A stretch of DNA of 45,997 nucleotides from Deltaproteobacteria bacterium (GTDB lineage Bacteria; Desulfobacterota; Syntrophorhabdia; Syntrophorhabdales; Syntrophorhabdaceae). The stretch is taken from assembly GCA_029777945.1 (NCBI GenBank), contig JAKORG010000038.1:1-45997 (forward strand). Reading direction: 5' to 3'. The notes under the pieces were generated by a model. The model searched no databases, was not told where the DNA came from, and saw only the letters and a list, made by a program, of their open reading frames with translations. Below are positions 1 to 45,997 of this stretch, in pieces. The number at the start of each line of letters is the position of its first letter. Position 1 is the stretch's first letter. A program made the translations under genes and the position numbers.

Positions 1-197
1 CCATCTTCTATCTGGTATATAGCTGCATCAGGGCAGTATAGCCAGCATAGTCCACACTTTATGCACTTTGAGTCATTCCATACGGGCTTCTGGGACCTCC
101 AGTCACCTGTCTTGTATTCCCTGGCATTGCCTGGCTCATCTATGACACAACCCACATTGAGCTCATGCCACTTGTATTGTTCCATTGGTTTGGCCAT
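1..197 (-). CDS. porD: 2-oxoacid (pyruvate):ferredoxin oxidoreductase delta subunit, partial
   Basis: The first 65 codons are visible; the gene runs off the left edge. Delta subunits carry the two [4Fe-4S] clusters that pass electrons from oxidative decarboxylation of pyruvate or a related 2-oxoacid to ferredoxin, in the cytoplasm of anaerobes. The start of the first cluster motif is seen (C-I-K-C-G-L-C-W-L-Y-C-P, residues 45-56), preceded by the family-typical E-P-G-N-x-R-E-Y-K-T-G-D-W-R segment. The ATG at 197 has a strong ribosome binding site (AAGGAGG about 5 nt upstream). The substrate (pyruvate or another 2-oxoacid) cannot be told from this fragment. The alpha, beta and gamma subunit genes would be expected to the left. 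Confidence 0.85.
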   Translation of the reverse strand, partial: MAKPMEQYKWHELNVGCVIDEPGNAREYKTGDWRSQKPVWNDSKCIKCGLCWLYCPDAAIYQIED

Positions 198-591
198 GTA
201 TGCCTCCTTAAAAAACATTTTTTAAAATTAACAAAAAATACAAAAACTTTAAATAAAAAATTTATTAATAAATTCCTTGTGAAATAAAGAACATATTCAA
301 ATAATGACAATCTTAAAATAGGTCATATTTTGTATTATAAAGTCATTTTTTTTTCAATATAAAAAATAAAAAAAGTTTTTATTGTGAAACTTTTCACTTT
401 AAAACAAACAGATGGGGGAGAAAGACCATTAAAAACCCACCGACTTTCACTACTTAATCTACAAATTAACCAAAAACCCCTTTAAAATCAATATGGCCTC
501 TTGAAAGAGCCTTTGTAGTGCCTAAATATTTTTTTTTGACTTTATATGTTTTTCTGTTATGACCCCTGATGCAAATAATAGACACGAAACT
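198..591. other. AT-rich intergenic region, no gene seen
   Basis: About 390 bases between porD and the decayed transposase. It is extremely A+T-rich, with stop codons in all frames. It must hold the leftward promoter of the por genes, but no -35/-10 pair with proper spacing stood out. A small hairpin (CTCTT/AAGAG) lies near 495-510. Nothing else is recognisable. Confidence 0.5.
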
Positions 592-1005
592 TTACTCATG
601 CTGCCTGCCTAAATCGTTGATATGGTTTATCTCGTTTATCTGGTTTATTTCGTTGGTTTCGTTTATTCTGCTGGGAATATCTTTTATTGCATCTTCCCTT
701 GTAGCATACCTTTTATGATGGATAAGCTCATTCTTTAATGTGCCAAAGAAACTCTCCATAGGGGCATTGTCATAGCAGTTACCTTTTCCACTCATAGAAG
801 GTTTTATACCAAGGTGTTTTAGTAGTTTACCATATTCATGACTGCAATACTGGATTCCACGATCTGAATGATGTATAAGACCTGGTTGAGGTATGCATAG
901 TCTTTGAAGCTACCTCTGTAATAGATAATCCACCTTCTATATTCATCTTTACTGTTTTTTCTCTATAAACTCACTAATAAATACTGCCTTTGGAATTGTA
1001 TCCAT
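592..1005 (-). pseudogene. Decayed IS3-family element (orfA start fused to orfB end)
   Basis: Read leftwards, an ATG at 1005 begins M-D-T-I-P-K and, after one stop codon, I-E-G-G-L-S-I-T-E-V-A. This is the N-terminal helix-turn-helix region of an IS3-type OrfA. Near 905 the reading changes abruptly to the C-terminal half of an OrfB integrase: H-S-D-R-G-I-Q-Y (second catalytic Asp) and then G-N-C-Y-D-N-A-P-M-E-S-F-F (catalytic Glu). The first catalytic Asp and everything between are missing, so an internal deletion of most of the element is inferred. The usual OrfB C-terminus is also replaced, by the 9-nt repeat tract at 615-668. It cannot encode an active transposase. Confidence 0.8.
615..668. 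repeat. Six-unit 9-nt minisatellite
   Basis: Six consecutive 9-nt units in exact register, consensus (plus strand) SGTTTATYT: CGTTGATAT, GGTTTATCT, CGTTTATCT, GGTTTATTT, CGTTGGTTT, CGTTTATTC. Read on the minus strand within the transposase remnant they encode an I-N-E / I-N-Q type tripeptide repeat. The tract replaces the normal C-terminus of the IS3 OrfB. Confidence 0.8.
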
Positions 1006-1091
1006 TTAAGACATCTCCGTTATTAGTATATTAATTTATAAGTTTGGGGTGTATTAAATTCATCATGGGTCAAGTTTAAGCTAAATAAATC

Positions 1092-1120
1092 TTGACACTA
1101 CCCATCATCATTTCTATAAT
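1092..1120 (+). promoter_or_regulatory. Consensus sigma70 promoter of the restriction-modification genes
   Basis: TTGACA at 1092-1097 and TATAAT at 1115-1120 with a 17-nt spacer: a perfect match to the housekeeping consensus. Transcription would start near 1127, giving a leader of about 50 nt before the first methyltransferase. Confidence 0.8.
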
Positions 1121-1139
1121 TCTTCCATATATAGAAGAA
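1120..1139. promoter_or_regulatory. Inverted repeat over the predicted transcription start
   Basis: TTCTTC (1120-1125) and GAAGAA (1134-1139) form a perfect 6-bp inverted repeat with an 8-nt centre, lying exactly over the predicted +1. Its position would suit an operator for autorepression of the RM genes, a control that some methyltransferases and C proteins exert. No controller gene is seen in this cluster, so the role is inferred. Confidence 0.3.
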
Positions 1140-1179
1140 AATTAAAAAATAATGTTATCTGCAAATGTAAAAAACCGAA

Positions 1180-1911
1180 ATGAAAATGGTAAAAAACAGA
1201 GAGATAATTTATTCTGACCTTAAATATCCTGAAGATTTTATTGACAAAATAATTTGTGGAGATTGTCTGGATTTAATAAAGTTGATTCCAAATAATTCCA
1301 TCGATATAGTGCTTACCGATCCACCATACGGATTAAAAAAAGAGGTTATCAGTGGCGATGCTGATTTAAATCTTTTTTATAAGATTCTTTCAGAATGCGA
1401 TAGGGTTCTAAAAGATAACAGCTTTTTTATCACATTCTTTAGCACAAAATTTTTGCCATGTCTGTTTGTGAATAATCCATTTAATTATTTCTGGCAGATT
1501 GTCTTATATTGCCCTGAAGGAAGGGTTAGGTCTCCAATTGGATACACAAAATTTATGTCTTGCTTTATCTTTAAAAAAGGAGAACCTAAAATTATTTGCT
1601 GGAATAAAGATATATTTGTTGACACCCCTGGGAGAATGGTAGAGCCTGATGAAGGATATATAGACCATCCGACACCGAAACCCAAACATTTTATAAAAGA
1701 AATTTTAAAAATGTTCACAAAAGATAATGATTTAATTTTGGACCCTTTCATAGGAAGTGGAAGCACTGCTGTAGCGTGTCTTCAACTCAACAGAAAATTT
1801 ATTGGTTTTGAAATAGAAGAAAAATATTATAAAATTGCGCTGGAGAGAGTCCAATGGGCATTGAGGCCAGCTTTAAAAGAATCAGGAAAAACCATTAAAA
1901 TAGGAAGATAA
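1180..1911 (+). CDS. Beta-class DNA methyltransferase (N4-C or N6-A)
   Basis: Predicted to transfer a methyl group from S-adenosylmethionine to an exocyclic amino group of DNA, protecting sites from the partner nuclease. Motif IV (T-D-P-P-Y-G, residues 46-51) comes before motif X (H-P-T-P-K-P, about 163-168) and motif I (D-P-F-I-G-S-G-S-T-A-V-A, 188-199). This is the beta-class order. TDPPY does not separate N6-adenine from N4-cytosine activity. At 243 residues it is a compact solo catalytic domain of the type II kind. No good Shine-Dalgarno precedes the ATG at 1180, and a second ATG lies two codons later. It is followed 2 nt later by the putative nuclease, so the genes are very likely translated together. 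Confidence 0.85.
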   Translation: MKMVKNREIIYSDLKYPEDFIDKIICGDCLDLIKLIPNNSIDIVLTDPPYGLKKEVISGDADLNLFYKILSECDRVLKDNSFFITFFSTKFLPCLFVNNPFNYFWQIVLYCPEGRVRSPIGYTKFMSCFIFKKGEPKIICWNKDIFVDTPGRMVEPDEGYIDHPTPKPKHFIKEILKMFTKDNDLILDPFIGSGSTAVACLQLNRKFIGFEIEEKYYKIALERVQWALRPALKESGKTIKIGR

Positions 1912-1913
1912 AA

Positions 1914-2666
1914 ATGGATTATTCGATTAAAGAAAACAATATCTTATTAAACATACCCGCCACTAATGCCGGTAAATTCAGATTTAAGAAAAGACAAAAT
2001 AGATTAGATTTTGGTAAAACCTTCTCGACAAGAGAAGGGATATTTGATGAACAAACATACTTGGAATGGCAAATAGGTTACGATGTCCCCATTAACGATG
2101 TTGAATCTGGCAAAAAAGGCACAAAATTAACAAGCAAGCATTTTATTGGAAGTAACGGAAAAACAAAATATCCTTATGAATTATCAGAAATATTTTATAA
2201 TGCTATGGAATTAAAATTTATCTCTATAGAAGAAGTAGAAAACTTGCTTAAAGAAATAAGCAATTATAAATATTTTATAGATGAAAAATCCATAACAGTT
2301 GAGCGTCAATCACTATTAACTATAAATGGAATAAATTTTGAGGAAACAAGCATCAAATTACCAACACTTTTCATGGTTGAAACTCCGGATAATACTCAAA
2401 TAGAGATTTCTATCCAAAAACAACAATATGCAACTGGTGTTCAGCCAATGATATATTTTTGTATACCATTAAAATCATTTGTAAATTATTCAGACTTTCT
2501 TGGCAAATCATCTGTATCCTGCGATAAACTTGTATATGTTATAAATAAAAATAATGTTTTGAACCTTATTTATATGATGAAAGTATTTGGGATGGCATCC
2601 AAAAGGCACAATCATGATGTTGTTGAAATTCTTAAAATACTCCTCGAAATCATAAGAAGGCGATAG
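1914..2666 (+). CDS. Putative type II restriction enzyme, possibly R.PabI-like
   Basis: A 250-residue protein squeezed between two methyltransferases with 2-nt gaps on both sides; the position alone suggests the cognate nuclease. It has no PD-(D/E)xK, HNH or GIY-YIG motif that I can see. Its candidate polar residues R30, Y56, K169, H232 and D235 fall in the same order as the functional residues described for R.PabI (R32, Y68, K154, H211, D214). The C-terminal pair again has H-x-x-D spacing and lies 15 residues from the end (12 in PabI). R.PabI enzymes cut GTAC by removing adenine (DNA glycosylase) rather than by hydrolysing the phosphodiester. The family assignment is a hypothesis from residue pattern only; a general 'restriction endonuclease' call is safer. 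Confidence 0.5.
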   Translation: MDYSIKENNILLNIPATNAGKFRFKKRQNRLDFGKTFSTREGIFDEQTYLEWQIGYDVPINDVESGKKGTKLTSKHFIGSNGKTKYPYELSEIFYNAMELKFISIEEVENLLKEISNYKYFIDEKSITVERQSLLTINGINFEETSIKLPTLFMVETPDNTQIEISIQKQQYATGVQPMIYFCIPLKSFVNYSDFLGKSSVSCDKLVYVINKNNVLNLIYMMKVFGMASKRHNHDVVEILKILLEIIRRR

Positions 2667-2668
2667 TT

Positions 2669-3850
2669 ATGCAAGTCCATTTGGCAGAACATTTACCGAA
2701 AAATAAAAAGGTCCAATTAGGTAGTTACTATACTCCTGAGAAACTTGTCAATCGGGTTCATGAATTTGTAAAACACTACTTAGAAAACAGAAAAACAAAG
2801 TGTATTATTTTTGACAGTGCTGGGGGTTGTGGTGCTTTTATATTTAAGTTTAAAAATTATGATTATAGGATAGCGGATTGTGATTTAAAAGCCTGCGAAT
2901 TTCTTAAACAACATTTCAAACCACACAAGATTTTTCATTCTAATTCTTTAAAGGGAGCTAATAGAAATAAATATTTAATTCCTTCTTCTGCATTCTTAAT
3001 AATGGTGGGAAATCCTCCTTATAATGATACAACATCAGAATTTAGAAAAGGGGAAAAGGGGCAAAATATTTGTGATGAAGACTTATATGATAGAGACATA
3101 GGGATTTCATTTTTAAAATCATATCATAAACTTAATGCCGATGTTGTTTGCGTATTACATCCGCTATCGTATTTAATAAAAGAGAGTAATTTTAAGAGAT
3201 TGCGAGATTTTAAGGACAATTATAGATTAATAAAAGGCGAAATATTTTCCAGCGCTTTGTTTCATGGAACAGGGACAGGGAAATTTCCGATATTAGTAGC
3301 TCTTTATGAAAAGTGTCCAGGTGGAATGACGTTTGATTATATCAGGAATTTCAGATTTAACATATTAGGTAGCTCCAAAACTTTTGTTTTATCCGATTTT
3401 AAAACTACTGATGGATATATCAATAAATATCCTCCACGCAAAAACGATGTTCAGAAATCTCCGATTGGTTTATATTACTACTCATTTAGAGATATTAACT
3501 CATTAAAGAAAAATGCTTCTTTTATGATAAGAGAGCATCCTAATGGAATTGTGGTGACGTTGGAGAATTTTTATAAATATTCTTATCTTTATGCATTCAA
3601 AAATCTGTTTAATCCTGAAGATGCTTGGCTGTATGGGAACTTATCCCCTCTTGTCAATATAGAGGATGTCGAGAAAAACAAAAGACTTTATGTCTTATAT
3701 GCTATTAAAACTAATAAAATTTTTGGAGAAATAGGAGATTTTGTTATAAAGAAGATTTCAGATTATTATAAAATTACATTCGATGACACAAATAAAGTCT
3801 CTGAGATAGAGAAGACAATTAAAAATAAATTAAACAAATTAATTAACTAA
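2669..3850 (+). CDS. N6-adenine DNA methyltransferase (NPPY type)
   Basis: Contains motif X-like L-G-S-Y-Y-T-P (residues 17-23), an SAM-binding motif I (D-S-A-G-G-C-G-A-F, 49-57) and the catalytic N-P-P-Y (115-118). This is the X-I-IV order of gamma-type N6-adenine methyltransferases such as the Eco57I/TaqI relatives. The approximately 200 C-terminal residues probably form a target-recognition region. It starts 2 nt after the putative nuclease stop, so it belongs to the same operon. A second methyltransferase next to a beta-class one is unusual for a simple palindromic type II system. It could modify the other strand of an asymmetric site or belong to a merged system. Confidence 0.8.
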   Translation: MQVHLAEHLPKNKKVQLGSYYTPEKLVNRVHEFVKHYLENRKTKCIIFDSAGGCGAFIFKFKNYDYRIADCDLKACEFLKQHFKPHKIFHSNSLKGANRNKYLIPSSAFLIMVGNPPYNDTTSEFRKGEKGQNICDEDLYDRDIGISFLKSYHKLNADVVCVLHPLSYLIKESNFKRLRDFKDNYRLIKGEIFSSALFHGTGTGKFPILVALYEKCPGGMTFDYIRNFRFNILGSSKTFVLSDFKTTDGYINKYPPRKNDVQKSPIGLYYYSFRDINSLKKNASFMIREHPNGIVVTLENFYKYSYLYAFKNLFNPEDAWLYGNLSPLVNIEDVEKNKRLYVLYAIKTNKIFGEIGDFVIKKISDYYKITFDDTNKVSEIEKTIKNKLNKLIN

Positions 3851-3865
3851 GGAAACAATTAGAAG

Positions 3866-3950
3866 CCTGTAACAGCAGATAACAACCGCTTGCAGCCGAC
3901 AGTTCACTTCGCTCACTACGGCTGAACCCGACTTTAGGCAGAGAGGAGAC
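3866..3950 (+). other. Integron attC-like (59-base-element-like) sequence
   Basis: Between the second methyltransferase and the next gene lies a G+C-richer 85-nt stretch unlike its surroundings. It has a TAACAAC left arm near 3880, a stem CAGCCG (3893-3898) / CGGCTG (3919-3924) with an extra unpaired G, and a right arm CTTTAGGC (3932-3939) resembling the attC R' consensus GTTRRRY with its first base changed. The architecture (short gene, imperfect palindrome, next gene's start about 12 nt on) is that of cassette boundaries. The outer-arm pairing is weak and no integron integrase is in view, so this is tentative. Confidence 0.35.
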
Positions 3951-3953
3951 ATG

Positions 3954-4406
3954 ATGCGTAGAAAAGATAGGCTGATAACAAATGAGGAAACTTTTTCTAT
4001 TCTCGAAAAAGGAGAATATGGTATTTTGAGCGCGGTATCTTCTGATCATGAGCCATACGGTGTGCCCTTGAATTATTGTTTAATTGACGGATGCATATAC
4101 TTCCACTGTGCTCTTGAGGGAACGATAATCAACAATATTAATAACAATCCCAAAGTCTCCTTTTGTGTAGTAGGAAAGACCGAGGTTCTCCCAGATCAAT
4201 TTGACACAAAATATGAGAGCTGTATTGTTCAAGGATTGGCATCTGAATCATTCGGAGAAGAAAAACAATTGGCTCTTGAAGGTCTCGTACACAAATATTC
4301 TGAAAACTTTTTCTCTGAAGGATTGAAATACATCGAGAAACTCAAAGATAAATCCAGAGTTTTTAAGGTCTCGATAGAATCTATTTCAGGTAAGGCTAGA
4401 AAATAG
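3954..4406 (+). CDS. Nim-like pyridoxamine 5'-phosphate oxidase-family flavoprotein
   Basis: A small split-barrel flavin-binding protein (150 residues). The family includes NimA-type 5-nitroimidazole reductases and related FMN or F420 binding proteins of unknown substrate. The M-R-R-K-D-R start, the G-x-L-S-A-V-S segment (about 24-30), Y-G-V-P-L-N-Y, I-Y-F-H-C-A and V-S-F-C-V-V-G are typical of the Nim-like branch, and the length is normal. The second of two adjacent ATGs is preferred because GAGAGGAG then sits at better spacing. It lies directly after the attC-like sequence and points the same way, as a cassette gene would. The substrate is unknown. Confidence 0.8.
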   Translation: MRRKDRLITNEETFSILEKGEYGILSAVSSDHEPYGVPLNYCLIDGCIYFHCALEGTIINNINNNPKVSFCVVGKTEVLPDQFDTKYESCIVQGLASESFGEEKQLALEGLVHKYSENFFSEGLKYIEKLKDKSRVFKVSIESISGKARK

Positions 4407-4953
4407 AACGCAAATACCTTGTAGCACAATTGGGCACAATTGGAGTTACCCTCTGCATGGATAATCCAGAAGGAAAGCGATTTGCCTAATCCAAGTTTGT
4501 CACATCCAGTGCATTTAGTTTAGAATTTTTTGGATTTTGGGGGTCTAAATATGTGAAAACATTAGGGTGGGGTGCCTGAAATTGAATTATAGTGATAGAA
4601 AAATGAATAGTATATGTGTGACATACCCTGATGCCTATGGTATGTTTACAATATGTTTATTCGACGTGTCAGAAACAAAGACCCTCAAACGGGCACTACT
4701 TACTTCTACCACCAGTTGGTGGAATCCGTTATCCCAAGTTTGTCACTTCCAAGCCCTTAAATATGGAAATTTTGTGATTCTTACTGTCTAATTGCTTGAA
4801 ATCATTAAAGGAAAAATACCGTCTTGTGGTTTACTAAATTTTTGTGGAGGAATTAGAACCAGAAAACGGAAGTAATTTCTGGGGACAGTTTGGGGACAGT
4901 TTTTTTGGGGGGTTTCTGGAAGCTACCTCTAATGATTTAAATGACTTATAAAA
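4407..4953. other. Non-coding stretch with short repeats
   Basis: About 550 bases without a convincing gene. It holds an exact tandem pair of GCACAATTGG (4424-4443), two copies of AAGTTTGTCAC about 240 nt apart (near 4492 and 4736), and a CCACCA/TGGTGG hairpin near 4710. There is also an inverted repeat CCAGAAA/TTTCTGG (4859-4882) and a tandem GGGGACAGTTT pair (4881-4902). The last two lie just downstream (leftwards) of the tRNA, so the hairpin may end that transcript. A 74-codon open frame at 4567-4791 has no ribosome binding site or recognisable product. Confidence 0.5.
4881..4902. repeat. Tandem GGGGACAGTTT pair
   Basis: Two exact head-to-tail copies of the 11-nt unit GGGGACAGTTT, followed by a T run and a G run. 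GGGGACAG-type repeats recur near REP-associated or IS elements in related genomes as I remember them; here no transposase accompanies them. Confidence 0.6.
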
Positions 4954-5035
4954 TGCCGACGGCGGGACTTGAACCCGCACGGGTTTCCCCACACGCCCCT
5001 CAAACGTGCGTGTCTACCAGTTCCACCACATCGGC
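4954..5035 (-). tRNA. leuU: tRNA-Leu (anticodon GAG)
   Basis: Read leftwards, a full cloverleaf with a 7-bp acceptor stem GCCGATG/CGTCGGC, the class II long variable arm, the T-loop GGTTCAAGTCC and the anticodon loop TTGAGGG, giving anticodon GAG (reads CUC and CUU). CCA is not encoded. It lies 8 nt downstream of secG in the same direction. The same secG then tRNA-Leu(GAG) order is known in E. coli (secG-leuU), so this arrangement looks conserved. It is probably processed from the gap-pgk-tpiA-secG transcript. Confidence 0.95.
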
Positions 5036-5043
5036 TCTATTTA

Positions 5044-5352
5044 CTACTTATTATTCGGAACAGGTGCCTTTACAGGCACCTTCTCCTCAGCTTGAGTGCT
5101 TGCAGGTTTTACCGTGTATTCTTTATGACTATAAAAATATGCAAGCAACAAGCTGGTTATCATAAACACCACCACAGCAATAGTTGTAAGTTTCGTCATA
5201 AAGGCAGTGGAGCCTGAACTACCAAATAAAGTTTGGCTTGAACCTGCTCCGAATGCTGCACCTATTTCAGAACCTCTACCTGTTTGTAAAAGAACAATCA
5301 GTATCAGTGCTATGGATATTATTATATGTATAATCGCAATTACAGTCAACAT
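5044..5352 (-). CDS. secG: Preprotein translocase subunit SecG
   Basis: SecG is the small auxiliary subunit of the SecYEG channel in the inner membrane and helps SecA-driven export. The 102 residues show an N-terminal hydrophobic helix (about 1-22), the conserved L-L-Q-x-G-R-G-S-E-I-G-A-A-F-G loop with a G-S-S-Q-T-L-F-G-S-S-G segment, a second membrane helix (about 52-71) and a polar tail. Its ATG overlaps the last base of the tpiA stop codon, so the two are translationally coupled. Linkage of secG to tpiA and a tRNA-Leu is common in bacteria. Confidence 0.93.
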   Translation of the reverse strand: MLTVIAIIHIIISIALILIVLLQTGRGSEIGAAFGAGSSQTLFGSSGSTAFMTKLTTIAVVVFMITSLLLAYFYSHKEYTVKPASTQAEEKVPVKAPVPNNK

Positions 5353-6107
5353 TATCTTTTCTCCGCAACTTTTTTTATTATACCAACAAAGCTTTCGCCT
5401 TTCAAGGATGCACCGCCTACAAGTGCACCGTCTATATCCTTCATCTCTATTAAAGAACCTATATTATCCACTGTAACACTTCCACCATATAATATCAAGA
5501 GTTTATCTGCAGTATTTCCGTATTTTTTTCTAATCATCTCTCTTATAAAAAAATGGACCTCTTCTGCTTCTTCTGGAGTCGCATTTTTACCCGTGCCTAT
5601 TGCCCACACAGGCTCATAGGCAATCACGATATTTGAAATATCTTGAATCCCGTACAGCGCCTTTTTTATTTGAATACCCACTACAAACTCAGTAATGTCT
5701 TTTTCCCTCTCTTCCAGTGTTTCACCTACACATAAAATAGGTTTTAAACCTGTTGATAGTGCCTTTTTTAACTTTAAATTTATGTTTTCATCTGTTTCAT
5801 TGAAATATTTTCTCCTCTCAGAATGTCCTATGATTACATATTGGCAGCCTGCATCTTTTAGCATAATAGGGGATATTTCGCCTGTATAGGCCCCTTTGTC
5901 TTCAAAATACATATTTTGTGCAGAAAGTTTAATATGAGAGCCTTTTATGGCATCTGACACAGCAAATAGATATACAAAGGGAGGCGATAGGACAACCTCC
6001 CCGTTTTTTATATCCTGTGTATTAACGACTATATATTTTGCCAGCGCTTTTGCCTCATCTTGTGCGGTGTTCATCTTCCAGTTTCCTGCAACCATCCACC
6101 CCCTCAT
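5352..6107 (-). CDS. tpiA: Triosephosphate isomerase
   Basis: Interconverts dihydroxyacetone phosphate and glyceraldehyde 3-phosphate in glycolysis and gluconeogenesis (cytoplasm). The TIM-barrel active-site set is complete: N9 and K11 in G-N-W-K-M-N, H95 in I-G-H-S-E-R-R, and E165 in Y-E-P-V-W-A-I-G-T-G, the canonical numbering. The phosphate-binding Y-G-G-S-V and G-A-L-V-G-G-A-S-L motifs are near the C-terminus. 251 residues is normal. It starts 2 nt after pgk stops and is part of the gap-pgk-tpiA-secG group. Confidence 0.97.
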   Translation of the reverse strand: MRGWMVAGNWKMNTAQDEAKALAKYIVVNTQDIKNGEVVLSPPFVYLFAVSDAIKGSHIKLSAQNMYFEDKGAYTGEISPIMLKDAGCQYVIIGHSERRKYFNETDENINLKLKKALSTGLKPILCVGETLEEREKDITEFVVGIQIKKALYGIQDISNIVIAYEPVWAIGTGKNATPEEAEEVHFFIREMIRKKYGNTADKLLILYGGSVTVDNIGSLIEMKDIDGALVGGASLKGESFVGIIKKVAEKR

Positions 6108-6109
6108 TT

Positions 6110-7297
6110 TTAACCCCCGAATCTTTCTAAGGCCTCAATGGCAGGCAAGGTCTTTCCTTCTAACAATTCGAGAAATGCACCACCACCAGTAGATATGTAA
6201 GATATCTTATCGCTTTCACCTGCCTTATGCACTGCTGTATCTGTGTCTCCTCCACCTACAATGGTTAAGGCATGGGAATTTGCCACATAAAAAACCATGG
6301 CAAATGTGCCTCTACTGAAGGGGTCTAATTCAAACATTCCCATGGGCCCATTCCATATAATGGTTTTTGCGTCCTGGATTGCCTCTGAAAATAATGTTAC
6401 AGTGGCAGGTCCAATGTCGAGCCCCATCCACCCTTTTGGTATCTCCTGAACAGGGCAGTTTTTTACAACTGCATCATTTGTTGCCTTTTCAGCAACCACA
6501 CAATCAACGGGTAGATAAAACTTCACACCCCTTGTTTTTGCCTTTTCCATAATACCCTTTGCCATGTCAAGCATGTTCTCTTCGCATATAGAGTTACCCA
6601 CTTCATATCCTAAGGCCTTTAAAAAGGTAAATGCCATTCCACCGCCCACTATCAGTTTATTCACCTTTTCAACAAGTGTTTCCAGAACACCAATCTTGTC
6701 AGAGACTTTTGCCCCTCCGATGATTGCTATAAGTGGCCTTACAGGTTCTTTCATGGCTTTATTAAAATATGTAATCTCGTTTTTTAATAAAAACCCTGCA
6801 ACGCACACTTCTACAAACTCTGTAATGGCTGTATTGGAGGCGGCTTTTCTATGGGATACAGCAAAGGCATCGTCTACGTAAACATCGCATAGCTTTGCAA
6901 GTTCCTTTGCAAACTCTGGGTCGTTTTTTTCTTCTCCTATATAAAATCTCAGATTTTCGAGAAGGATAACGTCGCTGCTTTTTATCTCAGATACTGCCTT
7001 TAAGACCTTTTCTCCAATACAGTCGTCTATGAAGAGGACATCTCTACCGAGGAGTTCGGATAACCTTTTTGCACATGCCTTAAGAGAAAATGCCTCAGAC
7101 CTTTTGCCTTTAGGTCTACCTAAATGGGAACCAATAATCACCTTTGCGCCTTTTTCTATGGCGTAGTTGATGGTGGGAAGGTGTGCCTTTATCCTTGTAT
7201 CGTCTGTAATATTACCGCCTTCATCCATAGGGACGTTAAAATCCACACGGATAAAAACCCTTTTATCTTTTAGATTAATCTGGTCAATATATCGCAT
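6110..7297 (-). CDS. pgk: Phosphoglycerate kinase
   Basis: Makes ATP from 1,3-bisphosphoglycerate and ADP. 395 residues, a normal length. Visible signatures are R-V-D-F-N-V-P (about 17-23) for substrate binding, the S-H-L-G-R-P loop (about 58-63), [14 protein letters not shown] for nucleotide binding, and the C-terminal G-G-G-D-T and S-T-G-G-G-A-F-L-E loops. It lies between gap and tpiA in the same direction, 52 nt after gap. Confidence 0.97.
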
Positions 7298-7349
7298 AGT
7301 CCACCTGCCTTTCTTTAAGAAAAATTTTATCTTTATTTATTATAACCCA

Positions 7350-8348
7350 TCATTTCATAATAAATGAAAGAAGCTCAACCATCCTGTTCGAGAAACCCCA
7401 TTCATTGTCATACCATGAAAGAATTTTTACCATATTTCCACCTATTACGTTTATATTCGGTATATCTATTATGGAAGAATGGGGGTTTCCATTGAAATCA
7501 CGGGATACTAAAGGTTCTTCGGAACAGTATAATATATTTTTCATGGGTCCTGCTGCATATTCCTTAAATTTTTCAATCAATTCTTCCTTTGTAGTATTTT
7601 TGTATAGGGTAGCCACAAAATCTACTATGGATACATTAGGTGTTGGAACCCTTATTGCAATACCGTCAAGTTTTCCTTTCATTTCAGGTATGACCTCTGA
7701 CATTGCTTTAGCCGCCCCTGTTGTTGTGGGAATCATAGAAAGTGCAGCAGCCCTTGCCCTCCTTAAATCTTTGTGCGGTTCATCGAGAACCACTTGGTCG
7801 TTAGTGAATGCATGGATGGTAGTCATCAAACCTTTTTCAATGCCAAATTCCTTATGGAGCACCTTTACTATCGGTGCAAGGCAGTTTGTGGTGCAAGAGC
7901 CCATGGAAATTATGTGATGTTTTGTCTTGTCGTAGACCTCCTCATTCACCCCGAGCACAAAAGTAACATCAGGGGCCTTTGCAGGGGCTGATATGACTAC
8001 CTTCTTTGCGCCTGCCTTTATATGTTTTTCAGCACCTGCCCTGTCAGTGAATTTGCCCGTGCTTTCAAGGACAACATCGATGCCAAGGTCTTTCCAGGGA
8101 AGAGATTCTGGCTCTCTTATGGAATAAGCCCTTATTTCTTTACCGTTTATTATAATGGCATTATCTGTTGCTTTTATTTCTCCATTCATAATCCCGTGAA
8201 CAGAATCGTATTTTAAAAGATGGGCTAATGTCTTGGCATCTGTTATATCATTTACAGCCACAAAATCTAAATCCTTGTTCCCTATACCTGCCCTCAACAC
8301 GAGTCTCCCAATCCTTCCAAAACCATTGATTGCTATTTTATATGCCAT
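7350..8348 (-). CDS. gap: Glyceraldehyde-3-phosphate dehydrogenase, type I
   Basis: Oxidises glyceraldehyde 3-phosphate to 1,3-bisphosphoglycerate with NAD(P)+ and phosphate. It has the Rossmann start I-N-G-F-G-R-I-G-R (7-15), N-D at 33-34 (D34 favours NAD+), catalytic C152 in G-S-C-T-T-N-C-L-A-P, and the T-I-H-A-F-T-N-D-Q segment with the catalytic His. The loop before the Cys reads S-M-G-S rather than the usual S-N-A-S, a minor change. First gene of the gap-pgk-tpiA-secG-tRNA unit, with ribosome binding site AAAGGAGGG and its own promoter upstream. Confidence 0.97.
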   Translation of the reverse strand: MAYKIAINGFGRIGRLVLRAGIGNKDLDFVAVNDITDAKTLAHLLKYDSVHGIMNGEIKATDNAIIINGKEIRAYSIREPESLPWKDLGIDVVLESTGKFTDRAGAEKHIKAGAKKVVISAPAKAPDVTFVLGVNEEVYDKTKHHIISMGSCTTNCLAPIVKVLHKEFGIEKGLMTTIHAFTNDQVVLDEPHKDLRRARAAALSMIPTTTGAAKAMSEVIPEMKGKLDGIAIRVPTPNVSIVDFVATLYKNTTKEELIEKFKEYAAGPMKNILYCSEEPLVSRDFNGNPHSSIIDIPNINVIGGNMVKILSWYDNEWGFSNRMVELLSFIMK

Positions 8349-8371
8349 ATAACCCTCCTTTTTTTATTTAA

Positions 8372-8400
8372 ATACTAATTTGAAATTAACGTTATGTCAA
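8372..8400 (-). promoter_or_regulatory. Promoter of the gap-pgk-tpiA-secG operon
   Basis: On the minus strand TTGACA (8400-8395), 17-nt spacer, TAGTAT (8377-8372). The -35 box overlaps the pgsA stop codon. Transcription would start near 8365, leaving a leader of about 17 nt that holds little more than the ribosome binding site. Confidence 0.65.
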
Positions 8401-8924
8401 ATATTTTCTGATTGTTTAAGGGCTTTTAGACCCCTTATTAAATAATGTATGCCCGATAAGATGGTAAAAAAGAAAGTGATATAAAAGAGCGGTTCCTTAT
8501 AGTCTTTTTTATCAGACCAGAGGATATATATTATTGTTATTATCTGGAACAAAGTCGTTAGTTTACTTAATACGCTCGGAGAAGGTTTTAGTCTGTTTGA
8601 AATAAGATACAGCAATATAAAACCTCCGGCAATCAAAAAGTCCCTTGAGATAACAGTCAATGTCACCCATAAGGGGATAAAGCCTTTAAGGGTTAAAATA
8701 ATATAAGAAGAAGCAAGCATCACCTTATCAGCCATAGGGTCGAGTATGGCACCGAGATATGTTTTTGCCTTCATAATCCTGGCAAGAAAACCGTCAAGGA
8801 GATCGCTTAATCCCTGGGCAATAAACAAACATAATGCCAAGTTGAATCTATTTTCGTTTATGGCGATTATAAAAAATATGGTGATAAAAAGTCTGAAAAC
8901 AGAAAAAAGGTTTGGTATATTCAT
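8397..8924 (-). CDS. pgsA: CDP-diacylglycerol-glycerol-3-phosphate 3-phosphatidyltransferase
   Basis: Membrane enzyme that makes phosphatidylglycerol phosphate, first committed step to phosphatidylglycerol and cardiolipin. The CDP-alcohol phosphotransferase signature D-x2-D-G-x2-A-R-x8-G-x3-D-x3-D is complete (D-L-L-D-G-F-L-A-R ... G-A-I-L-D-P-M-A-D-K, residues about 40-66). The rest is hydrophobic helices. 175 residues is usual for PgsA. The start overlaps the end of dnaB by 4 nt, so it is coupled to the upstream replication/ribosome genes. Substrate specificity within the superfamily is by resemblance. Confidence 0.87.
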   Translation of the reverse strand: MNIPNLFSVFRLFITIFFIIAINENRFNLALCLFIAQGLSDLLDGFLARIMKAKTYLGAILDPMADKVMLASSYIILTLKGFIPLWVTLTVISRDFLIAGGFILLYLISNRLKPSPSVLSKLTTLFQIITIIYILWSDKKDYKEPLFYITFFFTILSGIHYLIRGLKALKQSENI

Positions 8925-10291
8925 TCCTTAAACAGATTTCTAAAAGCAGTAAACCTGTCGATAAATGCAAGCTCAACAGTATCGGTCGGTCCGTTTCTTT
9001 GTTTTCCTATTATTATCTCTGCTATGCCTTTATTGGGATTATCGGGGCTTTTGTTATATACCTCATCCCTGTAAATAAACAAAATCACATCAGCATCCTG
9101 TTCGATCGCCCCTGATTCCCTTAAGTCTGCAAGTCTTGGCCTTTTATTATCCCTCTCCCTTGTTTCTGGTGCCCTGTTTAATTGGGAGATGGCCATTACA
9201 GGTATATTAAGTTCCTTTGCGAGCGCCTTTAGAGACCTTGATATCTCTGAAATTTCCTGTTCCCTTCTATCTGTATTTGTCCTGCCCCTCATGAGCTGTA
9301 GATAGTCCACAACTATTAAGCCAAGACCATGTTCTTTTTTTAATCTTCTCGCCCTTGCCCTTAATTCGAGGACACCCATGGCTGGTGTGTCGTCTATAAA
9401 TATAGGTGCTTTTGATAATTTGCCTGTGGCTTCCACAAGCTTTGGCCATTCATTTATTGATAGTGTGCCTGTTCTCAATTTTGAATGGTCTATTTCTGCT
9501 TCAGAACTAAGTAACCTTGTAACAAGTTGTTCTTTAGACATCTCAAGGGAGAATATACCTACGGTAACGGGTTTTTCACTGTTTGTTGCTGCATACTGGG
9601 CTATGTTCATACAAAAGGCTGTCTTTCCCATGCTCGGTCTTCCTGCTACGATAATAAGGTCAGACGGTTGAAGTCCGCTTGTTAACCTGTCGAGCTCAAT
9701 AAAACCCGTTGGGATACCTGTAACCGTTTGTTTTTTATGATATAGGCTCTCAATAACCTCGATGTTTTTCATTGCTATATCTTTTATGTGGAAAAAGGAC
9801 GGTCTCAGTTTTTTTTCTGCAACCTGGAATATCATCTTTTCCGCCTCATCCAAATAAGAGTCCACATCCATATCTGCTTCGTGTCCTTTTTCGATGATTA
9901 TCGTTGCAGTCTGGATTATATTTCTTAAGAGTGCCTTTTCTCTTATAATCTTTGCATACTGGGTGATATTGGCAGAGGTGGGCATTATATCAACGAGGGT
10001 ATTGAGATAGGCAATACCTCCTATGTCTTCTAATAATCCTCTATCCTTGGCAAAACTCGTAACAGTTATTATGTCTATTGCCTCATTGCGTTCATATAAA
10101 TCAGAAATGATTTTAAAGAGTTTTGCATGGGCATCCCTGTAGAAGTCATCGGGACCCACCATATCTATCACCCTGTTTATGGCCTCGCTATCAACAAGTA
10201 GACCTCCCAGGAGAGACTGCTCTGCCTCTATATTTTGAGGCGGTAATATATCTTTTCTTCTATCCTGCTGTGCTATTTTCTGTCTTGGCAT
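8921..10291 (-). CDS. dnaB: Replicative DNA helicase DnaB
   Basis: Hexameric 5'-3' helicase at the replication fork. The N-terminal primase-interacting domain begins with P-P-Q-N-I-E-A-E-Q-S-L-L-G (about residues 16-28), followed by a linker and the RecA-like ATPase domain with Walker A G-R-P-S-M-G-K-T, Walker B L-I-V-V-D-Y-L-Q-L-M and the S-Q-L-N-R motif. 456 residues, no intein. It lies 3 nt after rplI; the rpsF-rpsR-rplI-dnaB order is widely conserved. Confidence 0.97.
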   Translation of the reverse strand: MPRQKIAQQDRRKDILPPQNIEAEQSLLGGLLVDSEAINRVIDMVGPDDFYRDAHAKLFKIISDLYERNEAIDIITVTSFAKDRGLLEDIGGIAYLNTLVDIMPTSANITQYAKIIREKALLRNIIQTATIIIEKGHEADMDVDSYLDEAEKMIFQVAEKKLRPSFFHIKDIAMKNIEVIESLYHKKQTVTGIPTGFIELDRLTSGLQPSDLIIVAGRPSMGKTAFCMNIAQYAATNSEKPVTVGIFSLEMSKEQLVTRLLSSEAEIDHSKLRTGTLSINEWPKLVEATGKLSKAPIFIDDTPAMGVLELRARARRLKKEHGLGLIVVDYLQLMRGRTNTDRREQEISEISRSLKALAKELNIPVMAISQLNRAPETRERDNKRPRLADLRESGAIEQDADVILFIYRDEVYNKSPDNPNKGIAEIIIGKQRNGPTDTVELAFIDRFTAFRNLFKE

Positions 10292-10294
10292 TTT

Positions 10295-10744
10295 TTATGC
10301 TTCTTTTTCTACCTCTAATTTCACAGATGCTATGATTCCTTTTTCAATTTGTGCACCAAAAGTATGCATGCCTATAGATTTTATAGGTTCATCTATCCTT
10401 ATCTTTTTCTTTTCTATATAAAGCCCCGTTTCTTTTTTAATTAAATCGGATAGTTCCTGGGGTGTAACTGAACCAAAAAGCCTGCCATCCTGGCCTGCCT
10501 TCTTTTTTATATTAAGTGTAATTTCCTCAAGCTTTGCCTTGATCTCGCCTGCAGTCTTTATCTGTCTTTCTTTCTTTTTTTCAAATTCTTTTATAATATG
10601 TTCAAATCTCTTTATGTTTCCCTCTGATGCAGGCAGTGCCAGACCTCTTGGAAGTAGAAAATTTCTTCCATAACCATCTCTTACCTCAATAACATCGCCT
10701 TTTTTACCTGTACCTTTTATATCCCTTGTGAGAATTACCTTCAT
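10295..10744 (-). CDS. rplI: 50S ribosomal protein L9
   Basis: Binds 23S rRNA near the base of the L1 stalk. The N-terminal signature G-x-x-G-D-V-I-E-V-x-x-G-Y-x-R-N-F-L-L-P-R-G is present, followed by the long charged connecting helix and the C-terminal domain. At 149 residues the length is standard. It sits between rpsR and dnaB in the ribosomal S6 operon. Confidence 0.97.
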   Translation of the reverse strand: MKVILTRDIKGTGKKGDVIEVRDGYGRNFLLPRGLALPASEGNIKRFEHIIKEFEKKKERQIKTAGEIKAKLEEITLNIKKKAGQDGRLFGSVTPQELSDLIKKETGLYIEKKKIRIDEPIKSIGMHTFGAQIEKGIIASVKLEVEKEA

Positions 10745-10756
10745 TTCTATCCTCCG

Positions 10757-11026
10757 CTACTTAGAGAGTGTGGTGAATGGAAGAAACGCAATGTGACGGG
10801 CGATATTTATTGATTCCCTTAGTTTTCTCTGATGATAGGCACAGGTTCCTGTCATTCTTCTCGGCATGATTTTACCCCTTTCGGTAATAAAGTTTTTCAA
10901 TAATTTCGGGTCCTTATAGTTGATGACCAGATTTGGGTCCTGACAAAACCTGCATACCTTTTTTCTCATATAGACCCTTTTTTTCTGAATATCCTGCACC
11001 TTTGCTGGTTTTATTGTTCTTGCCAT
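10757..11026 (-). CDS. rpsR: 30S ribosomal protein S18
   Basis: Small-subunit protein that pairs with S6 on the platform. 89 residues. It carries C-R-F-C near residue 26 and a later C-A-Y-H, the zinc-ribbon-like (C+) form of S18, followed by [19 protein letters not shown]. It starts immediately after the OB-fold gene stop (no gap) in the rpsF operon. Confidence 0.97.
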
Positions 11027-11293
11027 TTAAACCTCCGTTTTGAAAATTTTATTTGCCTCCACCCTGAAGGTAAATTGATTGCCCTTTTTTATTTTAGCCA
11101 GTGCACCTTCAACTATTATGTTGTCAGTTTTTCTTATATCCATGTCTTCCATAGCCTTTTTTTTGTGCACGACCTCAATGGAAAACCTCTTATCTTCATT
11201 AAGGAGTGAAAAAATCAGTATCTTTTCACCCTTTGGTGAAGAATAAAACTCTATGTCAGAGTCAATTGTTCCTGATAGGAAAAGTCTGTTCAA
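11027..11293 (-). CDS. Small OB-fold (PriB/SSB-like) protein
   Basis: 88 residues between rpsF and rpsR, where other bacteria place ssb or priB. The pattern N-R-L-F-L-S-G-T-I near the start, F-S-I-E-V-V in the middle and an I-I-V-E-G-A-L strand fit a single OB-fold. It lacks the C-terminal acidic tail of true SSB, so it is more like PriB or a reduced SSB paralogue. It overlaps rpsF by 4 nt. A role in single-strand DNA binding or primosome loading is inferred from position and fold only. Confidence 0.6.
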   Translation of the reverse strand: MNRLFLSGTIDSDIEFYSSPKGEKILIFSLLNEDKRFSIEVVHKKKAMEDMDIRKTDNIIVEGALAKIKKGNQFTFRVEANKIFKTEV

Positions 11294-11646
11294 GCAAACT
11301 CACCCTCTAACTCATCAAAAACGACATGTTCTGGTGGTTGTTCAGGACCTTTTTCATCGTCTTCCACCTTTATAAACATATGTCGTAAAATGGCATCGAT
11401 GTTTTTATAAAATCTACCGATAGTGGTAAGATTCTTTTCATCGATGTCTAAAAGTATGTAATAGTAGTGTCCCCTATCTTTTTTCTTGATAGAGTAAGAA
11501 AGTTTACGAACAGACCAGTCATCGAACCTTACTATATTACCGCCTGCTTTTTCAATATTCAGCCTTATACGCTTTAAAAGTTCTTCCTCTTCATCTTTTG
11601 ATAAATCAGGATTAATAATGATTACGTTTTCGTATCTTCTTCCCAC
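11290..11646 (-). CDS. rpsF: 30S ribosomal protein S6
   Basis: 118 residues, starting with the typical R-Y-E-N-V-I-I-I-N-P strand. It contains W-S-V-R-K-L-S-Y-S-I-K-K-K-D-R-G-H-Y-Y-Y, the conserved lysine/aromatic block, and has an acidic C-terminal tail. S6 dimerises with S18, encoded two genes on. First ribosomal gene of this group; it follows yajC with a 1-nt gap. Confidence 0.96.
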   Translation of the reverse strand: MGRRYENVIIINPDLSKDEEEELLKRIRLNIEKAGGNIVRFDDWSVRKLSYSIKKKDRGHYYYILLDIDEKNLTTIGRFYKNIDAILRHMFIKVEDDEKGPEQPPEHVVFDELEGEFA

Positions 11647-11647
11647 A

Positions 11648-11968
11648 TTATTCTCCTTTCGGTGCTAACATTACTATTGCAGATTTCAATACCTTTATCC
11701 TTATTTTCTCTGCAATTTCAATTGTTACTGTATTGTCTGTAATGCCTGTTATTTTACCATAAATGCCACCTGATGTCACAACTTCATCACCTTTTTTTAA
11801 ATTTTCTAAAAATTGCTTTTGTTCCTTTGCTTTTTTCTGTTGTGGCCTTATGAGTAAAAAGTAAAAGACAACGATGAGCAGTACTAAAGGTAAAAGCCCC
11901 ATCCATTGCTGCCCACCCTGTCCTGCCTGTCCTGCCTGATTACCCATTGCATATGCTAAATCAATCAT
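11648..11968 (-). CDS. yajC: Preprotein translocase accessory subunit YajC
   Basis: Single-pass inner-membrane protein of the SecDF-YajC complex. The 106 residues have a short Gly/Gln-rich start, a membrane helix (about 23-41), the hallmark R-P-Q-Q-K-K and the G-D-x-V-V-T-S-G-G-I-Y-G-K-I motif. It overlaps tgt by 8 nt. tgt-yajC(-secD) linkage is common; here secD/secF do not follow. Confidence 0.95.
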   Translation of the reverse strand: MIDLAYAMGNQAGQAGQGGQQWMGLLPLVLLIVVFYFLLIRPQQKKAKEQKQFLENLKKGDEVVTSGGIYGKITGITDNTVTIEIAEKIRIKVLKSAIVMLAPKGE

Positions 11969-13097
11969 TTATTTCACCTCCTTTCCACCTTGATTTGAAT
12001 TCGTTATAAAATTCGTCGAATACATCCATTTTGATTGCCTCTCTTATTTTTTTCAAAAGCTCATTGTAGAAATATATATTGTGAAGTGTGTTGAGATAGA
12101 AACTCGTAAGCTCATGGGATACGATGAGGTGTCTCAAATATGCCCTTGAATATGTTCTACACGTATAACAACCACAATTTTCATCTATCGGTCTTTTATC
12201 CTTCTGGTATTTTGCATTTTTTATATTTATCTTTCCTTCCCAGGTAAAAAGCCCACCATTTCTTGCCACCCTCGTTGGTATTATGCAGTCAAACATGTCT
12301 ATGCCTCTTTTCACACCTTCTATAATATCCTCAGGAAAACCAAGTCCCATCAAGTATCTCGGTTTATCATGGGGTAACATTTCCATAATTGCATCTACCA
12401 TATCCCACATAAGGCTCTTTGGTTCACCAACACTTAAACCGCCTATGGCATATCCATCAAAGTCCAACTCTATGAGTTCATTAGCTGACCTTATCCTTAA
12501 ATCCTTATAAAATCCACCTTGAATAATACCGAATAATGCGGCTTTACCGTTTTTTTTTGCCTTTTTTGATCTTTCAGCCCATTTTTTCGTTAACTCTATA
12601 GACTTTTCCGTATATTCATAGCTTGAAGGATAAGGGACACATTCATCAAGACACATCCATATATCAGAACCTATATTATCCTGTATTTCTATTACCCTTT
12701 CCGGTGTAAGAAAATGTTTTGACCCATCTATATGGGATTGAAATTCCACACCCTCTGGCCTAATCTTTCTTAGAACCCCGAGACTGAATATTTGGTACCC
12801 ACCGCTGTCTGTAAGCACTGCCTTATCCCAGCTTGAAAATTTATGTATACCTCCCAAATCTTTTATAAGCGTATCACCAGGCCTTAGATAAAGGTGATAG
12901 GCATTTGAAAGTATCATTTGAATACCTATCTCTTTTAAATCTTTGTGGGTTGCAGCCTTTATAGTGCCCTGTGTTCCCACAGGCATAAAAACAGGCGTAT
13001 CCACATTACCATGGTTTGTTTTTAATATGCCAAGCCTTGCATTTTCACTCTTTTTTAAAATCTCAATAATCTCCATATGTTTTAGATAACCCCTCAA
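11961..13097 (-). CDS. tgt: tRNA-guanine transglycosylase
   Basis: Exchanges guanine-34 for preQ1 in tRNAs Asp, Asn, His and Tyr, a step of queuosine synthesis. The TIM-barrel enzyme shows A-Y-H-L-Y-L-R-P-G, the catalytic D-S-G-G-Y-Q-I-F-S-L segment, G-G-L-S-V-G-E and the zinc site C-x-C-x2-C...H near residue 320. A run of eight residues before M-E-I-I-E suggests translation may begin at the internal Met; the longer start is kept because it overlaps queA by 4 nt (ATGA-type coupling). Confidence 0.96.
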   Translation of the reverse strand: MRGYLKHMEIIEILKKSENARLGILKTNHGNVDTPVFMPVGTQGTIKAATHKDLKEIGIQMILSNAYHLYLRPGDTLIKDLGGIHKFSSWDKAVLTDSGGYQIFSLGVLRKIRPEGVEFQSHIDGSKHFLTPERVIEIQDNIGSDIWMCLDECVPYPSSYEYTEKSIELTKKWAERSKKAKKNGKAALFGIIQGGFYKDLRIRSANELIELDFDGYAIGGLSVGEPKSLMWDMVDAIMEMLPHDKPRYLMGLGFPEDIIEGVKRGIDMFDCIIPTRVARNGGLFTWEGKINIKNAKYQKDKRPIDENCGCYTCRTYSRAYLRHLIVSHELTSFYLNTLHNIYFYNELLKKIREAIKMDVFDEFYNEFKSRWKGGEIND

Positions 13098-14110
13098 ACA
13101 ACAAACATGGCATCTCCATAGCTGTAAAACCTGTATTTTTTTTCTATTGCCTCCTTATAGCATTTCAAGAGATTTTCCTTCCCTGTAAATGCCGCTACAA
13201 GCATAAGAGGGGTAGACCTGGGTAGATGAAAATTTGTTATCAGCGCATCTACTATGTTAAATCTATATCCAGGATATATAAAGATATCCGTATACCCTTC
13301 CAGTTGAAAATCACCTTTTCTGGAGAATATGGATTCAATGGTCCTTACAGCACTTGTGCCGCAGGCAATCACCCTTTTTCTTTCTTGTTTTGCTCTTTTT
13401 AAAATTTCAAATGTAAGAGGAGAGACCTTATAATATTCACCGTGCATTTTGTGTTCTTCTACATTTTTTTCCTTAATAAGAAGGAATGTACCTATACCAA
13501 TGTGAAGGGTTACCTTAACTATCTTAACACCCATCTTATTTATCTTATTTAGAAGGTCTTCTGTAAAATGCAGACCAGCAGTAGGTGCTGCTACAGAACC
13601 TGCATATTGGGCATATACGGTTTGATACATATCATAGTCAATGTCGTTTTTTTCTTTTCTTTTTATATAAGGTGGTAGAGGCATCAGGCCGTGAGTATTT
13701 ATAAACTCCATAGTGTCTCCATTGTATGAAAAATCTATAGTCCAGAAAGAGCAGTTTCTTTCCAAACGTGCCTCCACATCTTTTATTTTAACATGAAGTT
13801 TCTTTATGTTTCTCTTAATGCTTTTGACTAAACACTTCCACATTTTCTTGTCCATCTGTTCAATAAGCGTGATATCCACGATCCCACCAGTTTCTTTTTT
13901 TGCTATAAGCCTTGCAGGTATTACCTTGCTATCGTTTAGAACAAGGATATCCCCTTCTTTAAGGTATTGGGTTATATCCTTAAACAAACTATGTTCTATA
14001 TAATCTCTTTTTCTGTCATATACCAGAAGACGGGAAGATGCCCTGTCCTTTTCAGGATACTGGGCAATATATCCCTCTGGTAGATGATAATCAAATTCTT
14101 CAATATTCAT
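13094..14110 (-). CDS. queA: S-adenosylmethionine:tRNA ribosyltransferase-isomerase
   Basis: Transfers and rearranges the ribosyl group of SAM onto preQ1-34 of tRNA to form epoxyqueuosine, the step after Tgt. 338 residues. It begins with the usual F-D-Y-x-L-P-x-x-Y-I-A-Q-Y-P and has A-A-P-T-A-G-L-H-F-T and the terminal T-N-F-H-L-P-R-S-T-P-L-M-L-V. First gene of the queA-tgt-yajC run, with a promoter directly upstream. Confidence 0.96.
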   Translation of the reverse strand: MNIEEFDYHLPEGYIAQYPEKDRASSRLLVYDRKRDYIEHSLFKDITQYLKEGDILVLNDSKVIPARLIAKKETGGIVDITLIEQMDKKMWKCLVKSIKRNIKKLHVKIKDVEARLERNCSFWTIDFSYNGDTMEFINTHGLMPLPPYIKRKEKNDIDYDMYQTVYAQYAGSVAAPTAGLHFTEDLLNKINKMGVKIVKVTLHIGIGTFLLIKEKNVEEHKMHGEYYKVSPLTFEILKRAKQERKRVIACGTSAVRTIESIFSRKGDFQLEGYTDIFIYPGYRFNIVDALITNFHLPRSTPLMLVAAFTGKENLLKCYKEAIEKKYRFYSYGDAMFVV

Positions 14111-14130
14111 AACCTGAAAAACAGCTTAAT

Positions 14131-14159
14131 TTTATAACAGATTGTGAAAATATAAGCAA
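14131..14159 (-). promoter_or_regulatory. Putative queA promoter
   Basis: In the 70-nt gap between the V-ATPase subunit D stop and queA: minus-strand TTGCTT (14159-14154), 17-nt spacer, TATAAA (14136-14131). It would separate expression of the queA-to-pgsA genes from the V-ATPase operon. Confidence 0.5.
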
Positions 14160-14180
14160 ATTAAAAAGATAAAAGCAAAA

Positions 14181-14810
14181 CTATGATTCCCGGGCAAGCC
14201 TTAATGATTTTATCTTCATAAGTCTTGCCGTATTTGACCTTTCCATCTCGTCGAGCTTATTTGTAATATATTTAACAGTTTCCTGCATCCGCGGTATAAC
14301 TGTGTATTCTAAGGCATTTACCCTTCTTCTCGTTTTTTCTATTTCTCCTGCCATAAGCCTGATAGTCTCTTCAAGTTCTACCATTTCTAAAATTTCAGGC
14401 AAAAAATCCTTAAGGGAAGCAATAGCCCTGTCAAGTTCAGGGGATGTATGAATCAACGAATACATATCTTTTATTTCACCAAAAGAAAACTCTAACCTGG
14501 GAACCATAACACCCATAATCCTGTTTCTGTTTATTTTTAATTCCAGCTCCTGTTTTGTGCTCTCCAGGGCATTTTCTGTTATCCGTCTTGACGATGTAAT
14601 ATCGGCAATTACAAAAAGTTTAAGGATCTTAGGCAACTGTTCATCGACCTTAATACGGGATATCTTGTATTTTTTAGAAATCTCTAAAAATTCCTTCATT
14701 AATCCATCAAGTTTGTCTTTTAAAAGTTTATGGCCCCGCAAGGCAACTACAAGCCTTTTTTTCAATCTTAAAAGCTCCATCCTTGTGGGGTTTATAGGTA
14801 ACCTTGCCAT
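14181..14810 (-). CDS. atpD: V-type ATP synthase subunit D
   Basis: Central rotor stalk subunit of the V/A-type ATPase: a long antiparallel coiled coil inside the A3B3 head that transmits rotation. 209 residues, beginning P-T-R-M-E-L-L-R-L-K-K-R-L, with R-R-V-N-A-L-E-Y near the C-terminal helix, both typical of subunit D. Last gene of the nine-gene operon, 2 nt after subunit B. Confidence 0.95.
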   Translation of the reverse strand: MARLPINPTRMELLRLKKRLVVALRGHKLLKDKLDGLMKEFLEISKKYKISRIKVDEQLPKILKLFVIADITSSRRITENALESTKQELELKINRNRIMGVMVPRLEFSFGEIKDMYSLIHTSPELDRAIASLKDFLPEILEMVELEETIRLMAGEIEKTRRRVNALEYTVIPRMQETVKYITNKLDEMERSNTARLMKIKSLRLARES

Positions 14811-14812
14811 AT

Positions 14813-16195
14813 TTATCTCGCAGGCAGATATTTATCGAGGAATTTTTCTCTGATTCTTTTCAACTCACCCCTTGGCAACATGGATAACAATTCCCATCCT
14901 ATCCTCATACTCTCTTCAATGGATCTGTTTTCATTTTCGCCCTGACGGACGAATTTATCCTCGAATTCATCGGCAAATTTCACAAAAAGTAAATCTTCCT
15001 CGCTTAATGCAGATTCACCGAGCACCACTGCAAGCTCCTTTGCATTTTTCCCCCTTGCGTATGCCGAATATAACTGATTCATGAGGTCTGCGTGGTCTTC
15101 CCTTGTCTTTCCTTCACCTATACCTTTATCTTTAAGCCTTGATAAGGAAGGTAAAACATCTACAGGGGGGTATATCCCCTTTGTATGTAGCGCCCTATTA
15201 ATAATAATCTGGCCCTCTGTTATATATCCTGTAAGGTCAGGTATGGGGTGTGTTTTATCATCTTCCGGCATAGTAAGAACTGGAATCTGGGTGATTGAGC
15301 CTTTTTTTCCTTTAATTCTGCCTGCCCTCTCGTATATAGTGGACAGATCAGTATACAAATATCCAGGATAGCCTCTCCTGCCAGGCACCTCTCTTCTTGC
15401 TGCAGATATCTCACGTAATGCCTCACAGTAATTGGTTATATCTGTCATTATGACAAGGACATGCATATCTTTTTCAAAGGCAAGGTATTCTGCAGTGGTA
15501 AGGGCCATTCTCGGCAATGCAATCCTTTCAATGGGAGGGTCATCGGCAAGGTTTACAAATACAACAGAACGTTCTATGGCCCCTGTTCTTCTGAAATCTG
15601 CTATAAAGAATTCCGCCTCTTCAAATGTAATGCCCATAGCAGCAAACACAACGGCGAATTTTTCCCCTGTCTTTAATACCTTTGCCTGTCTTGCAATCTG
15701 CACTGCAAGTCTCGAATGGGGCAATCCACTACCAGAAAATAATGGGAGTTTTTGTCCCCTCACAAGGGTATTTAAAAGGTCAATTGTTGATACACCAGTC
15801 TGGATGAATTCGTTTGGGTAATCCCTTGCAAAGGGATTGATGGGGCTTCCGTTTACATTGAGATACTTCTCCGGGATTATGGCCGGTCCATCGTCAATGG
15901 GACGACCGAATCCATCAAAGACCCTTCCAAGCATATCTATGGAAACGGCAAGTTCCATTCCCCTTGCGAGAAACCTTACCTTTACATCTTGAGGGGAAAG
16001 ACCGCTCGTTCCTTCAAAAACCTGAATGATTGCCTTATCTCCGCTTACCTCAAGGACACGTCCCCTTCGTAAAGACCCGTTTGCAAGCTTAACATCCGCC
16101 AGTTCTCCGTATGTTATACCCGAGACACCCTCCACTATCATGAGGGGGCCAACTATTTCTGTTACTGTTCTGTATTCTTTTGCAACATCTGCCAT
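14813..16195 (-). CDS. atpB: V-type ATP synthase subunit B
   Basis: Non-catalytic head subunit (460 residues). It has the nucleotide-fold start Y-R-T-V-T-E-I-x-G-P-L, a degenerate P-loop (S-G-S-G-L-P-H-S, no catalytic GKT), and [14 protein letters not shown] that places the arginine finger region. Adjacent to subunits A and D as in other V/A operons. Symbol follows V-ATPase usage, not the F-type atpB. Confidence 0.96.
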
Positions 16196-16205
16196 CTCTA
16201 CCTCA

Positions 16206-17963
16206 CTATGTTAATGAAACTATTGAATCTTCTATTTTTTTCTCAATTGTATCAAATTGTTTTTTGTTATCTTCTGGTATAAATTTTGCCTTTGCTATGT
16301 CTTCAAGCACATCGAGCTTGGTCAACGCAGCGAGTGTTGCACCTTCTTTAAAGGCTTTTTTTATCTTTTCATAATAAATAATGATGAGTTTAAGGAGCCT
16401 GAATTGTTTTTCCGTTGAGGAATATGTATCCACATCATCAAAGGCATTCTGGTGTAGAAAGTCTTCTCTTATCATCTTTGCGGCCTGAAGTAAAAGTCTG
16501 TCTTCATGGGGAAGGGCATCGACACCGACAAGACGGACGAGTTCTTCAAGTTCTGCCTCTCTCTGGAGGATTTCCATGGCAGTCTTTCTGTATTTAGACC
16601 ACTCACCTTTAAAAATTCTGTCTGCATATTCATCTACCACGTCCTGATATAGAGAATAGGATGTTAACCAGTTAATCGCTGGAAAATGTCTTGAAAATGC
16701 AAGTTTATCATCAAGTCCCCAGAATACCTTAACAACCCTTAGTGTGGCCTGAACAACAGGTTCAGATAGGTCTCCACCAGGAGGTGATACAGCACCGATT
16801 ACAGTGATTGCCCCTTTTCTCTGGTCAGACCCGAGGCATATAACACTACCTGCCCTTTCATAGAAGCTTGCAATCCGTGAGCCGAGATATGCAGGATATC
16901 CTTCCTCGCCCGGCATCTCTTCCAGCCTTCCTGATATTTCCCTCATGGCCTCTGCCCAACGACTTGTAGAGTCTGCCATAAGAGCTACAGAGTAGCCCAT
17001 GTCCCTGTAATATTCTGCTATTACAATCCCAGTAAAAACGCTTGCCTCCCTTGCAGCAACGGGCATGTTCGATGTATTTGCTACAAGCACAGTTCTCTCC
17101 ATCAACGATTCACCTGATGCAGGGTCTTTTAAATGGGGAAACTCCATTAGCACATCTGTCATTTCATTGCCCCTCTCACCGCATCCTACATAGACCACAA
17201 TCTGTGCATCTGCCCATTTTGCAAGCTGATGCTGGACAACGGTTTTGCCGCTTCCGAATGGACCGGGAACACAGGCGGTTCCACCTTTTGTAATGGGGAA
17301 AAACATATCGATCACCCTCTGACCTGTAAACATGGGCTCAACGGGCATAATCTTTTTACTTACAGGTCTTGGTTCCCTAACAGGCCATCTTTGCACCATG
17401 GTGAGGACATGGTCTTTTCCGTCTTCTCCCTCTATTACTGCTATAACTTCATCTACATTTCCAGTTATAGATTCGATCTTTTTTATAATACCGGAAAAAT
17501 TGGGGGGAATCATTATCTTGTGAACAACGAGATTGCTTTCCTTTACAGTTCCAAGGATATCACCAGGTCCAACATTATCTCCTATTTTTACATTAGCGAT
17601 GAACTCCCACACAATGGATCTGTCAAGGGCAGGTTTTTCAGCACCCCGGACGATGTATTCACCGAATTCATACGAGAGTTTGTCCAGTGGTCTCTGGACC
17701 CCATCGTAGATTGATTTAATAAGGCCTGGTCCCAATTCAACGCTCAAAGGCTCCCCTGTTCTCCAAACAGGCTGACCAGGACCGATTCCTTCTGTTTCCT
17801 CGTAAACCTGTATTGAATAACTATCTCCTTTAATTTCTATGATTTCGCCGAAAAGCCTGCTCTCTCCCACCCTTACCATCTCGTACATTCTTGCGCCTTT
17901 TAGTCCTCTGGCCACAACGAGTGGGCCTGAAACCTTTATAACCTCTCCTTTGTTTTCGTTCAT
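16206..17963 (-). CDS. atpA: V-type ATP synthase catalytic subunit A
   Basis: Catalytic subunit that hydrolyses or makes ATP. 585 residues with Walker [14 protein letters not shown] (about 232-244), preceded by the family-specific non-homologous insert with P-G-D-I-L-G-T-V, then [20 protein letters not shown] and [10 protein letters not shown]. All the key ATPase motifs are intact. Located between F and B. Symbol in the V-type sense. Confidence 0.97.
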
Positions 17964-17980
17964 AGCCTGATCCTTAGTTT

Positions 17981-18310
17981 TTATTTAAATATGTCCTTAC
18001 CAAGAATATCTATACCTATAGAATGTTCAACGGTCTTGCTTATTGCAAGAAAGCTCGTGTGTCTACTCCCCTCGTGAGTAGGTATAACAGTAATAATTGC
18101 CTTACTCCTTTGCCTGAATTCATCTATTGCATCAGGTTTTTCCATTGCTAAACTTTCTGTAACAAATACAAGTCCCACATCAGGGGCACCTGAGAGCTTT
18201 ATCAACTCACGTTCTAATTTAGTGCTGTCCTCCACTGTTATGAGTTCAAATCCCACTGCCTTAAATTCCATTATAAGATGTCTTTCTCCCACCACATATG
18301 CCTTATACAT
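17981..18310 (-). CDS. atpF: V-type ATP synthase subunit F
   Basis: 109-residue regulatory subunit attached to the central stalk. It has the Rossmann-like pattern [15 protein letters not shown] near the N-terminus, L-V-F-V-T-E-S-L-A and I-I-T-V-I-P. It overlaps subunit C by 8 nt and precedes A. Confidence 0.92.
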
Positions 18311-19295
18311 AGCAGTCCCTTATCCTTGCCTTTAGAAAATCTCTATCTATGTTGTTTATTCTTCCCATTACAACGAGTTTTAAGTTCTGCATTTCGTTTA
18401 GTAGACCCAGAAGAAATGCAAAGACCCTTTCTGGGCCTGCAGTTTGATATGCTCCTATATGGGCCATATTTGAAAGAAAGTTATTGACCCTGAACTCAAA
18501 GATGGATATGTGGTCTACCTCTTCGTATTCAGCGCATTCAAAGAAGATGTCCCCGATTTCTCCACCTATTATGCCACGCCAGTTTTCTATATTAGGTGTC
18601 ACTGCCAGTTCATCAATAAGATGGTCATAACCTGGGATAGGTGAAAGATATTGTTGGTAATGTTTCATGGGTATGCCCTTGTCCATACCCCTCCCCATGG
18701 CAATAATGATGTAAGATGTTATTCTCAGTCTTATGTATTTTTTAATAAGTTCTGATTTTGTTTCATCTGAAATTAATAAAAGGTGTCTTAAATACGCACC
18801 ATCCACTATAATATCAAGTAAAGCGGGATTAATACCCAATATCTCCCCTGTCTGCCATGCATAGGATTCCTTAAAGGTTTTTGGCAAATCTGCATAATCT
18901 TTCTGGGCTATGGCAGAAAGCATGTCATAAGAAAAAAGACATGGTGGAAAAACAAAATCTGTTTTATCTTTTATGGCTGATGCGAGATTAAGATAATCGT
19001 TTTGAATCAAAAACAAATCAACAGGTAGTGGAGAAGGGCAGTCACTTCTTAAAGAAAAGGCTATATCATTAAAACATCTATCAAAGATATTTCCAAATTC
19101 TTCGCTGAGCCACATTGCACCAGGAGAAATATAATCTTTCAAATATGTATCCTGCAGTATGACTATTATATCGTCTATTCTCTCTTGATTTATTAAATTC
19201 AGAAAGAATTCCTTTGGAAGAAATGTAGCTTCAAGCACGCTGATTCTTCCGCATACAAATCCCCATTTAGCAAAATTGTTTATTTTAGGTATCAT
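18303..19295 (-). CDS. atpC: V-type ATP synthase subunit C (d-type)
   Basis: 330 residues, mainly helical. It belongs to the V/A subunit C/d family that caps the proteolipid ring and links it to the D/F stalk. Sequence conservation is low, as usual for this family; Y-L-R-H-L-L-L-I-S-D and the C-terminal E-R-V-F-A-F-L-L-G-L-L-N-E-M-x-N-L-x-L-V-M-G-R-I-N support it. Overlaps subunit E by 4 nt. Confidence 0.88.
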   Translation of the reverse strand: MIPKINNFAKWGFVCGRISVLEATFLPKEFFLNLINQERIDDIIVILQDTYLKDYISPGAMWLSEEFGNIFDRCFNDIAFSLRSDCPSPLPVDLFLIQNDYLNLASAIKDKTDFVFPPCLFSYDMLSAIAQKDYADLPKTFKESYAWQTGEILGINPALLDIIVDGAYLRHLLLISDETKSELIKKYIRLRITSYIIIAMGRGMDKGIPMKHYQQYLSPIPGYDHLIDELAVTPNIENWRGIIGGEIGDIFFECAEYEEVDHISIFEFRVNNFLSNMAHIGAYQTAGPERVFAFLLGLLNEMQNLKLVVMGRINNIDRDFLKARIRDCYV

Positions 19296-19900
19296 TTTTC
19301 CATACTATCCTTAAATAACTCTTTTGCTATAACAGGCAGCATTTCTTTCTTCAGGTCGCTCAATAGAAGGTCTAAGGTCTGGTTTACCTCATAATCCTTT
19401 GTAATAAAAATAAAACCACCTCTGTCCTGTAAGAAATTTTTATCATCTATGAAAAGCTTCATGTTTTCGGCTCTATCTTTGTTCAGTCTTTCTACTAATC
19501 TTGTAAAGGAATCCTTTTCTTCTTTATGCACCTGAATGACACCGGCTGTATTAAAGGCTGTTTTTTCTAAAAGCCTTGCCATTAAATCCATATACTTTTC
19601 CTCAGGGAGGTTCAGTACCTTTTCCCTTGCCCTTTTTATTATTCTATCAATCAGGGTATTTCGTTTCTCCAGTATTTTTTTATTCGTGATGCCTTTAAAC
19701 TGAACGAGTTTTCTTGCAAATTCATCGGATATCTCCTGGACCCTTGTTTTGTATATCCTTTCATATTCTTCGTCGATCTCTTGTTTTTTTCTTTTAAGAA
19801 GGGTGTCTGAATTTTTCTTTGCAAGGTCTATTATATTTTTTGCCTCTCTTCTTGCATCGGACAAAACAGCTTCGCGAATCTTTTCTATACCCATGAACAA
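19292..19900 (-). CDS. atpE: V-type ATP synthase subunit E
   Basis: Peripheral stalk subunit (202 residues). A long charged N-terminal helix (about 1-95) forms the stator coiled coil with subunit H/G, and a small globular C-terminal part has F-I-F-I-T-K-D-Y-E-V-N-Q-T-L-D-L-L-L, typical of E subunits. Position between K and C is the usual one. Confidence 0.9.
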   Translation of the reverse strand: MFMGIEKIREAVLSDARREAKNIIDLAKKNSDTLLKRKKQEIDEEYERIYKTRVQEISDEFARKLVQFKGITNKKILEKRNTLIDRIIKRAREKVLNLPEEKYMDLMARLLEKTAFNTAGVIQVHKEEKDSFTRLVERLNKDRAENMKLFIDDKNFLQDRGGFIFITKDYEVNQTLDLLLSDLKKEMLPVIAKELFKDSMEK

Positions 19901-19919
19901 TTGCCCCCTTTTTAAACCC

Positions 19920-20432
19920 TTAGCCTAAAAACTTCAACACCACAGGCTGGGTAAGAAATATGATAAAAAGAACTGTTGCAAGGAGACCTACAACTGCATA
20001 GGTCTCTACAAAGGCAGGAAACAGAATTGCCCTTCCTGCTGATTCAGGCCTTCTTGCAATAAGGGAGATTCCAGCAGCAGATGCCTCACCCTGTTTTATG
20101 GCTGACATCAACTGGGCAATGCCACATCCTAAACCCACAAAGAACATGGCAAGTCCAGTACCCAGAGAGATCTTTATTGAAGAACCACCTATAAGCCCTG
20201 TTTGGGTCATAATCAATATGGCTGCAATAAAACCATAAAAACCCTGAGTACCAGGTAGGGCTATCATGACAAGCATCCTTCCAAAAAGTTCTGGTTTTTC
20301 CCTCAAAACACCTGCGCACTGATGAACAGCAATAGATATACCCCAGGCAGAACCTGCGCCTGCCAGACCAAATGCGAGCCCTGCACCTCCATAGCAAAGT
20401 CCTCTACCTATTTCAATCCATTCTGGTGACAT
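19920..20432 (-). CDS. atpK: V-type ATP synthase proteolipid subunit K (Na+-type ligand set)
   Basis: Rotor-ring subunit with four membrane helices formed by two fused hairpins. Only the second hairpin has the ion-binding carboxylate (E143); the first has Q63 in the equivalent stretch. The residues L59, T62, Q63, Y66 (L-P-G-T-Q-G-F-Y-G), Q107 (G-I-A-Q) and E143 match the Na+ ligands of Enterococcus hirae NtpK (L61, T64, Q65, Y68, Q110, E139). A sodium-translocating or at least sodium-capable ring is therefore inferred. 170 residues, normal for this form. Confidence 0.95.
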   Translation of the reverse strand: MSPEWIEIGRGLCYGGAGLAFGLAGAGSAWGISIAVHQCAGVLREKPELFGRMLVMIALPGTQGFYGFIAAILIMTQTGLIGGSSIKISLGTGLAMFFVGLGCGIAQLMSAIKQGEASAAGISLIARRPESAGRAILFPAFVETYAVVGLLATVLFIIFLTQPVVLKFLG

Positions 20433-20447
20433 CTTTTTCCTCCTCGT

Positions 20448-22523
20448 TTAAATTATTGCCTTTTTTTCCTTTTTTATAATACATAAGTTGGAATCAAATC
20501 CTAAGGGTTGAAAGGGCCTTGCACCTCCTTCATAAAATCTTCCAAAAAACTCTACGAATATTAGCCTCATGGAATGGACAAAAGCACCGAGGGCACTTAT
20601 CAAGAAGTTGAAAACATGGCCTATCACAAGGACGATTATAAAAAGAATAATCCCTATATAGGGGATACCTTTTAACATCCCTGCCATGAGGTTAAATGCC
20701 ATTGCCACAATGGATGTGGTGAGACCCAAGGCAAGGAGCCTGCAGTAAGAAAGGGTGTCTCCTATAAAGGCTGTAATACCGTAGCTACCTACAATTCCAT
20801 ACAGGCTTATTAAACCCCCGGCAAACCTTCCTGCCGTGCCCTTTATTTCTCTTCCCTGGGTGAGGATCAAACCTATAGCACCAATTATAAAAAGAAAGAT
20901 ACCTGTATTAAAAATGGATTTTGGTAAATCTGTGAATACCTGACCTGCCATAATGAGAATACCGGTTAATGTTATAATCCAGCATAGACCATCGGAGATA
21001 ACACCGATAAAATCCCTTTTTCTGTATAGGCCATACATTTTCAAAGTGATTCCGAAGAATTGGTTAAGGACGCCTAAACCAAGGGCTATTATTAAGGCAA
21101 TAATGGTCTTAGCCATAGGGTCTATGATTACAAACTTCTGTTGAAGCATATAAAGGATATTTCCTTCTCCTAAATATTCTGGTTTATACAGGTCTCCAAA
21201 CCAGGAGCCTGTTAATGCGCCGAAGATGATGCTACTTATACCACCGTAAAAAAGCATACGAGATAGATTGTTCACACCTCTATATAACCTTGTTTTTTTT
21301 GAAAGATAGGCACCCATTAAAGTAAGCATAATGCCATAGCATACATCGCTAAAACATATACCGAAGAAAAGATAAAAGTTTATCTGCATAAACGGGGTTG
21401 GGTCAAAGTTTTTATAATAGGGTAACCCGAACATCTCTGTTAAAAGCTGTATGGGTCTTAATAGATAAGGGACAGAGATGCTGACAGGCACATCCTCTTC
21501 CGGTGATGGATCTTCTATGGTAATAATCGATTGGGGAAACTCTTTTTCAATTGTATTTTTAAGTAATTCCGTATCTTTTGCCCTAATGTAACCGCTTACC
21601 ATATAGACCCATTTACCTTCTACCCCTTTCATTAAGGCGAGTTGTCTGTTTCTGACATTGGTCCAGTAGGCCTTTAAAATTAATAGCTTCTTTTTAGCCT
21701 CTCGAGGCGTATTGTCTTCTAATAAATAATTTACCTTTTCTTTGACCTCGGCAATCTTGTTTTTGTAGTTTTCTTTGTCTTCCTCAAGTTCTGCCATACG
21801 TTCTTTTACTTTTTCTTTTCTTTTTGGAAGGGTAATTTCTTCGAAATTCAATTCGGATAATAACTTTTTTACTTCCTCTTCATATTCTTTTAAAAAGGCA
21901 AATATAACCTTTACCTTGATTACTGTATCTTTCCTGTCTTCTTTTTCTTTTAACCCTTCTGATGGGGAGACTTTTTCCCATGCAATCCATTGCCAAATTT
22001 CTTCTTTTTCGTCTATTGCCTTCAATTTTTTTTCAGGCACATAACCTATAAGTATTTTGATGCGTTTTGTAGAATAGAGCTCTTCGAGGTCAATATCGAT
22101 ATCCATTAGGGGTCTTAGGTCTTCCATCTCCGTTTCTATCTCTGCTATAATCCTTTCTGCATTTCTATATGTCTCGTCAAGCTCGACAGCATATTTGTAG
22201 TGCTCATCCAGATTATATTCTTTAAGGATTTTATTTAATTCAGTCTCAGATGTCACAACAGGTAGAGGTGTTAGGCTTTTCAAAAAATTTTCCTTTTCAG
22301 GTAGAAAGGTATCCATGAGGTTGAGGATAAAGTCTATTTTGTTTAGATTGCTATCAGCCGATGAAGTATCTACCTTGGGTGTGGTAAACGGCACATCGTC
22401 TTTTAAGATACTTCTTGCATCAATAACCTCCATTATTCCGAGGTTATTGATAGTTTTTATCAAGCGCCTGTGGGCTTCCTTAGTATTTACTATGGTTACT
22501 TTTTTCAATGGCTCAATAGCCAT
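20448..22523 (-). CDS. atpI: V-type ATP synthase subunit I (a subunit)
   Basis: Stator membrane subunit that provides the ion half-channels. A soluble, coiled-coil-rich N-terminal half (about 1-370) is followed by about eight membrane helices. The conserved arginine that releases the ion from the ring is at about residue 595 in L-S-Y-x-R-L-L-A-L-G-L. The D-P-T-P-F and F-G-I-C-F-S-D-V-C-Y-G segments are typical. 691 residues. Between the H and K genes. Not the same as F-type AtpI. Confidence 0.94.
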   Translation of the reverse strand: MAIEPLKKVTIVNTKEAHRRLIKTINNLGIMEVIDARSILKDDVPFTTPKVDTSSADSNLNKIDFILNLMDTFLPEKENFLKSLTPLPVVTSETELNKILKEYNLDEHYKYAVELDETYRNAERIIAEIETEMEDLRPLMDIDIDLEELYSTKRIKILIGYVPEKKLKAIDEKEEIWQWIAWEKVSPSEGLKEKEDRKDTVIKVKVIFAFLKEYEEEVKKLLSELNFEEITLPKRKEKVKERMAELEEDKENYKNKIAEVKEKVNYLLEDNTPREAKKKLLILKAYWTNVRNRQLALMKGVEGKWVYMVSGYIRAKDTELLKNTIEKEFPQSIITIEDPSPEEDVPVSISVPYLLRPIQLLTEMFGLPYYKNFDPTPFMQINFYLFFGICFSDVCYGIMLTLMGAYLSKKTRLYRGVNNLSRMLFYGGISSIIFGALTGSWFGDLYKPEYLGEGNILYMLQQKFVIIDPMAKTIIALIIALGLGVLNQFFGITLKMYGLYRKRDFIGVISDGLCWIITLTGILIMAGQVFTDLPKSIFNTGIFLFIIGAIGLILTQGREIKGTAGRFAGGLISLYGIVGSYGITAFIGDTLSYCRLLALGLTTSIVAMAFNLMAGMLKGIPYIGIILFIIVLVIGHVFNFLISALGAFVHSMRLIFVEFFGRFYEGGARPFQPLGFDSNLCIIKKEKKAII

Positions 22524-22532
22524 AAGATAACC

Positions 22533-22844
22533 TTAAAGCTCAAACAATTTCGATACTAAAGCCTCTGCATGCCTCTCAATAACATCATTATGAATTGAAT
22601 CGATTGCTTCAAGTAAAGATTTTTCTTCCTCTTCCAATCTTTTGAATGCTTCTTTAAATTCGTTTTCTGCCTTTTCTTTAAACAATGCAATGGATTCTTC
22701 TAATTTCAACCTTTTTTCATTTTCATAGGAACGTATCTCTTCTTCGCATTCCTTTTCTATCCTTTTTGCTTCTGTGTATGCATTTTCTAATATTGAATCT
22801 GCCTCTTTTTCTATTGTAATAACATCGTTTATAATTAAGCCCAT
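22533..22844 (-). CDS. V-type ATP synthase subunit H/G-like stalk protein
   Basis: 103 residues, almost entirely a charged heptad-rich helix (E/K/A-rich, about 10-90), with no other domain. First gene of the operon and directly before subunit I, the place of AhaH/AtpH, the partner of subunit E in the peripheral stalk. Assigned by position and coiled-coil character rather than by sequence motifs. Confidence 0.78.
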   Translation of the reverse strand: MGLIINDVITIEKEADSILENAYTEAKRIEKECEEEIRSYENEKRLKLEESIALFKEKAENEFKEAFKRLEEEEKSLLEAIDSIHNDVIERHAEALVSKLFEL

Positions 22845-22910
22845 TAGATAACCCCACCTTTTTTAAACTTGTAGATTTAAATAGAAATTAATAGCATCAC
22901 TATTTTTTTG

Positions 22911-22939
22911 TTTTTATCATATAAAAAAATACTCGTCAA
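22911..22939 (-). promoter_or_regulatory. Putative V-ATPase operon promoter
   Basis: Minus strand TTGACG (22939-22934), 17-nt spacer, TAAAAA (22916-22911), in the 150-nt gap between the divergent V-ATPase operon and rlmN. Leader of about 60 nt. Confidence 0.45.
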
Positions 22940-22963
22940 GTTTTTAACTGGGAATTCTACTCA

Positions 22964-22992
22964 TTGTGGTTTGTCTAAAATTTATTTATAAT
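22964..22992 (+). promoter_or_regulatory. Putative rlmN promoter
   Basis: TTGTGG (22964-22969), 17-nt spacer, TATAAT (22987-22992). The -10 box overlaps the first possible ATG (22991), so transcription would begin near 22999, after that codon. This argues for the later ATG at 23009 as the true start, with a leader of only about 10 nt. Confidence 0.5.
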
Positions 22993-23008
22993 GTTTAGAT
23001 TAAGAAAT

Positions 23009-24124
23009 ATGGTTAATTTTTTCGAACTCCCATTAAAAGAACTGGAAGATATTATAGGCGGTATAGGGAAAGAACGCTATAGGGCGAGACAGCTTTTTAG
23101 ATGGATTTACAAAAAAGGTGTTTACGATTTCACTGTAATGGATGATATCCCGAAGAGTTTGAGAAATCTCTTTAGAGACATGTTTAATATTGAGACACTT
23201 CAGCTGGGAGGGTCTTTTTATTCAAAAGACGGCTCTGTGAAACTTTCTTTTGAAACAGAAGACAATCATTTAATCGAAAGCGTTATGATCCCAGAAAAAA
23301 ATAGATTGACTTTATGTGTGTCAAGTCAGGTTGGTTGTAGAATGGCCTGTGCCTTCTGTGTTACAGGAAAAATGGGTTTTATCAGAAATTTAACTACAAA
23401 GGAGATTATAGGCCAGGTTATTGCTGCAAGGGATTTTTTGAAAAACAGGGGATTATCCCCGGAGGCTGATAAAAAAATAAATGGTCATGATACAGGAAAA
23501 GACGGAAATCAAACTCAAAGAATAACCAATATTGTGTTTATGGGTATGGGTGAACCCATGGACAATCTTGAAAATGTTATTAAAGCCATAGATATATTAA
23601 AAGATCAAAATGGACTTGACTTTTCAAAAAGAAGAATCACCATATCCACCGTAGGCTTACTTGCAGGGCTTAAAACATTAAAGCCTGGTACTGCCGGTAT
23701 TGCTATATCATTAAATGCCCCTGACGATAAGAAGAGGGTAAAAATAATGCCCATAAACAGGCTTTATCCTGTAAGGGATATTATTGAATTTGTCAAAAAC
23801 TATAAAACAAGCCCCAGGGAGCGTATTACCTTTGAATATGTGATGCTTAAGGATTTCAACGATTCCATAGAAGATGCAAAGGCATTATACGAATTACTCA
23901 GAGGGGTAAAGTGTAAAATAAACCTCATACCCTTCAACGAATCACCTTTTTCCGAATTTAAAACCCCTGAGAGAGACACTGTTAATGAATTTCATAAATA
24001 TCTTATTGAAAGGTTTATGACAGTGATTATAAGAGATTCAAGGGGCGCTGATGTGCACGGAGCCTGTGGACAGCTTGGTATGAGCTATTTGATGACAAAG
24101 AACAAAGAAAAGGCAGGTAAATAA
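23009..24124 (+). CDS. rlmN: 23S rRNA / tRNA adenine C2-methyltransferase RlmN
   Basis: Radical-SAM enzyme that methylates C2 of A2503 in 23S rRNA and A37 of some tRNAs. It has the radical-SAM C-R-M-A-C-A-F-C motif (C-x3-C-x2-C), G-M-G-E-P-M-D-N, S-L-N-A-P-D and the C-terminal R-G-A-D-V-H-G-A-C-G-Q-L with the second catalytic Cys. Members usually begin near the F-x-L-P-L-x-E-L-E segment. This and the promoter position favour ATG 23009; an in-frame ATG exists 6 codons earlier at 22991. The enzyme has an uncommon lysine- and asparagine-rich insert after the radical-SAM core (about residues 145-170). Confidence 0.94.
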   Translation: MVNFFELPLKELEDIIGGIGKERYRARQLFRWIYKKGVYDFTVMDDIPKSLRNLFRDMFNIETLQLGGSFYSKDGSVKLSFETEDNHLIESVMIPEKNRLTLCVSSQVGCRMACAFCVTGKMGFIRNLTTKEIIGQVIAARDFLKNRGLSPEADKKINGHDTGKDGNQTQRITNIVFMGMGEPMDNLENVIKAIDILKDQNGLDFSKRRITISTVGLLAGLKTLKPGTAGIAISLNAPDDKKRVKIMPINRLYPVRDIIEFVKNYKTSPRERITFEYVMLKDFNDSIEDAKALYELLRGVKCKINLIPFNESPFSEFKTPERDTVNEFHKYLIERFMTVIIRDSRGADVHGACGQLGMSYLMTKNKEKAGK

Positions 24125-24149
24125 AAAATAAAAATGGTGAGGAGATAAC

Positions 24150-25787
24150 ATAGAACTTTACGGCAACACAATCGGTTTAAATCACCTTATCAAAAGAAGG
24201 CTTTTAAAACTTTACAGAAAAAGGGTTGAACCCACCAAAATTATAACTTATGACATTGCCCAGTCCATCACAGGTATCTCAACAGAAATCTCAAGGCAGA
24301 TAGGTATCCTCATTAACCGAAGGGGAGTTATAGAGTATGTAATTGTAGGTGATAAAAATAGAATCGAAATACCAAAACTTTCAACAGAAAGGGTGGGCAG
24401 GGCGAGATTCAGAGGCTTGAGATTTATACATACCCACCTGAACAATGAATTCCTAACAAAAGAGGACTTAACAGACCTTTCTTTATTGCAGCTGGACATG
24501 GTGGGATGTTTGACTGAAATAGAAGGTGGTGAATCAGGGCTTATTCATATAGGCTATTTAATACCTGAGACAAAAAGGCAGAAGGCATGGGCATTTATCG
24601 GCCCATTGGATTTGAAAGAACTAAATATAGATTTTATTGAATTCATAACCGAACTGGAGAATGAATTTGTAAGGGAAAGGGGAAGGTTATACGATATAAA
24701 AGATGAAAAGGAAAAGGCGGTCCTTGTAAGTGTAATGCCCCCTAATTCTAAAAAAATACCAGACGAGAGTATTTTGGAGATGAAAGAATTATGCTATTCT
24801 GCAGGCATAACTGTTCTCGACACAGTAATCCAGAGGCCAAAAGAACTCCATCCTACGTTTCTTATAGGAAAGGGTAAAATGGAAGAGGTGATAATGAAGT
24901 GCCAACAATTAGGTGCAGATTTAATAGTTTTTGACGAAGGTTTAACCCCTGGTCAGATAAATAATATCTTATCCATAACAGAACTAAATGTTATAGATAG
25001 AAATCAACTCATCCTTGATATTTTTGCCCAGAGGGCAAAAACAAATGAGGCAAAGATACAGGTAGAGCTGGCTCAACTCCGTTATATACTACCGAGACTT
25101 GCCAGCATCAACAGAGCCTTTTCAAGGATTACAGGCCGAATTGGCACAAGAGGACCGGGTGAGACAAAGCTTGAGGTGGATAAAAGAAGAATCAGGGAGA
25201 GGATTTCATTGCTTGAAAGAAGGCTTGAAGATATTGAAGAGGTAAGAGACAGAAAAAGGGAGAAGAGAAAGGCCACAAATATCCCTGTAGTGTCAATTGT
25301 TGGTTATACCAATTCTGGCAAATCAACGCTATTAAATCTTCTGACAAAGAGTAATGTTGAGGTTCAGGATATGGCTTTCAGCACCCTAAATCCAACAACA
25401 AGGCTTATAAAATACCCGGCAAGAAAAAAGATAATACTTACAGATACTGTGGGGTTTATAAAAAATTTACCCGACGTTTTACTGAAGGCATTCATTGCAA
25501 CCCTTGAGGAATTAAGGGATGCCCATCTCCTTATCCATTTAGTAGATATAAGCACTGCAGATTTTGAAGATAAAATAAAGGCAGTGGATGAGATATTGGA
25601 TTTCCTTGACCTTCAGAACAAAGAAAGGCTGATTGTATTCAATAAGATAGACAAGATAGACAGGTCTTTTATAAAAAACCTGGAACAGAGATACAATGCC
25701 ATATCAATATCGTGTCTTAAAAAAATAGGGATTGAAAGACTTATAGACTCTATTGAAGGCAGACTCAACATCCATAGTGTTGACTGA
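24150..25787 (+). CDS. hflX: GTPase HflX with N-terminal extension; apparent AUA start
   Basis: Ribosome-associated GTPase that splits or rescues stalled 70S ribosomes. The C-terminal half has G1 G-Y-T-N-S-G-K-S-T-L-L-N, D-T-V-G-F-I and N-K-I-D; before it are the HflX domain (G-K-G-K, D-E-x-L-T-P-G-Q) and G-P-G-E-T-K-L-E. The frame is open upstream of the first conventional start (GTG 24393), back to a stop at 24138. The extra 81 residues (L-Y-G-N-T-I-G-L ... S-R-Q-I-G-I-L-I-N-R-R-G) resemble the N-terminal extension of HflX in related phyla. No ATG, GTG or TTG lies in that extension. An ATA at 24150 sits 5 nt after GGTGAGGAG, so AUA initiation is inferred. Confidence 0.9.
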   Translation: MELYGNTIGLNHLIKRRLLKLYRKRVEPTKIITYDIAQSITGISTEISRQIGILINRRGVIEYVIVGDKNRIEIPKLSTERVGRARFRGLRFIHTHLNNEFLTKEDLTDLSLLQLDMVGCLTEIEGGESGLIHIGYLIPETKRQKAWAFIGPLDLKELNIDFIEFITELENEFVRERGRLYDIKDEKEKAVLVSVMPPNSKKIPDESILEMKELCYSAGITVLDTVIQRPKELHPTFLIGKGKMEEVIMKCQQLGADLIVFDEGLTPGQINNILSITELNVIDRNQLILDIFAQRAKTNEAKIQVELAQLRYILPRLASINRAFSRITGRIGTRGPGETKLEVDKRRIRERISLLERRLEDIEEVRDRKREKRKATNIPVVSIVGYTNSGKSTLLNLLTKSNVEVQDMAFSTLNPTTRLIKYPARKKIILTDTVGFIKNLPDVLLKAFIATLEELRDAHLLIHLVDISTADFEDKIKAVDEILDFLDLQNKERLIVFNKIDKIDRSFIKNLEQRYNAISISCLKKIGIERLIDSIEGRLNIHSVD

Positions 25788-25844
25788 GCGTAATCCCTGT
25801 GTTAGCATTGATAGGTTATACTAATTGAGTTCAGGAGTATTTAA

Positions 25845-28800
25845 ATGGAATATGAATTCCATATTTCAAAAAAGATAAGGGATATTTTGAAATTTGATGA
25901 CAGAATTTTTGCAATTACAGGGAATGTCATAATCCCCAATATAAAGGCAGCCCGCATTCTTGCCCAGAAGATAAATCAATATCATGTGGAATCAGGTCAC
26001 CCTGAAAGAACTGTAAAGGCAGGGGATATTGCATCTATGGGTCTTATCGATGAGATATTACACTATGCTGTTATTACTTACAGGGAAGAAGTGGATGGCA
26101 GTATAATAAAGGATGTCCTCGCATATCTTGAAGATATCTTTAGAAAGGAAAAAGTAGATAAAACACTAACTCTATTTGTTGAGGATTTTCCTCCTGTAGA
26201 TGTTTATAGAAAAAGGATCGATGCAAAGACATATGTCTACGGTGAGACCCGTGGCATTAAAAACAGGGAGATTATCCTTGAAGAGATGCTCCTTTTGTGG
26301 TTAGCAAACATGAACCCGGCATTCTCACCGTTTTCTGAATTTTTTGATGATAAGAGATTGAAAAAGGAAACAGTATATCTCTATATGATTGCAGCAATGA
26401 GGGAGTTTTTTGAAAATAAGCCCCATTTCGGTCCTTTCAATCAGAATCTTATCGATATGCTTAGAAGCCCTGCAGTTCTAATGCCTTATTCACTAAAAGG
26501 TCAACTCGCTTATATTAAAGAACATTGGAGTTTTCTGCTAAAGAAATATAGAAGACGTATCCTCGGCACAATGGATATAATAAATGAAGAGTCAAAGATA
26601 CCCTTCGTGGGTCCTGGAGAGGCTAAGGTATACGATTTCAGAGATGCCCAGTTTGAGACAGAGAATTTTACTCCAGACAGAGAATGGATGCCGAGGCTTG
26701 TTTTAATTGCAAAGAATATATATGTATGGCTTGACCAGCTCTCAAAAAAATACGGCAAAAGGATTACCAAATTGAACGAGATACCCGATGAAGAGCTGGA
26801 TATAATGAGAAAGAGGGGTTTTACTGGTTTATGGCTTATTGGTATCTGGGAGAGAAGTCCTGCATCTAAGAGGATAAAACAATTATGTGGAAATCCCGAT
26901 GCCGTTGCATCTGCATATTCCCTCTACGATTATGAGATAGCCTATGATTTAGGGGGAGAGGCCGCCTATTTAGACTTAAAGGATAGGGCGTGGTCATACG
27001 GTATCAGGCTTGCCAGCGATATGGTGCCAAATCATGTGGGCATATATTCAAGGTGGGTTTTAGAACATCCCGATTGGTTTATATCCCTTAATTATAATCC
27101 CTATCCCTGGTATTCCTTCACAGGACCAAACCTGTCTTATGACGATAGCATATCAATTCAGATTGAAGACCATTACTATTCAAGGACAGATGCAGCGGTA
27201 GTATTTAAGCGTGTGGATAAAAGGACAGGGGAAGAAAGGTATATTTATCACGGAAACGATGGCACAAGCATGCCCTGGAACGATACAGCCCAGCTAAATT
27301 ATCTAAACCCTGAAGTAAGAAATGCCATGATAAATACCATACTTTATGTGGCAAAAAAATTTCCCATTATAAGATTCGATGCAGCCATGACACTTACAAA
27401 GAGGCACTATCAGAGGCTGTGGTTTCCAGAGCCAGGAAGTGGCGGTGCAATTCCTACAAGATCAGAATACGGTATGTCCAAACACGAATTCGACAAGTTG
27501 ATGCCAAATGAATTCTGGCGTGAGGTTGTAGACAGGGTTGCCCAAGATGCACCGGATACCCTTTTGCTTGCAGAGGCATTCTGGCTTCTCGAAGGCTACT
27601 TTGTAAGGACACTGGGTATGCACAGGGTTTATAACAGTGCCTTTATGAATATGTTAAGGGATGAAGAAAATGCCAAATACAGGACAGTTATAAAAAATAT
27701 CCTCGAATTTGATCCTGAGATATTAAAAAGACTTGTGAACTTTATGAATAATCCAGACGAGAGGACTGCAGTAGACCAATTCGGAAAGGGTGATAAATAT
27801 TTTGGTGTGTGCACCCTTATGGTTACCATGCCTGGGCTACCCATGTTCGGTCACGGTCAGATTGAGGGATATGCAGAGAAATACGGTATGGAATACAAAA
27901 GGGCATATATGGATGAAGACCCTGATGAATACCTGATAAAAAGGCATGAGAAGGAGATATTTCCTTTGATGCACAGGCGCTACATTTTTGCCGGGGTAGA
28001 AAATTTTCTTTTATACGATTTTTATATTGAAACAGGGCATGTTAATGAGGACATATTTGCCTATTCAAATAGGTTTGGTCAGGAAAAGACCCTTGTGTTG
28101 TATAACAATAAAAACTCTTCCACCTCGGGCTGGATAAAGACATCTGCCGCATTTTCTTTGAAAAAAAATTCCCCAGAAGATAAGATTCTCATCCAGAAGG
28201 AACTTGCAGAAGGCCTTAATATCTTAAGCCACGAAGGATACCTTGTCTTTGCCAATCATATTGACGGTTTGACATATATAAGAGAAATCAACGAAATAAG
28301 AGAAAAGGGTTTATATGTCGAATTGGGGCCTTATGAATACAAGGTTTTTATGAATTTTTACGAAGCACAAGACTGCGAAAATAAAAGCTATTCCACTGTA
28401 TATAAATATCTTAATGGAAAAGGCACTCCAGACATAGAACAAACCCTTGACGAAATAAGAAGACAAAAGATTAAAGAATTGTTAGGTTCAATCCTATATG
28501 AATACATTAAAAGGGATTTTTTGGATAGCCTTTTAGCAAAAAAACACGAAAAGGAGAAGATAGAACGGTTTTTGTGGGATATGGATAAAGAGATAAAGGT
28601 ATTTTTGGAACATGTAAATAACTATGCATTGATTAAAGGTTTTGAGGTTGTGCCTTACGATTATGCAAACCATATAATAAATGAACTAAAGGCATTTATC
28701 GAGGTGTTTCAAAAGGAGAATATAGAGATTGTTGAGCTAAAAAAACGGCTTTTTATTGCCTTTGATTGTATTTTATTCTGGAGATTAAAAAAATATAAAG

Positions 28801-29267
28801 TAATAGAGAATTTGGATTTAGAAAACATTGTCCTTGAACATCTAAGGGCAAATGTTCTGGACGAACAAAGGGTATTAGATTTTAACCTCCTTATGCGTAT
28901 AAACGATGAAATTAAAAAGGCCATGGAGAATATTAGAGATAGAATTGATGTTTTAGCCCTTTTTAATGGTTTATTAAAAGATGGTTTTGTGCAGAAGGTT
29001 ATATGTGTAAATGTTTACGAAGATGTTTTATGGTTCAATAAAGAAAGGTTCCAATTCTTTTTATGGTGGGTCTATGTCTTTATGTTATTGGAAATTAATG
29101 AAAAGTTATCTTCAACTCCAGAGGTTATGCAAAAGATTGTCAAAGAGCTTAAAAAAGTCATTGAAGATATAAATTTTCTTTCTCAAAGCTCAGGCTACAG
29201 ATTTGAAGAGTTCCTTTTGATGCTTAAAAATTCATTGATGAAACAAAATAATTTGATTATAATCTAA
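25845..29267 (+). CDS. Large GH13 alpha-amylase-family protein
   Basis: 1140 residues, about twice a normal alpha-amylase. The central part (about 315-800) is a GH13 barrel: region I D392-x3-N-H (D-M-V-P-N-H), region II R510-x-D512 (I-I-R-F-D-A, nucleophile), region III E577 (L-L-L-A-E-A-F-W, acid/base). Region IV reads N-N-P-D-E (635-639) instead of the usual N-H-D, so D638 would be the third carboxylate. The 300-residue N-terminal part and the 300-residue charged C-terminal part match no domain I know. There is no signal peptide, so it is cytosolic. A role on stored alpha-glucan or a special glucosyl substrate is inferred. Ribosome binding site CAGGAG. Confidence 0.8.
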   Translation: MEYEFHISKKIRDILKFDDRIFAITGNVIIPNIKAARILAQKINQYHVESGHPERTVKAGDIASMGLIDEILHYAVITYREEVDGSIIKDVLAYLEDIFRKEKVDKTLTLFVEDFPPVDVYRKRIDAKTYVYGETRGIKNREIILEEMLLLWLANMNPAFSPFSEFFDDKRLKKETVYLYMIAAMREFFENKPHFGPFNQNLIDMLRSPAVLMPYSLKGQLAYIKEHWSFLLKKYRRRILGTMDIINEESKIPFVGPGEAKVYDFRDAQFETENFTPDREWMPRLVLIAKNIYVWLDQLSKKYGKRITKLNEIPDEELDIMRKRGFTGLWLIGIWERSPASKRIKQLCGNPDAVASAYSLYDYEIAYDLGGEAAYLDLKDRAWSYGIRLASDMVPNHVGIYSRWVLEHPDWFISLNYNPYPWYSFTGPNLSYDDSISIQIEDHYYSRTDAAVVFKRVDKRTGEERYIYHGNDGTSMPWNDTAQLNYLNPEVRNAMINTILYVAKKFPIIRFDAAMTLTKRHYQRLWFPEPGSGGAIPTRSEYGMSKHEFDKLMPNEFWREVVDRVAQDAPDTLLLAEAFWLLEGYFVRTLGMHRVYNSAFMNMLRDEENAKYRTVIKNILEFDPEILKRLVNFMNNPDERTAVDQFGKGDKYFGVCTLMVTMPGLPMFGHGQIEGYAEKYGMEYKRAYMDEDPDEYLIKRHEKEIFPLMHRRYIFAGVENFLLYDFYIETGHVNEDIFAYSNRFGQEKTLVLYNNKNSSTSGWIKTSAAFSLKKNSPEDKILIQKELAEGLNILSHEGYLVFANHIDGLTYIREINEIREKGLYVELGPYEYKVFMNFYEAQDCENKSYSTVYKYLNGKGTPDIEQTLDEIRRQKIKELLGSILYEYIKRDFLDSLLAKKHEKEKIERFLWDMDKEIKVFLEHVNNYALIKGFEVVPYDYANHIINELKAFIEVFQKENIEIVELKKRLFIAFDCILFWRLKKYKVIENLDLENIVLEHLRANVLDEQRVLDFNLLMRINDEIKKAMENIRDRIDVLALFNGLLKDGFVQKVICVNVYEDVLWFNKERFQFFLWWVYVFMLLEINEKLSSTPEVMQKIVKELKKVIEDINFLSQSSGYRFEEFLLMLKNSLMKQNNLIII

Positions 29268-29427
29268 CTTTATCCATCAGGATTAGAATCGATTTTTAAA
29301 AGATTTTACAAAAAATAAAAAAAGGATACGATGGGCTTTTTATTTGTTGGTATATTTAAAAAGGGCTTTTTTAATCTATAATGAATTCAAGGCAATGTAA
29401 TCTAAAGAATTCTGGAGGTCACAGTAA

Positions 29428-30819
29428 ATGGTAAAGACAAGATTTGCCCCGAGCCCTACGGGGTATCTTCATATAGGAGGGGCAAGGACAGCATTATTTA
29501 ATTATCTTTTTTCAAAGCACCATAACGGTGTTTTTGTTTTAAGGATAGAAGATACTGACATGGAAAGATCAAAGGATGAGTATACCAGGGATATATTGGA
29601 AGGTCTTAAATGGTTAGGGATTATCTGGGATGAAGGACCTTTTTTTCAGAGAGAACGGATGGAGATATACAGGGAACATGCATATAGACTTATTGAAAAA
29701 GGTCTTGCCTATCGGTGCTACTGTACACCTGAAGAGCTTGAGGAAAAAAGAAATCAGGCAATAAAAGAAGGAAAAAAGGCAACCTACGATAGAACGTGCA
29801 GGGAACTGAAAGAACCTGTGGCAGAAAAACCCTATGCAATAAGATTTAAAACACCTATTACCGGTCAGATAACATTTAACGACCTCATAAGAGGCAAAAT
29901 CACATTTAACTGTGAAGAACTGGATGACCTTATTATATTAAGAAGTGACGGCACCCCTACATATAATTTTACAGTTGTGGTGGACGATGCCTTGATGGGT
30001 ATTACCCATATCATAAGGGGCGATGACCATATAAACAATACCCCCCGTCAGATATTGATCTATGAGGCTTTAGGCTACAAAGCACCAAATTTTGCCCATG
30101 TTCCATTAATCCACGGCAAAGACAGGACAAGATTAAGCAAAAGACACGGTGCTACATCATTACTGGAATACAAAAATGAAGGATTTCTGCCAGAGGCATT
30201 GATGAATTACCTTGCCCGTCTTGGCTGGGCATATGGGGACCAGGAAATATTTTCAAAGGAGGAGTTAATAGAAAAATTCGACCTTGACCATGTGGGTAAG
30301 TCCCCTGCCATATTCGATATGGATAAATTAAAATGGCTAAACAGTCATTATATAAAGACTTCAGATGATAATAGAATAGCGGTCATCCTCGAGGAATTCC
30401 TTACAAAGTTAAATATTAAGATAGATAAAAAAGAGAAGCTCATTCCCATTGTAAAAAGTCTTAAAGACAGGGCTAAGACAATAAAGGAAATGGCACAGAT
30501 GGCAGAATTTTTCTTCAATGACGAGATACATTATGAAGAAAAGGCAAAGGAAAAATTTCTAACGCCGGATACAAGAAAGATACTCGAAAGCTTTCTCGAG
30601 GGTTTTACTCATATAAAAGCAGATGACGAGCAAGCCCAGAAGGCACTTATTGAGGGTATTGTAAAAACTACGGGTAAAAAACCTGTAGATGTAATTCAGC
30701 CCATAAGGGTTTCCCTGTGCGGTAGAACTGCAAGCCCCGGTATCTTTGAAGTAATTAATATCCTTGGAAAGGAAAGTGTTGAAAATAGGTTAAAAAGGGC
30801 AATAGATTCAATAAAATAG
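29428..30819 (+). CDS. gltX: Glutamyl-tRNA synthetase
   Basis: Charges tRNA-Glu (and in many bacteria tRNA-Gln) with glutamate. Class I motifs are clear: P-S-P-T-G-Y-L-H-I-G-G-A-R-T-A (HIGH-type, 7-21) and R-L-S-K-R-H-G (KMSKS-type, about 236-242). 463 residues, standard length. The ATG at 29428 follows TGGAGG. A TATAAT-like box lies at 29377 but without a good -35. No gene fragment for a second GluRS is present, so discrimination against tRNA-Gln cannot be judged. Confidence 0.96.
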   Translation: MVKTRFAPSPTGYLHIGGARTALFNYLFSKHHNGVFVLRIEDTDMERSKDEYTRDILEGLKWLGIIWDEGPFFQRERMEIYREHAYRLIEKGLAYRCYCTPEELEEKRNQAIKEGKKATYDRTCRELKEPVAEKPYAIRFKTPITGQITFNDLIRGKITFNCEELDDLIILRSDGTPTYNFTVVVDDALMGITHIIRGDDHINNTPRQILIYEALGYKAPNFAHVPLIHGKDRTRLSKRHGATSLLEYKNEGFLPEALMNYLARLGWAYGDQEIFSKEELIEKFDLDHVGKSPAIFDMDKLKWLNSHYIKTSDDNRIAVILEEFLTKLNIKIDKKEKLIPIVKSLKDRAKTIKEMAQMAEFFFNDEIHYEEKAKEKFLTPDTRKILESFLEGFTHIKADDEQAQKALIEGIVKTTGKKPVDVIQPIRVSLCGRTASPGIFEVINILGKESVENRLKRAIDSIK

Positions 30820-30840
30820 AGAATCAGGGGCAAACAAATA

Positions 30841-33800
30841 TTGAGGCTTAAAAGATTAGAACTATTCGGCTTTAAATCCTTTTTAAACAGAACTGTTTTC
30901 CATTTTAACGAAGGCATTACATCCATTGTAGGACCAAACGGTTGCGGAAAAAGTAATATTGTAGATGCAATAGTTTGGGCATTGGGGGAGAGGGGCACAA
31001 AGTCTTTGAGAATAAAGGATATGGGCGATGTGATTTTTCACGGCAGTAATGGAAAAAGGCCTGTGAATATCGCAGAAGTATGTATTGATTTTACTGAACA
31101 CGATCAGGAAATATCTATAAAAAGGCGCATTTACAGGGATGGCACAAACGAATATTTTATAAACAATACCCAGGTAAGATTGAAAGATGTGCAGGACTTT
31201 TTTCTTGGCACAGGGATAGGTCCAAACTCATATGCAATTATAGAGCAGGGAAGGATAGAGTATTTTATACAGATGAAGCCCCAGGAAAGAAGGGTCATAA
31301 TAGAAGAAACAAGCGGTATAACGAGATTTGAAGAGAAGAAAAGGGATGCCATTATGAGGATGGAGGAGGTTAAATCCAACCTTGAAAGGATTGATGACAT
31401 CTACTGTGAGGTAAAACAGTCCTTCGAAAAGGCAACCCAGGAATATGAGAGATGGAAAATTTATAAGGTCCTTTCGGAAAAACAAAAAGACATTGAAAAA
31501 CAGATACTAATGGATGGTTATATCAAGATTGATAAGAGGTTGAATAAGGTCAAAGAAAAAATAGAGTCCACAGAACAAGAATTAAAAGAAAAGGAAGAAA
31601 TTAAGGTAGAATATAAAAAAAGTTTAGATTTAAAAGAACAGGAATTTACGTTCACAGACAACATATTAAGGGAGCTTGAGCTGGATATAAAGGGTAAAGA
31701 AAAGGACATGGAAAAAAGGCTTTTGGAGCTCGAATATTTAGAAGGAGAAAAGAGGCGACTTGAGAATATCCTCTTTGAACTCAAGGAAAAGAAAAAGTCC
31801 CTTGATAGAAAATCAATGGATTTAAATGCTGAAATTGAAGCACTTAAGAAAAAAATAGAAGATAATACAAACCTTATTTTAAAAGACGAGGAAGAGGAGA
31901 AAAAAATAAAAGATACCATAGACACATTAAAGTTACAGATAGATAACACAGAAAAACAGATGGAAGAAGAGAGGACAGAGCTTTTTGTTATAATGGGCAG
32001 GATTACGGAGATTAACAATCAGTTACTGGAGATAGAGAGAAAGAGACTGGAAAAGGTTAAAAGAGAAGAAAAGAGGGCACAGGAAAAAGAAAGGATATTA
32101 AACAGACTAAACGAGCTTGAAAATGAACTTTCAAAGACTAAGGCAAGACAGGAAAATGAAATTGCAGAAAAAGATAGGTTATCCATAAAAGAAAAATCTA
32201 TTTTTGCAGACCTGAAAGATATGAAAAGAACAATGGATGCATTAAGACAGAAGATAGATGCCTTAAACATTGAAAAAAGAGGAAAAGAGGCATTTTTAAA
32301 ACAGATGAGCACTTTAAATGCCGCAAAAGATAGGATGTCAAAACTAAAAAAGTTAATAGACCTAATCAATATAGATGAGTGGACAGAAAAGGCAGTGGAG
32401 AGATTTTTCTATAAGGAGATGGAGTACTCTGTTTTACATAGTAACAACATAGAGGAGATGGCAGATATAATAAGTAAATACAATGAAAATTTTATTTTCT
32501 TTCATGATAAAAGCCTTTTTAATTTTTCAGGAGATGAAAACGAGGGAAGGGTGGGCATAAATATAAGATGGATTGATAGTGTAGAAGAAACACTAAAGAA
32601 AATCAAAGCAGGTGAGGAAGGGATATTTTTAAACAATGAGATTTATATAGATTCAAGGGGCATAATCTTAAAGGAAAAAGATGCAAGTAAAATAGACCTT
32701 CAACAGTACAGGGAAAGAAAAAAGGCAGAAAAGGAGATAAAGGAGCTACAGATTGTTTTAGAGAAACATACAGGCAGTCTAAATCAATTAAGAAAAGAAC
32801 TCGAGGCAAAGGAAAAAGAACATAAGGAGGTCATAACGAGCCTGAGAAATAAGGAAGACGCATTAAAAAGGTATGAATTGGCTATTGCTAAATTTCAGAC
32901 TGAGATAAAAACAGTAAAAGAAAGGTTGAACGAATTAGAATCGTATATAGATATATTTGATGAAGATTTATCTGAATCTAAAGTCCAGGGCTTAAAAGAT
33001 GAAAAAGAATCTCATATGGAAAATAAAAAGGTCTTTGAAGAAAAACTGGATAATCTGAAAAGGGAGCTGGATACATTAAAAAATGCATATGAGACCGTTA
33101 TGTCAGGCTGGAGAAGTGTATCTATTGAACTTGAAAGAAAGAAAAATACGGTTAAGGCTGCAAAGGAGGATATAGAAAGAAAGGGTTCACAGATTTTGCA
33201 TATCAAGGCTGAGATGGAAGAAATAGAAAGTCGCCTTACAGATACAGAAAAAAAGATAGTAGAGTGCATTGCAAACATAGAAAAATTGGAAAAAGATTAT
33301 GAAGAGATAAAATTCAATACAAAGAAGCACATAGAACGATACGAAGATTTAAAAAATAGAGCCGCTACCCTTCATATGGAAAGAAAGGCCATTTCAGAGA
33401 AGATTGACACAATTTCAAAGGAGATAGAAAAAATAAGGGACAGAAAGGAATCTGCCGAAAAAGATATAGCGGTTCTGACAGAGAAAAAAAATGTAATAGA
33501 AGAGAGGCTTTCTGCTTTTTTAAATATGGAAGACATCTACAGAATCCCCCTTGCCCCTATCTCTGAACTTGAAGCTGAAAGGGAACGTATCGAGGAGCAG
33601 ATAAAAGAACTGGGGGAGGTGAACTTCAGGGCAGAAAAAGAATATTTAGAAACAAAAGAGAGGCTTGAGTTTCTTGAAACGCAGAAAAAAGACCTAAAAG
33701 ATGCTATGGATTCACTGAAAAAGACGATTTCAAAAATAGAGGGTATTACAAAAGAAATGTTTTTTGAAACATTCGAAACAGTTAACAATGCATTCAAAAG

Positions 33801-34188
33801 ATTTACGGACATGTTATTTAAGGGTGGTAATGGCCAACTTGTCTACAACCATGATTCCCTGGGCGTTGATATGTTTGTCCAGCTACCAGGGAAAAGGATT
33901 GCAAGGATGGAGCAGTTATCTGGTGGAGAAAAGGCACTTATTTCTATAGCCTTTTTACTATCTCTCATGGATACAAACCCTTCGCCCTTTTCAATACTCG
34001 ATGAGATTGATGCACCTCTGGATGATAGCAATATTATATCTTTACTTGAGATAATAAAAACCATTGTGCACAAAACTCAAATTATTTTTATCACCCACAA
34101 CAGGCTTACCATGGAGGCATCAAATACGATTTACGGGGTAACTATGGAAGAGCCTGGCATATCTAAGATTGTTTCTGTTAGACTCTAA
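30841..34188 (+). CDS. smc: Chromosome segregation protein SMC
   Basis: ATPase of the bacterial condensin complex. Head domain pieces are at both ends: Walker A G-P-N-G-C-G-K-S (31-38), signature L-S-G-G-E-K-A (1026-1032) and Walker B ending in L-D-E (1053-1055). Two long coiled coils flank a hinge at about 500-630. 1115 residues is slightly short of the usual 1150-1200, and the hinge is poorly conserved. The TTG start at 30841 gives [14 protein letters not shown], the expected N-terminus. It follows gltX by 21 nt, and its stop overlaps the convergent pcm stop by 4 nt. Confidence 0.95.
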
Positions 34189-34898
34189 AACTTCTGAACC
34201 TCCCCTGTCATGGGAACAAATCTAACAGGGCAGATTTTTTTTGTGATAAGTTTGCCTTTTTCTTTACGTATAAGGGTCAGGTTTTGATAAAATAGAGTGT
34301 CTCCAAGGGGAATAATAAGTCTTCCCCCATCTTTTAATTGTTCAAGAAGCGGAGAAGGTATCTTCTTTGCCGCTGCCGTAACCATTATGGCATCAAAGGG
34401 TGCATATTCTTTCCATCCTTGATAACCATTACCATATTTTACCTTGATATTTTTATATCCCATTTCTCTTAGCCTGTTTGAGGCCATTTCATAGATTTTT
34501 TTGTTTATTTCAATGGTATACACCTCTTTTACAATTTCGGCAAGGATTGCGGCCTGATAACCTGAGCCTGTGCCTATTTCTAATACCCTTTCATCATCCT
34601 GTAATGCCAGTGCCTCAGTCATAAGCGCTACTATATACGGTTGCGATATGGTTTGACCTTCACCTATAGGAAGGGGATGGTCATTATAGGCCTTATCCAT
34701 AAGGGATGAATCGACAAATAAGTGTCTTTTAACCTTTAGCATGGCTGATAAGACCTTTTTGTCCCTGATGCCCCTTGCCTCGATGTCATATCTAACCATC
34801 TCTTCTCTTTTTTTATCGTAAACATCGCCTGAGATGGCCTGTGAACATATAAGTGCGATTAAAGGAAAAAAAATAACCATTAAAGTCTTTTTATTCAT
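34185..34898 (-). CDS. pcm: Protein-L-isoaspartate O-methyltransferase, probably exported
   Basis: Methylates isoaspartyl residues to start repair of aged proteins. It contains [11 protein letters not shown]-x-D, A-Y[16 protein letters not shown], the SAM motif [13 protein letters not shown] and [10 protein letters not shown]. Before this lies an M-N-K-K-T start, a hydrophobic stretch ([11 protein letters not shown]) and an A-I-S-G cleavage-like site: a signal peptide, implying a periplasmic enzyme. The chosen ATG (34898) fits the signal peptide; an in-frame ATG 6 codons upstream exists. Convergent with smc. Confidence 0.9.
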
Positions 34899-34976
34899 AC
34901 TATAAGGATAGCACATTTATTAAAATGACAAAAGCCTTTTGAATTAAATGTTTTTACGTGATAAAATGCAAAACAA

Positions 34977-35327
34977 ATGACTATTGAGGAACTAAACAAT
35001 CTGCCGTTAAACATGAGATCCCGGGAGATGCTTATCATTTTAGGGCAAAAACCAGATCCTACCATTTTATATTGTATTCAACTTGCCATTTGGGGTTTGG
35101 AAAAATTGAATTTAGAAATAGAAGAAGGAATAAAAGAGTTTATTATGGCTATGCCCTCATGGCGGCCATCAAGACTTATGAATTTTTTTATGCTACCCCT
35201 TGAGGATGAAAAAAGGTATGTTCTTTGGGAAGATTTCACATCACCTGAAGAACTTGCATTAGCCATTATAAACTATATGGAAGACAAAATAGCCTTCCAT
35301 TTTCCTTTTTGTTTTAGCGTTGAATAA
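34977..35327 (+). CDS. Hypothetical protein
   Basis: 116 residues not recognised. It is predicted helical and acidic, with no membrane segment, signal peptide or cysteine cluster; a single F-F-M-L-P-L-E-D-E-K-R-Y-V-L-W-E-D-F block in the middle looks structured. It stands alone between pcm and the convergent amidohydrolase, with a weak ribosome binding site. Codon use is like its neighbours and it has few alternatives, so it is probably a real gene. Confidence 0.55.
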   Translation: MTIEELNNLPLNMRSREMLIILGQKPDPTILYCIQLAIWGLEKLNLEIEEGIKEFIMAMPSWRPSRLMNFFMLPLEDEKRYVLWEDFTSPEELALAIINYMEDKIAFHFPFCFSVE

Positions 35328-35416
35328 TTTTTAAATACCCGTCGCAGCTTTTATTCCCGATAAAATTACGTGTTATGTGTTTGATATTTGCAAAAGATGT
35401 ATAAAATATGGGTCTT

Positions 35417-36154
35417 TTAGGGATTAAAACCTGTAAGGTTCATAATATTTTTGAACAGTAAAAATTCCTTTTCTTCATAAGAAACAGGGAGGGTAAGGAC
35501 TTTTGAAAGCTCGTTTTTCATATAACCGAATGGAACATCAGAGCCGAAAATAACCCTGTAAGGACCAATAGTTTCTATAAATTTAAGTATATCATTTTGA
35601 GATGCAAGGGCAGTATCAAAATAGATGTTTTCTTTTTCTTTAAAAGCCCTTAAAAACGACATGGGATTACCGCCTAAAAGACCGAGATGGGGGATTATAA
35701 TTTTCATGCCCTCTGCCATTTCCACAAATATTTCTGTAAAACGGAGTTCTTCCTCAAAGATTACAGGTTTATTTGTCTTTTTAATCTTTTCTATAAGCCC
35801 TGGCAATGCCTTATCTTTAAGGACTTTATAATTTGATGCAGAGTCCTGCCAACCCCTCATCCAGTGCCATTTTCCACCATAATATCCTTTAGGTATAGGG
35901 TCAAAACCTTCTTTGTCATAATCTTCCCTGATGTAATGATAGGGTATGAAGCTTTTTACCCTTTTTGTTTCCTCGAGTATTCTGATATTTATTTCATTGC
36001 TGTCAATGGCAGTAGAAGGGAAAGGTATTATAAAAACATGGGTAACCCCTGATTCCCTCTGCTGATTCTGCAGCTCTTTTGTGGTAATATCTATACCAAG
36101 GGTGATAGAAGGCCCCCAATGAGAATGGCTGTCAATGATATATTGAAATTCCAT
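35417..36154 (-). CDS. Amidohydrolase-family protein (amidohydrolase_2 / ACMSD-like)
   Basis: 245 residues with the metal-dependent hydrolase pattern: H-x-H in D-S-H-S-H-W-G (about residues 9-13), a His in I-I-P-H-L-G (about 155), and the terminal Asp in I-F-G-S-D-V-P-F-G (about 204). The group includes decarboxylases and lactone or amide hydrolases acting on metal-bound carboxylates. The true substrate cannot be told. Single gene, divergent from the small duplicated protein at 36226. Confidence 0.75.
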   Translation of the reverse strand: MEFQYIIDSHSHWGPSITLGIDITTKELQNQQRESGVTHVFIIPFPSTAIDSNEINIRILEETKRVKSFIPYHYIREDYDKEGFDPIPKGYYGGKWHWMRGWQDSASNYKVLKDKALPGLIEKIKKTNKPVIFEEELRFTEIFVEMAEGMKIIIPHLGLLGGNPMSFLRAFKEKENIYFDTALASQNDILKFIETIGPYRVIFGSDVPFGYMKNELSKVLTLPVSYEEKEFLLFKNIMNLTGFNP

Positions 36155-36225
36155 GATTGAAAATTCATTATCATAGATGGTATATGTTTGTAAATGAACT
36201 TTTGTAGAAAAAGCAGGAGGAGGAA

Positions 36226-36660
36226 ATGGCTAAAAGGGATGAGGGTAACTATAAAGGAAAAAGAAAAGATATGCCATTAAATGAAACTATCGCCTCTTTA
36301 GTAAAAGAAAGGGCACAGAACAAGAGGATAACCTGTTTTGAGGCACACAAAATATCAAAAGAGCTTAATGTCAGCCCTGAAGAAGTCGGTGTTACTATAG
36401 ACCTTCTTGAAATTCGTATAATTGAATGTCAGCTTGGTCTCTTTGGTTATGAGGGCAAAAAGAATATACCCCTTTTACAGGAGCAAATAGGGCAAGAGAT
36501 TGAAGATTCTATAAGGTCATCCCTTGTAGAAGGAAGACTTCCGTGTATAAATGCATGGAATATAGCTGATAAATTCAATATTTCAAGGTTAAAATTGGCG
36601 GCAATATGTGAATCTGCAAAGATTAAAATCAGTGCCTGTCAATTAGGGGCTTTTAAATAA
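36226..36660 (+). CDS. Small protein with two copies of a Cys-x30-Cys module
   Basis: 144 residues, unrecognised family. Two similar modules lie 70 residues apart: 34-74 (R-I-T-C ... I-I-E-C-Q-L-G-L-F-G) and 104-143 (R-L-P-C ... K-I-S-A-C-Q-L-G-A-F). In both, the first Cys is 31 residues before the C-Q-L-G Cys (C37/C68 and C107/C138), with a helical, HTH-like stretch between them (A-x-x-I-x-x-x-x-N-x-S). This suggests a duplicated DNA- or metal-binding domain. Very strong ribosome binding site (AGGAGGAGG). Function unknown. Confidence 0.8.
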   Translation: MAKRDEGNYKGKRKDMPLNETIASLVKERAQNKRITCFEAHKISKELNVSPEEVGVTIDLLEIRIIECQLGLFGYEGKKNIPLLQEQIGQEIEDSIRSSLVEGRLPCINAWNIADKFNISRLKLAAICESAKIKISACQLGAFK

Positions 36661-36692
36661 AAAAGGACTTTGAACAGGTGTAACAGGGAATT

Positions 36693-37139
36693 TCAAAAAG
36701 GTTTAATCCTTTTCATATGTTCTAATGCCGAAAGGAAGGTAGATGGGATAGGCACAACCTTTTTATTTTGATAATCATAGGTTAAAAACCCTGTCTCGGC
36801 AATGGCAATCTTTTTATCATTTTTTAAAATTCTATAATAGATTCTAAACCCGTTTTTTTTAATATTTCCAATATGGCTTTCAACCAATATCTCATCGAAT
36901 AGGAATAACTTTCCATGAAAATTTACAGCAAGGTCTTTCATGATAATGCCTGTCCTTTTGTCTCCCAAATCAAGTTCACTAACCCCTAATAACTTAAAAA
37001 GTTGTGTTCTTGCCTCCCATATAATGGCAATAATAGCATCATGCCCTACATGACCGGCATAATTGATATGTCCTATTTGAATCTGTAGCTTATATTGAAA
37101 GTCATATGTATCTTGTTCATGAAGTATTATCTCAGTCAT
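36693..37139 (-). CDS. Acyl-CoA thioesterase (4HBT hotdog family)
   Basis: 148 residues. Predicted hotdog-fold thioesterase: F-x-Y-K-L-Q-I-Q-I-G-H-I-N-Y-A-G-H-V-G-H-D near residues 15-35 matches the start of YbgC/FcbC-like enzymes, followed by V-E-S-H-I-G and a hydrophobic strand A-I-A-E-T-G-F-L-T-Y-D. The usual Asp nucleophile position is not obvious, so catalysis is inferred. Substrate (acyl-CoA chain) unknown. Convergent with the gene at 36226; next leftward gene is the Na/Pi transporter, 80 nt away. Confidence 0.75.
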   Translation of the reverse strand: MTEIILHEQDTYDFQYKLQIQIGHINYAGHVGHDAIIAIIWEARTQLFKLLGVSELDLGDKRTGIIMKDLAVNFHGKLFLFDEILVESHIGNIKKNGFRIYYRILKNDKKIAIAETGFLTYDYQNKKVVPIPSTFLSALEHMKRIKPF

Positions 37140-37219
37140 GTTATATCTTTTTCACACGCAATAAAGGTCATTAAACGTTAAATGCCTAACACAGAATTTT
37201 CAAAAAATGCAAGCCATTT

Positions 37220-38818
37220 TTAGTATTCTATGTGTTTTAACTGCTGGGCGATTATCTTACAGTGTCTACATATACCCTCAAGGTTAATGAGTATATCAAC
37301 AAAGATCGGACCTGCCTCTGCCTTACAGATTCTTTGATAGAATCTTTCGAGGTGTTTACCTATGGCAATATGAATAGAGTTTACAATTTCATCTGCCAAT
37401 TGGGTGATCTCATGAATCTTTTCTACATTATTCACATTTATTACGGATAAGGTCGAATCCACTAATGATAAAATTTTTTTGCCTATATCGTCCAATTCAT
37501 CCATAGCAGCTTGGGAGAATTTAGCCCTCCTTAAATATTTTGATTCGGCAAGTTCTACTATATTCAGTGAGTGGTCGCCTATCCTTTCGATGTCATAAAC
37601 AATGGTGGAAAATGCAAAAAGTTTTTTTGAAAGGGTAGAGGATAGTTGGCCGCATGATATATTCCAGAGATATTTTGTTATCTCCAGTTGTAGGTTATCC
37701 ACTATCATCTCAATGTATCCTACATCTTTTTTTGTCGATATTTTGTAGTTTTTAATTAGATTAAGGCTCAGGTAGAACATCTTTTTTGCAAGCAAACCCT
37801 CTCTTGCCAGTTCCATCTGGACGCATAAAAGTGCATCCTCTGCATTGGCAAGGCTCTTTGTGTTTAGGTGTTCAGGCCATAGAGGAATGATATCGTCCTT
37901 GCCGGGAATAATTTTTTCAATAAAGCCTGCAAAGGGTTTTAAAAAAAAGCCAAAGATTAGGGCTATGAAGGCATTGAATATAAAATGACTTAATGCCACT
38001 TGCTGTGGCACATCAGAAGAAATCCCTTTGATTAAATCAATAAAGAATTGAAAAAAAATAATACACAAAATAGCACCTATAACTTTGAACAAAAGGTGTG
38101 AAATAGCACTTTTTTTCCCGTTTACGTTTAGCACAATACTTCCAAGGAGGGCTGTAATTGTGGTCCCTATATTTGCCCCTAAAACAATGGGAAATGCATT
38201 TTCAATGTCTATTAAACCCTGTTGTCCCATAATTACTAATATTCCAATGGGTATTGCAGATGCCTGTACTATGCCTGTAAATACGGCACCCATACCTAAA
38301 CCGAAAAGGGGATGTTTTGCCTCTTTAAAAAAATTTAGAAATATTTCGTTTTCTTTAAGGGGTGCCGTTGCCTCACCTGTAAGGTTGAGTCCAAAAAATA
38401 TCATACCGAAATATAGAATTGCCTCGCCTATTATCTTTTGTTTATCCTTTCCTAAAAAGATTAATAGTCCCCCTGCGAACATGATAAAGGGTGATATGGT
38501 TGTAAATTTCCACACAACAAGCTGGGCTGTAAGGGTCGTGCCTATATCTGCTCCGAGCATAATACTTAAAGAATGATAAAAACTGATAATGCCTGCACTT
38601 ACAATACTCATGGTAAACAGGGTTGTAGCAGAACTGCTCTGAAAAAGTATTGTGGCAAATATACCAATCAATATGCCATTTATGGGTCTTTTTACAGAAA
38701 TTTTTAATAGTTCTCTAAAGCGGCTCGTAACAAGCTGCTGCATAAGTGTACTTATTTTTGTCATTCCAAAGAGAAAGAATGTAAGGCCTGTGATAAAAAG
38801 CAAAACACCTTTTATCAT
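37220..38818 (-). CDS. Na+/phosphate cotransporter family protein with PhoU-like tail
   Basis: 532 residues. Eight or nine membrane helices with the duplicated NptA/SLC34-type signature (Q-S-S-S-A-T near 60 and Q-A-S-A near 185, G-A-N-I-G-T-T-I-T-A near 215), then a cytoplasmic helical PhoU-like region (about 330-520). Predicted to import phosphate with sodium, or to regulate phosphate. No partner pst genes nearby. Relevant to the sodium-type V-ATPase inferred in this window. Confidence 0.85.
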   Translation of the reverse strand: MIKGVLLFITGLTFFLFGMTKISTLMQQLVTSRFRELLKISVKRPINGILIGIFATILFQSSSATTLFTMSIVSAGIISFYHSLSIMLGADIGTTLTAQLVVWKFTTISPFIMFAGGLLIFLGKDKQKIIGEAILYFGMIFFGLNLTGEATAPLKENEIFLNFFKEAKHPLFGLGMGAVFTGIVQASAIPIGILVIMGQQGLIDIENAFPIVLGANIGTTITALLGSIVLNVNGKKSAISHLLFKVIGAILCIIFFQFFIDLIKGISSDVPQQVALSHFIFNAFIALIFGFFLKPFAGFIEKIIPGKDDIIPLWPEHLNTKSLANAEDALLCVQMELAREGLLAKKMFYLSLNLIKNYKISTKKDVGYIEMIVDNLQLEITKYLWNISCGQLSSTLSKKLFAFSTIVYDIERIGDHSLNIVELAESKYLRRAKFSQAAMDELDDIGKKILSLVDSTLSVINVNNVEKIHEITQLADEIVNSIHIAIGKHLERFYQRICKAEAGPIFVDILINLEGICRHCKIIAQQLKHIEY

Positions 38819-38857
38819 GGATTGAAGAGAGGATTATAAATAATCATCTGTATTGTG

Positions 38858-39187
38858 TTACGATATTTTACTTCCGTTGGGAATGTCTTTATCAAGGGTT
38901 AATAGCACAACAGATGATTTATCCTCTGTGGAGGCGGCAAGGAGCATTCCATGGGATGTTATACCCTTTAGTTTTTTAGGTTCGAGATTTGCAACAATTA
39001 CAATCTTTTTTCCTATTAATTCATCTTTTTTATAAAATTGTTTAATCCCGGCCACTATCTCCCTTGTCTCACCGGCATCTATGGTGAGTTTGTATAACTT
39101 ATCTGCACCCTTTATATCTTCACATGCCTTTATCTCTGCAACCCTCAAATCTATCTTTAAAAAATCATCGAATGTAATATTTTCCAT
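38858..39187 (-). CDS. tRNA-binding domain protein (Trbp111 / MetRS beta-like)
   Basis: 109 residues forming a single OB-fold: D-F-L-K-I-D-L-R-V-A-E-I, A-D-K-L-Y-K-L, R-E-I-V-A-G-I, V-A-N-L-E-P-K-K-L-K-G-I-x-S-H-G-M-L-L-A-A. This is the EMAPII/Trbp111 motif set. In many bacteria the same domain is the C-terminal part of methionyl-tRNA synthetase; here it is a separate polypeptide, acting as a dimeric tRNA-binding cofactor. Likely cytoplasmic. Confidence 0.88.
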   Translation of the reverse strand: MENITFDDFLKIDLRVAEIKACEDIKGADKLYKLTIDAGETREIVAGIKQFYKKDELIGKKIVIVANLEPKKLKGITSHGMLLAASTEDKSSVVLLTLDKDIPNGSKIS

Positions 39188-39239
39188 AACCGCTCCTTCA
39201 AATTAAAATTTTAAGAATATCCTTTATTAATTTTTTTTA

Positions 39240-39860
39240 TTATTTGTGTGAACCTATTACGTTATTTCTTAAAACACCAATGCCTTCTATTTCGACTTCT
39301 ACAACGTCCCCTACATTTAGAGGGCCTACACCTGGAGGGGTTCCGGTTATAATTACATCACCAGGCATAAGGGTCATAATAGAGGATATGAAACTTACAA
39401 GCTCAAAAACATTAAATATCATATTCTTTGTGCTGGATTGTTATTTTATAAGACCATTAACCCTTGTAATTATCTCAAGCCCTGCCACAGGATCAATATC
39501 AGATACAATGCGTGGACCTAAAGGGCAGAACGTATCAAATGATTTGGACCTTGTCCACTGGCCGTCTATCCTCTGGAGGTCACGGGCAGTAATATCGTTG
39601 GCGCAGGTGTAACCTGCAATGTATTTAAACGCCTCATCTTTTAACACATTTTTTATCTTTTCTTTAATTACTATACCCAATTCCCCTTCATAGTGGAGTT
39701 CTTTTGTCTGATCTGGGTAAATTATAGATTCTCCGTCAAGTATAATAGTAGTGGGCGGTTTCATAAAGATAAGGGGGTATTCAGGCACACTTACGTTCAT
39801 CTCTTTTGCGTGGTCATGATAATTAAGGCCTATGGCTATGATTTTTGTAGGATTAAACAT
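39240..39860 (-). pseudogene. Fumarylacetoacetate hydrolase-family gene interrupted by one in-frame TAA
   Basis: Two in-frame parts make one FAH-family protein. The upstream part (39441-39860) ends ...R-V-N-G-L-I-K; a TAA follows at 39443-39441, then [10 protein letters not shown] and the conserved [16 protein letters not shown] end (stop at 39240). Reading frame and spacing are conserved; the family has Gln at the stop position, so a single CAA to TAA change explains it. FAH-family enzymes hydrolyse or hydrate 2-oxo dienoic/acylpyruvate substrates with a divalent metal. Either a recent pseudogene, a polymorphism, or a sequencing error. It overlaps the upstream gene by 8 nt. Confidence 0.85.
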
Positions 39861-40170
39861 GGTTAACCTCTTTTTTTAACTTTTCCTCTATGGATTTCAC
39901 TTTCTGCTCAATCCTGCCTTTCTTCCCCTTTCTTATATCGAACTTAACTATTGAATAAACCCTGTTACAATCGGTCTCTAATTGTTTATATGCGGTGTTT
40001 ATTAAATTTAGTGCCTCATCCATAGTTTCGAATTCTATTATGGTGCCCATAGGCGTAAGTTTATAGTTAAGATTCAATTCTTCAATTCTTTTTATAATAC
40101 GACTCACATATTCACTTACACTTTCACCCTTATCAGTGGGAAACATGGCAAATTCTATTAAAACCGACAT
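39853..40170 (-). CDS. MTH1187-type thiamine-binding protein
   Basis: 105 residues of the MTH1187/YkoF-like superfamily (one ferredoxin-like domain). Signature elements: E-F-A-M-F-P-T-D-K-G-E-S-V-S-E-Y-V near the start, Y-K-L-T-P-M-G-T-I-I-E (about 36-46) and E-A-L-N-L-I-N-T. The family binds thiamine or its hydroxymethylpyrimidine part; a true metabolic role is unsettled. Overlaps the FAH gene by 8 nt, suggesting co-transcription. Confidence 0.8.
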   Translation of the reverse strand: MSVLIEFAMFPTDKGESVSEYVSRIIKRIEELNLNYKLTPMGTIIEFETMDEALNLINTAYKQLETDCNRVYSIVKFDIRKGKKGRIEQKVKSIEEKLKKEVNHV

Positions 40171-40205
40171 CTAATACCCCCTGTATTCATTTTGGCAATG
40201 GGATT

Positions 40206-40634
40206 TTATCTTCTTTTTGTTTTATCTGTCATTTTTTGTTTTAATGGTTTGGTCTGCACAGGTTTTGTCACAGTAGTTTTTAATCTTTCCATTTCATTTT
40301 TTAGCTCAGATAATTCTGTTTTTAGGGTGTCATTTTCCTTTTTTAAGGCATCTATCTTTGATTCGAGTGCTTTTGTGCTTGATTCAATAGCCTTTATGTC
40401 TTCCATCTTTTTTGTTAAATCTGTAACAGTATTTTTCATATTAGAGACGGTAGAGGAAATAAAAAAAATACTAAATATGCACACAATCAATAAAATTACA
40501 ATCACAATGATCCCAATTTTATCTTTAATCTTTGAAAAAAAACCCTTTTCTTCATTTTGGATTATAAAAGATTTCTCCAGATGTTCTTTTTCGTCTAAGA
40601 TAATGTCAAATTCTTTTTTTTGATTCTCTTCCAT
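40206..40634 (-). CDS. Single-pass membrane protein with coiled-coil domain
   Basis: 142 residues: a charged cytoplasmic start, one membrane helix (about residues 39-60, I-V-I-V-I-L-L-I-V-C-I-F), then a heptad-rich coiled coil (about 63-118) ending in a lysine-rich tail. No known domain. Function unknown; comparable proteins act as structural or scaffold factors in the envelope. The ATG at 40634 is chosen because AGGAG lies about 8 nt upstream; a GTG three codons earlier also exists. Confidence 0.65.
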   Translation of the reverse strand: MEENQKKEFDIILDEKEHLEKSFIIQNEEKGFFSKIKDKIGIIVIVILLIVCIFSIFFISSTVSNMKNTVTDLTKKMEDIKAIESSTKALESKIDALKKENDTLKTELSELKNEMERLKTTVTKPVQTKPLKQKMTDKTKRR

Positions 40635-40802
40635 AATGTCCACTCCTTTTGAGTATTATTAATTGTTAAGAATATAGTAATTATGATTAAATTAAATTTT
40701 TGTAATTAAAATCAAGGAAAAAGTGAAGATATGACTATAATCCTTTATTTTTTTAAATTTTTTTACAAATTAGATGTATTTTTTGATAAAAAACTTTAGG
40801 AT

Positions 40803-41363
40803 ATGACATTACAGATTATTGTGGTCAAGGCTAATAGTAATAAAGACTTTAGAGGTATATTGGAGTGTTATGAAAAACAAAAAGATAAATGGATTAACGT
40901 ATTTAATTGTGAATGTGTATTCGGTAAGAAAGGGATAGTACCCTATGAAAAGAAGATGGAAGGAGATACAGCTACACCTTCTGGTATTTATAGTTTGGGT
41001 TTTGTCTTCGGTTACGGTGATAAAGTTGACACAAGGATGAGGTATGTAAGGCTTACTGATGAAGATAAATGGATAGATGACCCTGAGCATCCCTTTTACA
41101 ATCACTTTATAAGAGGTTCAACGGATGCAAAATCTTATGAGATTATGAAGAGGACAGATAATCTCTATAAACTCGGTATCGTAATCAACTATAATACAGA
41201 CCCTGTTAAAAAAAATAAAGGAAGTGCTCTATTTATCCATATCTGGAAAGATAGAAAAACGCCTACAAGAGGTTGTATAGCCATAGACGAGCAAAACATT
41301 GAATCACTAATACAGTGGTTAGACCCCAATAAAAGGCCTGTAATATTAATCAAACAACTATAA
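40803..41363 (+). CDS. L,D-transpeptidase (YkuD)-like protein without signal peptide
   Basis: 186 residues with a YkuD-like catalytic motif: H146 in F-I-H-I-W-K-D and C158 in T-R-G-C-I-A-I (H-x11-C), plus D-x-A-T-P-S-G-I-Y-S (about 55-64). L,D-transpeptidases crosslink peptidoglycan by a catalytic cysteine in the periplasm. Here the ATG is followed directly by T-L-Q-I-I-V-V, with no signal sequence, and an in-frame stop 2 codons upstream rules out an extension. Export by another route or a cytoplasmic role is therefore open. Stands alone, upstream of perR. Confidence 0.75.
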   Translation: MTLQIIVVKANSNKDFRGILECYEKQKDKWINVFNCECVFGKKGIVPYEKKMEGDTATPSGIYSLGFVFGYGDKVDTRMRYVRLTDEDKWIDDPEHPFYNHFIRGSTDAKSYEIMKRTDNLYKLGIVINYNTDPVKKNKGSALFIHIWKDRKTPTRGCIAIDEQNIESLIQWLDPNKRPVILIKQL

Positions 41364-41420
41364 CACCAATCAAGCAACCGTAACATCATCATAGACAAAA
41401 AATAGTTTTTTCCTGAAAGA

Positions 41421-41451
41421 ATTTTAGACAAATAATTTTTTTATCTAAAAT
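41421..41451 (+). terminator. Weak inverted repeat with T-run
   Basis: ATTTTAGA (41421-41428) and TCTAAAAT (41444-41451), perfect 8-bp arms with a 15-nt loop, followed by TTTT. An AT-only stem is weak for a terminator. It ends 6 nt before the perR -35 box and may insulate the two transcripts or act as a regulator site. Confidence 0.35.
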
Positions 41452-41456
41452 TTTTC

Positions 41457-41485
41457 TTGACAAATAAATATTTTTATTTTAAAGT
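41457..41485 (+). promoter_or_regulatory. perR promoter
   Basis: TTGACA (41457-41462), 17-nt spacer, TAAAGT (41480-41485), directly upstream of the regulator gene. The start site would be near 41492, inside the candidate operator. Confidence 0.7.
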
Positions 41486-41488
41486 GAT

Positions 41489-41505
41489 ACAAATTAAAAA
41501 TTGTT
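41489..41505 (+). promoter_or_regulatory. Candidate PerR/Fur operator
   Basis: ACAAATT (41489-41495), 3-nt centre, AATTGTT (41499-41505): an imperfect, A+T-rich palindrome (5 of 7 arm positions symmetric) just after the -10 box. Size and composition fit Fur-family boxes, which suggests autoregulation. It is a weak match and needs a binding test. Confidence 0.35.
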
Positions 41506-41520
41506 TCATTTGGGAATATT

Positions 41521-41943
41521 ATGGAATTAGAAGAATTAAAGGATATGAAACAAACACCTCAAAGGCTTGCCATTATTGAATATTTAAAGGAAAACAAGAT
41601 TCATCCAACTGCCGGAGATGTATATAAGGCAGTATCTGAAAGGTTTCCTACCATGTCTTTTGCCACTGTTTACAATACCCTTGAGAAGCTAAAAGAAAAA
41701 GGGATGCTGGTGGAGCTTTCCATTGATCCAGGCAAAAAAAGATTCGATTGTGATTTAAGGCCGCACCATCATCTTATCTGCATAAGATGCAGAGAGGTCT
41801 TTGATGTCTTTAAAGATTATTATCTTGAACTACCAGAAGAGGAATTTAACGGATTTGAACTCGTAGGAATGCAGGTAGATTTCTATGGTATTTGCAGAAG
41901 GTGTAAAGAATTGGAAAGGAAAAATATAGATTTAAACCTTTAA
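41521..41943 (+). CDS. perR: Fur-family regulator, PerR type
   Basis: 140 residues: winged helix (about 10-80) and a dimerisation domain with two C-x2-C zinc pairs (C87/C90 and C125/C128). Residues at PerR metal-site positions are present: H28 (B. subtilis H37, in H-P-T-A), D77 and H82-H84. D95 falls 5 after the first C-x2-C, the place where PerR has Asp104 and Fur has Glu. So a peroxide sensor is favoured over an iron regulator. It lies upstream of rubredoxin and rubrerythrin, the usual peroxide-defence genes of anaerobes. Confidence 0.85.
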   Translation: MELEELKDMKQTPQRLAIIEYLKENKIHPTAGDVYKAVSERFPTMSFATVYNTLEKLKEKGMLVELSIDPGKKRFDCDLRPHHHLICIRCREVFDVFKDYYLELPEEEFNGFELVGMQVDFYGICRRCKELERKNIDLNL

Positions 41944-41960
41944 ATAAGGAGGATAAGTTT

Positions 41961-42092
41961 ATGATATGGGTATGTTCTGTATGTGGGTATGAGTATAATG
42001 AAAATAATGAAAATATTCCCTTTGCTGAGTTGAGTGATGATTGGCATTGCCCTATTTGTAATGCACCTAAAAGCGCCTTTCAAAAGGCATGA
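41961..42092 (+). CDS. Rubredoxin
   Basis: 43 codons, below many gene-finder limits. M-I-W-V-C-S-V-C-G-Y-E-Y then D-W-H-C-P-I-C-N-A-P-K-S-A-F: two C-x2-C pairs (C5/C8 and C31/C34) bind a single iron. A strong ribosome binding site (AAGGAGG) precedes the ATG. It is shorter than ordinary 52-residue rubredoxins because the loop between the pairs is reduced. Likely the electron donor for the rubrerythrin encoded next. Confidence 0.93.
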   Translation: MIWVCSVCGYEYNENNENIPFAELSDDWHCPICNAPKSAFQKA

Positions 42093-42113
42093 GTATGCCT
42101 TAAAAAACTAATA

Positions 42114-42208
42114 CTTGCCATCCTCCCCTCCATGCCCCTCCTTATAAAATTCTTTCTCAGCAATTGAGAAGGGTTAAGGAGGGGACCCCCAAAAGACAGG
42201 ATGGCAAG
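42114..42208. repeat. Long nested inverted repeat between rubredoxin and rubrerythrin
   Basis: Outer arms CTTGCCATCCT (42114-42124) and AGGATGGCAAG (42198-42208) are exactly complementary. Inner arms CCCCTCCTTA (42135-42144) and TAAGGAGGGG (42175-42184) are also exact. Further in, TTCTTTCTCA and TGAGAAGG pair partly. The whole 95-nt stretch would form a long stem. It is not followed by a T run, so it may be a small mobile repeat (MITE-like) or an mRNA-processing/attenuation element within the operon. Confidence 0.75.
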
Positions 42209-42225
42209 ATTAAAGGAGGTAAATA

Positions 42226-42744
42226 ATGGTTAAGTTATGGAGATGTCTCATCTGTGGAGATCCTTATATAGGAGAAAATCCACCACCCAATTGTCCCTTT
42301 TGCGGTGCCCATAGAGAGTATATCAAAGAGGCAAAAGATTTAGAAGTGACATATGATGTTGAATTAACAGATAAAGACAAATCAAATGCAGAATATGCCT
42401 TAAAGGTTGAAGTGAGCAATGCTACCTTTTATTTTTGTGCTGCCGACGAAACAGATGATCCAGAAGGCAGATTACTTTTTAAGGCATTGGCAAAGGTAGA
42501 GGCTGAACATGCTTCTATCTGGAAGAAGATTTTAAGGTTGCCGGAAGTGCCAAAAGGGCATGAAACATGTTTTAAGGAAAATAGAAAAAATCTTGCTGAA
42601 TCTCATGCAAGGGAAGAAAGGGCAATTGCCTTTTACAAAAAGGCCGCTTTAGAATCTGACAACTCGAGGATTAAACAGATATTTGAAGCCCTTGTAGAAA
42701 TAGAAACAGACCATCTATTCCTTTCTGAAGAAAGGCTAAAGTAA
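42226..42744 (+). CDS. Rubrerythrin (rubredoxin domain first)
   Basis: Reduces hydrogen peroxide using a di-iron centre. 172 residues. An N-terminal rubredoxin-like C-x2-C domain (W-R-C-L-I-C-G ... N-C-P-F-C-G-A, 6-28) is followed by a ferritin-like four-helix domain with E-x2-H pairs (V-E-A-E-H-A, about 93 and E-I-E-T-D-H, about 163). This reversed order (rubredoxin domain first) occurs in some anaerobes. It is followed by an overlapping or near-adjacent flavin reductase gene. Ribosome binding site AAAGGAGG. Confidence 0.92.
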   Translation: MVKLWRCLICGDPYIGENPPPNCPFCGAHREYIKEAKDLEVTYDVELTDKDKSNAEYALKVEVSNATFYFCAADETDDPEGRLLFKALAKVEAEHASIWKKILRLPEVPKGHETCFKENRKNLAESHAREERAIAFYKKAALESDNSRIKQIFEALVEIETDHLFLSEERLK

Positions 42745-42761
42745 TGTTGGTGGAAGATAAT

Positions 42762-43325
42762 ATGGAACTTAAAAAAATAAAGATATTAGGTTTTGCAGGT
42801 AGTTTAAGAAAAGGTTCATATAACAAATTACTTTTAAAAACATTACAGACATTGTCTCCTAACAATTGTGAAATTGAAATCTTTGACCTCGAGGGTATAC
42901 CTCTTTTTAACCAGGATTTAGAGGCTAATCCTCCTGAAAGGGTAAAAGAGTTTAAAAACAAAATTAAAGGTGCAGAGGCAATCTTAATTGCAACCCCTGA
43001 ATATAACTATTCTGTGCCTGGTGTATTAAAAAATGCCATTGATTGGGCTTCTCGTCCATACGGTGATAATGTGTTTTACGGAAAGCCAGGGGCTATAATG
43101 GGCTGTTCTATAGGAATGCTTGGAACTGCAAGGGCCCAGTATCATTTAAGACAAATTTGTGTTTTTTTAAATATCTTACTTTTAAATCAGCCTGAGGTTA
43201 TGGTGCCCTTTATAGATAAAAAAGTTGATGGAGAAGGAAACATTGTTGATGAAATTACCCTATCAAAATTAAAAGAATTATTGAATGCGCTCATTGATTG
43301 GGTTGGAAAAGTAAAGAATCATTAA
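42762..43325 (+). CDS. NADPH-dependent FMN reductase
   Basis: 187 residues of the flavodoxin-like NADPH-dependent FMN reductase family (ChrR/YieF-like). G-S-L-R-K-G-S-Y-N-K (about 13-22) binds the FMN phosphate; P-E-Y-N-Y-S-V-P-G-V-L-K-N-A-I-D-W-A is the diagnostic central motif. It can supply reduced flavin or reduce quinones and chromate, here probably linked to the oxidative-stress genes upstream. An ATG at 42744 overlapping the rubrerythrin stop is possible (TAATG); 42762 is preferred since the family motif follows and GGTGGAAG lies upstream. Confidence 0.88.
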   Translation: MELKKIKILGFAGSLRKGSYNKLLLKTLQTLSPNNCEIEIFDLEGIPLFNQDLEANPPERVKEFKNKIKGAEAILIATPEYNYSVPGVLKNAIDWASRPYGDNVFYGKPGAIMGCSIGMLGTARAQYHLRQICVFLNILLLNQPEVMVPFIDKKVDGEGNIVDEITLSKLKELLNALIDWVGKVKNH

Positions 43326-43338
43326 AGAACCTTTGAGT

Positions 43339-44409
43339 TTATTTAATGATACCGCCACCTAATAATATATCGTTATCATAAAACACTATGGACTGTCCCG
43401 GTGTGATGGCCTCCTGGGGTGTGGTAAAAGTAACCTTATAAAAGTCGTAAGATAATGGATGGATAACACAATAACCTGCCCTTGATTTATATCTTATCTG
43501 GCCGTAAATCTGTTTATTAGCTATTTCTTCAAAGGGTATAATCCAGTTTGTATCATATGCAACGAGTTCAGAACCCATTAAATTTTCTTTTGTGCCCACT
43601 GTAATTTCATTTTTTATTGGATCTATTTTTATAACATAGTGGGGCTTTTTCATGCCTTTAAGGTTTAACCCCTTTCTCTGTCCTATTGTATATTGATTAA
43701 TGCCTTTGTGCATGCCCAATATTTTGCCGTAAATATCAATTATATTCCCACATCCGTATTTATTTTCCATATATTGAAAATCAAATCTTCCAAAGTCCTG
43801 ACTTTCAGGCTTTTTTACAAAATCATTAAGGCCAGATTCTATTGCAATTCTTTTTACCTCTTCCTTTGTATAATCCCCTAAGGGAAATAGTAATTGTCCA
43901 AGTTGTTTTTGCGTGAGTCTGTATAAAAAGTATGATTGGTCTTTTGTCGTATCAATAGCCCTTTTTAAAACGTATCTTTTATTTTTTTCATCAAAAAATA
44001 TTCGGACATAGTGACCTGTAGCAAAGAAATCAAAATCTATACCATTTTTTTGCAACTTTTCAATAAGGGAGCTGAATTTAATTTTGTAATTACATACAAT
44101 GCATGGATTTGGGGTCCTTCCTGAATTATATTCGTCAATAAAGTAATCGAGAACAAGGTCTTTAAATTCATTTTTCAAATCAATTACAAAATGTTTTATG
44201 TTTAAAATAGAGGCCACTTTTTCTGCATCCTCTATTCTTTTCGACTCTATAGGTCCATAGCACCCTTTCTTTAAAGGTTTATAAGGACCTTTTTCATCCC
44301 AGATAGACATAGTTACGGCGATAACATTAAATCCTTTTTTTAGAAGAAGAAGGGCACAGACAGCAGAGTCAACACCACCGCTTAAACCAACGGCAACAGT
44401 TTTTTTCAT
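43339..44409 (-). CDS. mnmA: tRNA 2-thiouridylase MnmA, unusual second cysteine
   Basis: Adds sulfur to U34 of tRNA Lys, Glu and Gln. P-loop S-G-G-V-D-S-A-V (10-17), N-P-C-I-V-C-N (C103, C106) and the T-I-G-Q-R-K-G-L segment confirm the family; 356 residues. In the K-P-E-S-Q-D-I-C-F segment where the second catalytic Cys normally lies, this protein reads K-P-E-S-Q-D-F-G-R (G207 instead of Cys). The next Cys (C220) is 13 residues later. Either C220 takes over, or the enzyme uses a different sulfur-transfer chemistry. It faces the FMN reductase (convergent). Confidence 0.9.
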   Translation of the reverse strand: MKKTVAVGLSGGVDSAVCALLLLKKGFNVIAVTMSIWDEKGPYKPLKKGCYGPIESKRIEDAEKVASILNIKHFVIDLKNEFKDLVLDYFIDEYNSGRTPNPCIVCNYKIKFSSLIEKLQKNGIDFDFFATGHYVRIFFDEKNKRYVLKRAIDTTKDQSYFLYRLTQKQLGQLLFPLGDYTKEEVKRIAIESGLNDFVKKPESQDFGRFDFQYMENKYGCGNIIDIYGKILGMHKGINQYTIGQRKGLNLKGMKKPHYVIKIDPIKNEITVGTKENLMGSELVAYDTNWIIPFEEIANKQIYGQIRYKSRAGYCVIHPLSYDFYKVTFTTPQEAITPGQSIVFYDNDILLGGGIIK

Positions 44410-44510
44410 ATTTTTACCTTTATGTTTTTTAATAATCTTTTAAATAAATTCAGTTTGAGTTAATATAGAGTTCTGATACATTTGTGTCAAGGGTTTCATT
44501 AATAGATAGA

Positions 44511-45383
44511 ATGTTTAGAACAATTAATAACGAGGAAGTTCTATTAATACATATGGGTGGTCTCGGAGATGTTTGTCTTTCAGAATCACTATTTTTTTCC
44601 CTATCAGTGCATTTTAAAGATTCCCTTGTTGCATGTGGAATAAGAAGATTTTTTAACCTTTTTCCTCAATATTTTATCCGAATTGAAAATATAGAGTCCG
44701 CAAAATGGCTTTTTTTATTTTCACAGAATGCTCCTCATATTAAATGGAAGAGGATAATGTTTGTTGGAAAGGATAGGGAAGGTTCTTTGAGAGAAAGGCT
44801 TAGCAGATTTTCACAGGAGCATTTGATTTTTATCGATATGTATCCAGAATTTAAAACTGAAGATAAAGGTAAACATGTAGAAGATTTTCAATTGGAACAG
44901 CTTGAAAGCTATGGGATAAAGGCTCTTAAAATAGAAATAGCACCTAAATGTAAAGATAGGTTTGTTTTTTATCCAGAAAAAGGATTTTCAAAAAAGAAGT
45001 GGGAGATTGATAAATTCTTAGAAGTTTATAGAAGGCTTAAGGAAGATAATAAAAATGTTTTTATCTTAGAGCCTTTTGATGAGATGCCAAAATTTGAGGG
45101 ATCCATTGTTATTAAAGATTTACTTGAAGTAAAAAAATTTTTTAGTGAAGGTGGTGTTTTTATATCGAACGATTCAGGAATGGCACACCTTGCAGGTGCC
45201 TGCGGCATGTCCACAGTAACCATATTTACTGATTTTGACCCCATTGTCTGGCATCCAAGGGGAAAAAATATATCATTAGAGGACAAAAATCTTGACATAG
45301 AAACGGTTTTAGAGGCCACTTACAAAATAATAAAATATAAGACGGAACAGAACACAAAAACAGAGATAGGGAAAAAGAAATAA
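44511..45383 (+). CDS. Glycosyltransferase family 9 (heptosyltransferase-like)
   Basis: 291 residues. Contains the GT9 features: H-M-G-G-L-G-D-V-C-L-S near the start (glycine-rich loop) and S-N-D-S-G-M-A-H-L-A-G-A-C-G near residue 220. Such enzymes add heptose or related sugars to the lipopolysaccharide core from the cytoplasmic face. No other LPS gene is next to it, so the acceptor is unknown. A GTG 9 codons upstream is an alternative start; neither has a clear ribosome binding site. Confidence 0.8.
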   Translation: MFRTINNEEVLLIHMGGLGDVCLSESLFFSLSVHFKDSLVACGIRRFFNLFPQYFIRIENIESAKWLFLFSQNAPHIKWKRIMFVGKDREGSLRERLSRFSQEHLIFIDMYPEFKTEDKGKHVEDFQLEQLESYGIKALKIEIAPKCKDRFVFYPEKGFSKKKWEIDKFLEVYRRLKEDNKNVFILEPFDEMPKFEGSIVIKDLLEVKKFFSEGGVFISNDSGMAHLAGACGMSTVTIFTDFDPIVWHPRGKNISLEDKNLDIETVLEATYKIIKYKTEQNTKTEIGKKK

Positions 45384-45392
45384 AATTACATA

Positions 45393-45772
45393 TTAAAAAT
45401 TAGCCTGTTTTATAAATTTTTCTATGGCATTATTAACTTCCTCTGGCCTTTCCAGTAAAGGCACATGACCTGAGTCTTCTATAAGGACAAGGGTCGAGTT
45501 TTTAATCTTTTTTTGTAAAAATTCGGCATATTTTGGTGGGGTTAAAGCATCCTCTTTTCCGCATATGATAAGGGTAGGTAAAGATATGCTGTTTATGGTG
45601 TTCATAACATTAAAATTATCACAGGCAAAGAAATCCTTATATATAACCTCAAATGAACACTTAAGAGATTCATTGTACTGATAATCTAACAGTTTTTTAT
45701 CTGCCTTACTGGAAAATGCAAAATTAGTTATTTCCCTTAGTGTTTTTTCTTTATCCTTGAGTATGCCAGAAA
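45393..45772 (-). pseudogene. Alpha/beta hydrolase, 5' part removed by an IS
   Basis: Only the C-terminal part is left. I-S-L-P-T-L-I-I-C-G-K-E-D-A-L-T-P-P (catalytic Asp strand) and I-E-D-S-G-H-V-P-L-L-E-R-P-E-E-V (catalytic His) are clear. Reading upstream continues open with no start for about 55 codons until the IS end near 45773. The nucleophile region (G-x-S-x-G) is missing from the window. An internal ATG at 45605 could allow a fragment, not an active enzyme. The N-terminal part may lie beyond the IS to the right. Confidence 0.75.
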
Positions 45773-45997
45773 TGGTACAATAAATTTAGACAGTGACATA
45801 AGTGGTTTTGCTGCTCTATAATAAACAAATGAAAGGAGCAGACAAATGACAAAAAGACCAAGAAGAAACCATGGAGCAGCATTTAAGGCAAAAGTAGCAT
45901 TAGAAGCAATTAAAGGAGATCAGACATTAGTGGAGTTATCAGAAAGGTTTCAGGTTCATGTAAACCAAATTACCGAGTGGAAGAAGGTACTTTTAGA
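45773..45997 (+). mobile_element. Left end of an IS3-family insertion sequence
   Basis: Starts at about TGGTACAAT (IS3 members usually begin with TG) and includes the first gene, orfA. The right end, orfB and target duplication lie outside. It inserted into the hydrolase gene. OrfA differs from the decayed copy at 592-1005, so they are different IS3 subgroups. Confidence 0.7.
45846..45997 (+). CDS. IS3-family transposase OrfA, partial
   Basis: 50 codons seen; the gene runs off the right edge. K-R-P-R-R-N-H-G-A-A-F-K-A-K-V-A-L-E-A then L-S-E-R-F-Q-V-H-V-N-Q-I-T-E-W-K-K is the OrfA helix-turn-helix. OrfA is normally joined to OrfB by programmed -1 frameshifting to make the active transposase. 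A GAAAGGAG ribosome binding site lies 10 nt before the ATG. Confidence 0.85.
   Translation, partial: MTKRPRRNHGAAFKAKVALEAIKGDQTLVELSERFQVHVNQITEWKKVLL

Follow-up and report, generated by a model that had tools for sequence, protein, structure and literature searches.

We identified a three-gene locus in which a member of the R.PabI restriction family (positions 1914-2666, forward strand) is flanked by a beta-class DNA methyltransferase (1180-1911, forward) and a gamma-class N6-adenine methyltransferase (2669-3850, forward), near one end of the 45,997-nucleotide stretch of DNA analyzed here, hereafter the window. We consider it very likely that the central gene product, termed R, is a GTAC restriction glycosylase with the gamma methyltransferase as its partner. 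This kind of system is already known; the three-gene composition, the separate R lineage and the gene order are new.

The central gene encodes an R.PabI-family protein

The R open reading frame has an ATG start, encodes 250 amino acids without interruption, and is separated from each neighboring gene by 2 nt. The protein matched the Pfam profile PF09522 (RE_R_Pab1) with 76.8 bits (E = 2e-21), above the curated cut-off of 25 bits, and its sequence matches in the PDB included R.CcoLI (7cfa; E = 2e-26) and R.PabI (E = 8e-12). An AlphaFold model, built with nine homologs after a plasmid-derived row had been left out of the alignment, reached a pLDDT of 88 and a pTM of 0.84 and showed the half-pipe fold of the R.PabI family. 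When this model was compared with the PDB using Foldseek, all 16 matches with E < 0.001 were chains of R.CcoLI or R.PabI, the best being 7cfa (E = 5.6e-20, TM 0.80/0.85). Other nuclease folds were rejected, as none gave a confident match; the outcome that the initial annotation had named as refuting did not occur. Searches of NCBIfam and PHROGs with R gave no match, and no R homolog was found in collections of phage and viral sequences. A PF09522 match in genome G957 was rejected: it scored below the cut-off and contained internal stops, and no methyltransferase gene was seen among the surrounding open reading frames. The initial annotation had proposed the R.PabI family as a possibility from a handful of residues and the gene position and had named profile or structure-prediction searches among the ways to check it. 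Such a residue pattern could arise by chance, whereas full-length matches to a Pfam profile, to PDB sequences and to PDB folds could not; these establish the family assignment.

Catalytic and GTAC-reading residues

In R.CcoLI, three residues have been assigned to catalysis and ten to base recognition, and an insertion brings Lys71 into the active site, where it serves AP lyase activity (PMC7806768). Alignment showed that Y56, H232 and D235 of R correspond to the R.PabI triad Y68, H211 and D214, and that all ten base-recognition residues (K21, R23, E51, Q53, I54, Q171, Q177, M179, Y181 and F225) are identical to those of R.PabI and R.CcoLI. R also has the R.CcoLI-type insertion beside the catalytic tyrosine, with D57, N81 and K85 at the positions of D53, N67 and K71; the putative lyase lysine K85 had been missed in the initial annotation. 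Of the five residues listed there as equivalents of R.PabI residues, the three of the triad were correctly placed, whereas R30 and K169 were not: R.PabI R32 aligns with R23, and K154 with Q170. Conservation of the triad, the ten GTAC-reading residues and K85 makes a bifunctional enzyme of mesophilic type, excising adenine from GTAC and opening the resulting abasic site, the best prediction for R. The GTAC target proposed earlier is likewise strongly supported by the ten residues predicted to read it.

The base-flipping loop of R has no lysine at the K154 position, K169 being adjacent to it. Glutamine at this position is common to the whole clade of R in our tree, and the K154A mutant of R.PabI has reduced activity (PMC7229829), as would be expected if R were decayed or inactive and the locus persisted for its methyltransferases. 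We regard this explanation as highly improbable: the reading frame is intact, clade members that are 42-82% identical to R keep all catalytic and base-recognition residues, and a Campylobacter homolog has arginine at the same position. Because the K154 position varies within the family, lysine there was not treated as defining.

GTAC sites in the host genome and its family

GTAC was counted on sampled stretches of each genome. The observed/expected ratio in the host genome was 0.28 in the window and 0.21 in another 100 kb. In the same family, the ratio was 0.06 in a relative lacking R and 0.82 in a relative of another genus that carries it (G125). GATC, CTAG and GGCC were also low in the host genome; in the window together with L050-L054, CTAG occurred once against 66 expected, and GATC was strongly depleted. 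We rejected GTAC depletion as proof of R activity in the window, since it does not follow the presence of R in the family: the relative without R is more depleted, the R-bearing relative shows hardly any depletion, and low counts extend to other palindromes. Depletion in the host is compatible with current R activity and is not evidence for it.

The downstream gamma methyltransferase is the expected partner

The gene at 2669-3850, adjoining R, encodes a 393-residue protein with the NPPY motif of gamma-class methyltransferases, and it matched the PADLOC profile PDLC03275 (E = 9e-53), which marks it as an m6A methyltransferase of the M.PabI/M.CcoLI type. It is 41% identical, at 83% coverage, to the methyltransferase partner of Campylobacter R.Pab1, and 53-81% identical to the gamma enzymes of other systems in the clade. 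Among 72,556 plasmids, the gamma methyltransferase METHYLTRANSFERASE matched only 14 records, all from Campylobacter, and plasmids with an R.Pab1 homolog equally numbered 14; in the one Campylobacter plasmid inspected, the two genes are adjacent. By homology and position, this putative GTAC methyltransferase is the expected cognate partner of R.

In the closest described systems, those of R.CcoLI and R.HpyAXII from Campylobacter and Helicobacter (PMC7806768, PMC4615327), the restriction enzyme belongs to the same family and shares the fold and the catalytic, GTAC-reading and AP-lyase residues, and the gamma methyltransferase is homologous. R differs in being only 34% identical, in forming a separate clade, and in the glutamine at the base-flipping position; its gamma gene follows R instead of preceding it, and an extra beta gene stands in front. 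R.PabI of Pyrococcus abyssi (2dvy, 3waz) shares the half-pipe fold, the triad and the recognition residues with R at 31-32% identity. By contrast, it lacks the lyase insertion, its gene lies tail to tail with that of its methyltransferase, and that gamma enzyme is longer. Known bacterial PabI systems have the methyltransferase gene upstream of the restriction gene on one strand, archaeal ones have the two tail to tail, and both have one gamma methyltransferase (PMC4615327). The order M(beta)-R-M(gamma) fits neither arrangement.

A beta methyltransferase as an additional component

The first gene, at 1180-1911, encodes a 243-residue protein that matched PF01555 (E = 7.8e-33) and has the motif order of the beta class, DPPY first and DPFIGSGST after it. 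The placement of R between two methyltransferases, as originally annotated, was thus borne out, with one of the beta class upstream and one of the gamma class downstream. The main texts of the publications on PabI systems consulted here describe an adjacent gamma methyltransferase, and we found no beta-class enzyme in them. The beta methyltransferase METHYLTRANSFERASE is the new element of the system, the gamma type being already known. Its predicted structure was of low confidence (pLDDT 43.9).

The order M(beta)-R-M(gamma) was found in four other genomes: G125, L002 (an unclassified MAG), L003 (an Elusimicrobia MAG, on a 61-kb contig) and L004 (an Atribacteria MAG); MAG binning errors could mislead on the hosts, not on the gene order. 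Beta recurs beside R in unrelated MAGs, being conserved in L007, L002, L003 and L041 and truncated in L004. In L003, the beta sequence departs from the other copies at its N terminus (5236-5400, forward) and is close to them elsewhere, as if the gene were recombinant. L005 carries R and gamma without beta, indicating that beta is not essential.

A different combination was present in L041 (genome G774, of the same phylum as L003), where an archaeal R.PabI-type enzyme is joined to a window-type beta. The L041 beta is 82% identical to the window beta over 213 amino acids. The R of L041 is 25% identical to the window R and 42% to R.PabI, and groups with archaeal PabI proteins in the tree (support 0.995), and its gamma methyltransferase belongs to a different family (PDLC03311, E = 1e-133). 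The archaeal-type R of this locus (1-2998, reverse) seems to lack the lyase lysine and has glutamine there. Among 248 genomes of this phylum, close beta homologs (E below 1e-40) occurred only in the two genomes with an R above the cut-off and in one contig-end fragment. A shared GTAC target would be the simplest reason for beta to be kept while R and gamma were both exchanged, and we think that beta probably protects GTAC as well.

Alternatively, the locus might be a standard two-gene PabI system with a changed gene order, and beta might read a different motif as a mere co-mobile passenger or regulator. Consistent with this, R and gamma stand alone in L005, one methyltransferase suffices in the Campylobacter systems, and a solitary close homolog of beta was found on a viral contig. 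Yet beta is the most conserved part in G774, heads the operon and accompanies R among the 248 genomes, so that we hold this alternative to be possible but somewhat doubtful. The viral homolog (L068, 4280-4945, forward) is 80% identical to the window beta, with no R within the 9.9-kb stretch examined; close by is a family A DNA polymerase with a fused uracil-DNA-glycosylase domain.

DpnII is a backbone-hydrolysing enzyme. In Streptococcus pneumoniae, the DpnII system (DpnM, DpnA and DpnII; PMC3573125) likewise pairs a single restriction enzyme with two dissimilar methyltransferases; its target is GATC, and the comparison with the window system covered methyltransferase class and size. With this DpnM/DpnA precedent in DpnII strains (PMC3573125), beta could be a DpnA-like enzyme that methylates GTAC in single-stranded DNA and so protects DNA taken up by transformation, leaving double-stranded DNA to gamma. 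Beta is small and a DpnA-named entry is among its PDB matches, but CcrM, MboIIA and other beta enzymes match equally well or better; for this reason a DpnA-like role, which we judge unlikely, is not favored by similarity.

Promoter match and genomic location

A perfect match to a sigma-70-type promoter (TTGACA-17-TATAAT) lies at 1092-1120 on the forward strand, some 60 nt upstream of the beta gene, where 0.06 such matches would be expected in the window. G125 has an 11/12 promoter match at a nearly equal distance before beta, and no equivalent was found at three other loci. If this promoter is used, protection would be made before restriction, beta being the first gene of the operon.

Upstream of the system is a remnant of an IS3-type transposase (592-795, reverse), recognized by weak Pfam matches of its integrase core to rve_3 and rve_2 (E = 6e-5 and 1e-4). 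On the other side, the system adjoins tRNA-Leu(gag) (4954-5035, reverse), part of a tRNA-Leu(gag)-secG-tpiA block kept in five relatives; no R was found in the stretches around this block in these relatives. Within the phylum, R was found in 2 of 395 genomes searched, the window genome and G125. The three system genes have a GC content of 0.30; outside them, the window has 0.37. The tRNA-side site, the transposase remnant, the rarity of R in the phylum and the lower GC content fit acquisition by transfer, and the flanking genes differ between M(beta)-R-M(gamma) loci, indicating that the cassette moves.

Orphan relatives in Pyrinomonadaceae

Two R.PabI homologs in the clade of the window R come from Pyrinomonadaceae: one from SSF56 (G424; L006, 5929-6735, forward) and one from G1034 (L083, 1483-2283, reverse), which are 75% identical to each other. 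The N termini of both are strongly hydrophobic and resemble signal peptides, with a 10-residue hydropathy of 3.1 as against 1.1-1.8 elsewhere in the clade. In L006, no change affects the catalytic triad, the lyase lysine or any of the ten recognition residues (L083 was aligned pairwise only). Each gene lies near a PHB-regulator gene with no methyltransferase beside it, and a search for methyltransferases of the M.PabI type found none in either genome.

GTAC was absent from the sampled DNA of both genomes, with 263 sites expected in 246 kb of G424 and 32 in 38 kb of G1034 (together about 295). Of the 24 genomes sampled in this family, these two had the lowest ratios; 0.05 and 0.09 were found in two that lack R, and the rest ranged from 0.35 to 0.99. 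GGCC was almost absent from G424, G1034, G731, G1023 and G1027, with or without R (L065-L067, L088-L100, L105-L107, L126, L139), suggesting another strong site-removing pressure in Pyrinomonadaceae. As GGCC is nearly gone also in members without R, site loss has other causes too.

Discussion

We propose that the three genes in the window form a mobile restriction-modification system for GTAC, with a restriction glycosylase at its core. R would bind GTAC as a half-pipe dimer, flip out the unmethylated adenine and excise it by means of Y56, H232 and D235; K85 would then open the abasic site by beta-elimination, leaving foreign DNA broken. The gamma methyltransferase would convert host sites to GTm6AC, and beta, transcribed first, would act as a second protector, most likely of the same site, perhaps where gamma is slow, as on DNA that has just been replicated, is single-stranded or has recently entered the cell. 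The analysis shows the family, residues and predicted fold of R, and the gene order with its repeated occurrence; from these we infer the activities and GTAC specificity of the three proteins and the role of beta.

A 2015 survey found the bacterial range of restriction glycosylases to be almost confined to Campylobacter and Helicobacter. We tentatively suggest that the system described here represents an undescribed third lineage of these enzymes, in which two new forms of self-protection may have arisen: a portable beta methyltransferase, also seen on a viral contig, that would double the protection of GTAC and stay while R and gamma are exchanged, and, in Pyrinomonadaceae, an exported enzyme that would dispense with methyltransferases in a genome purged of GTAC. 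If true, carrying a restriction glycosylase as an exported orphan, in a genome without GTAC, would be a novel means of tolerating such an enzyme.

Restriction glycosylases are an exception to the hydrolysis of the DNA backbone by restriction enzymes. Our analysis extends these exceptions to a distinct bacterial lineage and to an architecture of three genes, one of whose methyltransferases was retained while its partners were replaced; a related branch seems to do without cognate methylation altogether. How a cell tolerates a restriction glycosylase is the question that these loci raise, and one that they now make testable.
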